This document shows, piece after piece, positions 1-64,000 of a stretch of DNA of 64,000 nt (positions within the stretch are counted from its first letter, which is position 1; every line of letters starts with the position of its first letter). The DNA comes from Acholoe squamosa. Lineage: Eukaryota; Annelida; Polychaeta; Phyllodocida; Polynoidae. A model generated the notes under the pieces. It was not told the origin of the DNA. It ran no database searches and saw nothing but the letters and a program-made list of their open reading frames with translations. The stretch is taken from assembly GCA_949317995.1 (NCBI GenBank), contig OX439043.1:4642501-4706500 (forward strand), written 5' to 3'. The translations under genes and the position numbers were made by a program.

Positions 1-1790
1 GGCTTGTGATGCATATGGTACTCGACGATGTGTCGAGCGAAGCGGGGCTTCGTCTCGAACACCTTCTCACCCGTGAGAGCCAGCTGGCAAGACTCGAACG
101 GGCACCTTCGGCGGTTGCCGGTTGGTCCCCATTGGGTCATTGCCCACTGGACTTTCGTCCGGGCCTCGTAGCTGTAGATTGAGCCTAATTTGGACTTGAG
201 CTGGTCAATCCAAATCAGGTAGAACTTGCCTACTGGCGTATCCGAGGGGCCGGACTTCATCCACTCCTCGTCATCGCTGTCACCGTCCTTATTGACGGCG
301 CTCGGACACATATAGTGGACTGTGTCGTAAGCACAGTCCGCGAAGCAGCGGGGAGTCCGTTCCTTGAACCCCTCGGCTGCATTCTTCCACATCCACTTCT
401 GATTGTCGTCCTTGGGAACATCCGTGGTCATTTCTTCCCACGTTGTCACGGACTCCAAATCAGATTTGGACTCGGGCAGCTCTGGATCGCTTTCGCTTTC
501 CTCACTGTCCGTGTATATGTTAGCTCCCCTACGGCTGGCTCGGCTGGAGGTGGTAGTACCAGTCGAAGCCTTGGTAGGGGACTTCGCCTTTGCACCCGAC
601 GTGCTGGCTGCAGAAGATGCAGTAACCGAGGTGGCTACCGTGGTGGTTGTAGTAGTGGGAGCGGGCGTCTTCGGTTTGCCCTTACCCCTCGGCTTGGTGG
701 GGGGCGTGGGCTCTGCCGGAGACGCTTTCGCTCCATTCTTTTTCTTCCGGCGCACAACCTTAGTCGGTTGGGCCGGAACTTCGGGACTGGAATCCGACTC
801 GCGTCGGCTCCTGTCCACTGTCCGAGGGCTCCTCCTTCCGCTGACCGGGGAGTCAGAGTCGGAAGAGATCTCAGATTTTCGTTGGGCCTGCTGCTTGCGA
901 TGGGCCCGGCGAGCCGCGGTGAGCTCCTTCTGCTGCTTGGCAAGCTCGGCTCGCTTTGCCTCTACAGCAGCCTGCTGGCGCGAGATGTCCTCTTCCGAGA
1001 TCTCGCCAGGTGCCTCCGGGATGTCGGCAGCTGGGTCGGTCTCGGTCGTGGACCTCTCGACGGCGATGCGGACATCCTCAGCCTCCAGATCGCTCTCAGT
1101 GAGAGGACCCTTGGGCGCAGGTTTACGGGTCAATCGCTTGACCCGGTCGGTTTCCACCGACGACAAGGTAACTGTGGAGTCTGTATCCATGTCGGATTCG
1201 GACTCCCTTAACTCCGCGGCCTTCTGGATGATGCCCGCAGAGATCAAGACGGCTCGAGCTAAATTCTCGTTAGTCGCCATATTCTCCGCCAACTTCAGAT
1301 AGTTGCGGAGCCAAGAAACTGGCATGTTGTCAGCCAGCTCGTCACTGCACGAGTCCATTACCATAGTCTTAAGATCATCTGGTATGGGCTCGGGCACGCC
1401 CTCTTCCACCGCCATGGGCCCGCATCCGAACATGGAGGCGTGCATAGGGATGTACGTACCCCAGGAGGTGTACACGATACCTTCCTGGCGATCAACGTGT
1501 GCTAGACGTCTGATCTGAGTCCTGAATCCCGGAGGATACATTGGAATGTCCAGGACATCCACTTTGCTACCCGAAGCGGCTGTTGTAGACGGGCGCTCCG
1601 GGCGTGGCGGTGGTGGAGGTGGCATTCTCTCCCGGTCGGTTGCCTCGGCCATAGCCGAGAGCGTCCGGGCGGCCTCCTCTGTCGAAGAATCCATAGATTC
1701 CTCGACCCGAGACGAGACCTTCGGGTCCTCGTCTTGTTCCAACGGAATGTTGGCAGTTTGACGCGCAGCGTCAATCGTTCCCTGTGCCAT
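1..1790 (-). CDS. third ORF of the gypsy-type element, non-envelope, partial (runs off left edge)
   Basis: The frame is open from an ATG at 1790-1788 to the window edge (at least 596 codons); an in-frame TAG lies upstream at about 1880. The product starts MAQGTIDAARQTANIPLEQD. It has a proline run near residue 56, a compact middle with WGTYIPMHASMFGCG (about 107-121), then a long charged part rich in E/K/R/S. A Thr/Ala/Lys/Pro-rich linker follows (about 350-420), then acidic serine clusters. Near the edge is a cysteine/histidine pair set, CPFESC with HIVEYH about 18 residues later (about 563-587), a C2H2-type finger. I see no signal peptide, transmembrane segment or fusion peptide, so it is not a retroviral envelope. 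It sits where env would sit, after pol. Nuclear or nucleic-acid-binding function is inferred only from the finger and basic stretches. It could alternatively be captured host sequence. Confidence 0.75.
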   Translation of the reverse strand, partial: MAQGTIDAARQTANIPLEQDEDPKVSSRVEESMDSSTEEAARTLSAMAEATDRERMPPPPPPRPERPSTTAASGSKVDVLDIPMYPPGFRTQIRRLAHVDRQEGIVYTSWGTYIPMHASMFGCGPMAVEEGVPEPIPDDLKTMVMDSCSDELADNMPVSWLRNYLKLAENMATNENLARAVLISAGIIQKAAELRESESDMDTDSTVTLSSVETDRVKRLTRKPAPKGPLTESDLEAEDVRIAVERSTTETDPAADIPEAPGEISEEDISRQQAAVEAKRAELAKQQKELTAARRAHRKQQAQRKSEISSDSDSPVSGRRSPRTVDRSRRESDSSPEVPAQPTKVVRRKKKNGAKASPAEPTPPTKPRGKGKPKTPAPTTTTTTVATSVTASSAASTSGAKAKSPTKASTGTTTSSRASRRGANIYTDSEESESDPELPESKSDLESVTTWEEMTTDVPKDDNQKWMWKNAAEGFKERTPRCFADCAYDTVHYMCPSAVNKDGDSDDEEWMKSGPSDTPVGKFYLIWIDQLKSKLGSIYSYEARTKVQWAMTQWGPTGNRRRCPFESCQLALTGEKVFETKPRFARHIVEYHMHHK

Positions 1791-1919
1791 GGCACCGGGT
1801 CCGACTTCCAAAATAAATTGGCAAGTTTTGTTGGACTCCTCCCGAAGGATTCGTCCAACAGAGAGGCTTTGGGTTAGCTAGGCTAACACGACAGCTACAG
1901 GCTGTATAACCGCCGACAA

Positions 1920-1973
1920 ATAACTAGAGCAAAAACGGGTGGCGTCTAACCACCACGAGTCCGCTCTAGTTAT
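1920..1973. repeat. nested perfect stem-loop upstream of ORF3
   Basis: ATAACTAGAGC (1920-1930) is an exact reverse complement of GCTCTAGTTAT (1963-1973), giving an 11-bp outer stem. Inside it GGTGG (1938-1942) pairs with CCACC (1950-1954). The structure lies about 130 bp before the ORF3 ATG in the element's sense direction. Function is unknown; an RNA structure controlling ORF3 expression is an inference. Confidence 0.7.
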
Positions 1974-1981
1974 GACCAGTA

Positions 1982-1989
1982 TGACGTCA
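1982..1989. promoter_or_regulatory. perfect CRE/ATF palindrome
   Basis: TGACGTCA is the full cAMP-response-element palindrome bound by bZIP proteins of the CREB/ATF family in animals. It lies about 190 bp upstream of the ORF3 start and 9 bp from a TCTCGCGAGA motif. Its position between pol and ORF3 suggests promoter activity; binding is not shown by the sequence alone. Confidence 0.5.
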
Positions 1990-1998
1990 GACCTCTCG

Positions 1999-2008
1999 TC
2001 TCGCGAGA
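1999..2008. promoter_or_regulatory. TCTCGCGAGA palindromic promoter motif
   Basis: A perfect 10-bp palindrome known from vertebrate CpG-island promoters (the CGCG element, bound by BANP). Whether this host uses it is unknown. Its proximity to the perfect CRE makes chance co-occurrence less likely and supports an internal promoter upstream of ORF3. Confidence 0.4.
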
Positions 2009-2306
2009 TCCCGCCATGGCTATCCGGTGACCTAGTTCCGCGCTTTCCCGCCACACCAGCAGCGCCACCTAGGGAACTAGATCCGAACCAACATTCGACT
2101 CGACATGTGAGACGCGGCCTACTACCCGAGTGCTATCGTCTGGAGCTTGGCGGTGTATACAACGCTTCAAAGCGAATGTACCGGTTAATCCGACCGCCAC
2201 TCACGGGATACAGCCACCCGGGGAGGGCGCGTTCGACATCTCTAGCCGTGGAACGTATGTTGCCTGCCTATGGCGGACAACACGCAGCAGCTCGTTGTGT
2301 ACTGAG

Positions 2307-5300
2307 TTAGGTTACAGCAGACCTCAACCGGGGGCTGCGTCTAACGCCTTCGGTTAGCATTTTATTTTTCCCGGCTTTACGTACGGCCTTTTCTGGATCT
2401 CGCTTAGTCAAAGCGGGACCCTTCCCATACGTAATGCCTTCACTCAGCGAGACTTTCTTCCATTTCTTACGATTAGGTCGTTTCCTGGCCTTCGTCTTCT
2501 TTTTTACCATAACCTCGTCTCCCGGCGTCTTTCTCGGCCGGCCTCTAGGGCGCTTCGTCGGTACTACCACGCTCGGTCCACTAGGGACAGATACAGGTGG
2601 TTTGTAGCCGAACTCCCTCTCCGCCTCTTCGCGCCCCTTCCAGGGCCGAAGTTTTCCGACATTTGTCTTCCATTTTCTACCCGTCAGGCAGTCCTCTATC
2701 ATCACCGTGGACTCGGAGATGACACGAACGATTTTAAACGGACCTTCCCAAGGCGTTACGAGCTTCAGCTTATCCAGCGGCTCGTAGTACCTTAGTACTT
2801 TGTCCCCAACATTAAAACGAATTCGTTTAGCATTGGTGTCATAGCCCACCCTCTGCCACTTCGCACTCTTCAGCAGTTCTTTCCGAACGGCCTCGTATGC
2901 CTGTTTGAACCGGTCCCTTAATGACTCTACAAACAGCACCGTGCAGGGCGCCTCCGGGTCTATTCCAACCACTCCATACACTAAGTCGGCGGGCATTATG
3001 ATGTCCTCGCCGAACACTAGCATGTTTGGGGTGCAGTTAGTTGATGAATGGACAGTGTTGTTGTAGGCATGTACTACAAACTCGCACTGTTCATCCCAGT
3101 CATCCTGGTGGGTATTAACCAGGGGCTTTAGTACTTGTATGAGGGTTCTATTGAAGCGCTCTACCTGCCCATCCGACTGTGGTCGGTACGGGTTTGTTCG
3201 GGTCTTACAAATGGCTAGGTAATGGCACATTTCCTGCCAAAGTTCTGACTCAAACTCCCTTCCTTGGTCACTGTGCATCATAAGAGGAACACCCAAATGC
3301 AGCACCCAGCCTTTCACAAATGCCTCCGCGCATGTGGCGGCTTTGTGGTTAGGAAGGGGGAACACCCGAGTGTACTTAGTATAATAGTCGGTTACGACCA
3401 TCATACAAGTATTGTCTCGCGGCGTCGTCTTAATCCCACTGATGATGTCTATCGCTACTCGAGCAAATCTGACACCAAACAATTCCTGTGATAAGGGTTG
3501 CTTACCCAGGCCGGGTCCCGGTTTGTTTTTACAACAATCCGGGCAAGTGGCGATCCACCGGAGCAGGTCGCCTCTCATACCGGGCCAGTAGTAACGCCTT
3601 TGTAGACGCTCTATCGACCTTCTCTTACCGAAATGGCCACTCGTTTGGTGGCCGTGGCAATAATACATGATATCCCTCCTCATCGGGGCGGGTATCACTA
3701 TTTGCAACAGCCTACCGTTGGTGGGAGTTGTCTTCCACCTACATAGTATGCTGTCTCGGATCTCTAGCTCGGTCCATTGAGCCAGCAACCGCCTCGCTTC
3801 CCTATCCTCCAGGGAAACTAGAGGCCTTGCCGGTTTAATGCCTGACCGTAGGTATTCCATTATGCGCGCAGTGGTGGGGTCTGACTGTTGAAACTTCTTG
3901 ATGGTCTCCGGGGACCAATCGAGATAGCTGCATACAGCCTCCTCCCAGGGGATACGGGGGGTGGTATAATTAAATACCAGCCCGGCTACCACAGCATTGT
4001 GGGCCCCGCAGTCTTCACATGTGGCATTTTGGCACCTTCGGATAGGCCGTCTTGACAAGGCATCCGCATTGATGTGTTTAGCACCGGGTCGGTGCTCTAT
4101 TTGTTTATGCTCTAATCCGAATTCGGATAGGTGAGCTAACCAACGTCCAATCATCCCCTCGGCGTCCTTAAAGTTAAGGAGCCACCTAAGAGACGAATGG
4201 TCTGTTCTTAAAGTAAAGTCACTTCCCCAAAGGAAATGCTTGAACTTCTTCGTATACACCACCACAGCGAGGAGTTCTCGCTTGGTGGTACAATAATTTC
4301 GCTGTGTCTTGCTTAACGTGTTGCTAGCAAATGCTATTGGCACTTCGACTCCCTCTTGGACCTGAGAGAGAGCTGCCCCAATCGCATCATTGCTCGCATC
4401 GGTGTCTAAGATGAAATGTCCCTCGGGAGTGGGATATTTCAACACGGGTGTATTCCTAAATAAATCTTTTATTTTATTAAAAGACTCTTCTTGCTCGCTG
4501 GTCCATGGGAGTGGGTCCCGTGCCCTACCCGGGGTCCAGTGAGCTAAGCACTGCATGGGGAAGCTGACACGAGAGTAATTCGGTATGAAATCACGATAAT
4601 AGGAACAAAATCCTAAAAATGATCTCACCTCCTTAGCACTCGTGGGTCTTTCCCAATTTTCTACAGCTTCTAATTTTTCCGGATCCGCACTCACCCCGTT
4701 AGGAGTAATGATCCTTCCCAAGTATGTAATGGTTTTCTTAAACAAATTACATTTCTTGGGTTTAAGTTTAAGACCGTTTGATAGTATCCGGTCGAGGACT
4801 AATTGCAGATTCGCCAGGCATTCCTTGAATGACTTGCCGAACACGACCACATCATCCAAGTAAACCAGGCATTTCTTCCACAAAAGGTCACTCAGTAAGG
4901 ATTCCATCATAGCCTCGAATGTAGCGGGAGCGTTACACAATCCGAAGGGTAAGACATTATACTCGAATAGCCCCATATGACTAGAGAATGCTGTCTTCTC
5001 CTTGTCATTGGGGTGCATTGGTATTTGCCAATATCCGGACTGTAAATCCAAGGTACAGAACCATTGGTTTCCGCCCAAGCTATCTAAAGTCTCGTCTATC
5101 CTTGGTAAAGGATACGAGTTCTTCTTTGTTATACCGTTCAATTTCCGGTAGTCGACACAGAAGCGGATTGTACCGTCTTTCTTAGTAGTCATACAAACAG
5201 GGCTGGACCAGGGACTCGAGCTAGGCACGATTACCCCTAGGTCCAACTGTTTTTGTATTTGCTCTTCACAGATTAACTTCTTCTTGAGGGGAAGTCTACG

Positions 5301-6542
5301 ATACGGGATTTTAAAAGGTTTCTCGTTGCCCACATCTATGGTGTGCAACACCTTATCGGATCTACCCACCGGGCCTCCTTCCCTACCAAAAGCACCTTCG
5401 TACTTTTGTAGAAGTCTCTCTAGGCAATCCTTATCGTCCGTATTCTTTAAATCTGACTGATCAATCAGCTTTTGGAATTCTTCATCCATGGGATGCTGAC
5501 TAACTGGGTTTAGTGGTTTGTTAAATTTAGCCTCGGCGACATGTTCTACCGAACTCATCCTTCCAACACTGTCGCCTCGCCTCAAATAAACCACCGAACC
5601 ACTTCGGTTAGTTATGGGTAATACAGACCAAGCTGCATTAGCCACTAATGTATCCACTGAGTCTAACCCGATGCTTGACAAATACACCGTGTCGGGTTCG
5701 TAGACTCCAGTTTCATTCCTCTGAGCCATGGACCCGCCACAAAGGACATCGCAAGTGGTACCCCGTGGGATCTTCACCGTATGTACCACTGCTGCGACCG
5801 AAGACACCTGTCTCAATACGCATTGGACATGCAAGCCATACGGGCTCCGTATACCCATCGTACCGTCCCTCGGGTCCAAGACGGCCCCGTATAAGCTTGC
5901 AAAATCCAATCCGAGGATTCCGTCATCACTAACCTCTGCTATAGTTGGCGAAAGAACAAATTCTTTGCCTCCTATACGGATAGGCATAAACGTCCTACCA
6001 AATGTACGCATACTGCTTCCGTCGGCCGTGCAAGCATTTACCCCCGTTTTGAGGTTCTCATGGCTGCCGGCCACCGAATCGAAGAATCTTTTGGACACAC
6101 ATGAATGACTGGCTCCAGTATCCACCAAGAATTCCCCCACCCGGCCTTCCACAGATATGGGTACATACCACCGTCTCCCCCCTAAAGGCGAGGGGTTACT
6201 GGTAAACTGGTGAAAGTCTCCCGAATCACCAAGATTCAATCCGAGTCCTCTCAGGAATTCCAGACACGGATGACTTGGGGGAAGGCGTGTCCCACACACT
6301 CGAATCAACTCTTTGATCCATCCTTCCTCTCCCCTAGTGCGGCCACTCGCCCCCATATGATTGCTCCTGCACATATCAACACTAGGGTCCCTGGCCCCGG
6401 CCGAGGTGCAGGGGTGCGCACCCTCAGCCACCCGGCCTCCAGGTGTAATTGACTCGAAATCTTCCACCGGGACACCCCCGGTAGCATTTTGGCATTCGTT
6501 CCCACTCGGGGCTATGTCAGATGCCGTTGACACAACCCCCAC
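2307..6542 (-). CDS. pol: Pol polyprotein: protease, reverse transcriptase, RNase H, integrase
   Basis: The frame of 1,411 codons opens at a GTG, so it is most likely made as Gag-Pol by -1 frameshifting, not from its own start. Domains: aspartic protease with DTGAS (141-145) and ILGLD (209-213); reverse transcriptase about 425-610 with YLDD (561-564); RNase H with ILDTDAS (711-717) and TDHSS (780-784); integrase zinc finger H965/H970/C1000/C1003; catalytic D1032, D1092 and E1128 with exact D-35-E spacing; and a GPY/F-type module around WEGPFK (1265-1270). The tail is very basic and holds RPRGRPRK (1331-1338), an AT-hook-like core. No chromodomain is seen. All key catalytic residues are present and no stop interrupts the frame, so it may be functional. 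It ends with TAA at 2307-2309. Confidence 0.95.
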   Translation of the reverse strand: MGVVSTASDIAPSGNECQNATGGVPVEDFESITPGGRVAEGAHPCTSAGARDPSVDMCRSNHMGASGRTRGEEGWIKELIRVCGTRLPPSHPCLEFLRGLGLNLGDSGDFHQFTSNPSPLGGRRWYVPISVEGRVGEFLVDTGASHSCVSKRFFDSVAGSHENLKTGVNACTADGSSMRTFGRTFMPIRIGGKEFVLSPTIAEVSDDGILGLDFASLYGAVLDPRDGTMGIRSPYGLHVQCVLRQVSSVAAVVHTVKIPRGTTCDVLCGGSMAQRNETGVYEPDTVYLSSIGLDSVDTLVANAAWSVLPITNRSGSVVYLRRGDSVGRMSSVEHVAEAKFNKPLNPVSQHPMDEEFQKLIDQSDLKNTDDKDCLERLLQKYEGAFGREGGPVGRSDKVLHTIDVGNEKPFKIPYRRLPLKKKLICEEQIQKQLDLGVIVPSSSPWSSPVCMTTKKDGTIRFCVDYRKLNGITKKNSYPLPRIDETLDSLGGNQWFCTLDLQSGYWQIPMHPNDKEKTAFSSHMGLFEYNVLPFGLCNAPATFEAMMESLLSDLLWKKCLVYLDDVVVFGKSFKECLANLQLVLDRILSNGLKLKPKKCNLFKKTITYLGRIITPNGVSADPEKLEAVENWERPTSAKEVRSFLGFCSYYRDFIPNYSRVSFPMQCLAHWTPGRARDPLPWTSEQEESFNKIKDLFRNTPVLKYPTPEGHFILDTDASNDAIGAALSQVQEGVEVPIAFASNTLSKTQRNYCTTKRELLAVVVYTKKFKHFLWGSDFTLRTDHSSLRWLLNFKDAEGMIGRWLAHLSEFGLEHKQIEHRPGAKHINADALSRRPIRRCQNATCEDCGAHNAVVAGLVFNYTTPRIPWEEAVCSYLDWSPETIKKFQQSDPTTARIMEYLRSGIKPARPLVSLEDREARRLLAQWTELEIRDSILCRWKTTPTNGRLLQIVIPAPMRRDIMYYCHGHQTSGHFGKRRSIERLQRRYYWPGMRGDLLRWIATCPDCCKNKPGPGLGKQPLSQELFGVRFARVAIDIISGIKTTPRDNTCMMVVTDYYTKYTRVFPLPNHKAATCAEAFVKGWVLHLGVPLMMHSDQGREFESELWQEMCHYLAICKTRTNPYRPQSDGQVERFNRTLIQVLKPLVNTHQDDWDEQCEFVVHAYNNTVHSSTNCTPNMLVFGEDIIMPADLVYGVVGIDPEAPCTVLFVESLRDRFKQAYEAVRKELLKSAKWQRVGYDTNAKRIRFNVGDKVLRYYEPLDKLKLVTPWEGPFKIVRVISESTVMIEDCLTGRKWKTNVGKLRPWKGREEAEREFGYKPPVSVPSGPSVVVPTKRPRGRPRKTPGDEVMVKKKTKARKRPNRKKWKKVSLSEGITYGKGPALTKRDPEKAVRKAGKNKMLTEGVRRSPRLRSAVT

Positions 6543-9481
6543 TAGTTTTCCACATCTGTGGAATCCGTAGCATTCTCCCTTTCTACGCCGTCGTCTTCGG
6601 CTTCATAGAAGGCAGCCATTACCGGCTTAGTAGCGGTACATTCAGATGAGTAGTGTCCCATGCGCTGGCACCTGAAACACTTAACCGTTCGGCGATCCAC
6701 CCGGGGTCTTTGCCGATTGGCTTGGATGGCATCTGTAATTTTCTTACACATGTCTTCCAGAAGTTTGGTCATGTCCGGGGACTGAGTCTTCGCTTTGTCA
6801 GTGCTTACAGTGGGCTTGACCGCCTTCTCGACAGCCTTCGGGTCACTCTTGACCTCAGATGAAGGTCTAGAGTCCCTTTGTTTATTGAAAGATTTCCTGG
6901 GAATATACTTCCTACCTGAAGTATTCTTCCTTAATTGCATCGAACAGAAGGTGCCGTCTTCCTGTTCGATATCAATCAATTCGAAGTCGTCTGAGGGAGT
7001 ATTGACCTCAGACTGCTGGGTCACCGATGCCAGGGGTACCAAGCCGCTGGCATTAGGTATGTCCCCAGCTAACATAGCTCGCTTCTTCACGGCCATATCT
7101 ATACCATTAAATATGCCGTGTAGTGTTATGCCTTCTTTCCAGGCATCCCTCGCTGCTAATTGTTCATCTCGGTCTCTTAGACCCTTGACGAATTGTGTGA
7201 TCAAATCGTCCATATACCAGTCCTGGTTTTCAGTACCGGGTCTGGCCTTACTTAGCAGGGCATGGAGTTCCATACCGTATGCTCTGAAAGCTTCATTCGG
7301 CTTCTGTGTGCGTTTCTTAAAACGGACCATCGGGTCTTCCTTGACCATGTTGCATAACAGTCCACTAGCAGTTTCTACTAACTGCTCAAAACTCCCAACG
7401 AGGCCGTACCAGGTTCGCCATTGCTCTACAGCCATGCGACCCGGCCCGCCTTTCAGACATCTCACCAGATGTGGCTTGGCCTCGTATGGGGTCCATCCAT
7501 TACAATTCATCACATCGATGAAATCTTCAAACCACTCTTTCCATGGTCGAGTACCGTCATATTCTCTAGGAATAACGGCTACCCTTCGGGCAGAATTGTG
7601 AGCATACATCAATCTAGTGCATTGCTGTTTGCTCCATTCAATCGCCTTGGTTTCATTCAAGGTTCGATTGCCCCCTATACCACCGAAGCTCGAATTGCCC
7701 GGTGGAGGCGGTGGTGGAGGTTGTGTATACGTCCACTGTGTACCACTGTGGTTCGTATAGCTCGCACCACCCTGGTTGGGGCCGGTACCCGAGGTACCGC
7801 TATAGCCTGTGGCACCCGAAGCACCACCCCCCCCTTGCGCACCTTGGTAACCGCCGTCGGATGGCTGGTTTCCCGTTGACTGGCCGCCATCGTTCGATGG
7901 ATTCGGTTGGGTGTTGTCATTACCAGCACCCAGCCCCGGGTCGTTACTAGGATCCACATGAATGTGGAACCCACTGGTCTCCGCACTACTATCGGAAGCC
8001 TCTCTAGGGGTATAGTCCGGGTCCAGGTTGTGGACTATGGGCACTTCACTTATCCGGACTCTACTAGTTCGGCCATGCTTATCCTGGGTTCTGATGTAAA
8101 CGCCCCCTTGATCTACATTCCGCGAAGCATTATCATTTACAAAAGGATTATACTGCGGATTCTTCGGTGTAGAACAGGAGACCGGGTCGCCCTGTTTCAC
8201 GAACGTCGAGTTCGGGTTTGTATCCCTACTCGCCGGAGGGGCATGCGTTTGCTCTTGCTCCTGTAAATAACTCTCCATAGCGGACTTATTTATTGTGAGG
8301 GTAGCTACGTCTGTAGTCAGGTTTCGCTGTTCCTCCCTTAGCTGTGCGTTTTCTGCCAAGATTTCGGATCGAATCTTTTCATTTTCAGCCACAGCTCGGT
8401 TTCTTTCTTCTTGGGCGATAATTGCCTCTCGCTTAAAAGTATCCTTAAGTAGGCGGTACTTTTCACCCTTCTCTTTCTGAGACTTGTTATATTCACTGGT
8501 CTCCTTCCTGATCTCGGCTTGTTCCGAGACCATCTTGGCTTCTGTCTCAGCCTTCCGGAGTTGAAGTTTCTTAAGCTTCTCCTCCATTGCGTGCAACTCC
8601 GTTTGTAATTTATTTACATCCCGAGCCTTAGCAACCTCCTCGGCCCTAGCCTTGTCGATTGCTCTAAGTTTACTGGCTTCCTCGATTTCCAACTCAGCCA
8701 GCCTTTTTTCTTTTTCCTGTGCGTCTCTCTCCTTCCGCTTCAACCGATGGGATACGGAGGATAGACGATATTTGAGGTCAGATTCTTTTAGAATCGCCTC
8801 CTGCTCAACGGATCGTAATTTTCCGATCCGAGACTTAGCTTCCTCTTCTATTTTGGATTGGGCTAACATGAATTGTTCATGTTGCCTCTTTGCCTGTAAC
8901 TCAACCTGTTCCTTGGCTTTCAAATAGGCCTGAGTATTTTTATACCCGGGACCCATCCGACGTCCGTAGACAGACTTGCGACTGCCTCCAGGGTAAAACA
9001 TGGAGTCAGACAAGCCTTCGTCTAGAGATCGGCCTAGGTGATGCCTTTCCGAGCTTTTCGGTCCGGTACCACTAGGCTTATTTTTTGCTTTCGCGCCTGG
9101 GACTATTGCGTCCCTTTTGGTTTTGCCATCGTCGCTGTCATGATCCGACGATGTCATTAGTGGGGCTACTTCGTTTCCACCACCTGGTGCTGAACCCTGG
9201 GGGGTTGCAGTACGCTGCATAGGGCTTTGTGCAATTGGTGTACCCAAGCCGCTAGCCGAGCCTGTTGGTACCATAGGACCTAGCTGGCGTCTGCTAGTTA
9301 TAACTTGGGACCAATCGCTCAAGTCTAAAGTTGGGGGTCTTAACACACCCCTAAACCATCCGGTATCCGGTACTCCTGTTTGGGGTGTAGCCGGATACAA
9401 TTTTACGATGCCATCTCTGGTGGCATTGTCCATCAGGTCGGGTGTAGAAAAAATATTTCGTACACCCTCCTGATTAAACAT
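6542..9481 (-). CDS. gag: Gag polyprotein with long N-terminal coiled coil and CCHC zinc knuckle
   Basis: The first ATG of the frame is at 9481 (MFNQEGVRNI), giving 979 codons; the frame stays open upstream to 9628 but without ATG. From the N-terminus: a Ser/Gly/Pro-rich segment; a long charged heptad-like stretch of roughly 240 residues rich in E/K/R/L, predicted coiled coil; a Gly/Ser/Asn-rich linker and PPPPPPPG; a capsid-like part with DGTRPWKEWFEDFIDVMN and QKPNEAFRAYGMELHAL, typical of gypsy-type Gag; then a basic linker. The nucleocapsid knuckle C-FRC-QRMGH-YSSE-C has CX2CX4HX4C spacing. It would form the particle and bind genomic RNA. It is far longer than usual for the family (often 300-500 residues), and the coiled-coil extension is the extra part. 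It ends with TAG at 6544-6542. Confidence 0.88.
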   Translation of the reverse strand: MFNQEGVRNIFSTPDLMDNATRDGIVKLYPATPQTGVPDTGWFRGVLRPPTLDLSDWSQVITSRRQLGPMVPTGSASGLGTPIAQSPMQRTATPQGSAPGGGNEVAPLMTSSDHDSDDGKTKRDAIVPGAKAKNKPSGTGPKSSERHHLGRSLDEGLSDSMFYPGGSRKSVYGRRMGPGYKNTQAYLKAKEQVELQAKRQHEQFMLAQSKIEEEAKSRIGKLRSVEQEAILKESDLKYRLSSVSHRLKRKERDAQEKEKRLAELEIEEASKLRAIDKARAEEVAKARDVNKLQTELHAMEEKLKKLQLRKAETEAKMVSEQAEIRKETSEYNKSQKEKGEKYRLLKDTFKREAIIAQEERNRAVAENEKIRSEILAENAQLREEQRNLTTDVATLTINKSAMESYLQEQEQTHAPPASRDTNPNSTFVKQGDPVSCSTPKNPQYNPFVNDNASRNVDQGGVYIRTQDKHGRTSRVRISEVPIVHNLDPDYTPREASDSSAETSGFHIHVDPSNDPGLGAGNDNTQPNPSNDGGQSTGNQPSDGGYQGAQGGGGASGATGYSGTSGTGPNQGGASYTNHSGTQWTYTQPPPPPPPGNSSFGGIGGNRTLNETKAIEWSKQQCTRLMYAHNSARRVAVIPREYDGTRPWKEWFEDFIDVMNCNGWTPYEAKPHLVRCLKGGPGRMAVEQWRTWYGLVGSFEQLVETASGLLCNMVKEDPMVRFKKRTQKPNEAFRAYGMELHALLSKARPGTENQDWYMDDLITQFVKGLRDRDEQLAARDAWKEGITLHGIFNGIDMAVKKRAMLAGDIPNASGLVPLASVTQQSEVNTPSDDFELIDIEQEDGTFCSMQLRKNTSGRKYIPRKSFNKQRDSRPSSEVKSDPKAVEKAVKPTVSTDKAKTQSPDMTKLLEDMCKKITDAIQANRQRPRVDRRTVKCFRCQRMGHYSSECTATKPVMAAFYEAEDDGVERENATDSTDVEN
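6545..6551 (-). other. candidate -1 frameshift heptamer at gag-pol junction
   Basis: Read on the minus strand the sequence is G-GAA-AAC followed at once by the gag stop TAG (6544-6542). The pol frame is -1 relative to gag and is open across this point. The heptamer fits the X-XXY-YYZ layout, with GGA in place of a homopolymeric XXX, as in the GGA-type slippery site known from a mouse retrovirus. The placement directly before the stop is unusual: slippage must occur with the stop codon next in line. Confidence 0.6.
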
Positions 9482-9631
9482 TTGTTGTTGACCGGGTTTC
9501 CAGTCTAACAACAGATGCTGGGATGTGTAATCATCCTCTTCGAATCCCTCTAGCCCAGGGCTGGGGGGATCCGCTTCGGGTTTCCCGAGGCTTTCGGCCA
9601 ATGTGGCCGCGCACCACCCCCGAACCAACTG

Positions 9632-9643
9632 GTCACGGCACCA
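9632..9643 (-). other. primer binding site, tRNA-His type
   Basis: Read on the minus strand, TGGTGCCGTGAC begins one base inside the LTR end. It matches the reverse complement of the 3' end of animal tRNA-His (CCA plus acceptor stem) over 12 bases as I recall that tRNA. This fixes LTR orientation and the minus-strand start. Confidence 0.8.
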
Positions 9644-9644
9644 G

Positions 9645-10008
9645 TGTAATGGTTCGTATTGACTTATATGTTGGGTGGCTCTTTGGCTCGCTTACCACTA
9701 GATGTACCAACACAACACGAGTAGTTCGGGTTGGGCAAAGCCCCAGAAACCCCTACCTCTCGGGTAGGACTTTATTTGATCTCTTTGATGACAAAGTACT
9801 AGCGTCTGGACTGGACCATGTCCAGTCCCCTTCTGCCGCTCGTCCGGCTCCTTAGTAGGAGCTGGACGCGAGGCATGGTGCTGCCCCCTCTTGTACCAAC
9901 GAGGTATCGCAAAGCGACACCTAGCTAGCATAGAAGGAACAAGCACCACACGAACACGTCTCTCGGATGAACGGCACTAATATATATACAATGATGCCGG
10001 CCCCTACA
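9645..10008 (-). mobile_element. 5' LTR of the gypsy-type element
   Basis: A 364-bp LTR bounded by TGTA...TACA. In element orientation it begins TGTAGGGGCC and ends ACCATTACA next to the primer binding site. It holds a TATA-like run (about 9979-9988) and an AATAAA (9771-9776). Only one copy is in the window, so LTR divergence, and hence insertion age, cannot be estimated. Confidence 0.85.
9752..9828 (-). terminator. LTR polyadenylation region flanked by two hairpins
   Basis: AATAAA (reverse of 9771-9776) lies between two inverted repeats. On the upstream side is GGACTGGAC/GTCCAGTCC with a 3-base loop (9808-9828); on the downstream side is CCTACC/GGTAGG with a 5-base loop (9752-9768). This resembles the hairpin-embedded poly(A) signals of retroviral R regions. 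The function is inferred. Confidence 0.55.
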
Positions 10009-10980
10009 CTTTTAAAAGGGAGTAATGTTGATATGATATGGGGTCCCGTGCATAATTTTATACTTTGAAATGAAAAAATATTTGAAAATAACTAAAATCC
10101 AAATTCAAAGCACTGCATGATGGGAAAAATATATAAATCCTTTGGAAAACATTTTGTCATTATATGCCCTCAATCATTGTGTCCAGTATATCATGGTTAA
10201 AGCATTGTCTAGCTTATATGAGGGGTATAATTGTAAGGTCCAAAAGAATATCAGAAAAAATAATTCAGATGTAAATATGCCAAAATTTAAAGTAGTCATA
10301 AAAAAGACAGTTTGATCGAAATCCCCGCCCCCCAAATTCTAGACACTTAGAGCATATATAGGTATGTGCCTACCAAAAATGAACTCATTCTGAAGAAAAA
10401 ACCTATATGTGCAAAAACCTGTGCAGTAGGCTCAATTCCAATGGTAGCGACTCACCTTAAGGCCTCCCACCACTAATTATATGCAGGGTATGTAGGAACT
10501 GTATTTTACTACAACATTATGAGAGTACATTTTATACTGTGACTCAGTTCCTAAAGGAATTGCTTCAAGAGAATGAGCATATTTAGAGGTTAACAGTCAT
10601 GTCTGCAGATCTATTGCCAATAGGCTCAAGTCCCTTATGTCAAACTTATACAATGCGCTAGTCGTGTCTAATCGCCGATTACATCAGATTCCACTGTAAC
10701 CATGGGAACCTTGACATATTGCACGACCATCACTAATCATATAGTTGAGGTGGTAAGCTGTGTGTGATGTCATCAAACAGCTGCAACAGGAAGTCATTCA
10801 CAGACTACTTCCTGTAAGACCTCACATATAAGGGGACAAGGGTTAATCTGAAGGTCACATAGTCAATAGGGGTCATACATTCAGAGTGCCTAAGGGTGGT
10901 CCTTGGGTGGTAAGAGAAGGATACTAAAATGATCTTAGGATCCTGGCAAACTATATTGGCCATACAAGCAATTATCCACC
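10009..10980. other. AT-rich non-coding flank of the retroelement
   Basis: No supported gene. From about 10540 onward this sequence matches 23560-23870 in direct orientation (for example GTCATCAAACAGC...ACAGGAAGTC), the start of a long duplicated block. The first 500 bp after the LTR show nothing recognisable. Confidence 0.6.
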
Positions 10981-11697
10981 CTGGGGCCTGTTTCAAAACC
11001 TCTATCAATAGACATATTAGGGAAATCTGTTTCCAAAGTTGCTATATTGGCTTTTGGTGCTAAATTTGATATTTTATATGGCATGGTGCCTCACATCTCT
11101 CTCTTATAGCCAAAGTCAATCTGCTTCAGAATGGATTTAATGTCACCAAAAGTTGTTATATTAACTGAAATATTATATTTTTGCCTGTTTCAAAACTGGA
11201 CTCTATGTGCACCTCTGAGGTACAAATAGAAAACATTGAGGAAATTAAAAATGTAATTCTGATGAAATTATTTATATGGGGGTAAAGTATGTGTGTTACT
11301 CACATATCCAGCAGAATTCAGTGACTTAATATCTTTTAGCTCTGTAGTCATTCCAATTCATTATCAAAATGCCTATATAGATCTATTAGGGACATACTAC
11401 CATACAACTAGCCAATAGAGAATGTTCATGGTTTAAAGAAGCATTGTCAGAACTTATGACCTCAAACATATCCACATTTTGAGGCCTAATAGTGTCAGTT
11501 TCCTAATATATCAATCTGTTTCAAAAGTTGCTATCTTAATATAGGAGAGATACACACCCTAATCTAGGCATTGTCCTATTTGTGTTATATTTGGTTCTGA
11601 AACAGATTGATATATTAGGAAGTTGGCACTTTTAAATTGGTTACACTAAGCGCCAATAGCTCTCCTTAATATCTAAAAGTTTTGAAACAGCCCCCAG
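10981..11697. mobile_element. non-autonomous DNA transposon (MITE-like) with 19-bp terminal inverted repeats
   Basis: CTGGGGCCTGTTTCAAAAC (10981-10999) pairs with the reverse complement at 11679-11697 with one mismatch. The flanks are ACC on both sides (10978-10980 and 11698-11700), a possible 3-bp target duplication. Internal copies of CTGTTTCAAAA-type motifs occur in both orientations. There is no ORF. It lies within about 1 kb of DNA that is missing from the paralogous copy at 23.87 kb, as expected for an insertion. The superfamily is uncertain (Harbinger-like by target length). Confidence 0.65.
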
Positions 11698-14600
11698 ACC
11701 ACTTGGACCTCCTGGGACGGTCAGACTATTTTGCTTTGGCCTAAGCAGAGCCACCTTGTCTTTGGTTCTTACCATCAATATCATGTCCTACTTATACCTT
11801 ATTTGTCCCTTCCTACATGGTCTTCAAGTGTTTCTTATCATTAATTACTTTGTCAAGACAAATGGTTGGTCAGATTTAACAGCAAAAGTGATAACTTTAT
11901 CATTTAATCCTTTATTATTTTGAGACAACATGCCCCACCACAATCATAGATCATGTGCAGCTAGTGAAAATTGCATCAGTTGAATTCACATTGGTTAACC
12001 ATTGCTGAATCCATCATTCCTGGGTGACCCTGATTCCTTCTGGGGTAATTTACACCTTCTATCCATCACAAGGTTGAAGGCTCTACCACCACGATTGAAA
12101 TTAGAAACTAGTGTTGTTTGCAGGTTGCATTCCTCTACGTCCAACTAATACCCTTCAAGGGTTGCTACTGAATTATAGCCATCAATCAGCCTGACGCAAC
12201 AAGGCGAAAAATGATTGTTTGTCACTCCTAACATGACTTGAAAAGCTAGGGTCGATACGTTGCATTTTCTAAAATTATTTTTCTAGGGAATATATATTTA
12301 AAAAAGAACATAAGAAAGAAAATTATAAAATTCCCCCAAAAAAGTAATGAAATACTTTCTAAAAGACATGAAAGATTTTGAAAAAAAACCCATCAAAATC
12401 AAAAAAAAATTCTAGGGTGTGTCATGATTTTCTAGGCTTGGGAAATACAGATTTTTGTTTAAGGCATTGTCCTGGTGACATGCCAGCACTTCATTTGTGT
12501 TGACCTTTCAGTGCGTAATTACCTGGTAGGGTTAGCATGATGCATGAATGATGCATGAATGAGCCCTGTTGAGTTATTTGCACAGGCTGCAATTATGGAT
12601 CTTGATGGGATATTATGACAATAGAAAGGCTAATGTGTACTTGTCTTCATGAAATAGCCATATAGCACTGGCAATTAACTCAATGTTTTACTCTGTATAG
12701 TTTGCATGCTGATTAAAAGCGGTAAATTGGGAAAATTGTTCGCTAAAGTACCATCCTACATTTTACTGACAGAGGGCTATCCTGAAAAAGGATAACATCT
12801 TTCTCACACCCTATTTCTTAAGCTACCTTCCATCAATCTACTCCCTAAGCTCTATGCCTGCCTTTTATACCCAATCTTCCCATATCTTTATTCAATCAAC
12901 AGCTCAGGGGTCTCTGCTTCTGCCTCTCAATGACAATGCTATGGTCATTTATGGTGTTCTGAGGACTATTAATTGTCTCCATCTGTCTCTGCTAACATCA
13001 TACTCGGATACTGAGTCTCAGCTCAAGTCACAATTGCCCATTAATCACATCTACAACTGTAAAGTAGTTATTTAGCAGCCAACACATCTGGATGATGCAG
13101 ACTGTGCTTGATATTCACTCAATCAACGGTGTGCATGTGGACTGTGTCAGCTATTAGGATTTTAATGACATTTTAATGCTTTAATGACCAGTAATACAAG
13201 CGATAGGTAAACACAGGAGTTTGCAAGCAACAAGTCTGGACAATGGGCCTGGGCTGTGTTTAGAAGCCCCTCAATGAAGGACGTGGATATGGGCTCTTAG
13301 AGATTAGTTAGGGATGAAGTGAATAAACATAGGATGTCATGCTGCAAACCTGAAATCCCATAAAACAGCATGGAACCTAATCCTAATTCATAACACACAG
13401 TGTGTAGCTTCCACATGGCTTCACTCTGGTTTCAACTCCTGACAAGTTCATACAAAAAATGTGGGCATCACAAAGAAGTCCCTATTACAGGTAGACAGCA
13501 GGAAGCTTCCTGACTTCAACTTGTCAATGGCGCGGAGGGCAATGTGCAAAGATGGCAACTTGTATAGATAAAGTTATCCCCAGCATTCAGTCTTTAAAAC
13601 GGAATTCTCTTATGTGTTTGTAATTGTGTGTATTGTGCCAGCAAATGAACCGGGTCACTGACTCAGGTCTATTGTAAGTCATTAGTGAGTCATGGTTGGT
13701 ACAGCCCATGGGTTGTGGGTTGTGGTATAATTTAGCATAGCAGATCCCAATTATAACTAATGACACACAGTGTGTGGCTTCTACATGGCTTCGTAATGGT
13801 TGCAAGTCTTGACAAGCCTCCGGAATCATAAAAACTCTTGCTACTACAGGAAGATAGGAGGAAGCTACCTGATTTTAAGTTGTAAACGGCAATTAGTGCT
13901 TTTTTGTACCAGCTTCCCTCCTTCAGACGTGAGTTTCCTTTGATTTTGTATGTGTGTGTATTATGCCAACATTCAGGCACCATCATGTACTTAGGGCTCT
14001 AGACAGGGGATTCGAAAAAAAGTCTTTTGACCCCTTGCAAATTTTATGAAGTAGCCTTGTCCCAGAGTCGGTTTTAAGAACTGGCCTTGCCCCTTGACTC
14101 TCAACCCAATGTCCGCTGTCAATTTTAGTAAATGGCCTTGTCTCATTTCCTTTAGGGTTAGAAGCGGCTGAGAAACTCCAGGTCTTGTGTAAGTCATTAG
14201 TGAGTCACGGTAGGTGCAGGCCATGACAGGTTTGTGGTGTGATCCATCATAGTCTATGTTATACCAAGTACTTACCACGAGCCTTTATCACACAGCAAGC
14301 TTTGATAACGTAGAATGGACTGTTATCCAGGATGGGTACTCAGACCTCGCAGTCACAGTACCTTATCCAGTTAGGCAGGCTGCACCAATAGAAATGATGA
14401 CTTTTTACACTAGAAAAATGTCATTTTTGTAGTATACTCAACATAATCCCTCTGCATATAACAATTCCTGTTAGCACCAAACTGGTAATCAGCCAAATTA
14501 GTTCACTATGCAACCGGCTGAAGAACAATTATAAGAACATTGTTTGGTGGGTTTTTCAAAATGAATTTCTTGTGAAGGCTAGCCTAAATAATGTAGTGCC

Positions 14601-16192
14601 TGTAAGAAAATTGTCAGAAATATGAAACAATAACTGGCTGTAGCATAGCAGTCAATGCCACCTATTGCCTATTAGAGAAACTACCCACTAGGCCCCACTT
14701 GTATCACACTTTATGTAGAACAAATCTACTTACTAGGTCTCAATACTCACATCACCCCTACAGATGTCATACTACTAATTAATCCGCACTTGTTAAACGC
14801 AGGCAGCCCTGCATCTAAACTAATTATGGCGCTGAGAGGCATGTGGACTTTGGGGGTGGGTGTGAGTGATTGGTGAAGGGTCAGACTTAACACCTTACTT
14901 AAGGTTTTATGTCTAAATTATCAAAGTGCTGATTACATGGGTTAATGAAAATAGTACTAAGAGGTAAATATCACACAAAATCCAACTTAGTTCATCAAGT
15001 TAATGAAAACTTATGTTATCAAAATATGTCAGTACAGCCATAGAGCAACCAAACAATCAACAAGCAATAAAGGTATATTGAAGTTAAATCCAACAGGACC
15101 ATTCTGATTAATTTATTTTTTATTTTTCAATTCAGGGTATGGTTTAAAATGAAATAGATGTGATTGAATTTGGTCCATTATTTCTATGGCATGAGGCAAT
15201 CAGTGAGTTTGGATGTTTGACTTGTACAAAGACAACTAGTGTAGAACTACATCACCTTCTGCTCCCTGCACCAAGCTGGGGGAAATCATTCCCTTTCTGA
15301 CATTAACCTAGTCACAGGCTCTAACGAATAGACACCAATATCTCAAGATCATCAATCAAATTTAACTAAGTTTGAAAGGCAAATGTTTTTATGTAAACCT
15401 AGAATGGTTAATTCAATCAAGTACATGTGTTTCAGCAATTTTGATATCAGCTGAAAGCTAAAGGTATGACCTTGGCTCATGACTGATGTCAGGTTATCAG
15501 TAGTATCAGATTGTAAAATCCATTGGATACTATCCAAGAAAATAAGTACATGAATGATTTTCCTTAGTTTTATCTGGTACTCTGATTTTAGCGGAAACTT
15601 TATATTATACTGAGTACAACAACCACTCACCACACAGAGCTCAAAAGATTTAGCCTTTTTCTGTCTGCATTTAAAGTAAGATGCAGTCGATGACTGTTGG
15701 TAGTGCTGATAGTGTAACCACTATTGTAGACCACTGGGGAGGGGTCCATAGTGGGTAACAGGAGTAGAAAATTGGCAGTCAGAGGAAGCTTAGCTTGGCC
15801 ACAGAACTAATAATGAGACAAACACATGCATCTTATTTATCTTTTTCCCCCAATACTCCTGCATTGCCCCATCAGGAAGGTTTTTTCACTATAAACATTA
15901 GGTGGGTCCTTTTCTTTTTTTAAAGCTTACTCTCTTTTCATCCTTACTATTCTTGGGTTCGTCTTTCTTCCCTTCCCATGTATGTGGGATTCTCCTGCCA
16001 TCAATTTGATCTCTTGTTACTTTTATCTTACTCTTGGATCTACTCATTTGGTACTGGTTCTCCCCTTCTTTTGATGTCTTTCCTCCTTTCTGCCTTTTTC
16101 CCCTCTTTCTATACTTAATAACTTCTTATCTGCCTTTCTTAAGTCTCCCATACCAACATTCCTATGTGTTTTTCCTTTTTTTTTAATTTCCT
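11698..16192. other. AT-rich non-coding DNA between transposons
   Basis: No supported gene. It contains two tandem-like copies of a short segment (about 13370-13450 and 13740-13830, both with CACACAGTGTGTGGCTTC-type sequence) and a pyrimidine-rich stretch around 15900-16190. Open frames here are short and share no family motif. Confidence 0.6.
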
Positions 16193-16299
16193 CACTGAAA
16201 ACATGGGAGACCCAAAACTAGTCAGTGGTGATGACTTTAGGTCATCATCCTGACGACCTGAGTCGTCATATTCGTTTCGAATCTTTCATGTTTTCAGTG
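16193..16299. mobile_element. 107-bp CACTG...CAGTG foldback element
   Basis: The ends CACTGAAAACATG...CATGTTTTCAGTG form terminal inverted repeats, flanked by CT on both sides (16191-16192 and 16300-16301). The paralogous segment near 27270-27290 has the same flanking sequence without the element, an empty site. CACTG ends with a 2-bp target duplication suggest the CACTA/EnSpm superfamily. Internal GTCGTCA/TGACGAC repeats are shared with the 303-bp element at 16612. Confidence 0.8.
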
Positions 16300-16611
16300 C
16301 TGTAGCCTTTATTTTGCAGCACCACTTTTCACCTTTTTTTCTTGCCATCCCTCTTGTGCCTTTATCCTATGTCAGTCAGCAATAAATTACACTACTTCTT
16401 TCTCAAGAATTACTGGTTGACCACTTGGTTTTGACTGAAATAGTTGATATGAGTTGAGCTGTAAAAATAAAACAACAATAATAACCCAAAACTGCCCTTC
16501 TCAACATTACTTCCTCTGTTGGCATTGGGCTACAGGTGTCAATGTCAATGTCCTTTACTAGGTACAGGAAATTGAATCAATGTGGTTCAGCCATCATTCA
16601 ATATTACTCTG

Positions 16612-16914
16612 CACTGAAAACATGGAAAATCTGAAACTAGTCAGCGGCGACTACTTTAGGTCCTCAAGTTGACGATACCTAAAACTACAGCTTTAGGTAG
16701 TCAAAATGACGACTTTAGGTGTCATCCTGACGACCTGAGTCATCAGGATGACGATACTGACAGTACAGGGTCATCATATTGATGACTCAGGTCGTCAGGA
16801 TGACGACTTAAAGTCGTCATTTTAACAACCTAAAGTTGTAGTTTTAGGTATCGTCAACTTGAGGACCTAAAGTGGTCACCGCTGACTAGTTTCGCATCTT
16901 CCATGTTTTCAGTG
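16612..16914. mobile_element. 303-bp near-palindromic CACTG...CAGTG MITE
   Basis: Almost the whole element is one inverted repeat, starting CACTGAAAACATGGAA and ending TTCCATGTTTTCAGTG, with TG on both sides (16610-16611 and 16915-16916). Subterminal GACGAC/GTCGTC motifs repeat many times. The paralogous segment at about 29700-29715 lacks it. It has no coding capacity, so mobilisation would need a transposase in trans. Confidence 0.85.
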
Positions 16915-19900
16915 TGGCCCTGCACATCCATCAACCATAAACCTTGAGCTCCCTCAGAAATCAGCCAAAGTTCTGAGGGATGCTGGCTACTGAGAGAGAC
17001 ACACAGTTTTGCTTGTTGAGGTTTTCTCAAATGGCATTCCATAAGAACTTCACATATTGCTAGCAAAATTAAAGTAGGTGACAGGTGGTAACAAGAAGTG
17101 AATAGGGGATGTATGGTTCATTAGGTTGAGACTGAAGTTTAATAACACATTGCACCAGATGCAATACATTGTAATTAGGTGACAGATCTCCCAACTGTGT
17201 CACTTTTGGTCAAGTAAGGGTCTAGCTGACAGCTTCATCAGCCTGTCTGCCTGGACCGTCCACACACTATAAGTGCAGAGAGTAGCAGTATTTTAGTTAA
17301 ATTGATTTCTGGGGTATTCCTCAGTGATGATAGTATTATCCTGCCCACTACCACTCTGCCATTATGGTGTATGAATGCAACACCATAGAACAGTCATACA
17401 GCATACTGATAGCTAGGCATTTCTCTATGCATGAAATGCAGGGAATGTTTGAGCACAATTATCCATTTGAATACTCTAACTGAGGCAAGTCAGCAGGGTT
17501 TTTTTTCAAATAGAAATCATATTGTGACCTTTGGTAGACAAAATCTACAAAATTTTCCAGGAAATTGACTCCTTTTATCCGTTCTTTCCTCTTACCCTAT
17601 TAGCCATTGAAGACAAGGGTAATTCTCAAGAGTACTTGCAAGAAGTGGAGCCACAGAATCTGGTCTTTGATCTCATTTCACTTCTTATATATAATTTATT
17701 CCCACAGACTTCTATTTAGAAGATGTGTGTGGTAGTGTGAAGGGTTTACTTACATCATGATTCTTATCAAGGTGGTTAATATTGGCATCATCTAGAAATG
17801 TGATGAAATCATAAGTTCTCATAATCCTGAAGATACCTAGACTCAGATAACCCCATGGCTGTTCCTGGAATTGTGGGGAAGAATTAAACCTCAAGGGGAA
17901 AATTGGACAGGTTTTCAGAAGCTCTTAACCACCAAGATAAAAGAGTGGGTTTCTGCCAGTTCTGTCCACATCTGGAATTCTACAAGATAATGATACAAGC
18001 CTAAGAAGAAGGATTACAGTTTTACATTCTGAGAAATATACTAGGCTTCGTAATGGACCTGCTCTGGCTCAGAGATGGTTACAAATTGGCATGTCAGACA
18101 GAGTGAATTTATCTAAGGGACAGAGATTTCTCTGCCCATTTATAAACCTCAAGTTGTCACAGTGGTTTAAAGATTCATTGCGATATAAGAGCTGCTGGTT
18201 TCTGAGTATGTCATACAGGTACAGGACTGGCACCTTCAGACTTTGCTATAAAATATTGTAAACTAGTGAGTAGTGCTTCATACGAAAAGGTGTTGCCCAT
18301 AGTGTGTAGTGTATCTCCCCATTTCAAACTTCTTAAGGGGATGAAAGTTTTGAAACTCAAAAGTCTGCACTAGAACAGTACTTCTCTGACTTAGTGTTAA
18401 AATTGAAAGAAATTTAGGATCTCTATATCATCACCATTAATTGTTACCTATTTGAGTGACAACAATTACATCATGAAATGTCCTTGATCGAGGCTAAAAC
18501 GTTGTCACTTTTGAGACTAAAGCAAATGTATACCCATTAATTCAGGATGTTTAGAGGATTAAAGAAAATGTTAGAAAAAGGCTTCTTTAGACTGCACCAT
18601 ATCGAAATTGTAAAAGCATGATCAGGACCCATGCTTTACTGTGGGAGAGTGTCCAAATATGACAAACTGCCTCTTTGATAAAGTTTGAAATTGGGAGATA
18701 TTTCCTAGTTATTAATGCAAGTGTCACCTTAAAGTTGGTGAGACTGACAAGACATCTCTTTTTCACTACTGAGCACTTTGCCTTAGACGCCTTTGGCCTA
18801 TCATCAATTGCTATTTGATATCCAGCAAGTCATCGATACATTTCACCAGCACCAGTGTCTCCATACCTTAAAGGCTGATAGCGTTTTAAATATAGCATGC
18901 TTATAGTTGTCATGATACATAAATTTACATCTCTAGTGATTTACCCTCCAGGATGTGTTAAATGATGTAGCATGATGCATTAGTGGATATGCAGCCCTGA
19001 TTGATTGATTTGAATTGATTTTTATTTTGCTTCAAAGGTGAAATACAGTTGTGCATACAATTGTCATAAAAACCAACATCAAGTAGTGAATTAACCCTTT
19101 ACACATAAATGATTATTCTGAAGCAAATAAAAGGGGCTGCCGCTTGGTACAACAAAAGTCAAATGTACCAGTTTACGAGGGCCAGCCCGTAGTGCGCTGT
19201 TTATGTCCTTTTGTATCTTTCTGTATGAATATGATAAAACTATAATAATGTCTCTGAGTTGATTCTTCAGTGTGGATTTCAGTAAGGATAATTATTATAA
19301 AAACAATTTCATTAAGAAATTCTATGTGAGAATAATTTCATCAGAATTTGTAAACTTAAGAGAACTATAGGCCAATAAGGTTATGGCTACGTTCTTGAAA
19401 CATAGCATCCCATTTGTGTAGTTACATTGTTAAAACGTAGCTTATATTTCTAGGCTTCCATACAAGATAAGATCCTCCTATATGTGCATTTATACTTGTT
19501 ACTTATATTGCACTCCGTTTTGTGAACAGATTTCTTGCTTTTACAACGAATAACTTGACCAGCCTCTGTTCTAAAAGAAGGGACTATGCTTTTGTTCCAT
19601 AAAGTATGAATAAATACAAGATAGAAAGAAATATGACACGTCTCTTGTGTATGATTATTCATTTTGGTGGTGGGATGGGGGGGTGGGATATGCACTTGTA
19701 TTGTTAACAATAAGCTATGCTTGTGGGGGTCAGCATTAAAGATGGTAAATAGCTTTTCTGAGAAATGTACTTTATATTAGTACCAAGGTGACGAAGTAGC
19801 TGATGAATAAAAACATGAGATGGCAACTTTCTTTGGAATTTACAATGAACTAAATTTGTTATCTGCCACCAGATAAAAACTTATTTCACCAAAAGGTGAA

Positions 19901-20566
19901 TGGGATAATTAACTTTTAATTTGGAAAGCTTATTTCCAGCTACAATATTTGAACCAAAAATAGTTCCTATAATTTCAGAGTCATTTATGAGTCTGGCATT
20001 GTGGTAAAACTCATGAAATGATTGACAAACTGGCTGCTCTGACTTAGGGTCCTGATACAGTGGTACAGAATAGGGAAGGCCCCATTCCTGTTCCCAGATG
20101 CTAAACAGCTGCAGCAGCTCCACCTGCCTCAAACCAAAATAACAAAGATGCCTGGTGAAATACTGAGTTAGCTAATCTGGTACACCATTGGCATTTGCTA
20201 ATGTTTGTATACTTAGACAGAGGTCTATGGATTTAGGGTTTCTCACCTATAATCATAAGCATCAGCATTACCAATGCATTGACACATAGTCCCTGGTCCT
20301 TTTAACTTTATCTTTCTACATCTTGTAGGAACAGCTAAGGTCAGTGGTCTGTCCTAAATGTGAGGCTATACATCTAAGGGACAGTACTTAATTAGCCAGA
20401 ATGTGAACCCCCATGTTCTTTATGATATATGTCAAGATTGTTTTATATTAATGGGATGTGCATTTGTCAAAGGTAAATATCACAATAGTATCCGCTATAA
20501 ACAGGATACGTATACTTGGGATGTGTCTTGTACACAAAGTGGTACAAGGTTTTACAGTAGGTAGCT
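16915..20566. other. AT-rich non-coding DNA
   Basis: No supported gene. Part of it (about 17900-18830) is an inverted copy of 47630-48730: the anchor AAGGCAAAGTGCTCAGTA at 47.66 kb matches the complement at 18.77 kb. A LINE-like tail lies at about 19.0-19.2 kb. Confidence 0.6.
18998..19200 (-). mobile_element. 3' tail of a 5'-truncated LINE
   Basis: Read on the minus strand, the segment passes from a GC-richer stretch (GGCTGGCCCTCGTAAACTGG) into an AT-rich trailer. It ends AAAATAAAAATCAATTCAAATCAATCAATCA, i.e. a short ATCA-type tandem tail as in RTE/CR1-like LINEs. No RT domain remains. The class is not certain. Confidence 0.4.
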
Positions 20567-20833
20567 CAGGAGGCCATTTCTTAACACACTATGACTGCTG
20601 TCCTTCAAGCCATAGTGAGAAGCCTTGAGTTATGCCAGTACAGTATTATGCACTAGTAATCACTAATGTCTGCACCAGTACGACTGCTCTACCCAACCTT
20701 ATGTAATTACTGCATAGGTGCTGATCGTACAATGCAGTCGTAGGGCCTTACCTACGAGAGCCTGGCTTATTCTTAGCAGCTTTAAATTCCAGTGCATGTG
20801 TGTAGTCGTAGTACATTAAGAAATGGCCTCCAG
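20567..20833. mobile_element. 267-bp foldback element, family B copy 1
   Basis: GGAGGCCATTTCTTAA (20569-20584) is an exact reverse complement of 20816-20831, and the inner arms also pair (ACGACTGC...GCAGTCGT). A related copy lies at 39862-40120. There is no ORF, and the target duplication is unclear. Confidence 0.7.
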
Positions 20834-23800
20834 TGTTTCAAATAATTAAAACCTCAGTGCATGTTGATACCTTCAGATAAGCACCAGTCCTGTAGTCTAG
20901 GGACTAGTGATGGTAATAGTATCAGCATTCGTTCAGCAGCCATCACATCTGTAATCTGGTCAGGTGGCTGCCATCACCACATGAAGACCACAGAGACCCC
21001 TGATGAGGAACACAGGGGGTAAGAGTGAGGGCTGAGAAGGGAATGATCAGATCAGCAGGGAATAAAGAAGAATGACACTGATGTTGTATAAAATCATGTG
21101 TCTTTTAACAATGCCTGATATTTTTACACCCAATAAAAGCTATATATATCTTGGGAAATGAGTGTGAATGAACTGGTGGTTGTGGGTATATCGCCATTGC
21201 CAATATCCTGCTTTATTTCTCGGAATATCAAGCAGCCCTCCAATAGGACTAAGAACAATGCTTCTATAGATCCAGGTTTCTTTAGAAAAGATTTTCCCTA
21301 CAGATTTTCCGACTTTTACACACAATATAAGAAATGTCTAGAGGACTAAGTATTGATAGAACAAGCTGTAGTGGGTATTTCTGACCCATCTTTAGAAAAC
21401 GTGCATCCGGGGGAGGGGGATTTTTAGTTCTGCATTTGGCCACCAGGGGGCAGTGTATGACTAAAACACTGACAAATATACCAAACAATGGCTTAGATCA
21501 ATTTTTAATGGGGAATTCAGTGGTGTGCTCAGAATCATTCTATTTCTACTGAAAAAGTTCCATTTATGAAATACAAAAGAGACATCCATTGCCATAGAAA
21601 CAGATAATTGGCATATATGGCAATTTATGATTGCCATGGACACCACTCCATTATGGTAACTTTTCCACAAATGTGTTGGATATTTGTAAACATAAGGAAC
21701 TCAGAACCGAAAACAGACCCAGCAAACTCCCTCTAGAACCGATTTTATGATAGAAAAATCACATTGCTTTGTTTATTTTTCCACAAAACTGTATTTTTTG
21801 CATTGTTACTATTTAAGCTAGGGTATAATGTATTTAGAGCTTATTCACATTTTTGAATTGCTCACACAGACCTAGGTTTGACAAGCAATTATAGAAGAAC
21901 TACCTGGAATATTTTAGCTCAAGATATCTCATTTTAAAGCAAATCAACTTTAAAAAAACATTTCCACCCTGGATGCAGGTTCCCCCCATCTGGTCACATT
22001 TGGTCACTGTGAACATCCTTGGTACATTTCTTGGAAGATTGAATTCTTGGGCTGAATCCTTGGACAAATCAACATTGACCTTATGCTAACTATCATAGGG
22101 TGGTCATAATGCACCAACAATGTGATGGCTACAGGAAGGCCATGACGATCGATGATTGTGATGATGCACTAAAGGCCTATTGACCCTTAGAGCGTTAACT
22201 GTTACTGCTCTCCATTTCTTCCTAGCAGACTGAATGGTGTGTGCCGGCCACATTCTACGATCATCAATACAGGTCCTGTCCTGGTGATTTTGGACATTCT
22301 CAGCTCCCCTGACCTCCCTGTTCCTCCCTCACCATGTCACTAAATGTACTCACCCAACTAATGTGACATTTAAGAACAGCTTCTGGTATACAGCCAATGC
22401 TCACCAGCAGTCAGCATGTAGGATGCAACACTTAAAGCTCCGGGAAGGTGCAGGAGAGGAGCTCTATCATAGTATGGTCATCAACGATATATCTCCCCCT
22501 ACAATACCTACATAGCGGTTATATAGAAAAGTAATTTAATTCTACCAGGAATAATAGTCTCTGACTTTGAGGGTATTTTTTCAATGAAGCGCAAATTCTA
22601 TAGCATAACAATGGATAGTCTTAATGATGATGGTGTCCTACCTTGATCCTGCTGTATGGGTACATGAAGGCTGCAGGTACGTACCTGCAAAGACAAAATC
22701 AATAAAACTTAATAACAGGAAAATAACTTGGATATGATGATGACACCATGATTGTTCTGTAAGCTATGGTAATTGCAGTAATTTACAGGATTATTTCTGG
22801 TAGGCTTTGATGGGATCTAATTGTGCCAAGTTGAGAATTGCAACCCAGTGGAAACCCTCCCCATTCATTCAGGACTTATACCAAGCCCATCTGTCAAACA
22901 TATTACCTTCCTAGTCACAAGGTTCCCCTGTTGTCTAATCTGTCTCATGTAAAATGATATCTTTTAGGAATAGTGAAACTTATGAATGTTTTTTTTTTCT
23001 TTTGGTATAGTAGTTTTTTAAACTATTATCTCCTGAAGAATCTGAATGCCCATCACATTTCTTCCTTTAGGAAATTTTAACTTCAGATTGAACCTTTTGC
23101 TATTTTATGCAAGGTGTTTGACTAGTTGTAATTCAATTTTGTATAAAGCCTGTCACTGTAAGAATTAATCAGCAATTGTTGACCTCAGTTTAATTATGTT
23201 CTCTCTGCAGTTTCCATTTATAATGACACACATATAAGATCTAATATTTTCAGGAAGGGGAGTAGCAGCGTTTGGACACTTTTTTTTATTTATGAAGCTT
23301 CATGCAGGGATAAGTAAGGAACAAGGGAGTTGTCAATAATGATTTATATATCTGAATCTGTTTTCAGAAAATACTTTTAATAATTGTGGCCTTGCGTTCT
23401 CCTCCTTCAGAAACCTCCATCCAGTGAGACCAGATTGTATTTAAGTCATTCTTAGTGGAATGTCTTATGTTCATCAAACAAGGTATCTGATAGTTTAGTA
23501 TAGTAGATTTGTGACATGACCTTGATCTTTGCTGCTGAAATGGCATTGTATCTATATCTATTACCAGGTTCTTCAAGGAATTTTCTCATGAGAATAACCT
23601 TCATAAGTAGTTAATAGTTATGACTCTGGATCTATTCCAAATAGCATCAAGCGCTATATGTCAAACACTCATGTCGTGTCAAATTTACAAATTACATCAT
23701 ACTCTGCTGTAACCATGGGAGCTGCTACATCCAGCCACTAATCCTATAGTTTAGGTGGTTTGCTGTGTGTGACGTCATCAAACAGCCAAACAGGAAGTCC

Positions 23801-26800
23801 TTCGCAGACTACTTTCTTAAACAGGTTGATCTCAAGGTCACGTCAGTTAGTAGGGGTTACTTAGTGCCCAAGCACAATGATAGATCATTTGCGGCTACTG
23901 GAAATTGCATCAGGTGAATTTAAATGGGGGAAATTGTTGCTGAATCCATCATTCCTGGTTGGCCTTGACTCCATGTGATGTAATTTACACGTGCTATCCA
24001 TCACAAGGCTGAAGGCTCTACCACAGCATTCCAAATTAGAACCTAGTGTTGACTGTACTTTGCATTTCTCTACAGTACCTTGAAGGGCTGCTATTTAATC
24101 ATAGTCATTAGTTAGTATGATGCACCAATGCAGTGCTGGCGTAGCACTTTGTTAGAGTAGACCCTTAAGGGGGCCGCGGACGGGGCTGACTGGGTAGGGC
24201 CGATCGTGACGTTGGGGCATCTGCGGGGATGTCTGATCCAGTCGGTCAAATATCAAACATGTTTGATGTGCCCTATCCGATCAGAAGTGACTTGCTTGTT
24301 ACCTATCGAGTCTGGCCCATCTGCCGTCGCCTTTATGGTATTTATCGACCAGGTAGGGTTGGCATAATGCATGAATGTAGTTCTGGTAAGTTATTTGACT
24401 AGGCTACAATCATGCATCTTGACAATCCAAAGGGAATGATATGATCATGCATTAATGCACATTTTTCCTAAACTCCATATCATGACATTATAAATCCTGA
24501 TGTGTATTTGTCTTCATGAAAAAAAACCATGCAACACTGACAATTAACTCAATGTTTCCCTGTTGGTGCAAAATTGTTTCATTTTTGTGACTGATTCTTA
24601 TTGTTCGCTTGTTGTATGGGAGCAGCAAAGTGGGAAATTCATTTAAGAAGGCACTATCCAACTTCATACCAAAAGAGTGCTATCATTAAAGGGCTTTTCC
24701 ACACCCTATTTCTTTTTCTGGCCACAATCAGGTTATTCTGTTAAGCTCTCTGCCGGCATTTTGTACCTAATCCATCCATATCTTTATTCCATCAACAGCT
24801 CTATGGTCTCCGCTACTGCCTCGTCATGACAATGCTATCGTCATCTATTGTGTTCCGAGGACTACTGCTTGTCTCCATCTGTCTCTTTTAGCATCATACT
24901 TAAATACTGAGGCTCAGCTCAAGTTACCACTACCCATGAATCACATCTACATCTTCAACTATAAAGTAATTGTTTAGCAGCCAACAAGTCAGGATGTTGT
25001 GGGCTGTGCTTGATATTCCCTCAATGACTGGTGCGGATGTAGACTGTGTCAGTCATGAAGAGTTTAATGACCTTTTAACAATAGGGTTCCAGGGTAAAAC
25101 AGATTTTCAGTGCATTCTGTCACAGGTATCATGAAATTATATGTGTTGTACACCAAATGACCGTAATTGATATCTCATTCAAATTAGTCCCATTTTATGA
25201 GATGTTGCTAGGCATGGAATGAGAATGGAATTAAAAACCTTCATTTTTTAGCTTCTTTTTCTCTGAAGAGCATTATGGGGAGGAAAAAATTTAACATAGT
25301 TATCAGTTCTGATGACTGGAGAACAATCATGAAGTCATATCCAGGGTACCGTTTTTCATTTTCTTGATATTCCAATTATTAAGATTAGGAGGGCTCTTTA
25401 AAGTTGCTAAGTTACCAAAAAATGGTAAGTTCTCGAGGAAAATTGACGGAAATCACACTAAAATGTATTCAGCTGAATTACCCTGGAACCCTACTAGGGA
25501 CGGAAGCTCTAGGTAAACACACAAGTTTGCAAGTCTGGACAATGGCTCTGAGCTGTGTTTGGAAGCCCCTCAATGAAGGACGTGGATCTGGGCTCTTTAC
25601 ATGATAAAGATATATTAATGAGGAATGGAGAGAATAAAGATATGATGTCATGGTACAATCCTGAAATCCCATAAAACAGCATGGATCCTAATCATAATTC
25701 ATCACTCACGGTGTGTGGCTTCCACATGACTTCACTCTGGTTTCAACTCTTGACAAGCCTTAGGTATATAAAACTCCCAATTAAAGGTAGGAAGGATTAT
25801 GGCATTCTGAACAGAACGCCAGCTTTCCTCCTTCAAACCAGAAATTGATGTGTGTGTCTGTGTGTGTTATGCCAATAAACATGGATCATTCAGACACCGT
25901 GCTATTGGTAGAATCAGCTGCCGAACCCGGGTCTTGTGTAACTCATTATTGAGTCAACGTAGGTGCAGGCCATGACAGGTTTGTGGTGTGATCCATCATA
26001 GTCTATGTTATAACAAGTACTTACCACAGGTCTTTAATACACAGCAAGCTTTGGTAGAGTGGACTGCCATCGAGATTGGGGACACAGGTCTTACAGTTAT
26101 TGTATCTAATTTAGTCAGTCAGGTTGAACAAATATAGAAGTACTCACTTCTTACATTAAAATGTGTCATTTTCTTAATATGCTCAACATAATCCCTCTGC
26201 ATATAACAGTTCCTGTTAGCACCAAACTGGTAATCAGCCAAATTAATTCATTACTCAGCCAGCTGAAGAACAATTATAAGAACATTATTCTTTGGTAGGC
26301 TCTTCAAAATGAATTTCTTGTGTAGGCTGGCCCCAAAATTGTATTACCTGTAAGAAAATTGTCAGAAATATGACACCATAACTAGCTCTAGCATAGCAAT
26401 CAATGCCACGTATTGCCTATTATAGAAACTACCCACTAGGCCCCACTTGTATCGCAAATTATGTAGAATGAATCCACCCACTAGGTCTGACTACTCGCAT
26501 CACCCCTAGAGGTCTCACATCGCTTATTAAGCTGCACTCGTTAAAGCAGGCAACCCTTCACCCAAACTAATTACAATGTTGTGAGGCAGCTGAACTTTGG
26601 GTGTGGGTGTGATGGATTGGTTGTGGCTTGTTACTACTTTGGGTTTTATGTGTTAGTCCTGAATGCCGTAACACTGCTAGTGGAAATATGTCAAAATGGT
26701 GTAACAAGCTGATAAAAGAAATGAACACTTTTACAATTGGCAGTGATTGTGTGTTTCAAAGGTAAAAAAAAAGCTGTCAATGTTTATAATCCTAGTTTGC

Positions 26801-27901
26801 ACTTTTGAGGATGTAACTATGGTAAATAACATTGATTTTGTGCAGAATTTGATGATACATCATGGTATCTGATTTGTTTCACTGATCTGGTGGTTTATAG
26901 ATACCACATGGCTTATTTAGGCTAAAATACCATTATAATGTCCTGGCCTTGAGAGGTACATGCACAGTATGCTATATACCACAAGTGTGAAGTCAACCAG
27001 AGGGAAAATGTCCCATAGAAACTACAAGTAGCATGGTCAACTAGAAGTAGTTCATTTTGATAGACAATGATAGATCATTCACATCTTCCTAGAAGAATCA
27101 AATGGTGGGTTACAATCGAATACTTCCAGAGTGATCGGGGCTCTGTTTCTGTGACATTTGATGTCTTTCCTCTTTTCTGCCTTCCTTTCCCTCCTTCTAT
27201 ACTTCCTGCCTGCTTACCTGTCTTTCTTAAATCTCATTCCAATATTCCTATCTGTTTGTTTTCTGTATTTAATGTTTCCTTTACCTTGCAGCACCATTTT
27301 GCTCCTCTTTTCCCTTACCATCCATCCTATAACTCCATCCGTGTTGGTCAGCAATGAAAGTACACTACTTCTTTCTCAAGAATTATTACTTGACCTCTGG
27401 TTTTCAACGGAACTAACACTGTAAGGAGTAAACATTAAAAAAACACAAAACTATCCTTCTCAACAAGATCTGCATGACTTTGCCACCCCTACCCCCGCAC
27501 ACTTCAACTGCAACAGTACATGTATACAAGCAAAGTTAAGTTATCTTCATGAAAGACGAGCCTCACACCTAGTTAAGAAATGTGCAATACCAGGTAACAC
27601 AATAGTGCTAACCAGGGCCACATATGCAAATGTTGGCCCACTGCTTAAGTATGAAACTGCTAAAAAGCAAATAACTACCCAGAAAAATGTTGTGAGTCCT
27701 TGTCAACCTGTGTGAAGTGGCTCACGTATATCGTTAGATGGAACACGACGTCGTTATAGCACAAGATCCCCAGGAATAGCAATTGCTATGCCACGTGAGT
27801 CTAACACACAGTGGCGAAAGATGACGGAATGAGTTATCACTCAAAAAGGAGTCACCATTGATGACCTATCATGGCGACAGGTGACGACAATTTGCTGGGT
27901 A
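20834..27901. other. AT-rich duplicated non-coding DNA
   Basis: No supported gene. Within it, 20834-21010 is the mate of the inverted copy near 39.78-40.18 kb. About 22890-23600 matches 30190-31100 directly, and 23560-27450 is the second copy of the long direct duplication. A CpG-rich patch of about 200 bp at 24165-24350 (GGGGGCCGCGGACGGGG) is absent from the matching place in copy 1 and may be a small insertion. Confidence 0.6.
21440..21455 (+). promoter_or_regulatory. CTCF-type motif
   Basis: CCACCAGGGGGCAGTG matches the core consensus known for CTCF (CCASYAGRKGGCRS) at every position. CTCF is conserved in bilaterian animals. Occupancy cannot be read from the sequence. Confidence 0.45.
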
Positions 27902-28768
27902 CACTGCAAAAATGGTGTTTAGATTTTAAACATGTTTAGGTCTAAACATGTTTAAAACCTAAACATATACGTCAGGTAGGTGTCTCATCAACTACACATT
28001 TAGGAAAACAATACTTTTAGTCTAAATACATTAACATTTTTGCTAAACATGTTTAGATGTTTAGAGTTTAAACACTTGAATACTAGGTGTTTAGATTTAA
28101 ACATCAATATGTTTAGATACTTGGATGTCAAATCCACACCAGGTGGCAGCACTACTTCTGAAAGGACTATCTGCACAGTTATAATCAAATGTTGTGATAA
28201 GAATCCCCAAACCCCTTGTGTATCCTAGTGCAATTTCATTGAATGTCATGAAAATAGAAACAGCAATAGAAAACTGACTAAATTCAACTTACACCACCAT
28301 CATTACCATAAAATGATCAATGAGCTCCATGACTGACACATATTTCATGTTATTTTGTAAAGGATAAAGCAATGTCCTTCCCACCAAGCTGTTGTACTCT
28401 TTCAAGTCTCTCATTCTAATGCAGTATGTATAAGTGTACATAGCTGTGGCTGATCTTGGGAGACTTTGCCACGTAAATACCTGCTGATGTCCTCCAGTAA
28501 ATGAGAAAACGAACAAAAAATATTCCTTTACTTTTTTAATGGATACATAACTGCAAACCCTTACTTCCCACCAAATAACCTAGACATCTAAACACAAAAA
28601 TTCATCAATATCTAAACACAAATTTTAAACCTAAACACCTAGAGTTCTAAACACTTCAGCTAAGCACATTGTTTTGCTAAACATGTTAAGGAAATCAATG
28701 TGATTACAAAAACGTTGCAAGAATATGTTTAGAATTGTGTTTAGGATCTAAACACCATTTTTGCAGTG
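27902..28768. mobile_element. 867-bp CACTG...CAGTG non-autonomous transposon
   Basis: The first 23 bases (CACTGCAAAAATGGTGTTTAGAT) are an exact inverted repeat of the last 23. The target duplication TA sits on both sides (27900-27901 and 28769-28770). Near each end are many copies of TGTTTAGA/TCTAAACA, the kind of subterminal repeat that CACTA-type transposases bind. No transposase is encoded. It also contains a CTCF-like site. Confidence 0.88.
28136..28150 (+). promoter_or_regulatory. CTCF-like motif inside the CACTG transposon
   Basis: ACACCAGGTGGCAGC differs from the CTCF core consensus by about one position. If real, each copy of this transposon could carry the site elsewhere in the genome. 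Confidence 0.3.
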
Positions 28769-31700
28769 TAGGCATAGTGTTGCCTATAAAGCTGAGGTGG
28801 CAGTAGCATGGAACAACCTACCATCTAATAAAAGGTTGCTAGAGGGCTATAATTCCTTTTGTACAGATCAGAAGGAGACTCTCTCTAACAAGAGGCTGAG
28901 ATATGACTGAGTTCTAGTTTTGAGTTAGCATAGAGACATATTTTAAGTTACTCTACATTCAGCTGTCCAAGAAAACACCCCCGGTCTCCATCTTGTATAA
29001 GCAACATTTCTCTTAAATGACATAAGTAAGATGTATTTGTCACTTCATATTCACCATAGTTATATGAAGCTTTATGTTATACCTACATAACATTTCAAGA
29101 TTATTGGTACAAATCTATACTGCCTTTTGCTGATGTGCTGATATAATCCACAAGGAAACAAAGACCCACTGGTGCCATGTAAATAGGGGACCCTAGGACC
29201 CACCTTGTATGTCAGTATAAATAAACAGACTTCATAAAAAAACACATTACCCTGAAATACTTCCACTGTTTGCCTTGGGCTGTAGGTGTCAATGTCAACC
29301 GTGTATTGATCCCTGCAGTGTGATGTGAGAATCGGTGTGTCAAGACGGTACCACTCATTGCTCCGACTACCAGCCACTTTTCCCACTCCTCGCCCCTATT
29401 TCTCACCTCCTAACATAGACTTTTTGCCAATATGCACTGTAAAAGAATGTTGTTGAAATAACGATAGATTCCAAAGTTGCCACAGATCCATCATTATTTT
29501 CAAAGAGATGTCACTATGTTCACAGAAATTCCTTGGACCACTGGACTGCCACTTGGAGGTTCTCGTAAAAACTACACTAGCTCCCTGTTCTATAATAATG
29601 GTGATTCACTGTTCAGTTTGACAAGGATCCCTGGAAGATTCAAAGGTTATTTTTCACAGTTTACCTTATTGGGCAGAAGGTGAATCAATGTTGATCATCC
29701 ATCATTTAATATTTTCCTGACCATCCACACCTATCAACCATAAAGCCTCCCTCAGAAGGACTTATGTTACTGAGAGTGGTCAAAGATTGACCCTTCCTCT
29801 ATTGAGGAGTTGCAGAGATGCTGGGTCGAAGATGGCAATGTTAGGGAAAGTCCAAGCGAGCCTTCAAAAGTCAACTATAGCTTTTAGTGTGAACACAAAC
29901 GCCAGATAACTTAATAATGGGGAAGGGGGGGCTGGGATTGACTGGAGGAAAATGTCACTGTGGGACTATGCGGAGAGGGCTGCATTTGGGGCAGGGTCTA
30001 CATCTTAACAGCAACATCTTCAAAAGCTGAAGCAGACTGCAAAAAGACTGATTCAATCATTTGCTCACCAGGTCAGGTGACTGCGTCAACTGGTAAAGAT
30101 GTTGGTATCCTTAATACACTTGCATATTAATAGTGCTTTTCTGAGTTTATCTTAATTATTGTCTATACCATGTCATCACATGTCATCACATTCCTAGTCA
30201 CAAGGTTCCTGAATCGTCTGCTGTGCCTTTATGAAGGTTATGCAGTGTCAATGGCATTATGATAAGTACAGAACTTAAGAAGCCAGCTCAATTAACCTTA
30301 ATCAATTTCCCAAATTAAACTGTATATTACTTAGACAGCTTTTGTGACTATACTAATAATAAAAAGTAAAGTTTGTTGGATGTGATGTGAAGGTATCTAG
30401 GCCATTCTATTTATAGAGACCTAGGTAAGTAGATGGAATTACAAAAGGCAAAAATGTTCCACCACTACCAAGAATACCGTGGCGCAAAAATAGACTGACA
30501 TGACTATATATAATGTGTCCTTGAAATAGTGAAACTTATGAGTGGTTTTAAATCAGTATTTATAATGATTAAATAAACTCTATTGCAGGGTCTGAATGCC
30601 TGTCACATTTTAAGCTTTACGAACCTTTTTATTATTTTTTTACATTTATCCTTTTGCTGTTTTTACACAAGGTGTTTTCCCTTTTGTAATACAATCTTGT
30701 CAAAAGCCTGCCACTTGTGAAAGATTAAAAAAGTGTAATTAATCTAAAAATGCAACCTTTGAACCTAATGGCAAATTGCCTTCTCTGTGGTTTTCATTAA
30801 AATTTTCCCCATCATAAGAGCTCAAAGCTAATGCTTATTTAAGTAAAGAAAGAGGCGGCGTTTTGAAAGTTGATTTCATTTGTGAAGCTCCATGTAGTAA
30901 AAAGTTGAGAACAAGGGAGTTGCCACTTCTGATTAATTAATCTGACTCTATTTCCACCAAGGTCTAAATAAATATGGAGTTGAGATCTACCCAGTGGAAC
31001 CAGATCAAATCAAAGTCATTGAAACAGTTTGAATATTTTGTTCACCACATAAAGTATCTGATATATAAAAATAGATTTTGTACATGATCTTAAAGTGACA
31101 TTGTCCGATTTTTTTCATTTTTTCAAATTCTGTTCATATGTATTCTACACAATGTTATAACACCATATTTAGGCATTTGGAGACCATTGATTGTTATCTT
31201 TAGCTCATACACATTTAGAAAGGGGGTCCCATGGGCCTTCCCATAGGCATTTTGGCATGCACTCCAAAAGTAGGAAATAGGGTATAAATCTAACAATTCT
31301 TTCAAATATGAGCTGAATTATGAGAAAGGAGAGCAAATAAAGTAGGTCCCATAGGAAGTTTGATCTATGTGAACATCATGTGTCATTTTTAAGAAGATTT
31401 TTTGGCCCCAAGCATCGGACTATGCCACTTTAACCTCGGCTGCTGCAATGGTGTTGCATGAGCGAAACAGCCATTCAGTAATATAACCTCAACCAGCATT
31501 GATCTAGGCAATAGAAATGATCTAAGAATACATATAGGATGCATTTGGAATGCATCCAGCCTGCCAACATTCTTGCACTACATTTTACTCATGCCCATTA
31601 TGCTCATGCCATTACATCTGTTAGTTGACCCCTCTTTTTGTCATAACTAAGGCATGTAGGGACTCCATTATTTTTTTTTCAAAATGACTTATTAACAATA

Positions 31701-34700
31701 GATCTTCCTGTTAGGCTGGTTGGACTTGAAAATACTTGAATATGTATTGCATAATCATGTCTGCAAGTAGACCCTAGGCTTCGGTACCAGAAAAAAAACA
31801 CTATGAAGACCCTAATCTTGGTAGGAAAAAAGAAGATTGAGGATAGTGTTTTAGTAGGCATACCAGTGTACTTTTATTTTGATCATGCCCATTACATCAA
31901 CTTTATTTGGGTACAAAAATGAACAGGGGAAAATAATGCCAACCAGAGCACCTCCAAACTACATGAACATGTTAGATAGGACCCCCCACTAAGGAAAATA
32001 TAACTTTATATCAGTTTCTTGCTGCTTGGCTTGATGATATAGAGCCTTATAGAGTGAAGTTGAAATTGAAAAAAGGCAATTTTTTGCAATTTGCTCGATT
32101 TTTCTCTTTAAATTTTCTCAAAAAAAAAATTTGGGGAGTTTGGTGAAAAGTTTATCTTTGCTCTGATTCGATCAAATTGAAGAATTAAAAGGGCAATTAA
32201 GTATTTATTGCACATAATCTCACAAAAGAATCGTTGAGAACTGCAATTTCCGCCATCTTGGATCATGATTCAAAGAAATTGGCTCTCCTCTCTGCATCAA
32301 TATTGGCGGAAATTTCTCAATCTGGGCTTACCTGCAAAGTATGGGTCAGGAGCTACAGTATGATGGGTTATACTTCCTGATCTGCTGTATAGTACCAGAG
32401 ATATTTGCTAAAACTCAAACCTCCGAAATTATCTGCTTGGAAAGTTGAGAGGAACGTGTCAAAGGTCACGTCTCTAAGCAAAGTCACTAAGTCACGTCAG
32501 TAAGCAACGCCACATCACCAAGCAACATCACTATGTGGCAGTTTCCCCTCAAAACACACCACGGTGTGCCGACAATACAGGCTTTAGTTTGCTGATAATA
32601 CAGGCTGTATTTTGCTGCACCAAACTCTAGTGGCGATATGGAAATTTAAGACATTGCATCTATAGTGAGGATAGAAAATTGAGATACAAGATCATATATA
32701 TCAAGATCTTTGTCAGGAATGCACCATTATAATGAAAAGGGACTCTAGAGAAATATGATGCTTTCTTAACATCCTCCTGTAGAAATTATATAGATAGTAT
32801 TCTTTACAGATAACTAGAAATTTTCTCATGGAGATTGAAAGTCAATGATAAGTAAAAGAAGCTTTCCCAGTGTTTTCAATAAAGACCAGGAATATCCATT
32901 CATTCTTGACAACATTGATTCAACATTCAATGCCCACTCGGAGATGAACCCTGTATTTTGGTCAAAAATTGGGGATCAGAATTGAATAAACTCATACTGT
33001 GAAGGAAGAAGATGTTGGGGTGGCTCGCAGATCCTTGCACTCCTACACCCCCCGACTAAGTCCACCATTACAGCCAGCACCTAAAGGGTGTGGTGAATCG
33101 CCTACTGCAGAGGTTCCCTAAGGCACTTCATCACTACTTAATGACATCAATATCCTTCTACCTTTTTAAACTAATTCCTTCCCCAACACACTTAAGGAAG
33201 ACAAATTTACTGTAGGGTTAATCCCCAGGAAGAAAGTCAGTGACGGATTCTCCTTAAAAGGAATGGTGAAAAGATGCATTAGAAACAAAAGTGATCATTA
33301 ATGATTTATTCAATTACTTAATCTAGTGGTGCATGCTGATTTGGCTGAAAGGGAAGGGTACAAAGTCAAGATGTAGGAAGGTTATGACAACCTACTTTTT
33401 AACAGTAGCTGTAAGAAGGACTAGCCTCATGATTAGTCATCGCATGCAAATATAAAGCCATGACAAAACAAGCCTCATGCATTAATGCATAATTTTATTT
33501 GCCTGTGTATTTCCTATATAGGTTCTTGTTCTAGAATGGAGCAATGTATCATAATTACAGCTATGTATTGGCATGAGAGTAGCCTGTCCTTTATTGCATT
33601 GAAAAGAAATTGACAAAAAAGTGATTCTTGTCAAAGTGACAGTTGATTTTACTTGCTGTCCTTAGAGCTTCATTGTCTAGTGTAATATGTGATTGATTTG
33701 CTGGCTTTTTAGACTCATCCTTGAGAGACGAGGCAGGAAGATTATAAATAGTTCCCATTTTCTGATATCATATTTAAAAAAAAAACTGATCGAAGAATTT
33801 TCTTTTGTTGTTGATTTTGAACAAATTTAAGGAATAAATGGTGGCAAAGTACATTTAGAAAGTCCCACATAAAATAGTAACATGTTATCATTACACAGCT
33901 GTTTGGGAAAGAACACAGCCTAGTTACACCCATTTTTAGCCATAATTATGGGTTCATTCTGATATATAAGAGTTTTCTGAATATCTCATGGCAAAATCTG
34001 GGCATTTGAAATGAATAACAAAAAAACAAGACTTTTGAGACATCACTTTAGGACTTTGATTGGTGCTCTTTCTCAAATGTGAAGCATACCTGACGTCCAT
34101 ATTGAACAGAAATTCTTAGGCACCAAGCAGTACTTGAAAAGGTTCACAACCATCCATGTCAAAAAAGCCCTTAATCGCCCCTCATGTCCTTTTACAGAAC
34201 TTCAACAAGAACATCCTGAGGTTCTGCTGTATGTGCTAATAATGTACAATGCAGAACACCGTGTGCCTTTTCCTTACCCTATTTCTTCATTCTTCATGAA
34301 CCACTGTTATTCTCACACCCATGACTATTCCCCACTATTTCCCTTACATTGAAAGTATGCTTAGAAAATTAGTTTTTCGTGACCTGCATATCTTATTGCC
34401 AGCTGCTTCTAAGCTGTACATGTATGTGATTATTTGTAAAGCTTAAGCAATCTTGTCATCCCATGAAAAGAAAGGCATTCAGCCAAACTTGCAAGGGTTT
34501 ACTACAGGGAAAATCTTCCACATCTATATTTATGGTTAGGAACCCGTTAAAGGCTCCTCAGGTTTTGGGCTTCATAGAATTTCAACTTTAACCACTAAGG
34601 TTGTGGGCAGAAGAATGACTTTCCTGATTCATTCTGAAAGGTGATAATGACATCATTCATGGGATATGAATAAAATAAGGAAAGGCTCTTTCATCATTTG

Positions 34701-35051
34701 AGGTAACATTCCCCACTAGAATACACTAGATCATGTGCAGCTACTGGAAATTACCTTGGTGGAATTTAAATTGAGGGAAATTGTTGCTGAATCAATCATT
34801 CTAGTGGAGGCAAGAGTCATTGTGGTGTAATTTACACTTCTGCTATCCATCACAAAGCTGTAAGATCTAATACAATGTCCAGAGTCAGCCCCACATAGTG
34901 TCTGCACTCTCTCACTGTTCACTCCATATCTGTTCCATGCAATTGGATCTGTGTCCTTCATTTGAATTTTCAATTGATTTTAGACATCGTTCTTTCCCTT
35001 TTCATAAAATCTGTTCATTCAGATTGCCCGGATATAATACAGTTGACTATA

Positions 35052-35056
<5 letters not shown>
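28769..35056. other. AT-rich non-coding DNA
   Basis: No supported gene. 29860-29990 matches 54130-54250 directly and 37990-38150 inverted. 30190-31100 repeats 22890-23600. 32450-32540 has short imperfect repeats of AAGCAACGTCAC-like units. 34720-34870 is a further copy of the repeat core found at 11.95 and 23.88 kb. Confidence 0.6.
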
Positions 35057-35123
<67 letters not shown>

Positions 35124-38100
35124 ACATGTACTGGGAATAGGGACCTAAAAGCACCTGGCATTAAGGGCCCTTTTCGCATATCATGTCACATATATAAAAG
35201 GAAGTAATTCACAATTTTGTCGGCTTCTCTAATTATTTAGCTTTGCCTCTCTGCCTCTCTCTCTGTCTCTTTCTTCCCCCCTCAATCCCTCTATCCTACT
35301 TCACTATACAAAGTTGGTTTGTTTTTATCTTTTAAAAATAGCTAACATTACCTCAAATTGTTTAGCCATGTTCCTGCTTGATAATTCACAACACCTTCAC
35401 AACTGCTGGCTCCTTGGCTCTCATACATCTTGATAAAGGGGTGTTGCTGTATTTAGCATCTACACAGTCTAGCCTTCATAAAGAATTAATAGACGAATGA
35501 AGAATGGCTACATAACGGCTATATATATAAATAGATGTTGAGCAATGATATTGCCCCACTGGCAGCACCCAACAGCAGGGTGTTGTGTAGGGCCTAAAGT
35601 AGACTTGAATGATTTGGTTCGACAATTTTAAGAATAAACATATTAATGGATAACATTTGGCTACAATTAAATCGGTTTAGAATAGTGCATTTGATATAGA
35701 TGTAGAGATGGTAAATTGTCCTCTGCATATAGTTACAGATGAATGTATCAACTACTTGCAAGTGTGGGTGAACATGGCTCTAGGGACATTATATTTCAGT
35801 ATATTTCTGGAGGACCCACATGATGCACAAATGAAGTACTGGTGAGCAGACTCAACAGCACTTCATTAGGGAATCATACTACAATAAAAAGAAATCAGTG
35901 GCCCAGACAGATTATTTGGAAACATTGTCTCTTATAGAAACTGCTGTCTGTGCAAAAGTCACCTTTTTATTCCATCTTTGACCTTCCCTCTGTAGTTGTA
36001 CAACCAATCGTTCAATCAGCAGCAGCAACCTGTGCCATGTGTTTAACATTGTTAGTTCAACACACACACATTCACTAATTGATTGCTGAGCTACCCCTTA
36101 GCAAAAACCCGAAACCAATCGGTGAGCCACATAGTGCATTCTTTGTTAACACACTTACATTAATCTTGGACCATTCTGGATTTAACATTGAATTTAGCAG
36201 ATTATTTCAACACTCGTTTATTTCTACAATAGAACAGTGGATCCACCCATATGCTCTACAGATATCATAGAATCAATGACCCTTATCACAATTTGGAAGG
36301 GACAGGGATGCCATTTTTACTTGTATTTGCTGGCAGGTAGTTTTGTGAGATAAAGACTAGGCAGGGGACTGTACCCTGGAGGGTCTTGCCGATAAGCTAA
36401 AGAGGGCACTATGCTGTAAATAGCTCGGTTTAAAAGGTCACACTTTGTTCCACCCTTCAACTTCCACTCACCACTTTAGAGCAACCTGCCATGTTTGAAT
36501 AACATGTGTATTTCATGATAGGTGCCTTCCTATCTTACTCTTTCCTGCCTGTTATCATCAAGTAGCTATCATAGTACTGTTTTGGGAAGGTACTTGACTA
36601 CTGCTGAAAACTGGTAAAGTGCCCTTTTTAAAGCACACTTTTCTGGCACCTCGGTTCATGAGCACTTCTGTGAAACACAAAAAAAAAACAGAACTGAAAA
36701 TAAAGTCACTACTGCAGGTGAGGCAATGCTTTGACGAAACTAGCTCATCCATTATTTCCAGTACCTTACATGGACTAGTAGGCATGGATAGGTGGTAGAT
36801 GAGTGGTAGGTGTCCAACTACTTTGGCTGCCTCTAACCCTACACCTGTAATGACCATGTACCTGTGGTCAATGAGGCACTACAACAAAGCTATTACTGCT
36901 GCAACAACACCACACTGATTATGCCAAAACCCACCTAGAACACAATGAGGCACCAGAACAAAAACTATTACTGCCGCCACTATACCACACTGATAATGTC
37001 AAAACCCACTTTGTTGTACCAGAACAAAGCTATTACTGGCACAGCAAAAACACCACTCTTGCCGTCTTTGTACTCAGGCCTTCAATGCCAACATGACGCA
37101 ACAATACACAGAGACCAAGTTTTAATGTTTGCAAAAATATTCAGTTGTCCCCCTTCCAAGAAATCTGATACTATTCAGCTTTTCTCAAAAGGGTGACACT
37201 ATTTCCACAGCCCACCTCCAATGCAATCACTGCTAATATGAGAATACATATATCCATTACTTTATGAAGAATGGTTCCAGCATTTCCTGCTTTGTTGCTG
37301 TATAATTTTGGTTGTATTACTATCATTTCAAGATGGAAATCAAAAATATCCATGGTGGGTGGGTAGAGTGGAGAATGGCATTGGACAGTTATTTTGGGCT
37401 GAAAGAGGCATGGAGGAATGCAGGGCTAACCATAGCTTCTATTAGTCCAAGAGAGTCTACTTCAAGGGATCGGGATCAGTCTTGATGGCAGCTAGATGTA
37501 TAATCCAGGTGGATGGATTACTGAAAGTACATTATATCTCCAAAGATTACACTAACACATGAAACGATTTCTTTTGATTGAATGCATCATTTACCCATAG
37601 CTAAAAAGAAAGTGAGGGCAATTTTCATAACTTCGTCATCTGGTTTTATTAAGTATATGAAGAGACAAATGTTGGTTGAGATGGATACTGTAATTAAAGG
37701 TAACAGATGAGTATTAATAGTTGGAACACATAGAAAAAAATGTTTGATGGGTAAATCCCACAGGAACTGACCATCCTGCCCAGTGGCATTGGTCATAAAT
37801 GGTAGATGGTGATGAACTCTGAAAACAGCTATCAGTGCGGGTGAAATTTGCACCTTAAGTATCTAGCAGTAAATAGACTTTCTTTTTCTGGTCCACAAAT
37901 CAAGAAACAGACAATTAACTGTTAAACCTCTGTAGTATGTAGACCATGTATCCCATAGTTTGCAAATACTATGAACCAAAATGGTGCTGCTACCATCTAG
38001 ACCCCCCCCCACCATAACCCAGACCTGTGCAGATTCTGTATATTCAACCAGTCCTATAGCGACAGTTTCCTCCCAACCACCTAAACCTGACATACCCGTG

Positions 38101-38620
38101 ATTAGGTTATCTGGCGATTGTGTCCACACTAAAAGCAATAGGTGACTTTTGAAGCCTCACTTTGGACTTAATCCTTTCCCTAACATTGCCACCCTCATGC
38201 CACAATCTCTGCAACTTCTCAGTAAAGAAACGGTCCATCTAGGACCACTTACTGTACCCTGTGTCTGTCCATGAACCAGCTGTTCTTCCAGTGACGAAAA
38301 ATCCGTGAAGGGAGTAGACACTTCTTGTATTGAGAATCCGTATAACTGTGTGTGGTTAGCAATGGTACTTTTTGAGCCCATAAAAGCAAGAATCTGGATA
38401 CTTTATACGTTGCATCATAAGAGCTCACTGCTGGTGAGCATTGGCTGTACCAAAGGAAGCTGGCCATTCCTAACAATGTAAGAGTTAGTAGATTTAGGGA
38501 TGTGGTGAGACAGGGAAGGATAAGTGGTGTGCTGGGGGTGGGGGGAGCTGAGAATGTCCCAAATCACCATAGCGGGACCTGTATTGATGGTTGTAGAAGT
38601 GGCCGGCACAGGCCATTCAT
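34590..38620 (+). repeat. large inverted duplication, left arm
   Basis: Pairs with 54110-58180 in reverse orientation. Anchors: 34590-34660 with about 58110-58170; 35880-36160 with 56740-57220; 36560-36860 with about 56080-56340; 36880-37020 with 55950-56100; 37345-37430 with 54670-54760; and 37980-38160 with 54120-54310. Divergence is considerable and the right arm carries roughly 1 kb extra (54770-55950). The arms are about 15.5 kb apart. Confidence 0.75.
35057..35120. repeat. (TA)n microsatellite, 64 bp
   Basis: An uninterrupted AT/TA dinucleotide run. The open frames reading YIYIYI across it are artefacts of the repeat. Confidence 0.95.
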
Positions 38621-39861
38621 TCCACTACATGAACAGCAGTCACGGGTAACTCTTTAAGGGCCGATAGTGTCTTAATGCATCATCACAATCACTGGTTGTC
38701 ATGATATTCTGTAGCCATGTCATTATTAGTACATAACGTCAACCCTATATGACATGAGGTCAAAGTTGATTTGTCCAACCCTCTAAACATTTCTGATATT
38801 GGAGGTTAAATCGAAAATTCAATGGGGAATGTGGCTGAGACAGCCCATTCAGACCGCTACTGTAGAGATCACATGGAAGTAAATTATGCCCTCTCGTAAG
38901 TCATAGGGTATTCAGGCCTGCACTGAAGGGTGTTCTGGCTGCTGATTGGTTTAGAATTAGAAGAAATATTGGTAAAATTAAGAAAAGAAATCACACACAG
39001 GTGTTCCCAAATAGTTGATAAATGGAATAGTAGGTGTGTTTTTTATATTATGCCAGGGCTTGGGGATTTTATGAGGTGTTCAAAAGTTAATCTGGCAAAT
39101 GGAGATTTTTAGGCCCGAAAAAGGATAGAATGACACTCACTGCACATATCATTCCCTTATTTGAGATTTTCAGGGTTAAGCCTATCCAACATTCTGTCAC
39201 ATTGTGTATGAGGGATGAATTGTTCATGCTATGGTTGAAACCTTTACCAACGATCATTTTAGGCGGCTGTTTTTGTGTGTTTCGCTATATAGAAACATAG
39301 AGGAAATGGATTTAGTTCCCCATGACCTAGAGACATGAACATGGTTAGACCTTTAAAGGCCAAAAAGCATTTTAATAAATCATGCCCATGGAATGGAGAT
39401 CATCAATGAAATTCCCTACGGTGGTATGGAGAGGGTTAGCACGTCAGGTCAAAATGCCGGGAATAGGCATCTTTGGCAAAAATAGGCTTTGGACTTTATA
39501 TTTCTATTCACCCCTCCCCCTAGAAATCATTGAGAATCTAGGGTATAATTTATTCTGAGGAATGCTGAGGACTGGTCCTCTAAATTCCATCACATACCCA
39601 GAAACACCAGTAAATTCATCCTCATTTCTCAAGATACATAGCCTTTATTGGATATAAGAATTATTCTATAGATCTACAGTGCCATTCTTCTCGACTCCCC
39701 TGTGTATCTGATCATTTCCTTATCTGTCCTCCTGCCTCCTGAGTTTCTCACTAGAGGTCTCTGTGTTCTCCATGTGGTGATGGCAGTCACATGACTGGGG
39801 TGCAGATGTGATGGCTACTGAACGAATGCTGATGCTATTACCATCCCTCGTCCCTAGTCTC
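35121..39861. other. AT-rich non-coding DNA within the left inverted arm
   Basis: No supported gene; it consists largely of the inverted duplication described above. 39700-39860 is the inverted mate of about 20890-21000 (ATGGTAATAGTATCAGCATT on one strand, its relative on the other). Confidence 0.6.
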
Positions 39862-40120
39862 CTGGAAGGCATTTCTCAAGATGGTACAACTAGGATTTCT
39901 TCAAGTCGTAGTGGGATCCCTCACGCCAATGCCATCACAACTATGCATCTAGTGGTCACTAATGATTGCACTGGTACGACTGCCCTACCAAACCCAATGC
40001 AATTACTACATTAAGTGCTGATCATACAGTGCAGTTGTAGGACATTTCCCACTCCAATTTTGAGAGTTTCAAATTGTAGTGGTTGTGCCAAGTCGTATCA
40101 TCTAGAGAAATGCCTTCCAG
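39862..40120. mobile_element. 259-bp foldback element, family B copy 2
   Basis: CTGGAAGGCATTTCTC (39862-39877) is an exact reverse complement of 40105-40120. The internal sequence (TGCACTGGTACGACTGCC...GTGCTGATCATACAGTGCAG) is homologous to the element at 20567-20833. Flanking DNA on both sides matches the flank of copy 1 in inverted order, so the element moved or was duplicated with its surroundings. Confidence 0.7.
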
Positions 40121-42272
40121 AAATGGTGCTCATCTGAACACATATCAGCATGCACTGAGGTTTACATATTTGAAACAGTGAGGCACCTTGCGAGTCACTA
40201 AAGTAAATTCTTATGCCACCTTCACAGAGAGAAGAACACTGATCGCTTTGACGCATATTGCACAGGTCACGATTTGTCTCCTACATGATATGTATGAAGG
40301 CATGTCGAATGGGGTTGACACTCTCACATTTGGTTCATCAACTCCACTTGACATGCGTAATGAAGACACGTCACACATTCCTGACCCATGCACCTGAGTG
40401 CTAGGTAATACTGTGAGACAATTATGTAAGGGTCAAGAGCAGTCAAGAGCTATGTACCAATGGTTCAATCAAGGCCGGCCTATAATAGAAGGCAGGGGAT
40501 ATCATAGTCCCACAGGCCTGCAACAACAAGTCACTTTTTCCTATCTACAGAACTTCTACCTCACTAAGGACTTCTATGCGGTCCATAAAAAAAGGCCATG
40601 GAGGTGCATGGTAATGCCATATGTCTCCATGTACTGTAGATACTGAGATTATAGATTGTGGGTTAGCATACAATCTTTTGGTAATTTCACTCACCCACAC
40701 ATAAGGTGTCTAACCTCTCCTGTTGAAGAATTCAGGATTGTGGGTGTCTATTTTGATATTCAATAACAAATGTGACACAATCTGCAAAAATGGGCCTTAG
40801 TGCAGGGGGTTCTAAGTTCCATTCTCCCAGTACATGTCACAAATGCAAATTTAACAGTGAAATAGAATTCACTATCATTCATTGATAGTATTTACAAACC
40901 TTAGTGATCTTTTCTTCATGAAAACAAAATCACACAGATACATCAAATGTCTCAAGTGTTGGTAGTACCTCTTGGTAGTGGTTAATATTGGTACCAAAAT
41001 GGTTGTTTGCCCCATCTAGTGGAATATCCAAGAACAATTATGTATGTCAAACCATCACATGTCAAGTGCCTTCGACATGGCCATGACCCTAGTAAACTCA
41101 CAGATGACATGGCATTTTAAGGCATGTCAAATCATATAAGGATTAGTGTGTGCTACAGTTGTCATGGTGACATATGTGCACATTTCCCAATGAAGTGTGC
41201 TCTCTGTGTCAAATCAAGTTGACATGGGTATACATACATGTCACTTTGTTAGGAAGACTTTTTTCAGTGTTGTGTACAATGCACACCCAAAGTGTAAGGC
41301 TACTTCAAGGGATACTTTTGTAACGTATATATGTACATGTATAAGGCTACTATTAGGTATACTATTGTAATGTCCATCTTTAATAAAATGTGTACCCCAT
41401 TTACATAAGGTACAACCGTGGTCTTGAGTGACATATATCATAAAGAACATGTATGCGGAGTCAGAGTTTGGCTAATTTAATACTTCTCTGTGGATGTAAA
41501 TCCCCACCTAATAGGTTTTAGCTGATCTTACAAGGTGCAGAAAAAATGAAGTAAAATGTACCAGAGACTGTATCAATGCATAGGACAAGGGACACCTTCA
41601 AGGCTTCATTTTTTTCATTTATCATTTATTTCTTTTTGGGAAAAGGATGAGGAGAAACATACAGTCCATCCATGAGTAGTGGTTGCAGCCTTTAATACAG
41701 CATAGAAGCCACTCATCAAAGATGGCAAAACTGAAATTAATAGACCTCTGTTTAGGTGTTCCAATACTGACAAATTCAAGGGGTATAATGTTGCAGCCAG
41801 CTGAATTAAAGTCTAGACAGCAAGTGCCAAACAACTGTGATTGTTTTGCACGGATCTATACCATCCATTAGTAAGGTCCTTCTGTAGGCAGGTGGCGCTG
41901 CCCCAGCTGTTTAGCATCTGGAATGAAGAATGCAAAATTAATTTCCTCTTTGTTGTATAGTACCTTTATGGGATCCTCAGTCTAAAAGTCGTCCATACAG
42001 ATGAAATTAGGGTAGTCAATTTCAAAAATCGACCTGAACGCGTCATACTAACACTACAAAGTCGTAGGTAGTCAGGATGATGACTTTAATTCGCCATTTT
42101 GACGACCTTAAGCTGTAGATTGGGGTATTGTCAACCTAAGGACTTAAGTTTGATTCTGAGATTAGAGCTGGAATGGGATCACTTACTTTTCTAGGATCAA
42201 GCTACATCGTCTCATACTCTACCACTGTTGACATCAACTGCCACTATACATAGACTAGCAAATGTAGATTAC
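40121..42272. other. AT-rich non-coding DNA
   Basis: No supported gene and no domain recognisable in any short frame. A degraded CACTG-family fragment lies at its right end. Confidence 0.55.
42044..42140 (-). mobile_element. degraded fragment of the GACGAC-repeat CACTG family
   Basis: The complement reads GTCGTCAAAATGGCG and TCATCATCCTGACTACC, closely related to the core of the element at 16612-16914. The terminal CACTG pair is not intact here. It abuts the GC-rich island. Confidence 0.5.
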
Positions 42273-42868
42273 CTGAGTGACAGGAGACACCGCCGGCCAG
42301 GGGGGAACGGGGGCCCTCCTCCGACGGCGACTGCTGGGGGGGGTCCGGTGATAGGAGGACCACTGCGCCTGCTGTGGTGCGGTTGCAGTTTGCCGAGCCC
42401 GCTGTCGCACGGGGCACAGCCAGGGCGGGTCGGGAGGTTCCTGGTCGGTGGGCAGCGGTGTCTCCTGACGACCCTGCCGCCGCTGAAGGGGCCACCCGGG
42501 GTTGGGGGGCGCTCTCCCTCTGCTGCCCTGCGAGCGGTCCACTGTTGGCAGCTTCCTGAGGTGCCCTTGAAGGCTGTCGCCCGTGTGGGCGCTGGCGTGG
42601 TGGCCTGACTGGGGACTGCCACTCATCCGGCAGGGGCGGCCCCCCCTCCTCGTCGGACACACAGAGGACATTTGCAGGGGTGCTGTCCCCTACCGCCTCC
42701 AGGGCCTCCCTTTCGGCCGGCAGGACAGGTCCCCCAGGCCAAGGGCGGCAGGTGGCTCCCCGCGGGACTGGGGGGAGCGTCTCCGTCACCTCCCTGGGCC
42801 TGAACAGTGTAATAGGGCTGACCTGATCCCATACTGAGTTCAGCAGCCTCATCTCCTCCGCGGGGATG
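42273..42868 (-). CDS. possible coding exon or retroelement ORF fragment, unrecognised
   Basis: The minus strand has one open frame across this GC-rich segment. Its peptide (EEMRLLNSVWDQVSPITLF..., later ANVLCVSDEEGGPPLPDEWQ) looks more protein-like than the plus-strand frames, then becomes Pro/Arg/Ser-rich. A donor-like CAG|GTAATC sits at its end (42272 side). A CAG acceptor preceded by pyrimidine-rich repeat sequence sits near 42869-42871. The upstream frame is closed by a TAG inside the minisatellite. I recognise no family. It could be a host exon, an antisense ORF of the LTR-bearing unit, or chance in GC-rich DNA. Confidence 0.25.
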
Positions 42869-42872
42869 CTGA

Positions 42873-45800
42873 TGGCCCCAGACAATGCCCAGGGTGGGGA
42901 AGGAGGTGCAGAGAGCTTCTACTGCAAGACTGGAGCCCCTGACACTGCCCAGGGCGGGGCAGGAGGTGCAGACAGCTTCTACTGCGGGGAAGGAGCTCCT
43001 GACACTGCCCAGGATGGGGAAAGAGGTGCAGAGAGCTTCTACTGCAGGGAAGAGGCTCCTGACCATGCCCAGGGTGGGGCAGGAGGTGCATAGAGCTTCA
43101 AAAGGTTCCCCGCCAGGTTCCCCGCCGACCCCGCCAGGTTCCCCGCCTTCCCCGCCAGGTTCCCCGCCTTCCCCGCAACCCCCTCTTCCCCACAGCCCCT
43201 GGCACCTGACACTGGCCAGGGCAGGGCAGGAGGTGCAGACAGCTTCTACTGCGGGGAAGGAGCCCCTGACACTTCCCAGGGAAGGGCAGGAGGTGCAGAC
43301 AACTTCTACTGCGGGGAAGGAGCTCCTGACACTGCCCAGGATGGGGAAAGAGGTGCAGAGAGCTTCTACTGCGGGGCAGAGGCCCCAGACAAATCCCAGG
43401 GTGGGGAAGGAGGTGCAGAGAGCTTCTACTGCAGGGAAAAGGCCCCAGACAATGCCCAGGGCGGGGAAGGAGGTGCAGACAGCTTCTACTGCGGGGCAGA
43501 GGCCCCAGACAATGCCCAGGGCAGGGAAGGAGGTGCAGAGAGCTTCTACTGCAAGACTGGAGCCCCTGACACTGCCCAGGGTGGGGCAGGAGGTGCAGAC
43601 AGCTTCTACTGCGGGGAAGGAGCTCCTGACACTGCCGAGGGCGGGGAAAGAGCTGCAGAGAGCTTCTACTGCGGGGCAGAGGCCCCAGACAATGCCCAGG
43701 GTGGGGAAGGAGGTGCAGAGAGCTTCTACTGCAAGACTGGAGCCCCTGACACTGCCCAGGGCGGGGCAGGAGGTGCAGACAGCTTCTACTGCGGGGAAGG
43801 AGCTCCTGACACTGCCCAGGATGGGGAAAGAGGTGCAGAGAGCTTCTACTGCAGGGAAGAGGCTCCTGACCATGCCCAGGGTGGGGCAGGAGGTGCATAG
43901 AGCTTCAAAAGGTTACCCGCCAGGTTCCCCGCCGACCCCGCCAGGTTCCCCGCCTTCCCCGCCAGGTTCCCCGCCTTCCCCGCAACCCCCTCTTCCCCAC
44001 AGCCCCTGGCACCTGACACTGGCCAGGGCAGGGCAGGAGGTGCAGACAGCTTCTACTGCGGGGAAGGAGCCCCTGACACTTCCCAGGGAAGGGCAGGAGG
44101 TGCAGACAACTTCTACTGCGGGGAAGGAGCTCCTGACACTGCCCAGGACGGGGAAAGAGGTGCAGAGAGCTTCTACTGCGGGGCAGAGGCCCCAGACAAA
44201 TCCCAGGGCGGGGAAGGAGGTGCAGAGAGCTTCTACTGCAGGGGAGAGGCCCCAGACAATGCCCAGGGCGGGGAAGGAGGTGCAGACAGCTTCTACTGCG
44301 GGGCAGAGGCCCCAGACAATGCCCAGGGCGGGGAAGGAGGTGCAGAGAGCTTCTACTGCAAGACTGGAGCCCCTGACACTACCCAGGGTGGGGCAGGAGG
44401 TGCAGACAGCTTCTACTGCGGGGAAGGAGCTCCTGACACTGCTGAGGGTGGGGAAAGAGCTGCAGAGAGCTTCTACTGCGGGGCAGAGGCCCCAGACAAT
44501 GCCCAGGGCGGGGAAGGAGGTGCAGAGAGCTTCTACTGCAAGACTGGAGCCCCTGACACTGCCCAGGGCGGGGCAGGAGGTGCAGACAGCTTCTACTGTG
44601 GGGAAGGAGCTCCTGACACTGCCCAGGATGGGGAAAGAGGTGCAGAGAGCTTCTACTGCAGGGAAGAGGCTCCTGACCATGCCCAGGGTGGGGCAGGAGG
44701 TGCATAGAGCTTCAAAAGGTTACCCGCCAGGTTCCCCGCCGACCCCGCCAGGTTCCCCGCCTTCCCCGCCAGGTTCCCCGCCTTCCCCGCAACCCCCTCT
44801 TCCCCACAGCCCCTGGCACCTGACACTGGCCAGGGCAGGGCAGGAGGTGCAGACAGCTTCTACTGCGGGGAAGGAGCCCCTGACACTTCCAAGGGAAGGG
44901 CAGGAGGTGCAGACAACTTCTACTGCGGGGAAGGAGCTCCTGACACTGCCCAGGACGGGGAAAGAGGTGCAGAGAGCTTCTACTGCGGGGCAGAGGCCCC
45001 AGACAAATCCCAGGGCGGGGAAGGAGGTGCAGAGAGCTTTTACTGCAGGGGAGAGGCCCCAGACAATGCCCAGGGCGGGGAAGGAGGTGCAGACAGCTTC
45101 TACTGCGGGGCAGAGGCCCCAGACAAATCCCAGGGCGGGGAAGGAGGTGCAGAGAGCTTCTACTGCAGGGGAGAGGCCCCAGACAATGCCCAGGGCGGGG
45201 AAGGAGGTGCAGACAGCTTCTACTGCAAGACTGGAGCCCCTGACACTTCCCAGGGCGGGGAAAGAGGTGCAGAGAGCTTCTACTGCGGGGGAGAGGCCCC
45301 AGACAATGCCCAGGGCGGGGAAGGAGGTGCAGAGAGCTTCTACTGCGGGGGAGAGGCCCCAGACAATGCCCAGGGTGGGGAAGGAGGTGCAGAGAGCTTC
45401 TACTGCAAGACTGGAGCCCCTGACACTGCCCAGGGCGGGGCAGGAGGTGCAGACAGCTTCTACTGCGGGGAAGGAGCCCCTGACACTTCCCAGGGTGGGG
45501 AAGGAGGTGCAGACAGCTTCTACTGCGGGGCAGAGGCCCCAGACAATGCCCAGGGCGGGGAAGGAGGTGCAGAGAGCTTCTACTGCAAGACTGGAGCCCC
45601 TGACACTGCCCAGGGTGGGGCAGGAGGTGCAGACAGCTTCTACTGGGGGGAAGGAGCTCCTGACACTGCCCAGGATGGGGAAAGAGGTGCAGAGAGCTTC
45701 TACTGCGGGGAAGAGGCTCCTGACCATGCCCAGGGTGGGGCAGGAGGTGCATAGAGCTTCAATAGGTTACCCGCCAGGTTCCCCGGCGACCCCGCCAGGT

Positions 45801-46335
45801 TCTCCGGCGACCCCGCCAGGTTCCCCGCCGACCCCGCCAGGTTCCCCGCCGACCCCGCCAGGTTCCCCGCCTTCCCCGCCACGTTCCCCGCCTTCCCCGC
45901 AACCCCCTCTTCCCTGCAGCCCCTGGCACCTGACACTGGCCAGGGCAGGGCAGGAGGTGCAGACAGCTTCTACTGCGGGGAAGGAGCCCCTGACACTTCC
46001 CAGGGCGGGGAAAGAGGTGCAGAGAGCTTCTACTGCGGGGGAGAGGCCCCAGACAATGCCCAGGGCGGGGAAGGAGGTGCAGACAGCTTCTACTGCGGGG
46101 CAGAGGCCCCAGACAATGCCCAGGGCGGGGAAGGAAGTGCAGAGAGCCTCTACTGCAAGACTGGAGCCCCTGACACTGCCCAGGGCGGGGCAGGGGGTGC
46201 AGACAGCTTGTACTGCGGGGAAGGAGCCCCTGACACTTCCCAGGGTGGGGCAGGAGGTGCAGAGAGCTTCTACTGCGGGGCAGAGGCCCCAGACCATGCC
46301 CAGGGCGGGGAAGGAGGTGCAGAGAGCTTCTTCTA
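42873..46335. repeat. 60-bp GC-rich minisatellite with 807-bp higher-order units
   Basis: About 3.4 kb of a 60-bp unit (consensus GCCCAGGGCGGGGAAGGAGG, then TGCAGAGAGCTTCTACTGCG and GGGCAGAGGCCCCAGACAAT). Variant units recur in a fixed order. Each higher-order unit contains a C-rich spacer made of CGCCAGGTTCCCCGC-like 15-bp repeats. The landmark GTGCATAGAGCTTCAA occurs at about 43088, 43895, 44702 and 45749, i.e. spacings of 807, 807 and 1047 bp (807 plus four units). All periods are multiples of three, so several frames stay open for long distances on both strands. One plus-strand frame is open for 1,152 codons (42885-46343). Confidence 0.95.
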
Positions 46336-46414
46336 GTGGGTAGAGGTACCTGGACCAGAACCCAGGGTGGGAGGGGAGAGTATGGTCCTCCCCTCCAGAG
46401 TTTGTCCATGGTGC

Positions 46415-46803
46415 CTAGCGAGGCACCTTAAAGATGCATGTGGTACCGGACGTGGCACCATACCGATCAAGTAGAGCAAGGCTGTGTAATTCATCTACAG
46501 AGTCCAACAAGTACCATGAAGGCTTGGGAAGGACCTTAAGTGCCTCCCGTGGGACGGGAGCGGGAGGAGGGGAACTCTCCGGGGGGCTGATGTTGATGCA
46601 CCGCTTGACCCCGAGGTCGGTCAGTAAGTCGTGGTCGGAGAGGGATCCTCCGGGGGCTGCGGCATGCAGCCGGGCGGGCTTGTAGCCCGGGCAGGCTTGG
46701 AGCCTGGGCAGGCTTGGAGCCTGGTGGGGGTCGAGGCCGGGCCTCCCCCCGGGAGTTGGGCATGGTGCCCCATTGTTTGTTCCTGTTCATCGTTGGACCC
46801 CAT
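46415..46803 (-). pseudogene. minus-strand coding-like remnant beside the minisatellite, frameshifted
   Basis: An ATG at 46803-46801 starts a frame beginning MGSNDEQEQTMGHHAQLPGG, which stops near 46621. A second frame overlapping it continues with LLTDLGVKRCINISPPESS and LLDSVDELHSLALLDRYGAT and stops with TAG at 46417-46415. Together they look like one coding stretch broken by a frameshift inside imperfect GGCTCCAAGCCTGCCC repeats. I do not recognise the family. The orientation is opposite to that implied by the neighbouring polypurine tract and LTR. Confidence 0.3.
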
Positions 46804-47063
46804 GGTCCCCCTGTGTGACGTCTACTAAGACTAAGTGCCTTCGGACCGCCAACAGGGTGTAATTTGGTCCCCATGGGACCATGGACTTCCACCCTTCCTG
46901 TTGTTCAAGTTGTCCATGTTTTTCTATGTAGCCCCTAAACACTGTAGTTAGGCACTGGAAGGGGTGCCCGGTTAATCACCTACCTACCTTCGGTAGTTTT
47001 AAAAAGTAATTCTAATATACCAGGTGACACTTCCTCTTAAAATTTCATGTATAAGGTTAAATT
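46804..47063. other. transition from GC-rich island to AT-rich leader of the LTR
   Basis: No ORF of note. GC content falls towards 47000, as in the 3' untranslated stretch that precedes the polypurine tract in LTR elements. Confidence 0.5.
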
Positions 47064-47076
47064 GAGGAGGGGAAAG
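47064..47076 (+). other. polypurine tract
   Basis: GAGGAGGGGAAAG, 13 purines, directly abuts the TGTAGCG start of the LTR-like sequence. This is the arrangement for plus-strand priming next to a 3' LTR, and it orients the element on the plus strand. Confidence 0.6.
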
Positions 47077-47405
47077 TGTAGCGACAGCGCTATGCTGTTG
47101 CGGGGATCGGCGGGGATTGGGCAGGGATCGGCGGGGAAGGTTGGTACGTCCCCGCACTGCTAGGGGGCGCGCTGTCCGCAGTGCCTATATATTGCGCTGT
47201 GGGGCAGCTGCCCGGGGGGTCAGTCTCTGAGATCCGAGCTGTGCGGATCATGCCAACCTCTCTGGCAGAGCCTGACTCTAGGAATGACGTGATTGATGAA
47301 GCCTGATACTGATGTCCTGAGATAGATTTATTGAATACAAGTTCCCTAAACCATACTTGGTCAGCTGTTGTGTTCTCTGTGCATAGCCTGAACTAATTCA
47401 TTACA
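47077..47405 (+). mobile_element. LTR-like sequence (3' LTR), 329 bp
   Basis: Bounded by TGTAGCG...ATTCATTACA, with the same TGTA/TACA ends as the LTR at 9645-10008. It has a TATA box (TATATAT, 47186-47192) and a GC-rich upstream part. No canonical AATAAA follows on this strand (AATACA occurs). No primer binding site follows, so it is a 3' LTR and not a 5' one. No matching 5' LTR was seen in 10-42 kb, so the element is truncated or its left part has been replaced by the minisatellite island. Confidence 0.6.
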
Positions 47406-49384
47406 CTATTTACCATCGTTAACTCGGTCAGGGCTGTTTACAAGGAATTAATTTGTACATTGTGCTCAGCCCTCAACGAGTGTATCAAAGTTATGACACA
47501 TTGATTAAAGCACTCATGGAGGCATACATGTATCCTGACGACTATTGGTTTGCTGCATTTAAAAGCACTATCAGCCTTTAAAGTATGGAGACGCTGAGGT
47601 GCGGTGTGTGAATGATTTAGAGGAAGCCACATAGCAATTGATGGGAGGCCAAAGGTGTCTAAGGCAAAGTGCTCAGTAATGAAAAAGGGATAAGTATTAT
47701 TGGTTCCACCAACTTAAAGGTGACATTTGCATTAAGAACTGTGAAATATTCCGCCATTTCATACTTTATCAGAGAGAAAGTTTGCCCTACTTGGACACCT
47801 GTCATAAGGATGGGTCCTTACAACACTTGAAATGTTTTGTTTCCAGATGGATTTCAATAGGATGCTGTCAACAGAAACCTGTTTCAAAAACCTTCTTGTT
47901 CCTCTAAACATCACCGAGATAATATGTTTTTGATTATAGTTTATTTAACTGCATATCTGGCTCAAAGGTTCAAAGAAAAGGTGAAGGGAGTTTATTTGTG
48001 GATGACCTCCTTTGACATTGATCATGGACATTGTTTTACTCCATTGTTTTAGCTCAAATTGGTAATACTGCTAAAAAAATTTAACCTCCAAAACATTTGT
48101 TCAATTTTCAAAAACGTGTCAGAGGAAAGGCTTTATTGTGCAGACTCAACTTTTTCTCAACTTTTGGAAAGAAAATTGATATAGTCAAGAAGATATTTAA
48201 ATTTTGCTCTTCTCTTTGTACTCGGAACAACTTCCTAATTGCGTGGCTTAGGTCTATTTTTCTCTCTTTGTATCCCAGAGTGAATACTTCAGTCACTTTG
48301 AAGGTAAATAGATTTCCTACTTATGTGGGAACTGCACTTGAAAATGGCAGCCAAGTCGACCAGACATCAGTTTTCATGGAAAGCACCCTTATGATTAAAG
48401 CACTCACTTCTAGTATGTCATCTGTAGCAAAGTCTGGGGGTGTCAGCCCTATACCTGTATGATGTACTCAGACACCAGCAGCTCTTATATTGCAATGAAT
48501 AGTTAAACCAATGTGACAACTTGAAGTTTATTAATTGCTCTGCCCCTACGATAAACTCCCTCTATCTGACAACCCAATATGTAACCATCACCGAGACAGT
48601 GTAGTATGAGACAGGTCCATTATCAAGCCTATCATTAACTGTAATATTTCCTCTTAGGCTGGATTTGCTATCTCGTAGAATTCTGGATGTGGACAGATCT
48701 GGTATCTGTTATCTTGGTATTTTAGAGCATCTGAGAACTTTTCAACATCTGTACCATGAATACTCGCGCGACATCCCGTGAATGACCTTAGGTTTATCTG
48801 ACTCTCCTATCTTTTGATCTTGATGTGAAGTTATGGTTTAAAGTGTTTGATGGCCTTCAAAGCTTGGAAGTAGTGACATGCTTCCAATAATTAGTAGTCA
48901 AACTTTGGAATCTTGACATGAATCACAATACATTACTTGTGATAGTAAGTAAATATCTAAAATGTTAGGTATTACCAAAGATCTGATATATTTGCATTTA
49001 AGATGAAAGTTGCTATGTGCTCAAAATCGCTTTTGAAAAAAAAACACGTGTACTCCATGGTCCATGGTCGATAAAGTATGGGGAAAGGGACAGTGGGGTT
49101 GAAGTAGTAAGAGAATCCAATAAGCCTTTGTCAGTTTGCAAAGGTCCTCTCTGCCAAATGTCACAACAGCAGTTCTTTGCAAAAGAGTGCTCAAATAAAT
49201 GACTGACATGTCCCCAATCATTCACTGCATTCCATGTGAAGAGAAATTCCAAGCTAGCATACAAAAAACGTGTTAACCCTTATAAAAATAGCCCTTTGAC
49301 AGTATAATGTAGGATTGTATGTTGGTTGATCATTTTTCGGTTTTAATATTTTCAAACGACATGTGAACAATATTGTATGGAGTG
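47406..49384. other. AT-rich non-coding DNA
   Basis: No supported gene. 47630-48730 is an inverted copy of about 17900-18830. A 121-codon plus frame at 48097-48462 has no family motif and is probably chance. Confidence 0.6.
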
Positions 49385-49705
49385 AGAGAGTGAGTAATGG
49401 TTGTTTAACGCCATTTCAACAACTAAGGTCATATTCATGGCAAGAAGTACATTACGATTTCACAGAGGAATGTGTCCATGCCCGTGCAGATGTGCACCAC
49501 ACACAAGATAGAGGCACTGAGAGTTGACACTTGAATATTGACAGTGTTCTTTTTCTATACTGTCCTTATATGTGACAGCAGCTATGACTTAGCATTGACA
49601 GTTGTTCATACTGAAAAAGCTCAGCATTACCTGGGATCAATTCAGGGACCGACTGATATAAAGTTCAGCATCTTATCCATTAGGCTGTGGGGCTGGACAA
49701 TGGTG
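49385..49705 (-). mobile_element. tRNA-derived SINE
   Basis: On the minus strand a tRNA-like head has an A box within TAATGGATAAGATGCTG (49682-49666) and a B box within GGTCCCTGAATTGATCCCAGG (49650-49630), at normal tRNA spacing. The body runs to GGCGTTAAACAACC and a CACTC/CTCTC-rich tail near 49385-49420. The tail form resembles SINEs I associate with molluscan genomes. The promoter boxes are somewhat degraded. Confidence 0.65.
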
Positions 49706-52522
49706 CTGGGTTAGATGAGTCTTATGTCTGGGAGCCTAAGGATACCATATATATTTGTATGTCAGTGAATGCAAAATGCATTCTGATGCATTCTAATGTA
49801 TCCTAAAGGTGCAGACCGTGATACCTAAAAGGCACTAGTGCAAGCATTAGCATCATATATTACATTCATATTCACATTATTCTTTCTTGACAACTTGTGA
49901 CATGAGTCCCTTGGTTCCATACTGGGTGGAGGAGAGGCTCAGAGAAGGCCCGTTATCTCAATAACGTGCAGTAGCTCCTCCTATATCTCCTACTTGGATC
50001 CTGCCTGCCACTCCCACCACTGAGAAAGAAAAAGATGAGAAAAAAATGATGCTAGAAAGAAAGCTGGTATAGTGATTCAACTTGATGTAACAGAATGTCT
50101 GAGAGGAGACATGAGGAAGTTTGGAGAGCTTCAATATGTGACGCTGACCCCCAGCATCATGTGCAGAGTAATTGGCATCAAATCACTAGAATTATAATTT
50201 TATGCCAGACCCATGCTTTCCTTACATGTTACAAATGGAAGTAAGAACCCAAGAATACACGATCGAGAAAGGTTAAAGAGTCTTAATTTGCAATTTCAAG
50301 CCATCTTTCATGAAACTCTTGTTTGATCTCGGAGGAACAATGTGGAACCCATATCAATGATCATAATAATCATGTAAGAACAGAGCAGCCTTAACTTGAT
50401 ACTTGACTGGTAGATGAAACATGGGTGCGATTGTCAAACAATATAACAACTTTTCATATTTGAACAGAGTTTTCATATTGGAAGCTTTGTATAATATCCA
50501 TGAAATAAAGTCAAGGAGTCTGTGCCCAAGATGGCATGTTAAAATGGACAGGTTAAGGCTTGTTATTTTGCTGATCTTGAAGATTCTATGTTTTCTCCGT
50601 TCTATTAAAGCGTTTGTCATGCTAAAACCCTGTTATTGTCAGCGTTTGAAAGCATTACTTGGCTCTTCAACCATGATGTGATGGTTTTGGCATTCAGTCT
50701 GTTAATGCAGAAAATTAAGCAATTTTTAAATAGTGAGGATTTGTTCAACTCTTTGTAAAACTCACTCAAATCACATACTGAATTGAGCATAGGCTCAACA
50801 TACAGAACCTCTTGAGGAAATTGAAGATGTAGCATTGAACTTTGGACTGCCCAGGTGGAGAGTGACCCTGATCGACACTTAGTGGTGATGTGGAGCCATA
50901 AGGTGTTTACCCTATGGATATTTATGTCCAAGATAAATGTATGTGTCCTGTGGGTATTTCACTAGCTGTAAGCATACACTCTTCCAAGTATGCCCTTTAG
51001 GGGATGGGAAAACTATGGGGCACAGTCTCCATCTTTCAAACATAGATATTAATGTAAAACTACCTAAAATGACTGTTTTTGACTGATTGGGTTCTTAGAA
51101 AGTCTATTCTTAGAAGACTGCAGACTCAAATTTACAGGCCATTGGTTTTTGAGGAAACATTGATACTAGATTATGTCCCAGCCATTTTCCTTCTGGTACC
51201 CCTCCAACATATTCAGTAATTCTTAAGTCTAAGAGGAATTACAGTAATGCAAAAATAGAATATCCAAACTATCCTGGCAGTCCCTTACAAAACAGAAATG
51301 ATTCAAACCATATTATAGCTGATCCACAATATTCTGTATACGGTGCCAAATATCTAGGCCAACCATGAGCGACAAGGCAAATTAAACATGGCTGACAAGG
51401 CACTTCCTGTACATTGTGGGATAATTTCCTTGTGGTATTTGGAGTGCCCACTAGAGGTCCCTTGGGTGTGGAGTGACAGGGGGTTGTCAGTTAACTACAG
51501 TCACCTCCTTTATATAAGGGTAACAAGATCACTCACATGTCACTATAAAAGCGCAACCCGACAAATCACCAGGACCCTCTGGGGTCTTCACCTATTTTTG
51601 TTACTAATAAAGGGTTCAATAAAGGGTCTATCTGTACTCTCGTTCCATGCGATGTGAGCTTCTGTAATGCTCTACTGTAAGTTCAGTATGAATCATTGTA
51701 TAATGATTCTCATCAACGATTATCCATATAACAACAATTTCCAGGAATTACAGCTGACAAGGTAGATTTGACCTGGAGTATTGAGGTCATTCCAGAGGTG
51801 AAAAGTAAGACAGGATTGGTTCTCATGGAGAAGATTTGGTTAAAAGTTCAACAGGGACATGTATGACTAGATATGGACTTTAGAGATAAAACCTATGAAT
51901 TATGGATTACAATAAAAATGCTAGAAGTTAAGTTTTAGCCAAAAAGACTTGTGATAGAGACTTATGAACATCTCGAGATCAATGTTTACTTGATTTAAAA
52001 AGAAAACATATAAGACAAATCAGTGCTTAAATGTGCAATCTAATTCATATATTCACCAGCACCATAACTTAAACAAAATCTGTAAACCTCCTCTCACCTC
52101 AACAGCAATGACATTAATCAGAGACAGTTAGAGGTCAGCAGGACTGGAATGATCCAGTTAGATCTGGTGTGATCCGGAATGATCCAGTCTGATCCAGTGA
52201 GTGACGAACAAAAGGTGGAGGGATTATGTGGCACTGTTAGGGATGAGTCTTAAATCCATGATTCTTACCCCTCACCTCCCAACTCCCATACGTACCCCTC
52301 AATGATCTGCAGCTTGTGTCATGTGATGGTGTCATTGTGTGCAGAGCCAACACTGATGAGCAGCGTGGAAAAAGAAATAGCACCAACATAATAAAGGTTC
52401 TCTGGCGCCTTTTGGATAAAAGCGTTCCCTATCATAAGAGGTATTACTAGCAGGGATAGGCTAATTCTGAAATAGTATGTAGACCAGTTGACCATAGCAT
52501 TGCTTCACAACCACATATTAAG
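49706..52522. other. AT-rich non-coding DNA
   Basis: No supported gene. 49930-50010 resembles 61040-61130 (GGCCC...TTATCTCAATAACG...AGTAGC), a dispersed repeat. 52135-52200 holds four imperfect copies of GATCCAGT/GATCTGGT. Confidence 0.55.
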
Positions 52523-52614
52523 CTAATAGATCATGGATATCGGTGCCCTAGGGCTGTACATTCTGTATATACAGAATGTACAGCCCATGGGCACCGATAT
52601 ACATGACCTATTAG
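52523..52614. repeat. 92-bp palindrome (46-bp arms, four mismatches)
   Basis: The arms run from CTAATAGATCATGG to its mirror at CATGACCTATTAG, centred on GTAT|ATAC at 52568/52569. The central 30 bp (CTGTACATTCTGTAT and its complement) and the 11-bp TATCGGTGCCC arms are perfect. There is almost no loop. It could extrude as a cruciform or fold as a hairpin RNA. Confidence 0.9.
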
Positions 52615-52689
52615 GTTTATACCACTAATTTCTTCATTTTGTATTAATTTCTTACCTGATATCCACAGAATATAGCCAGGAGAAGAAAT

Positions 52690-53045
52690 TTTGTAAGTGC
52701 AATCGATACGGCCCGGGTCGCTCTGTGCAAAGCCATTGTTTTTGTTCCTTGCCGGGAGAGGTACCGCTGTGTTTACACACACTTTTAGTATGGAATCCAA
52801 CCAAGACAAGTCCAGATATTAAAACATACATATCCTTAGACATTCTAGATGACCACTCCATGCTTGATATGTCCGATATATTCAAAATAAATAAGAATCC
52901 ATTGATTTTTCAAACCGGTCCGGAATTTTCAGCGTCTTCCTTGTACGGCGAGAGGTTGACCTATATCCACATCCAGGCCACTGACACACTTTCGTCGGAC
53001 AAGGAGGCGGGGGGGAATGGCCGGACCGCGACTCGCTTACAATGG
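52690..53045. promoter_or_regulatory. CpG-rich patch, possible promoter or first exon
   Basis: In an otherwise AT- and CpG-poor region this patch has clustered CpGs (CGATACGGCCCGGGTCGC, ACCGGTCCGG, GGACCGCGACTCGC). A plus frame of 122 codons spans it (52725-53093) but matches no family I know. It could mark a transcription start, a host exon or the GC-rich end of a transposon. Confidence 0.3.
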
Positions 53046-53255
53046 AAAAATCAATGGATTCTTATTTATATTGAACAAAATGGAGAAAATTAGCACGCAT
53101 TCCTCCTCTATGGATCAAATACTTCTTGGAATTTTGATATTATAGCATGACACGCTTGGAATCAAGACAAAAACTGAGTGGAAACATAGGACTAGGACCG
53201 AAGGTTAGAACTTATTTACTTTTGCATTGGATTTCATCACCATTCAGTGTGGCGC

Positions 53256-53303
53256 TATGGCTAACGTCCTCGCCAACCAGCACTGTGGCCGGGGTTCAAT
53301 TCT
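53256..53303 (+). mobile_element. tRNA-like (SINE head) sequence
   Basis: TATGGCTAACGTCC (A-box-like) and GGGTTCAATTCTC (B-box-like) are 35 bp apart, as in a tRNA gene. The acceptor stem does not pair, so it is a SINE head or tRNA relic and not a working tRNA. Confidence 0.35.
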
Positions 53304-56300
53304 CCTACGAGTTAGGACGATTTTTCACATTGAAACAATGGCGAGACTGAATTTGTATGTCCGCCAGCATTTCCCAAAATATTCTAAGTCCAACTTGACC
53401 TCGAAAAAGTATATACCAAAAATTCAAAAAATGCACATGGGTGGTATATGCTCTATGATGCACGGCTGATATGCACATATCAGCACTGTAGGTCCCAGAA
53501 TCGTGGTATAAGCCATAATAAGAACACATGTCACTTCCCTGCCTCCTTATGCATACACAGAGTCTATTTGTAACTTGTTGAGAAATACCCTCCAGGACTA
53601 AGTAGCTACTGATCTTGGGGACATGATAGGTGTTCAAAATCTAATGGCCCTTCGACGAAGCCGCCAATTCTTTATACCACCATGGGTTGTCCTGAGGATA
53701 ACAGTTTCCTACCTTGTTACAGATAGCCAGGTAGAAGAAGGATGTACACTCATACCTGCAAAGAGACAGAAAATAGGGTTAATGACATGACAATGCCATT
53801 CATGATGATGATAACTATCAAGAAGTCTATTGATAGACTGTTGGGCTATGCCTAGCAATGATAGAATAATCCAAAGCAGAAGTAGTTTTTATTTATAATA
53901 GAAAACAACACCGGGAAAGAAAGAATTGCATTCAAACAGAACATTTAATAATAGTAACCTATATTTTTTGACAAATGAAAAGAGATGGTTTAGGCTAAAA
54001 TGGTGGGACAGCTGCTTAATTGAAACACGCAGGGTAGTACAATTGGCTAAAGATGAACCAGTACTTTTTTTATGAGTAATGGGACTCTTACACAATGATT
54101 GGAATGTTAAGAAAAGGATTAAGTTCAAAGTGAGCCTTCAAAAGTCACCTATTGCTTTTAGTGTGGACACAAACGCCAGATAACCTAATCATGGGGAGGT
54201 GGGTCTAGGGTGGTCAGGAGGAAACTTTTACTGTTGGACTGGTTGTATATATACAGAATCTGCAGGTCTGAGTTATGGTGAGGGGGTCCAGATGGTAGCA
54301 GCCTCATTTTGGTTCTTAGGATTTGCTGAACCTATATATTTTCTCCATTTCAATGCTAGCCCTGGCCTTAGGGCAAAAGGGATCGTCCATCTGGGATTGG
54401 CCAGATATGCATGTTTTCATACTTATAAATCTTCAATCCATCTCAACCAAAACCTGTCACTCAATACTTGGTCATACCAGATTCAAAAATCATTTGCTTG
54501 AGTTGAATGATGCCTCCACCTAAAACAGAAATTATGTCGTTTATTTTATGTAATCTGAGGGCATATACTACTTTCAATAAGCTGTCCATATGGATTATAC
54601 ATCTAGCTACCATCAAGACCATTCCCGATGACTCAAATTAGACTGTCTCAGAACCAATAGAAGCTGTGGTTGGCCCTGCCTCCCTCCATGCCTCTTTCAG
54701 TCCACAAATGATGCCCAATGCCATTCTCCACTCTACCCGCCCACCATGGACCCTTGAAAGTCAGAAAGCACCTTCACTGCAACACTAGAAAATTGCATTT
54801 TCCCTGGTTGTGTATGTATATGCAGTCCCTAATCATACTTGTCAGCCTTTACTGGTGGCAAAGTGTGTCAAATTATCATTCATCTTAGCAATTCTATTTG
54901 GTAAAATCACCACAGTAGAGGTCAGCATGATGGAGGAAACTATTGCCAGTAGACTATCCCACCACAATGGATGTTAAGGAAAATGGTAGGGCTCATCGAG
55001 GTCAATTTTAACTTGCTCATCTACAGTTGCTCTGTACTTGCATCGTCGCGGAAACATTTACATTGATTTAGAAAAAGTGAAAAACCTTTTTAGGGTTGAG
55101 TGCCTCAAGTTTCTGCATGATACACAAAATAAATGCTGGTAGATCTGCAGCATATATATGGCCACAGAATATAATGCACCAATTTATTAGCAACACTTAT
55201 AGGGTTAAAGGATTGTAGAGAGTGGATTATCAAATATATCTGATATTTGCAATATCTGATCTCCCCCTTTCCCATATTCATCAGCCTTATGTCAGCCCTG
55301 TTGATGACATAAGCCGCAATACTTATATACACAAGCACCAAATATCCTTAAGTAATTGTATGTATGCAATATCTGCTGCACCTTATTTGCGGCTTTCTCA
55401 CAGGTGCCAGAATCAATTACCTTATATTGACACTACACATAGAGGACTGAGGCACTATGAACTTCTGCTGGGATATGCAAATGAGCTGGGATTGTTATGA
55501 ATAATGAGGAACATTGATTGGTTGGTGTGTGGTGGGTATCACTAGGATACTGATCATGTGATATCACAGAGTGAGAGATTTGAGAAGCTGAGCTGTTTAA
55601 GGGTCACAGATTGGTAAATTGATTAAATACTACATGATCCTTGTTCTTCATAGATGACTGTGATGCTATTTGATTGGGTAAAAATATTCCAGAGTCCAAT
55701 CTTGAAACCTTAATGAATATAACTGAATTCCTGTAGAAACAAGGTATGCTTGAACCAGTTTTCATTAAAAAAAAAGAAATCTTCATATTAGCTGTGATAA
55801 TATTGGTGGGGTACTACCGAAATAATGTCATCCATTTAAAAAAAAGATAAATAATTTCAGACTTCTTGGAGGGGGGAGGGGGAAAGGACTGAATCCCTTT
55901 TGCAAACATTAATAATTGGTCTCCTGTGCATTGTTGTGTCATGATTGCATTGAAGGCTTGAGTACAAAGAGGGCACTGGCATTACGAGCATGGTGTTGTT
56001 GCTGTGCCAATAATATCTTTGTTCTAACACAATATGTGGGTTTTTGGCATTATCAGTGTACTGTAATAGCTTTGTTCTGGTGCCTCATTGACCACTGGTA
56101 CCTAGTTGTTACAGGTGTAGGGTTAGAAGCAGCCAAGGTAGTTGGAGACGTGCCACAACCTTACCACCTCTCTATACCATGAAGGCTCTGCAAGGTATTG
56201 TTTAGCTAGTTTTGCTAGCAATAGTGATTTTCTTTTCAGTCCTTACTATATTTCATGTTTCACAAAAGTGGTCAAGATGTGAAGCGTCCAAAACTAGTTA

Positions 56301-59300
56301 ATGATAGCAGACAGGAAAGAGTTAGACAGGAAGGCACCTTCTCATGAAATACACATAGTTTTCAATCATGGCAGGTTGCTCTAAAGTGGTGAGTGTGGAA
56401 GTTGAAGGGTAGAACAAAGTGTGACCTTTTAAAGTTTTAAACTATTTACAGCATATTGCTCTCTTTAGCTTATTTGCAAGACCTTCCAGGGTACAGTCCC
56501 CTGCCAAGTCTTTATCTCACCACACTACCTGCCAGCCACTACAAGTAAAAATGGCATCCCCGTCCCTTCCAAATTGTGAAAGGGGTCATTGATTTTATTA
56601 TATCTATAGAGCTCATGGCTGGATCCACTATTTTGTTGTAGAAATATATGATCTGAATGTTCTGAATTCAATGTTAAATCAACATTGTTCCAAGATTAAC
56701 ATCAGTGTTCTAACTGAGAATGTACTATGCGGCCCTCCCACAGGTTTAGGGTTTTTGCTAAGGGGTAGCTAAGCAATCAATGAGTGAATGTGTGTGTTGA
56801 ACTAACAATGCTGAACATGTGGTGCAGGTTGCTGAAGCTGATTGAAAAAACTGGTTGTAAGAATACAGAAAGAAGGTCATAGATGAATGAAAGGTGGATT
56901 CAGCCTTGATTGCCCAACATGGTGTCTTTGTTCTGGCTGTTCAGGTGTTTCCCTCATTGAGCCACAGAACTGATCAACTCTAGCTCCTTCTGCTATTAAG
57001 AAAAGTACAGGTCTATGGAGACTTCATGCTATTATCTTAAGGTTCTCTTCTGTTCTTGAACAGAATGATGCTGACAACTGCTAACACGGTGCATCATGAT
57101 GATCCATGACAAATATTCTGAACTGGATCATTGCGACGTCCTGAAAAGGTGACTTTTGCACAGACAGCAGTTTCTACAGGAGGCAGTATTTTCAATTAGT
57201 CTGTCTGGGCCGCTTATTCATCTATTGTTATACGATGCTCTGATGAAGCACTGCTGAGTCTTCTGTAGGTCCTACACAACGACCTGTTGTTTGGCGCTTT
57301 ATTAGCAGCAGCAGGTGTAGCCACTTATTAGCAGTCTGTTTATGCTGAATGAAGGCTATATACAGCAACACTCTATCATCAACATGTATGAGAACAGAGG
57401 ATTCAACAATTGTGAAACTGTTGGGTATTATTAGGCAGGAATGCTGTTAACCAGGTCCAACAAATTGAGCTATTCTCATGAGTTGCAATAAAAATTGGCT
57501 CTATATAGAGGTAGGTTGAAATGAAGAAAAACTGAGAGGAAGAAAAAATTGGGAGAGCTAAATGTTAGGAGAAGCTGACAAAATTGTAAATTATTTCATT
57601 TTAGAGTGGACTGTATTACATTTGAGTTAAACTTATCCTATGATTGAAAAGAAAAGGAATAATGTCCAAAATTGATTGAAAATTCAAATAAAAGGACAAA
57701 GATCCAATTGCATGGAGCAGGATTGGAATTAACAGTGAGTGTAGACAATATGAGGGACTTCAACCTTGTGATTGATAGCAGGTGCAAATTACACCACAAT
57801 GACTGCTGCCTCCACTAGAATGATGGATTCAGCAAGATTTACCTCTATTTGAATTCACACCATGTTATTTTCAGTAGCTACACATGATCTATGATTGTAG
57901 TGAGAAATGTCACCTTAAAAGATGAAATACTCTTTTTATTCATGAACCATGAAAAATGCGCTTATGCCAAATAAAAAAAAAAAGTTTTTTTTTCCAGGAA
58001 CCCGACCGACCCTAGCAAAACAGGGATTTTGAAAAATAATATCCGACCTACCATCCCTAGCTCTTTGAGCTTTGTTACTGGAAACACTCCTTTTTTTTCT
58101 TGGCCTTATTACATTTCAGAATAAATCAGGAAAGTCATTTCTATGCCCACAACCTTGATGATTCTAAGCTGAATTCTAAGGTTGTAAGGGGTGGATGATG
58201 TTAAAGATGCTGCCTGATGTGAACCTTTTAAAGTGTGGCTCAATGTCTTTAATTTCATAGACTTTCAATGTTGCTAAAGACTGTATCTGCACTGCTAAAG
58301 CTTGCAACAACACAGGCGTGTCATGAATAGCTTATTTCCTTAGCATCTTTTTCATGTGAGGGTAGTAGATGGGAGTAGTCATGGTTGTGGGTATAACAAT
58401 TGTTCATGGCATGAAAAATAGAGAAAGAGAATCAAAGAAGCACACAATATTCTGCTTTGTACATTTACTGGCTCATACTGAACAACATGAGGATGTATAT
58501 GTTAAAGTAGCTCACTCACAGACATTGTTGGCAACCTTGAAAAGCACAAAGCTCATGTATTTCCTAGGAGGTTTTGAGAATAAAATCATTGAATTATTGA
58601 GGCCTGCGTTAAAGACCAGCAGTGATTGATGCTTCATGCTTATCTGCGAAGTCAGGCCATTCATGTATTCATTAGGGTCTGAGAAGCGGTTTGGGTGCCA
58701 TTCTAGAAATAGAATATCAGACGATTTCTTTGTGTGAGGTCCAGCGTTCCTACATTAAACCTGGGAATGTCATATTCACTATGAAATATAAGACCATCCT
58801 CAAAAGGTTGGAATCATTGCTTGCCAAGGTTGAGGACAGAATTCCATATCATCTCAACATTAAAGGTTAATTACTCTTGTGCTGACCTATGTGTCTAGTA
58901 TAACCATCTGTTCAAGGAAAACGATGTGGAGATTTTAAAGGATATGTGCATTTTATCAACTAATGTAGCTAAAACTCCTGTGTAATCAGCCTTCTCTAAG
59001 ATTAAACAGGTATTTCACTATAGCCAAAGTAATATCAAGGCAAAACATTCACAGTTTTCCAAAGAAATGTAATGTCTCAAAAAACATTGTTCGTACATGA
59101 TTCCTGGTATCAGAAAGTATGTTAGATATTTTTAGAAGGAACCCCAAATTATGACTGATGGTTACCAATTGTTAAATTGGGTTGAAATAGGCTATGTTTG
59201 GTGTATTGCCCAAACCCTGTTTTTATGTGGGACTGTCTAAATGCATTGTGCAACCATTTAATCCTTAAATGGGTTAAAAAAGAAAAGGCTTTGATAACTT

Positions 59301-60563
59301 TTTAGAATAAGATATTAGAAAATGTCACCTATCATATTCCTCCCTCATCAATTAGTGATGAGTCTAAAGCCATCAAGATAATGGGGCTCTCTAAAACAAT
59401 ATACAAGCTTTTCCTCTTGGTTATTCGAGTGTCGGCCGTATTTTCACTTCCGCCGAATCTAATTCTTTCGCAATATTAAAAATAATCTGATTAGTAAAAA
59501 GTCACAAAACTGACAGCAGTGGAATACCTGCTTTATATATTTGTGTTATAGAGGCTGTTTTTATTAAGTAAAAATCTAAAGTACATAATTTTGGTGCCTA
59601 AATTGTTGAGTCAACTATAAGATTGTAGCTTCTGGATATAGATGTATCATAGATATTTTTTTTTTTTTTTTGGACTCGCTCATTGCATCAATGAACTGTT
59701 ATGTTCATTTAAGTGAAGCTATAGAGCAGACCAAGTTTTATTAGATTTTTCAACAACAAAATAAGGAACAGCAACTACAAAACACAAAACATGACAATAG
59801 TCAATTTGTACAAGATCAACAACATTGGAGAGTTCAGGAGCTGGTCGACTGATCATAGTAACATACACACATGCATTTTTGTTATAAGATAGTATAAGAT
59901 ATAATGTACTGGTATAGTAGCTAAGGTTTACATAACATTTGACATTCATGTTAGTGTATTAGGCAGTAACATAATGGTAATTAGGATTCAACACAATTAT
60001 CTGGAATTATATCATAGCATAAATCTCAATTTCATTACCATTGGTGTAAAATGAAATCTTATGATAGGTTGGAGAGAGGAACTTGATAGTACTTTGCTCC
60101 GTAAAGAATCCTCACTTGTAAGGCACTTGTTTTATACTTATTAGATTATAATTGACTTTAGCACCTGCTGCCAGCTTTCTTCAGCTGTGTGGTGCTAACC
60201 AGTGAATAAAAAAACAGCTATATCAGCCTAATTCAATTAGAACCTATGCTACCAAGGGATGCGTACAAGCCCTTTTGCCCAGAACTTGTTCCCAGTATGA
60301 GGGATTTAATGTAATAACAAATTGGTAGAAAGGTTGTGTTAAACCTGATCTTAAAATGTCCAAAGGCAATACTTTCTCTACTATGTATCCTTAATTGTGT
60401 TAATGCATTATGACCATTAGTTGACAAAATGCATGAATGCAGTCCTGGTGAGTAACTCACTATGGCAATGTCCATGTATCTTGTCAACCCTAAAAAGTTG
60501 ATACACCCTTTGATACACCCCTAAAACATTGGCATAATGCTCCAATAAAGTTGTAGTGAGCAG
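53304..60563. other. AT-rich non-coding DNA including right inverted arm
   Basis: No supported gene. 54110-58180 is the right arm of the large inverted duplication. 58400-59320 is less repetitive but its frames are short and interrupted. 60380-60490 resembles 24340-24430 (GCATGAATG...GTCCTGGTGAGT). Confidence 0.55.
54110..58180 (-). repeat. large inverted duplication, right arm
   Basis: Mate of 34590-38620 in reverse orientation. It carries about 1 kb not found in the left arm (about 54770-55950). Neither arm has a conserved open frame. Confidence 0.75.
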
Positions 60564-60919
60564 GAGGGTGTTGCTCCTATGATAAATAGAGCTGTCAGTA
60601 TGTGCCCTTTTTTTCAAAACTAGTCATGCTCTGCTTCACCATTCAACTTGCACTCATCACATTAGTCTGAAAGGTCACCTGCCTTGTCTGAAATAGAGAG
60701 AGCTGCACTCTCAGGTACCTACTTATGTCACACACTTTATATTATACTGACTGACTTCTCCTAACTAGGTACCTACTGAAATCACCCTTTCCTAGCACTG
60801 TACTAGCATGACCACTTGTGAGCAACACACATAAAAAGTTATCATTACATGGAAAGCCAGTTCTGCAGAAGAGGCACATTTTAGTCAGTGCTACCTTTTC
60901 CCATAGGAGCAACACCCTC
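60564..60919. repeat. 18-bp inverted repeat pair 320 bp apart
   Basis: GAGGGTGTTGCTCCTATG (60564-60581) is an exact reverse complement of 60902-60919. The spacing suggests a small foldback transposon, but I cannot define its ends or target duplication. Confidence 0.5.
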
Positions 60920-61150
60920 AAGACTTGCTAACAGTTTACTGTTTCATTATAAAAAATAAGTAGGCATGGTACACTCTCGATTCCTCAACTCTTTAAAGGT
61001 TAAGGAGCAAGGACCTTATATAACCTCTTTTAGGCTGAAACCATTGTCAGAGGAGGCCCTTTATCTCAATAACAGGGAGTAGCACAGATCCCAGCCCCTC
61101 CTCTTCTATATAAATCCTTGCAGCCACTCCCATCAAAGAGACAGCGGAAT

Positions 61151-61211
<61 letters not shown>

Positions 61212-62183
61212 CATAGCTGAGGAAAGCTTCAACAGACCTTTACAGAGGTTATGCTATTGTGATATAGTGGATTCTATTTCATTCCTTCTACACTGATTTT
61301 GGAACATCAAGACTAAGGTAGCAGCATAATTCTATATATTCATTTGAAGACCAGGCTGTATGTAATAGAGTACCCTCAGCAGATATGCAGCAGAATTTAT
61401 CAGTTTGTGAATTGCCTAGCATAAGAATATTTTGATACACTTAATTTGTATCTAGCCAACAGTCAACTGTTTAGCAATGGACCGATTCTTGCAAACTTCA
61501 TGACTCAAATGTTGACATTACGTATTGTTTTGGCCCTTAGTCAGTATTGAATTTTAATCCAATACACTAGAAATAGAATAGGATATTGTGACCAAACTCA
61601 AACCTCTTTGTCATTTATCTCAAGGTGATTTTAACTCACAATCCGAAGGCCTAATATGGACATTGGTTCTCACTTTACTTCTGGAATCCCCACCATTCAG
61701 TGAACTAACTGCAGAAGAAAGGTAAATAAGACTCCCCCTGTTTGATTGATTGACCACTGTTTTCACCGCTTCATCGATTCATGCATGACAAAGCTGAATG
61801 GACTGTGCCAGACAGATCTATTAGACTAGATTGTGGTTAAAAAACATATTTCCATTTTGATTGTGTCTTACACCTGTGATGACAACTATTTGGAACACAG
61901 CAGTAGGGCATGGCGGGTCAGTAGATGGAGGCAAGGGCAGCGGGAAAGACAAAGACAGTTCATTATTACGAAACAATGGCACAAGGCTAACACCGGTGGA
62001 GGACTGCTGCGGCGGGATATGCTGGTTTATATGCACCTCGGGTTACTACACCATATTTGAAGGATATCGACACAAGTATGAAGTGATACTGAACACAGAA
62101 AGGATAGGCTAAAGTTATAACTTACTATCTGAACTCAGTTAGAGGAATCCAAACTTTTTCCAACACGTTGTAGAGAAAATTTT
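60920..62183. other. non-coding DNA upstream of the LINE ORF1
   Basis: Includes a GA microsatellite. From about 61860 the sequence becomes more GC- and CpG-rich and may be part of the LINE 5' untranslated region. No supported gene. Confidence 0.5.
61153..61212. repeat. (AG)n microsatellite with two interruptions
   Basis: An AG/GA dinucleotide run of about 60 bp. Frames through it read only Leu/Ser or Arg/Glu and are artefacts. Confidence 0.95.
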
Positions 62184-62196
62184 CCAAGATGGCGCT
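62184..62196 (+). promoter_or_regulatory. YY1-like motif upstream of LINE ORF1
   Basis: CCAAGATGGCGCT resembles the YY1 site (AAGATGGCGGC) that positions transcription start in mammalian L1 5' untranslated regions. It lies 255 bp upstream of the favoured ORF1 start. YY1 is conserved in animals; its use here is an inference. Confidence 0.35.
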
Positions 62197-62438
62197 GCCC
62201 ATGTCGACAACGTACAAACACAATTTGTAATCATTCACACCTCCACCCAAAGGATTCTTCTATACATAAAACTGTTACCTGCAAATTCTATAAAACCTTA
62301 TTAGTGAGATAGTCACTATTTATTAGACTTTTGAAACACAAACATCTAATACGAAAATTGATGTTAAACCGTGCTACTAGAAATACGCATCGCTCCACAA
62401 GTTCTACGCCTGACTCTATAGTGTCAAGGTCATACAAC

Positions 62439-63863
62439 ATGGCAGCTTCCGCTCCAAACAAAAACATCAATTTGCAAGGCGAAAATAATGACTCTGAAGA
62501 AGACGTAACTAACTATTTGCCTGCCCTGAAGTACAAAGCACCTCCTAAGGCTATAATTGATAAAATCAATGAGCTTGATGATAGACTCAAAGCCCAGGAA
62601 AGTATCTCAAGGCGAACTATCAACCTACTCAACGGCATGGAAATGCGAATGTTTGGTCCCAAAGGAATACCCCAAGACAAGACGGCTACCATCCCCGAGC
62701 TGGAAAGCAAGTTAAATGTACACGATACTACACTTTCACAACATAGTGATAACATTGAAAAAAACATCACTGATATATCCAAGCTAAGTGAAGTATCGGA
62801 TAAGCATACTGATCAATTCGCCAAAGCTGATGGGGAAAGGAAAAAGAGAATCCTGATCATTGAAGGACTAGATGAAGACCGTCCCGGTAGTCTACGAGAC
62901 ACCTTAGACCAACTAACAAATGATCTGGGCCTAGACTTCAATAACTCTGTCGCTGAAGTACTCTACAGAAGAGGGAAAAAGCAAACCCCTAATGAAAATC
63001 AGAAGAGGAACCCTAACTACAGACCTCGTAAGAGACCAGTGGTAATTATCTTCTCATCTGCCCATTATAAGATACAAATCTTCTCTAAAATCAAAAATCT
63101 GCAAGGAAACAACACATGGAAGGGTGTACACCTGACCGATGACGTGAGTCCCGAAGAAAAACTCATGCAAAAAAACCTTCGATCCATACAAGCCCTGGCA
63201 AAAAGCAAAGACATTGAATGCACTGTTAAAGGTACACAAATTATTATCCAAGGACACCCCTATGCATACAAAGACATTGGAAACCTACCCATGGACCTGT
63301 CGTTGAAGAATGCTAAAACTGTCGAAACACCTGATGGTGTGGCGTTCCAAGGTGAACATTCAATCTACTCAAACCTCTACAAATGTGATATTCAATTTGA
63401 AGGTCATTCATATGACTCACTGGAGAGGGCCTACCAAGCCAAAAAAGCCTTAGTTTGTAACCAAGTACATATATTAAGAAGAGTAAATATGGCAAAAACA
63501 CCCCTAGACAGTATGTATGCTGCCAAGTCTTGCAAATTAAATAATGAATGGTATGATGAGGATGAAACCGTGATGAAGAGACTACTAGAAATAAAATTCT
63601 CTCAACCTGCTATGCTACACGAGCTAACCCAAACACAGGGAAAATACTTATATGAGGCCACCCAAAACAAGACATATGGATCTGGGTTTCATCTGGGCCA
63701 GAAGGACATCATAACCATCCAAAATGTAGCAAAAAATGAACATGAGTGCGCAAACAAACTGGGCGAAATGCTGATGAACCTAAGATATCAACACACGAAT
63801 GAGAGACCCCTTCCAACAAGTGAAGAAATCAGACTAAATATTGCGACAGCCCAAGGGCCATAA
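62439..63863 (+). CDS. LINE ORF1-like protein with C-terminal NADAR (YbiA/DUF1768-like) domain
   Basis: The start chosen is ATG 62439 (ACAACATGG, a strong Kozak context), giving 474 codons; an in-frame ATG at 62361 has a weak context. Residues about 35-130 are heptad-like (KAIIDKINELDDRLKAQES...). About 136-272 is RRM-like (KRILIIEGLDEDRPGSLRDTL; RPVVIIFSSAHYKIQIFSKI) followed by HLTDDVSPEEKLMQKNLRSI and TQIIIQGHPY, the layout of L1/Tx1-type ORF1 proteins, which bind RNA and chaperone nucleic acids. About 304-450 matches the NADAR fold: YSNLYKCDIQFEGHSYDSLE, then ERAYQAKKA, YAAKSCKL, MKRLLEIKFSQPAMLHEL, TYGSGFHLG and ANKLGEMLMNLR. NADAR proteins cleave N-glycosidic bonds or remove ADP-ribose. 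The conserved Glu (ERAYQ) is present, but the usual D-x-x-W-G motif reads N-K-T-Y-G, so activity is uncertain. It ends with TAA at 63861-63863. Confidence 0.8.
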   Translation: MAASAPNKNINLQGENNDSEEDVTNYLPALKYKAPPKAIIDKINELDDRLKAQESISRRTINLLNGMEMRMFGPKGIPQDKTATIPELESKLNVHDTTLSQHSDNIEKNITDISKLSEVSDKHTDQFAKADGERKKRILIIEGLDEDRPGSLRDTLDQLTNDLGLDFNNSVAEVLYRRGKKQTPNENQKRNPNYRPRKRPVVIIFSSAHYKIQIFSKIKNLQGNNTWKGVHLTDDVSPEEKLMQKNLRSIQALAKSKDIECTVKGTQIIIQGHPYAYKDIGNLPMDLSLKNAKTVETPDGVAFQGEHSIYSNLYKCDIQFEGHSYDSLERAYQAKKALVCNQVHILRRVNMAKTPLDSMYAAKSCKLNNEWYDEDETVMKRLLEIKFSQPAMLHELTQTQGKYLYEATQNKTYGSGFHLGQKDIITIQNVAKNEHECANKLGEMLMNLRYQHTNERPLPTSEEIRLNIATAQGP

Positions 63864-64000
63864 GCACTGACCGAACCAATGAACTCACTTTCATCTTTCC
63901 TCTGTATATTTGCTTCTTTAAATCTGTTTTTCAGATATGCATATATATTGATTACATTTTCGCATCTTTCTTTCTGTACTTATCCATTATATTGTACTAC
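63864..64000 (+). other. ORF1-ORF2 spacer of the LINE, to window edge
   Basis: AT-rich, with no frame of note; the LINE presumably continues beyond 64000. Confidence 0.4.

Follow-up and report, generated by a model that had tools for sequence, protein, structure and literature searches.

A stretch of 64,000 nucleotides from the polychaete Acholoe squamosa (GCA_949317995.1, contig OX439043.1, positions 4,642,501–4,706,500; hereafter the window) contains, close to its right-hand end, a 474-aa open reading frame (ORF) at 62439–63863 on the forward strand. A first-pass annotation, made from the letters, read this ORF as a LINE ORF1 protein fused to a C-terminal NADAR domain. This raises the question of whether the fusion is genuine and, if so, what a NADAR domain would do for a retrotransposon. 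That the locus is a NADAR-carrying LINE is as good as certain; its features are as follows, with residues in the numbering of the 474-aa ORF.

61969–62360 (+): 5′ untranslated region of the LINE, from the start of similarity shared by five of six young copies
62361–63863 (+): ORF1, probably 500 aa from a conserved upstream ATG; the 474-aa version starts at the internal ATG at 62439
62439–62828 (+): N-terminal coiled-coil-like part, residues 1–130; weak profile matches; median dN/dS 0.159
62829–63347 (+): RRM/CTD-like, putative RNA-binding part, residues 131–303; weak match to 2ykp/2yko (E 0.011); median dN/dS 0.064
63354–63788 (+): NADAR domain, residues 306–450; PF08719 E 3.1e-15, 8bau E 2.7e-12; median dN/dS 0.069 (residues 304–450)
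63423–63425 (+): Glu329, aligned with E43 of the P. nicotianae NADAR; E in 37/37 non-host rows
63444–63446 (+): Lys336, aligned with K50; K in 30, R in 5 and M in 2 of 37 rows
63549–63551 (+): Trp371, aligned with W89; W in 36/37 rows
63654–63656 (+): Glu406, aligned with E125, the Glu marking the YbiA subfamily; E in 37/37 rows
63864–64000 (+): start of the 419-nt spacer between ORF1 and ORF2, the latter at 64283–67153 in window numbering

ORF1 and its NADAR domain

The 474-aa ORF matches the Pfam NADAR family (PF08719) with an E-value of 3.1e-15 and a score of 57.2 bits (cut-off 35.1) over residues 306–450 and profile positions 9–160 of 163, which rules out a chance match. Together with an endonuclease–reverse transcriptase (EN-RT) ORF2 beginning 419 nt further on, this bears out the annotated fusion. 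A single-sequence search of a structure database with ORF1 found E. coli YbiA (2b3w, E 3.8e-5), and a profile built from seven related ORF1s matched the NADAR protein 8bau (E 2.7e-12) and YbiA (E 1.2e-8) among solved structures. Residue numbering at all eight positions tested fits 8bau being the P. nicotianae NADAR of PMC11543638.

The N-terminal two thirds had been described as having the coiled-coil and RRM-like layout of L1/Tx1-type ORF1 proteins, a description that is weakly supported. The seven-ORF1 profile yielded a weak match to LINE-1 ORF1p across the coiled coil–RRM–CTD region (2ykp/2yko, E 0.011, profile positions 105–278), and weak matches to coiled-coil proteins in the N-terminal part, but the Pfam L1-ORF1 models gave no match in the window ORF1. 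The start assigned at 62439 needs revising. An ATG lying 26 codons upstream is common to the relatives, so that ORF1 probably comprises 500 aa from 62361, with the ATG at 62439 internal. A search of the protein databases returned few relatives (2, 2 and 4 matches), none carrying a name, and no second ORF1 copy was found inside the 64-kb window, where the best candidate was a 26-residue match at E 1.1.

Elsewhere in the window, a Gypsy-like LTR retrotransposon occupies 2307–9628 (−), with a 1411-aa Pol (protease, RT, RNase H and integrase) and a 1028-aa Gag-like ORF bearing a zinc knuckle, and a 603-aa open frame at 3–1811 (−) has a C2H2-like end by eye and no Pfam match. A GC-rich minisatellite at 42875–46331, built of 60-bp units with a 180-bp higher order, is open in several frames; its 1152-aa ORF and two Pfam matches are most likely repeat artefacts.

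The element, its copies and its clade

The DNA to the right of position 64000, to which the first-pass annotation had looked for an RT-encoding ORF, contains one: an intact ORF2 of 956 aa at contig positions 4706783–4709653 (L031:783–3653), with endonuclease (PF14529, Exo_endo_phos_2, 1.3e-6) and reverse transcriptase (PF00078, RVT_1, 1.9e-42) domains. It is followed by AATAAA and eight consecutive A, as seen in the window copy, the only one compared here. At the 5′ side, five of six young copies (L001–L005) share a start at ~61969, within a few bases, beyond which their flanks differ; in the sixth (L006) the similarity starts later, just before the internal ATG. The shared 5′ start and the 3′ end after ORF2 give an element of ~5.7 kb. 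Inspection by eye of the flanks of the window copy revealed no target-site duplication. The six ORF1 copies, including that of the window, are 99–100% identical in protein and 99.16–99.80% in DNA, and the element has therefore moved recently. The window ORF is thus the ORF1 of a young, full-length, recently active non-LTR retrotransposon.

A search of the 1.48-Gb genome with ORF1 gave 3487 first-look candidates, of which 90 matches, including the window, were scored; their identities lie mostly near 99, at 77–90 and at 61–64%. With at least 90 ORF1 matches across the genome, a lone insertion was rejected. Among 48 ORF2 copies scored from 28341 candidates, a listed NADAR-ORF1 lies upstream on the same strand in at least 23, and in at least 20 of the 38 whose match begins at residue 1 or 2, these pairing counts being lower bounds since only the scored matches were paired and some ORF2 copies are 5′-truncated. 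The gap between the two, from match end to match start, is 259–495 nt in 22 of the 23 pairs and 3.7 kb in the other.

The Tx1 type proposed for this element was rejected, as its RT scores equally against human L1 and R2 (59 bits each); the genome does hold a Tx1-like NADAR family, but it is that of locus L058. In a small comparison set the nearest RTs are those of L111 (50% identity) and L110 (48%), in both of which an extra ORF sits between ORF1 and ORF2. The extra ORF of L110 matches a Pfam GDSL lipase/acylhydrolase family (Lipase_GDSL_2) at E 5.1e-6, below the family cut-off, and that of L111 is SGNH-like by eye. The RT motif of the window ORF2 is one that we take to fit the CR1/jockey group. 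Because of this motif, and because the nearest RTs accompany esterase-like ORFs as in the ORF1s of CR1 and L2, the element probably belongs to the CR1 group (CR1/jockey), as judged from human L1 and R2 and the RTs of other NADAR loci. Esterase ORF1s have been described from both CR1 and L2 elements (PMC4120745).

Selection on the domain

A dN/dS estimate for the NADAR part across copies had been suggested at the outset, and was obtained by the Nei–Gojobori method from pairs with dS 0.1–0.8, which are not independent of one another. The sample comprised the 39 intact copies (ORF of at least 470 aa) among 50 ORF1 loci, L014 being left out for its odd tail. The median for NADAR is 0.069 (160 pairs), close to that of the RRM/CTD part (0.064, 165 pairs), while the coiled-coil part and the ORF1 tail have medians of 0.159 (165 pairs) and 0.142 (196 pairs), respectively. 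The NADAR domain is thus kept under strong purifying selection in the window family. With this, and with its presence in other genome copies, the domain is no lone chance insertion, a possibility that the first-pass annotation had left standing.

Outside this family the data are sparser. The 50 other NADAR loci yield just three pairs with dS of 0.1–0.8, whose dN/dS values are 0.043, 0.052 and 0.082, and the near-identical Tx1-like and L057 groups give 0.12–1.39 at dS below 0.08, which is too small to judge selection. The six young window-family copies, summed over 15 pairs, show 39 non-synonymous against 8 synonymous differences in the coiled coil (residues 1–130), and 5 against 31 in NADAR; the coiled-coil excess may rest on few changes in one copy, one change being counted in many pairs.

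NADAR-ORF1s in other LINEs of the genome

A search of the genome with the NADAR family gave 3224 first-look candidates, the best 150 of which were scored; all are above the cut-off, and 94 of these 150 lie in frames open for 400 codons or more. The same search gave matches in three of 14 control genomes, all three bacterial. The two best matches in A. squamosa (L052 and L053) occupy ORFs of just 171 and 227 aa, and resemble stand-alone NADAR genes of the host.

At twelve further NADAR-ORF1 loci, picked by eye among the best 150 (eight, then four), the downstream DNA was inspected, and in every case it contains endonuclease or RT sequence. Ten match the RT profile, those of L061 and L111 (the latter downstream of L087) partially or in pieces; L063 and L064 have the endonuclease only, interrupted in L064. 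The RT of L058 is L1/Tx1-like (254 bits to human L1 against 71 to R2). That of L057 is of a third kind, scoring 92 bits to L1 and 72 to R2 and being 25–32% identical to the other RTs; by its motif it is presumably RTE-X-like. The remaining eight and that of the window are 32–55% identical to one another. As read from these sequences (loci L057–L064 and L105–L111), the RTs that follow NADAR-ORF1s in this one genome are of at least three divergent kinds: L1/Tx1-like, the L057 kind, and CR1-like.

Several of these loci have further domains or ORFs. The 729-aa ORF1 of L057 has, by eye, an SGNH-esterase-like tail following NADAR within the same ORF, for which Pfam gives SASA at only E 0.067. Seven loci (L059, L060, L062, L063, L109, L110 and L111) have an extra ORF, or pieces of one, between the NADAR-ORF1 and the EN-RT ORF, making them three-ORF LINEs; in several the extra ORF is SGNH/GDSL-like by eye, the sole Pfam match being that in L110, below its cut-off.

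How the domain came to be so distributed was approached with a tree, in which L058 and the short proteins P0005 and P0007 group with host and stand-alone NADARs (support 100/98), and the split among the remaining NADARs is weak (74/71). A single clade of all 37 non-host domains in the alignment described below is allowed (AU p 0.123), as it is with L058, P0005 and P0007 removed (p 0.231). LINE lineages have been proposed to swap entire ORF1s (PMC4120745). As between one capture, several captures, and exchange of ORF1s, neither one capture nor several is claimed here.

These findings bear on the simplest alternative, that NADAR is a passenger fused by chance in one insertion and has no function. 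Beyond the caution of the first-pass annotation nothing speaks for it, and it is refuted by the many genome copies, the low dN/dS, and the occurrence in several LINE lineages, leaving it hardly credible.

Active-site residues

The NADAR domains were compared in an alignment of 43 rows, from which two host NADARs, YbiA, 8bau, and P0006 and P0008 (short stand-alone proteins) were set aside, leaving 37 non-host rows. For this, 53 NADAR loci were read, one place twice, and of 108 domains eight that were partial were removed, the others being thinned at 80% identity. Own-genome domains make up 31 of the 37 rows. Of these, 28 were picked by eye from the best 150 by NADAR score, which favours conserved residues, and three (the window, L032 and L045 families) came from the ORF1 search instead; endonuclease or RT sequence was observed downstream for 14 of the 31, these being the rows checked. 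The domains are mostly 21–33% identical to the window NADAR.

In P. nicotianae numbering, the window copy keeps E43, K50, W89 and E125, and is changed at R79 (to K), R93 (to D) and W133 (to Y); the D130 position is a gap in one alignment and N in another. Across the 37 non-host rows, E43 and E125 are Glu without exception, W89 is Trp in 36, and K50 is Lys in 30, Arg in five and Met in two. Met is found in the L032 family, which has at least 18 sampled copies, and in P0001. Both retain the two Glu, and their NADARs may be inactive or altered in activity.

The weight of these residues can be gauged from mutants of the E. coli C7 NADAR, in the parts of PMC11543638 that describe them. Changes at E88, K95 and D171 (corresponding to E43, K50 and E125) abolished rescue from DarT1, K95R was active in vitro while antitoxin rescue was lost, and E88A had a limited effect in vitro. 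E173, a Glu aligned by sequence throughout the superfamily, proved dispensable, Asp doing its work. In the light of these mutants, the conserved residues count in favour of catalytic activity of the window NADAR but are no proof of it.

An alternative is that NADAR serves as a binding or structural module, binding ADP-ribose, the ends of NAD-capped RNA or some other ligand, or assisting ORF1p multimerisation, with no need of catalysis. The substitution of several ADP-ribose contacts in the window lineage would suit this, as would the loss of the Lys in the L032 family and P0001, and accessory ORF1 domains (PHD, esterase) are variable and thought to have been shuffled among CR1 and L2, according to the sections of PMC4120745 on these elements. 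Structural use alone would not, however, predict two Glu that are invariant in 37/37 rows at mostly 21–33% identity to the window, and we consider a purely binding role doubtful. A catalytic NADAR domain that the element requires for retrotransposition is a good deal more probable, and can be put forward with some confidence.

Proposed function

If the domain is catalytic, its substrate has to be considered. NADARs undo the ADP-ribosylation of guanine in DNA (PMC11543638) and, among the hydrolase families, were alone in reversing that of guanosine in RNA (PMC11833690); those of animal RNA viruses have been proposed to counter host ADP-ribosylation (PMC9503650). In the mechanism favoured here, the coiled-coil, putatively RNA-binding, L1-like ORF1p would hold NADAR within the ribonucleoprotein, where it would strip ADP-ribose from guanine of the element RNA, or of the DNA copied from it, so that no host ADP-ribosyltransferase would halt reverse transcription. 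The combination of an RNA-binding-type ORF1p, the invariant Glu, and the low dN/dS favours an enzyme whose target is the RNA or cDNA of the element itself. Guanine-ADP-ribose on the element's own nucleic acid is a candidate substrate, whose chances fall slightly short of even. The reading as a whole, of a CR1/jockey-group LINE ORF1p with an added C-terminal NADAR predicted to act as an ADP-ribosyl N-glycosidase that cleans element RNA and cDNA, is evenly balanced between right and wrong.

The domain could instead be an active N-glycosidase that works on a small molecule, destroying an alarm signal derived from ADP-ribose (such as cyclic ADP-ribose) or modulating NAD metabolism. Phage NADARs have been proposed to process soluble ADP-ribose derivatives (PMC9503650), and E. 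coli YbiA works on riboflavin intermediates (PMC11543638, PMC9303266). Against this, the domain is part of an RNA-binding-type ORF1p, which should remain with the element RNA, a link that a soluble signal does not need, and the NADARs of eukaryotic RNA viruses have been argued to target mainly macromolecular ADP-ribosylation (PMC9503650). A small-molecule substrate is therefore held to be distinctly unlikely. Still less probable is a role in processing of the element RNA, through 5′-end, cap or spliced-leader handling, akin to that of SNA-3 in nematode trans-splicing. SNA-3 is essential for this process and has three NADAR domains, with changes to the homologues of the YbiA active site impairing it (PMC9303266), and processing of RNA intermediates has been suggested in the Ectocarpus study (PMC12477816). 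Nothing specific speaks against such a role, and five copies share one 5′ start.

Removal of ADP-ribose from the element's own nucleic acid, the role preferred above, fits the published work on NADARs, from which it is inferred. A matching host enzyme was sought with the Scabin-like guanine ADP-ribosyltransferase family of Pfam (PF22596), which has no match in the genome; it has none in the 14 control genomes either, making the result uninformative. The Pfam Egg_lysin family and a molluscan haemocyanin domain likewise found no match in the genome, again with silent controls. Should the domain be an active de-ADP-ribosylase, it would represent a retrotransposon counter-defence like that proposed for animal RNA viruses, and would point to nucleic-acid ADP-ribosylation as a restriction mechanism in animals. 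The presence of NADAR in distantly related elements of one genome is suggestive of an arms race between elements and host. A wider proposal is that several unrelated LINE lineages keep a competent NADAR because the host ADP-ribosylates guanine in their RNA or nascent cDNA, and that this would give a first glimpse of an animal genome defence so far unrecognised, with the counter-measure having been captured or exchanged repeatedly in parallel to invertebrate RNA viruses; this is offered tentatively, and the chances are rather against it. The physiological roles of animal NADARs have been called unclear in print (PMC11125620), and the many intact NADAR-ORF1s in a single genome make the question testable.

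Comparison with known systems

Within the NADAR superfamily, the window domain falls in the YbiA subfamily, having a whole-domain match above the cut-off, and E, K and E at the positions of E43, K50 and E125. Compared with the P. nicotianae var. parasitica and E. coli C7 NADARs as presented in PMC11543638, it keeps the E43, K50, W89 and E125 positions, but differs at those of R79, R93, D130 and W133, and those proteins are stand-alone or linked to DarT1. The rest of ORF1 may resemble the type II (L1-type) ORF1p outlined in PMC4120745 in its general layout of coiled coil, RRM and CTD, with the weak 2ykp/2yko match at E 0.011, and is unlike it in having the extra C-terminal NADAR and no match to the Pfam L1-ORF1 models.

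That NADAR is not a standard LINE component, as the first-pass annotation had it, is out of date. In Crassostrea gigas, several families of Tx1 LINEs have been reported to carry NADAR in ORF1, with a suggested role in RNA processing, and Gypsy elements of the brown alga Ectocarpus to carry it at the N-terminus of Pol (PMC12477816, Genome Biology 2025). Among the open-access papers listed for NADAR with LINEs or retrotransposons, no other paper on NADAR in LINEs was recognised, and the word 'YbiA' was not found in a bivalve transposon paper (PMC10294476). The C. gigas elements are alike in carrying a NADAR (YbiA family) domain in an animal LINE ORF1. They differ in that the window RT is not L1/Tx1-like, and that NADAR-ORF1s here also precede CR1-like and third-kind RTs; analysis of selection and copies is given here, and the passages on the C. 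gigas families hold none. The Ectocarpus Gypsy elements are likewise retrotransposons that have captured a NADAR, but are LTR elements of a brown alga with the domain in another position. The NADAR-carrying animal RNA viruses, which include nidoviruses, Hepe-like viruses, and picornaviruses of annelids and bivalves (PMC9503650), are similarly RNA parasites of invertebrates, though viruses, and are compared by description only. NADAR in the ORF1 of Tx1 LINEs (C. gigas) and in Gypsy Pol (Ectocarpus) is thus already known from the relevant passages of PMC12477816; new here is a NADAR-ORF1 in a LINE outside Tx1, accompanied by evidence from selection and active-site residues, and extending over several kinds of LINE in one genome.
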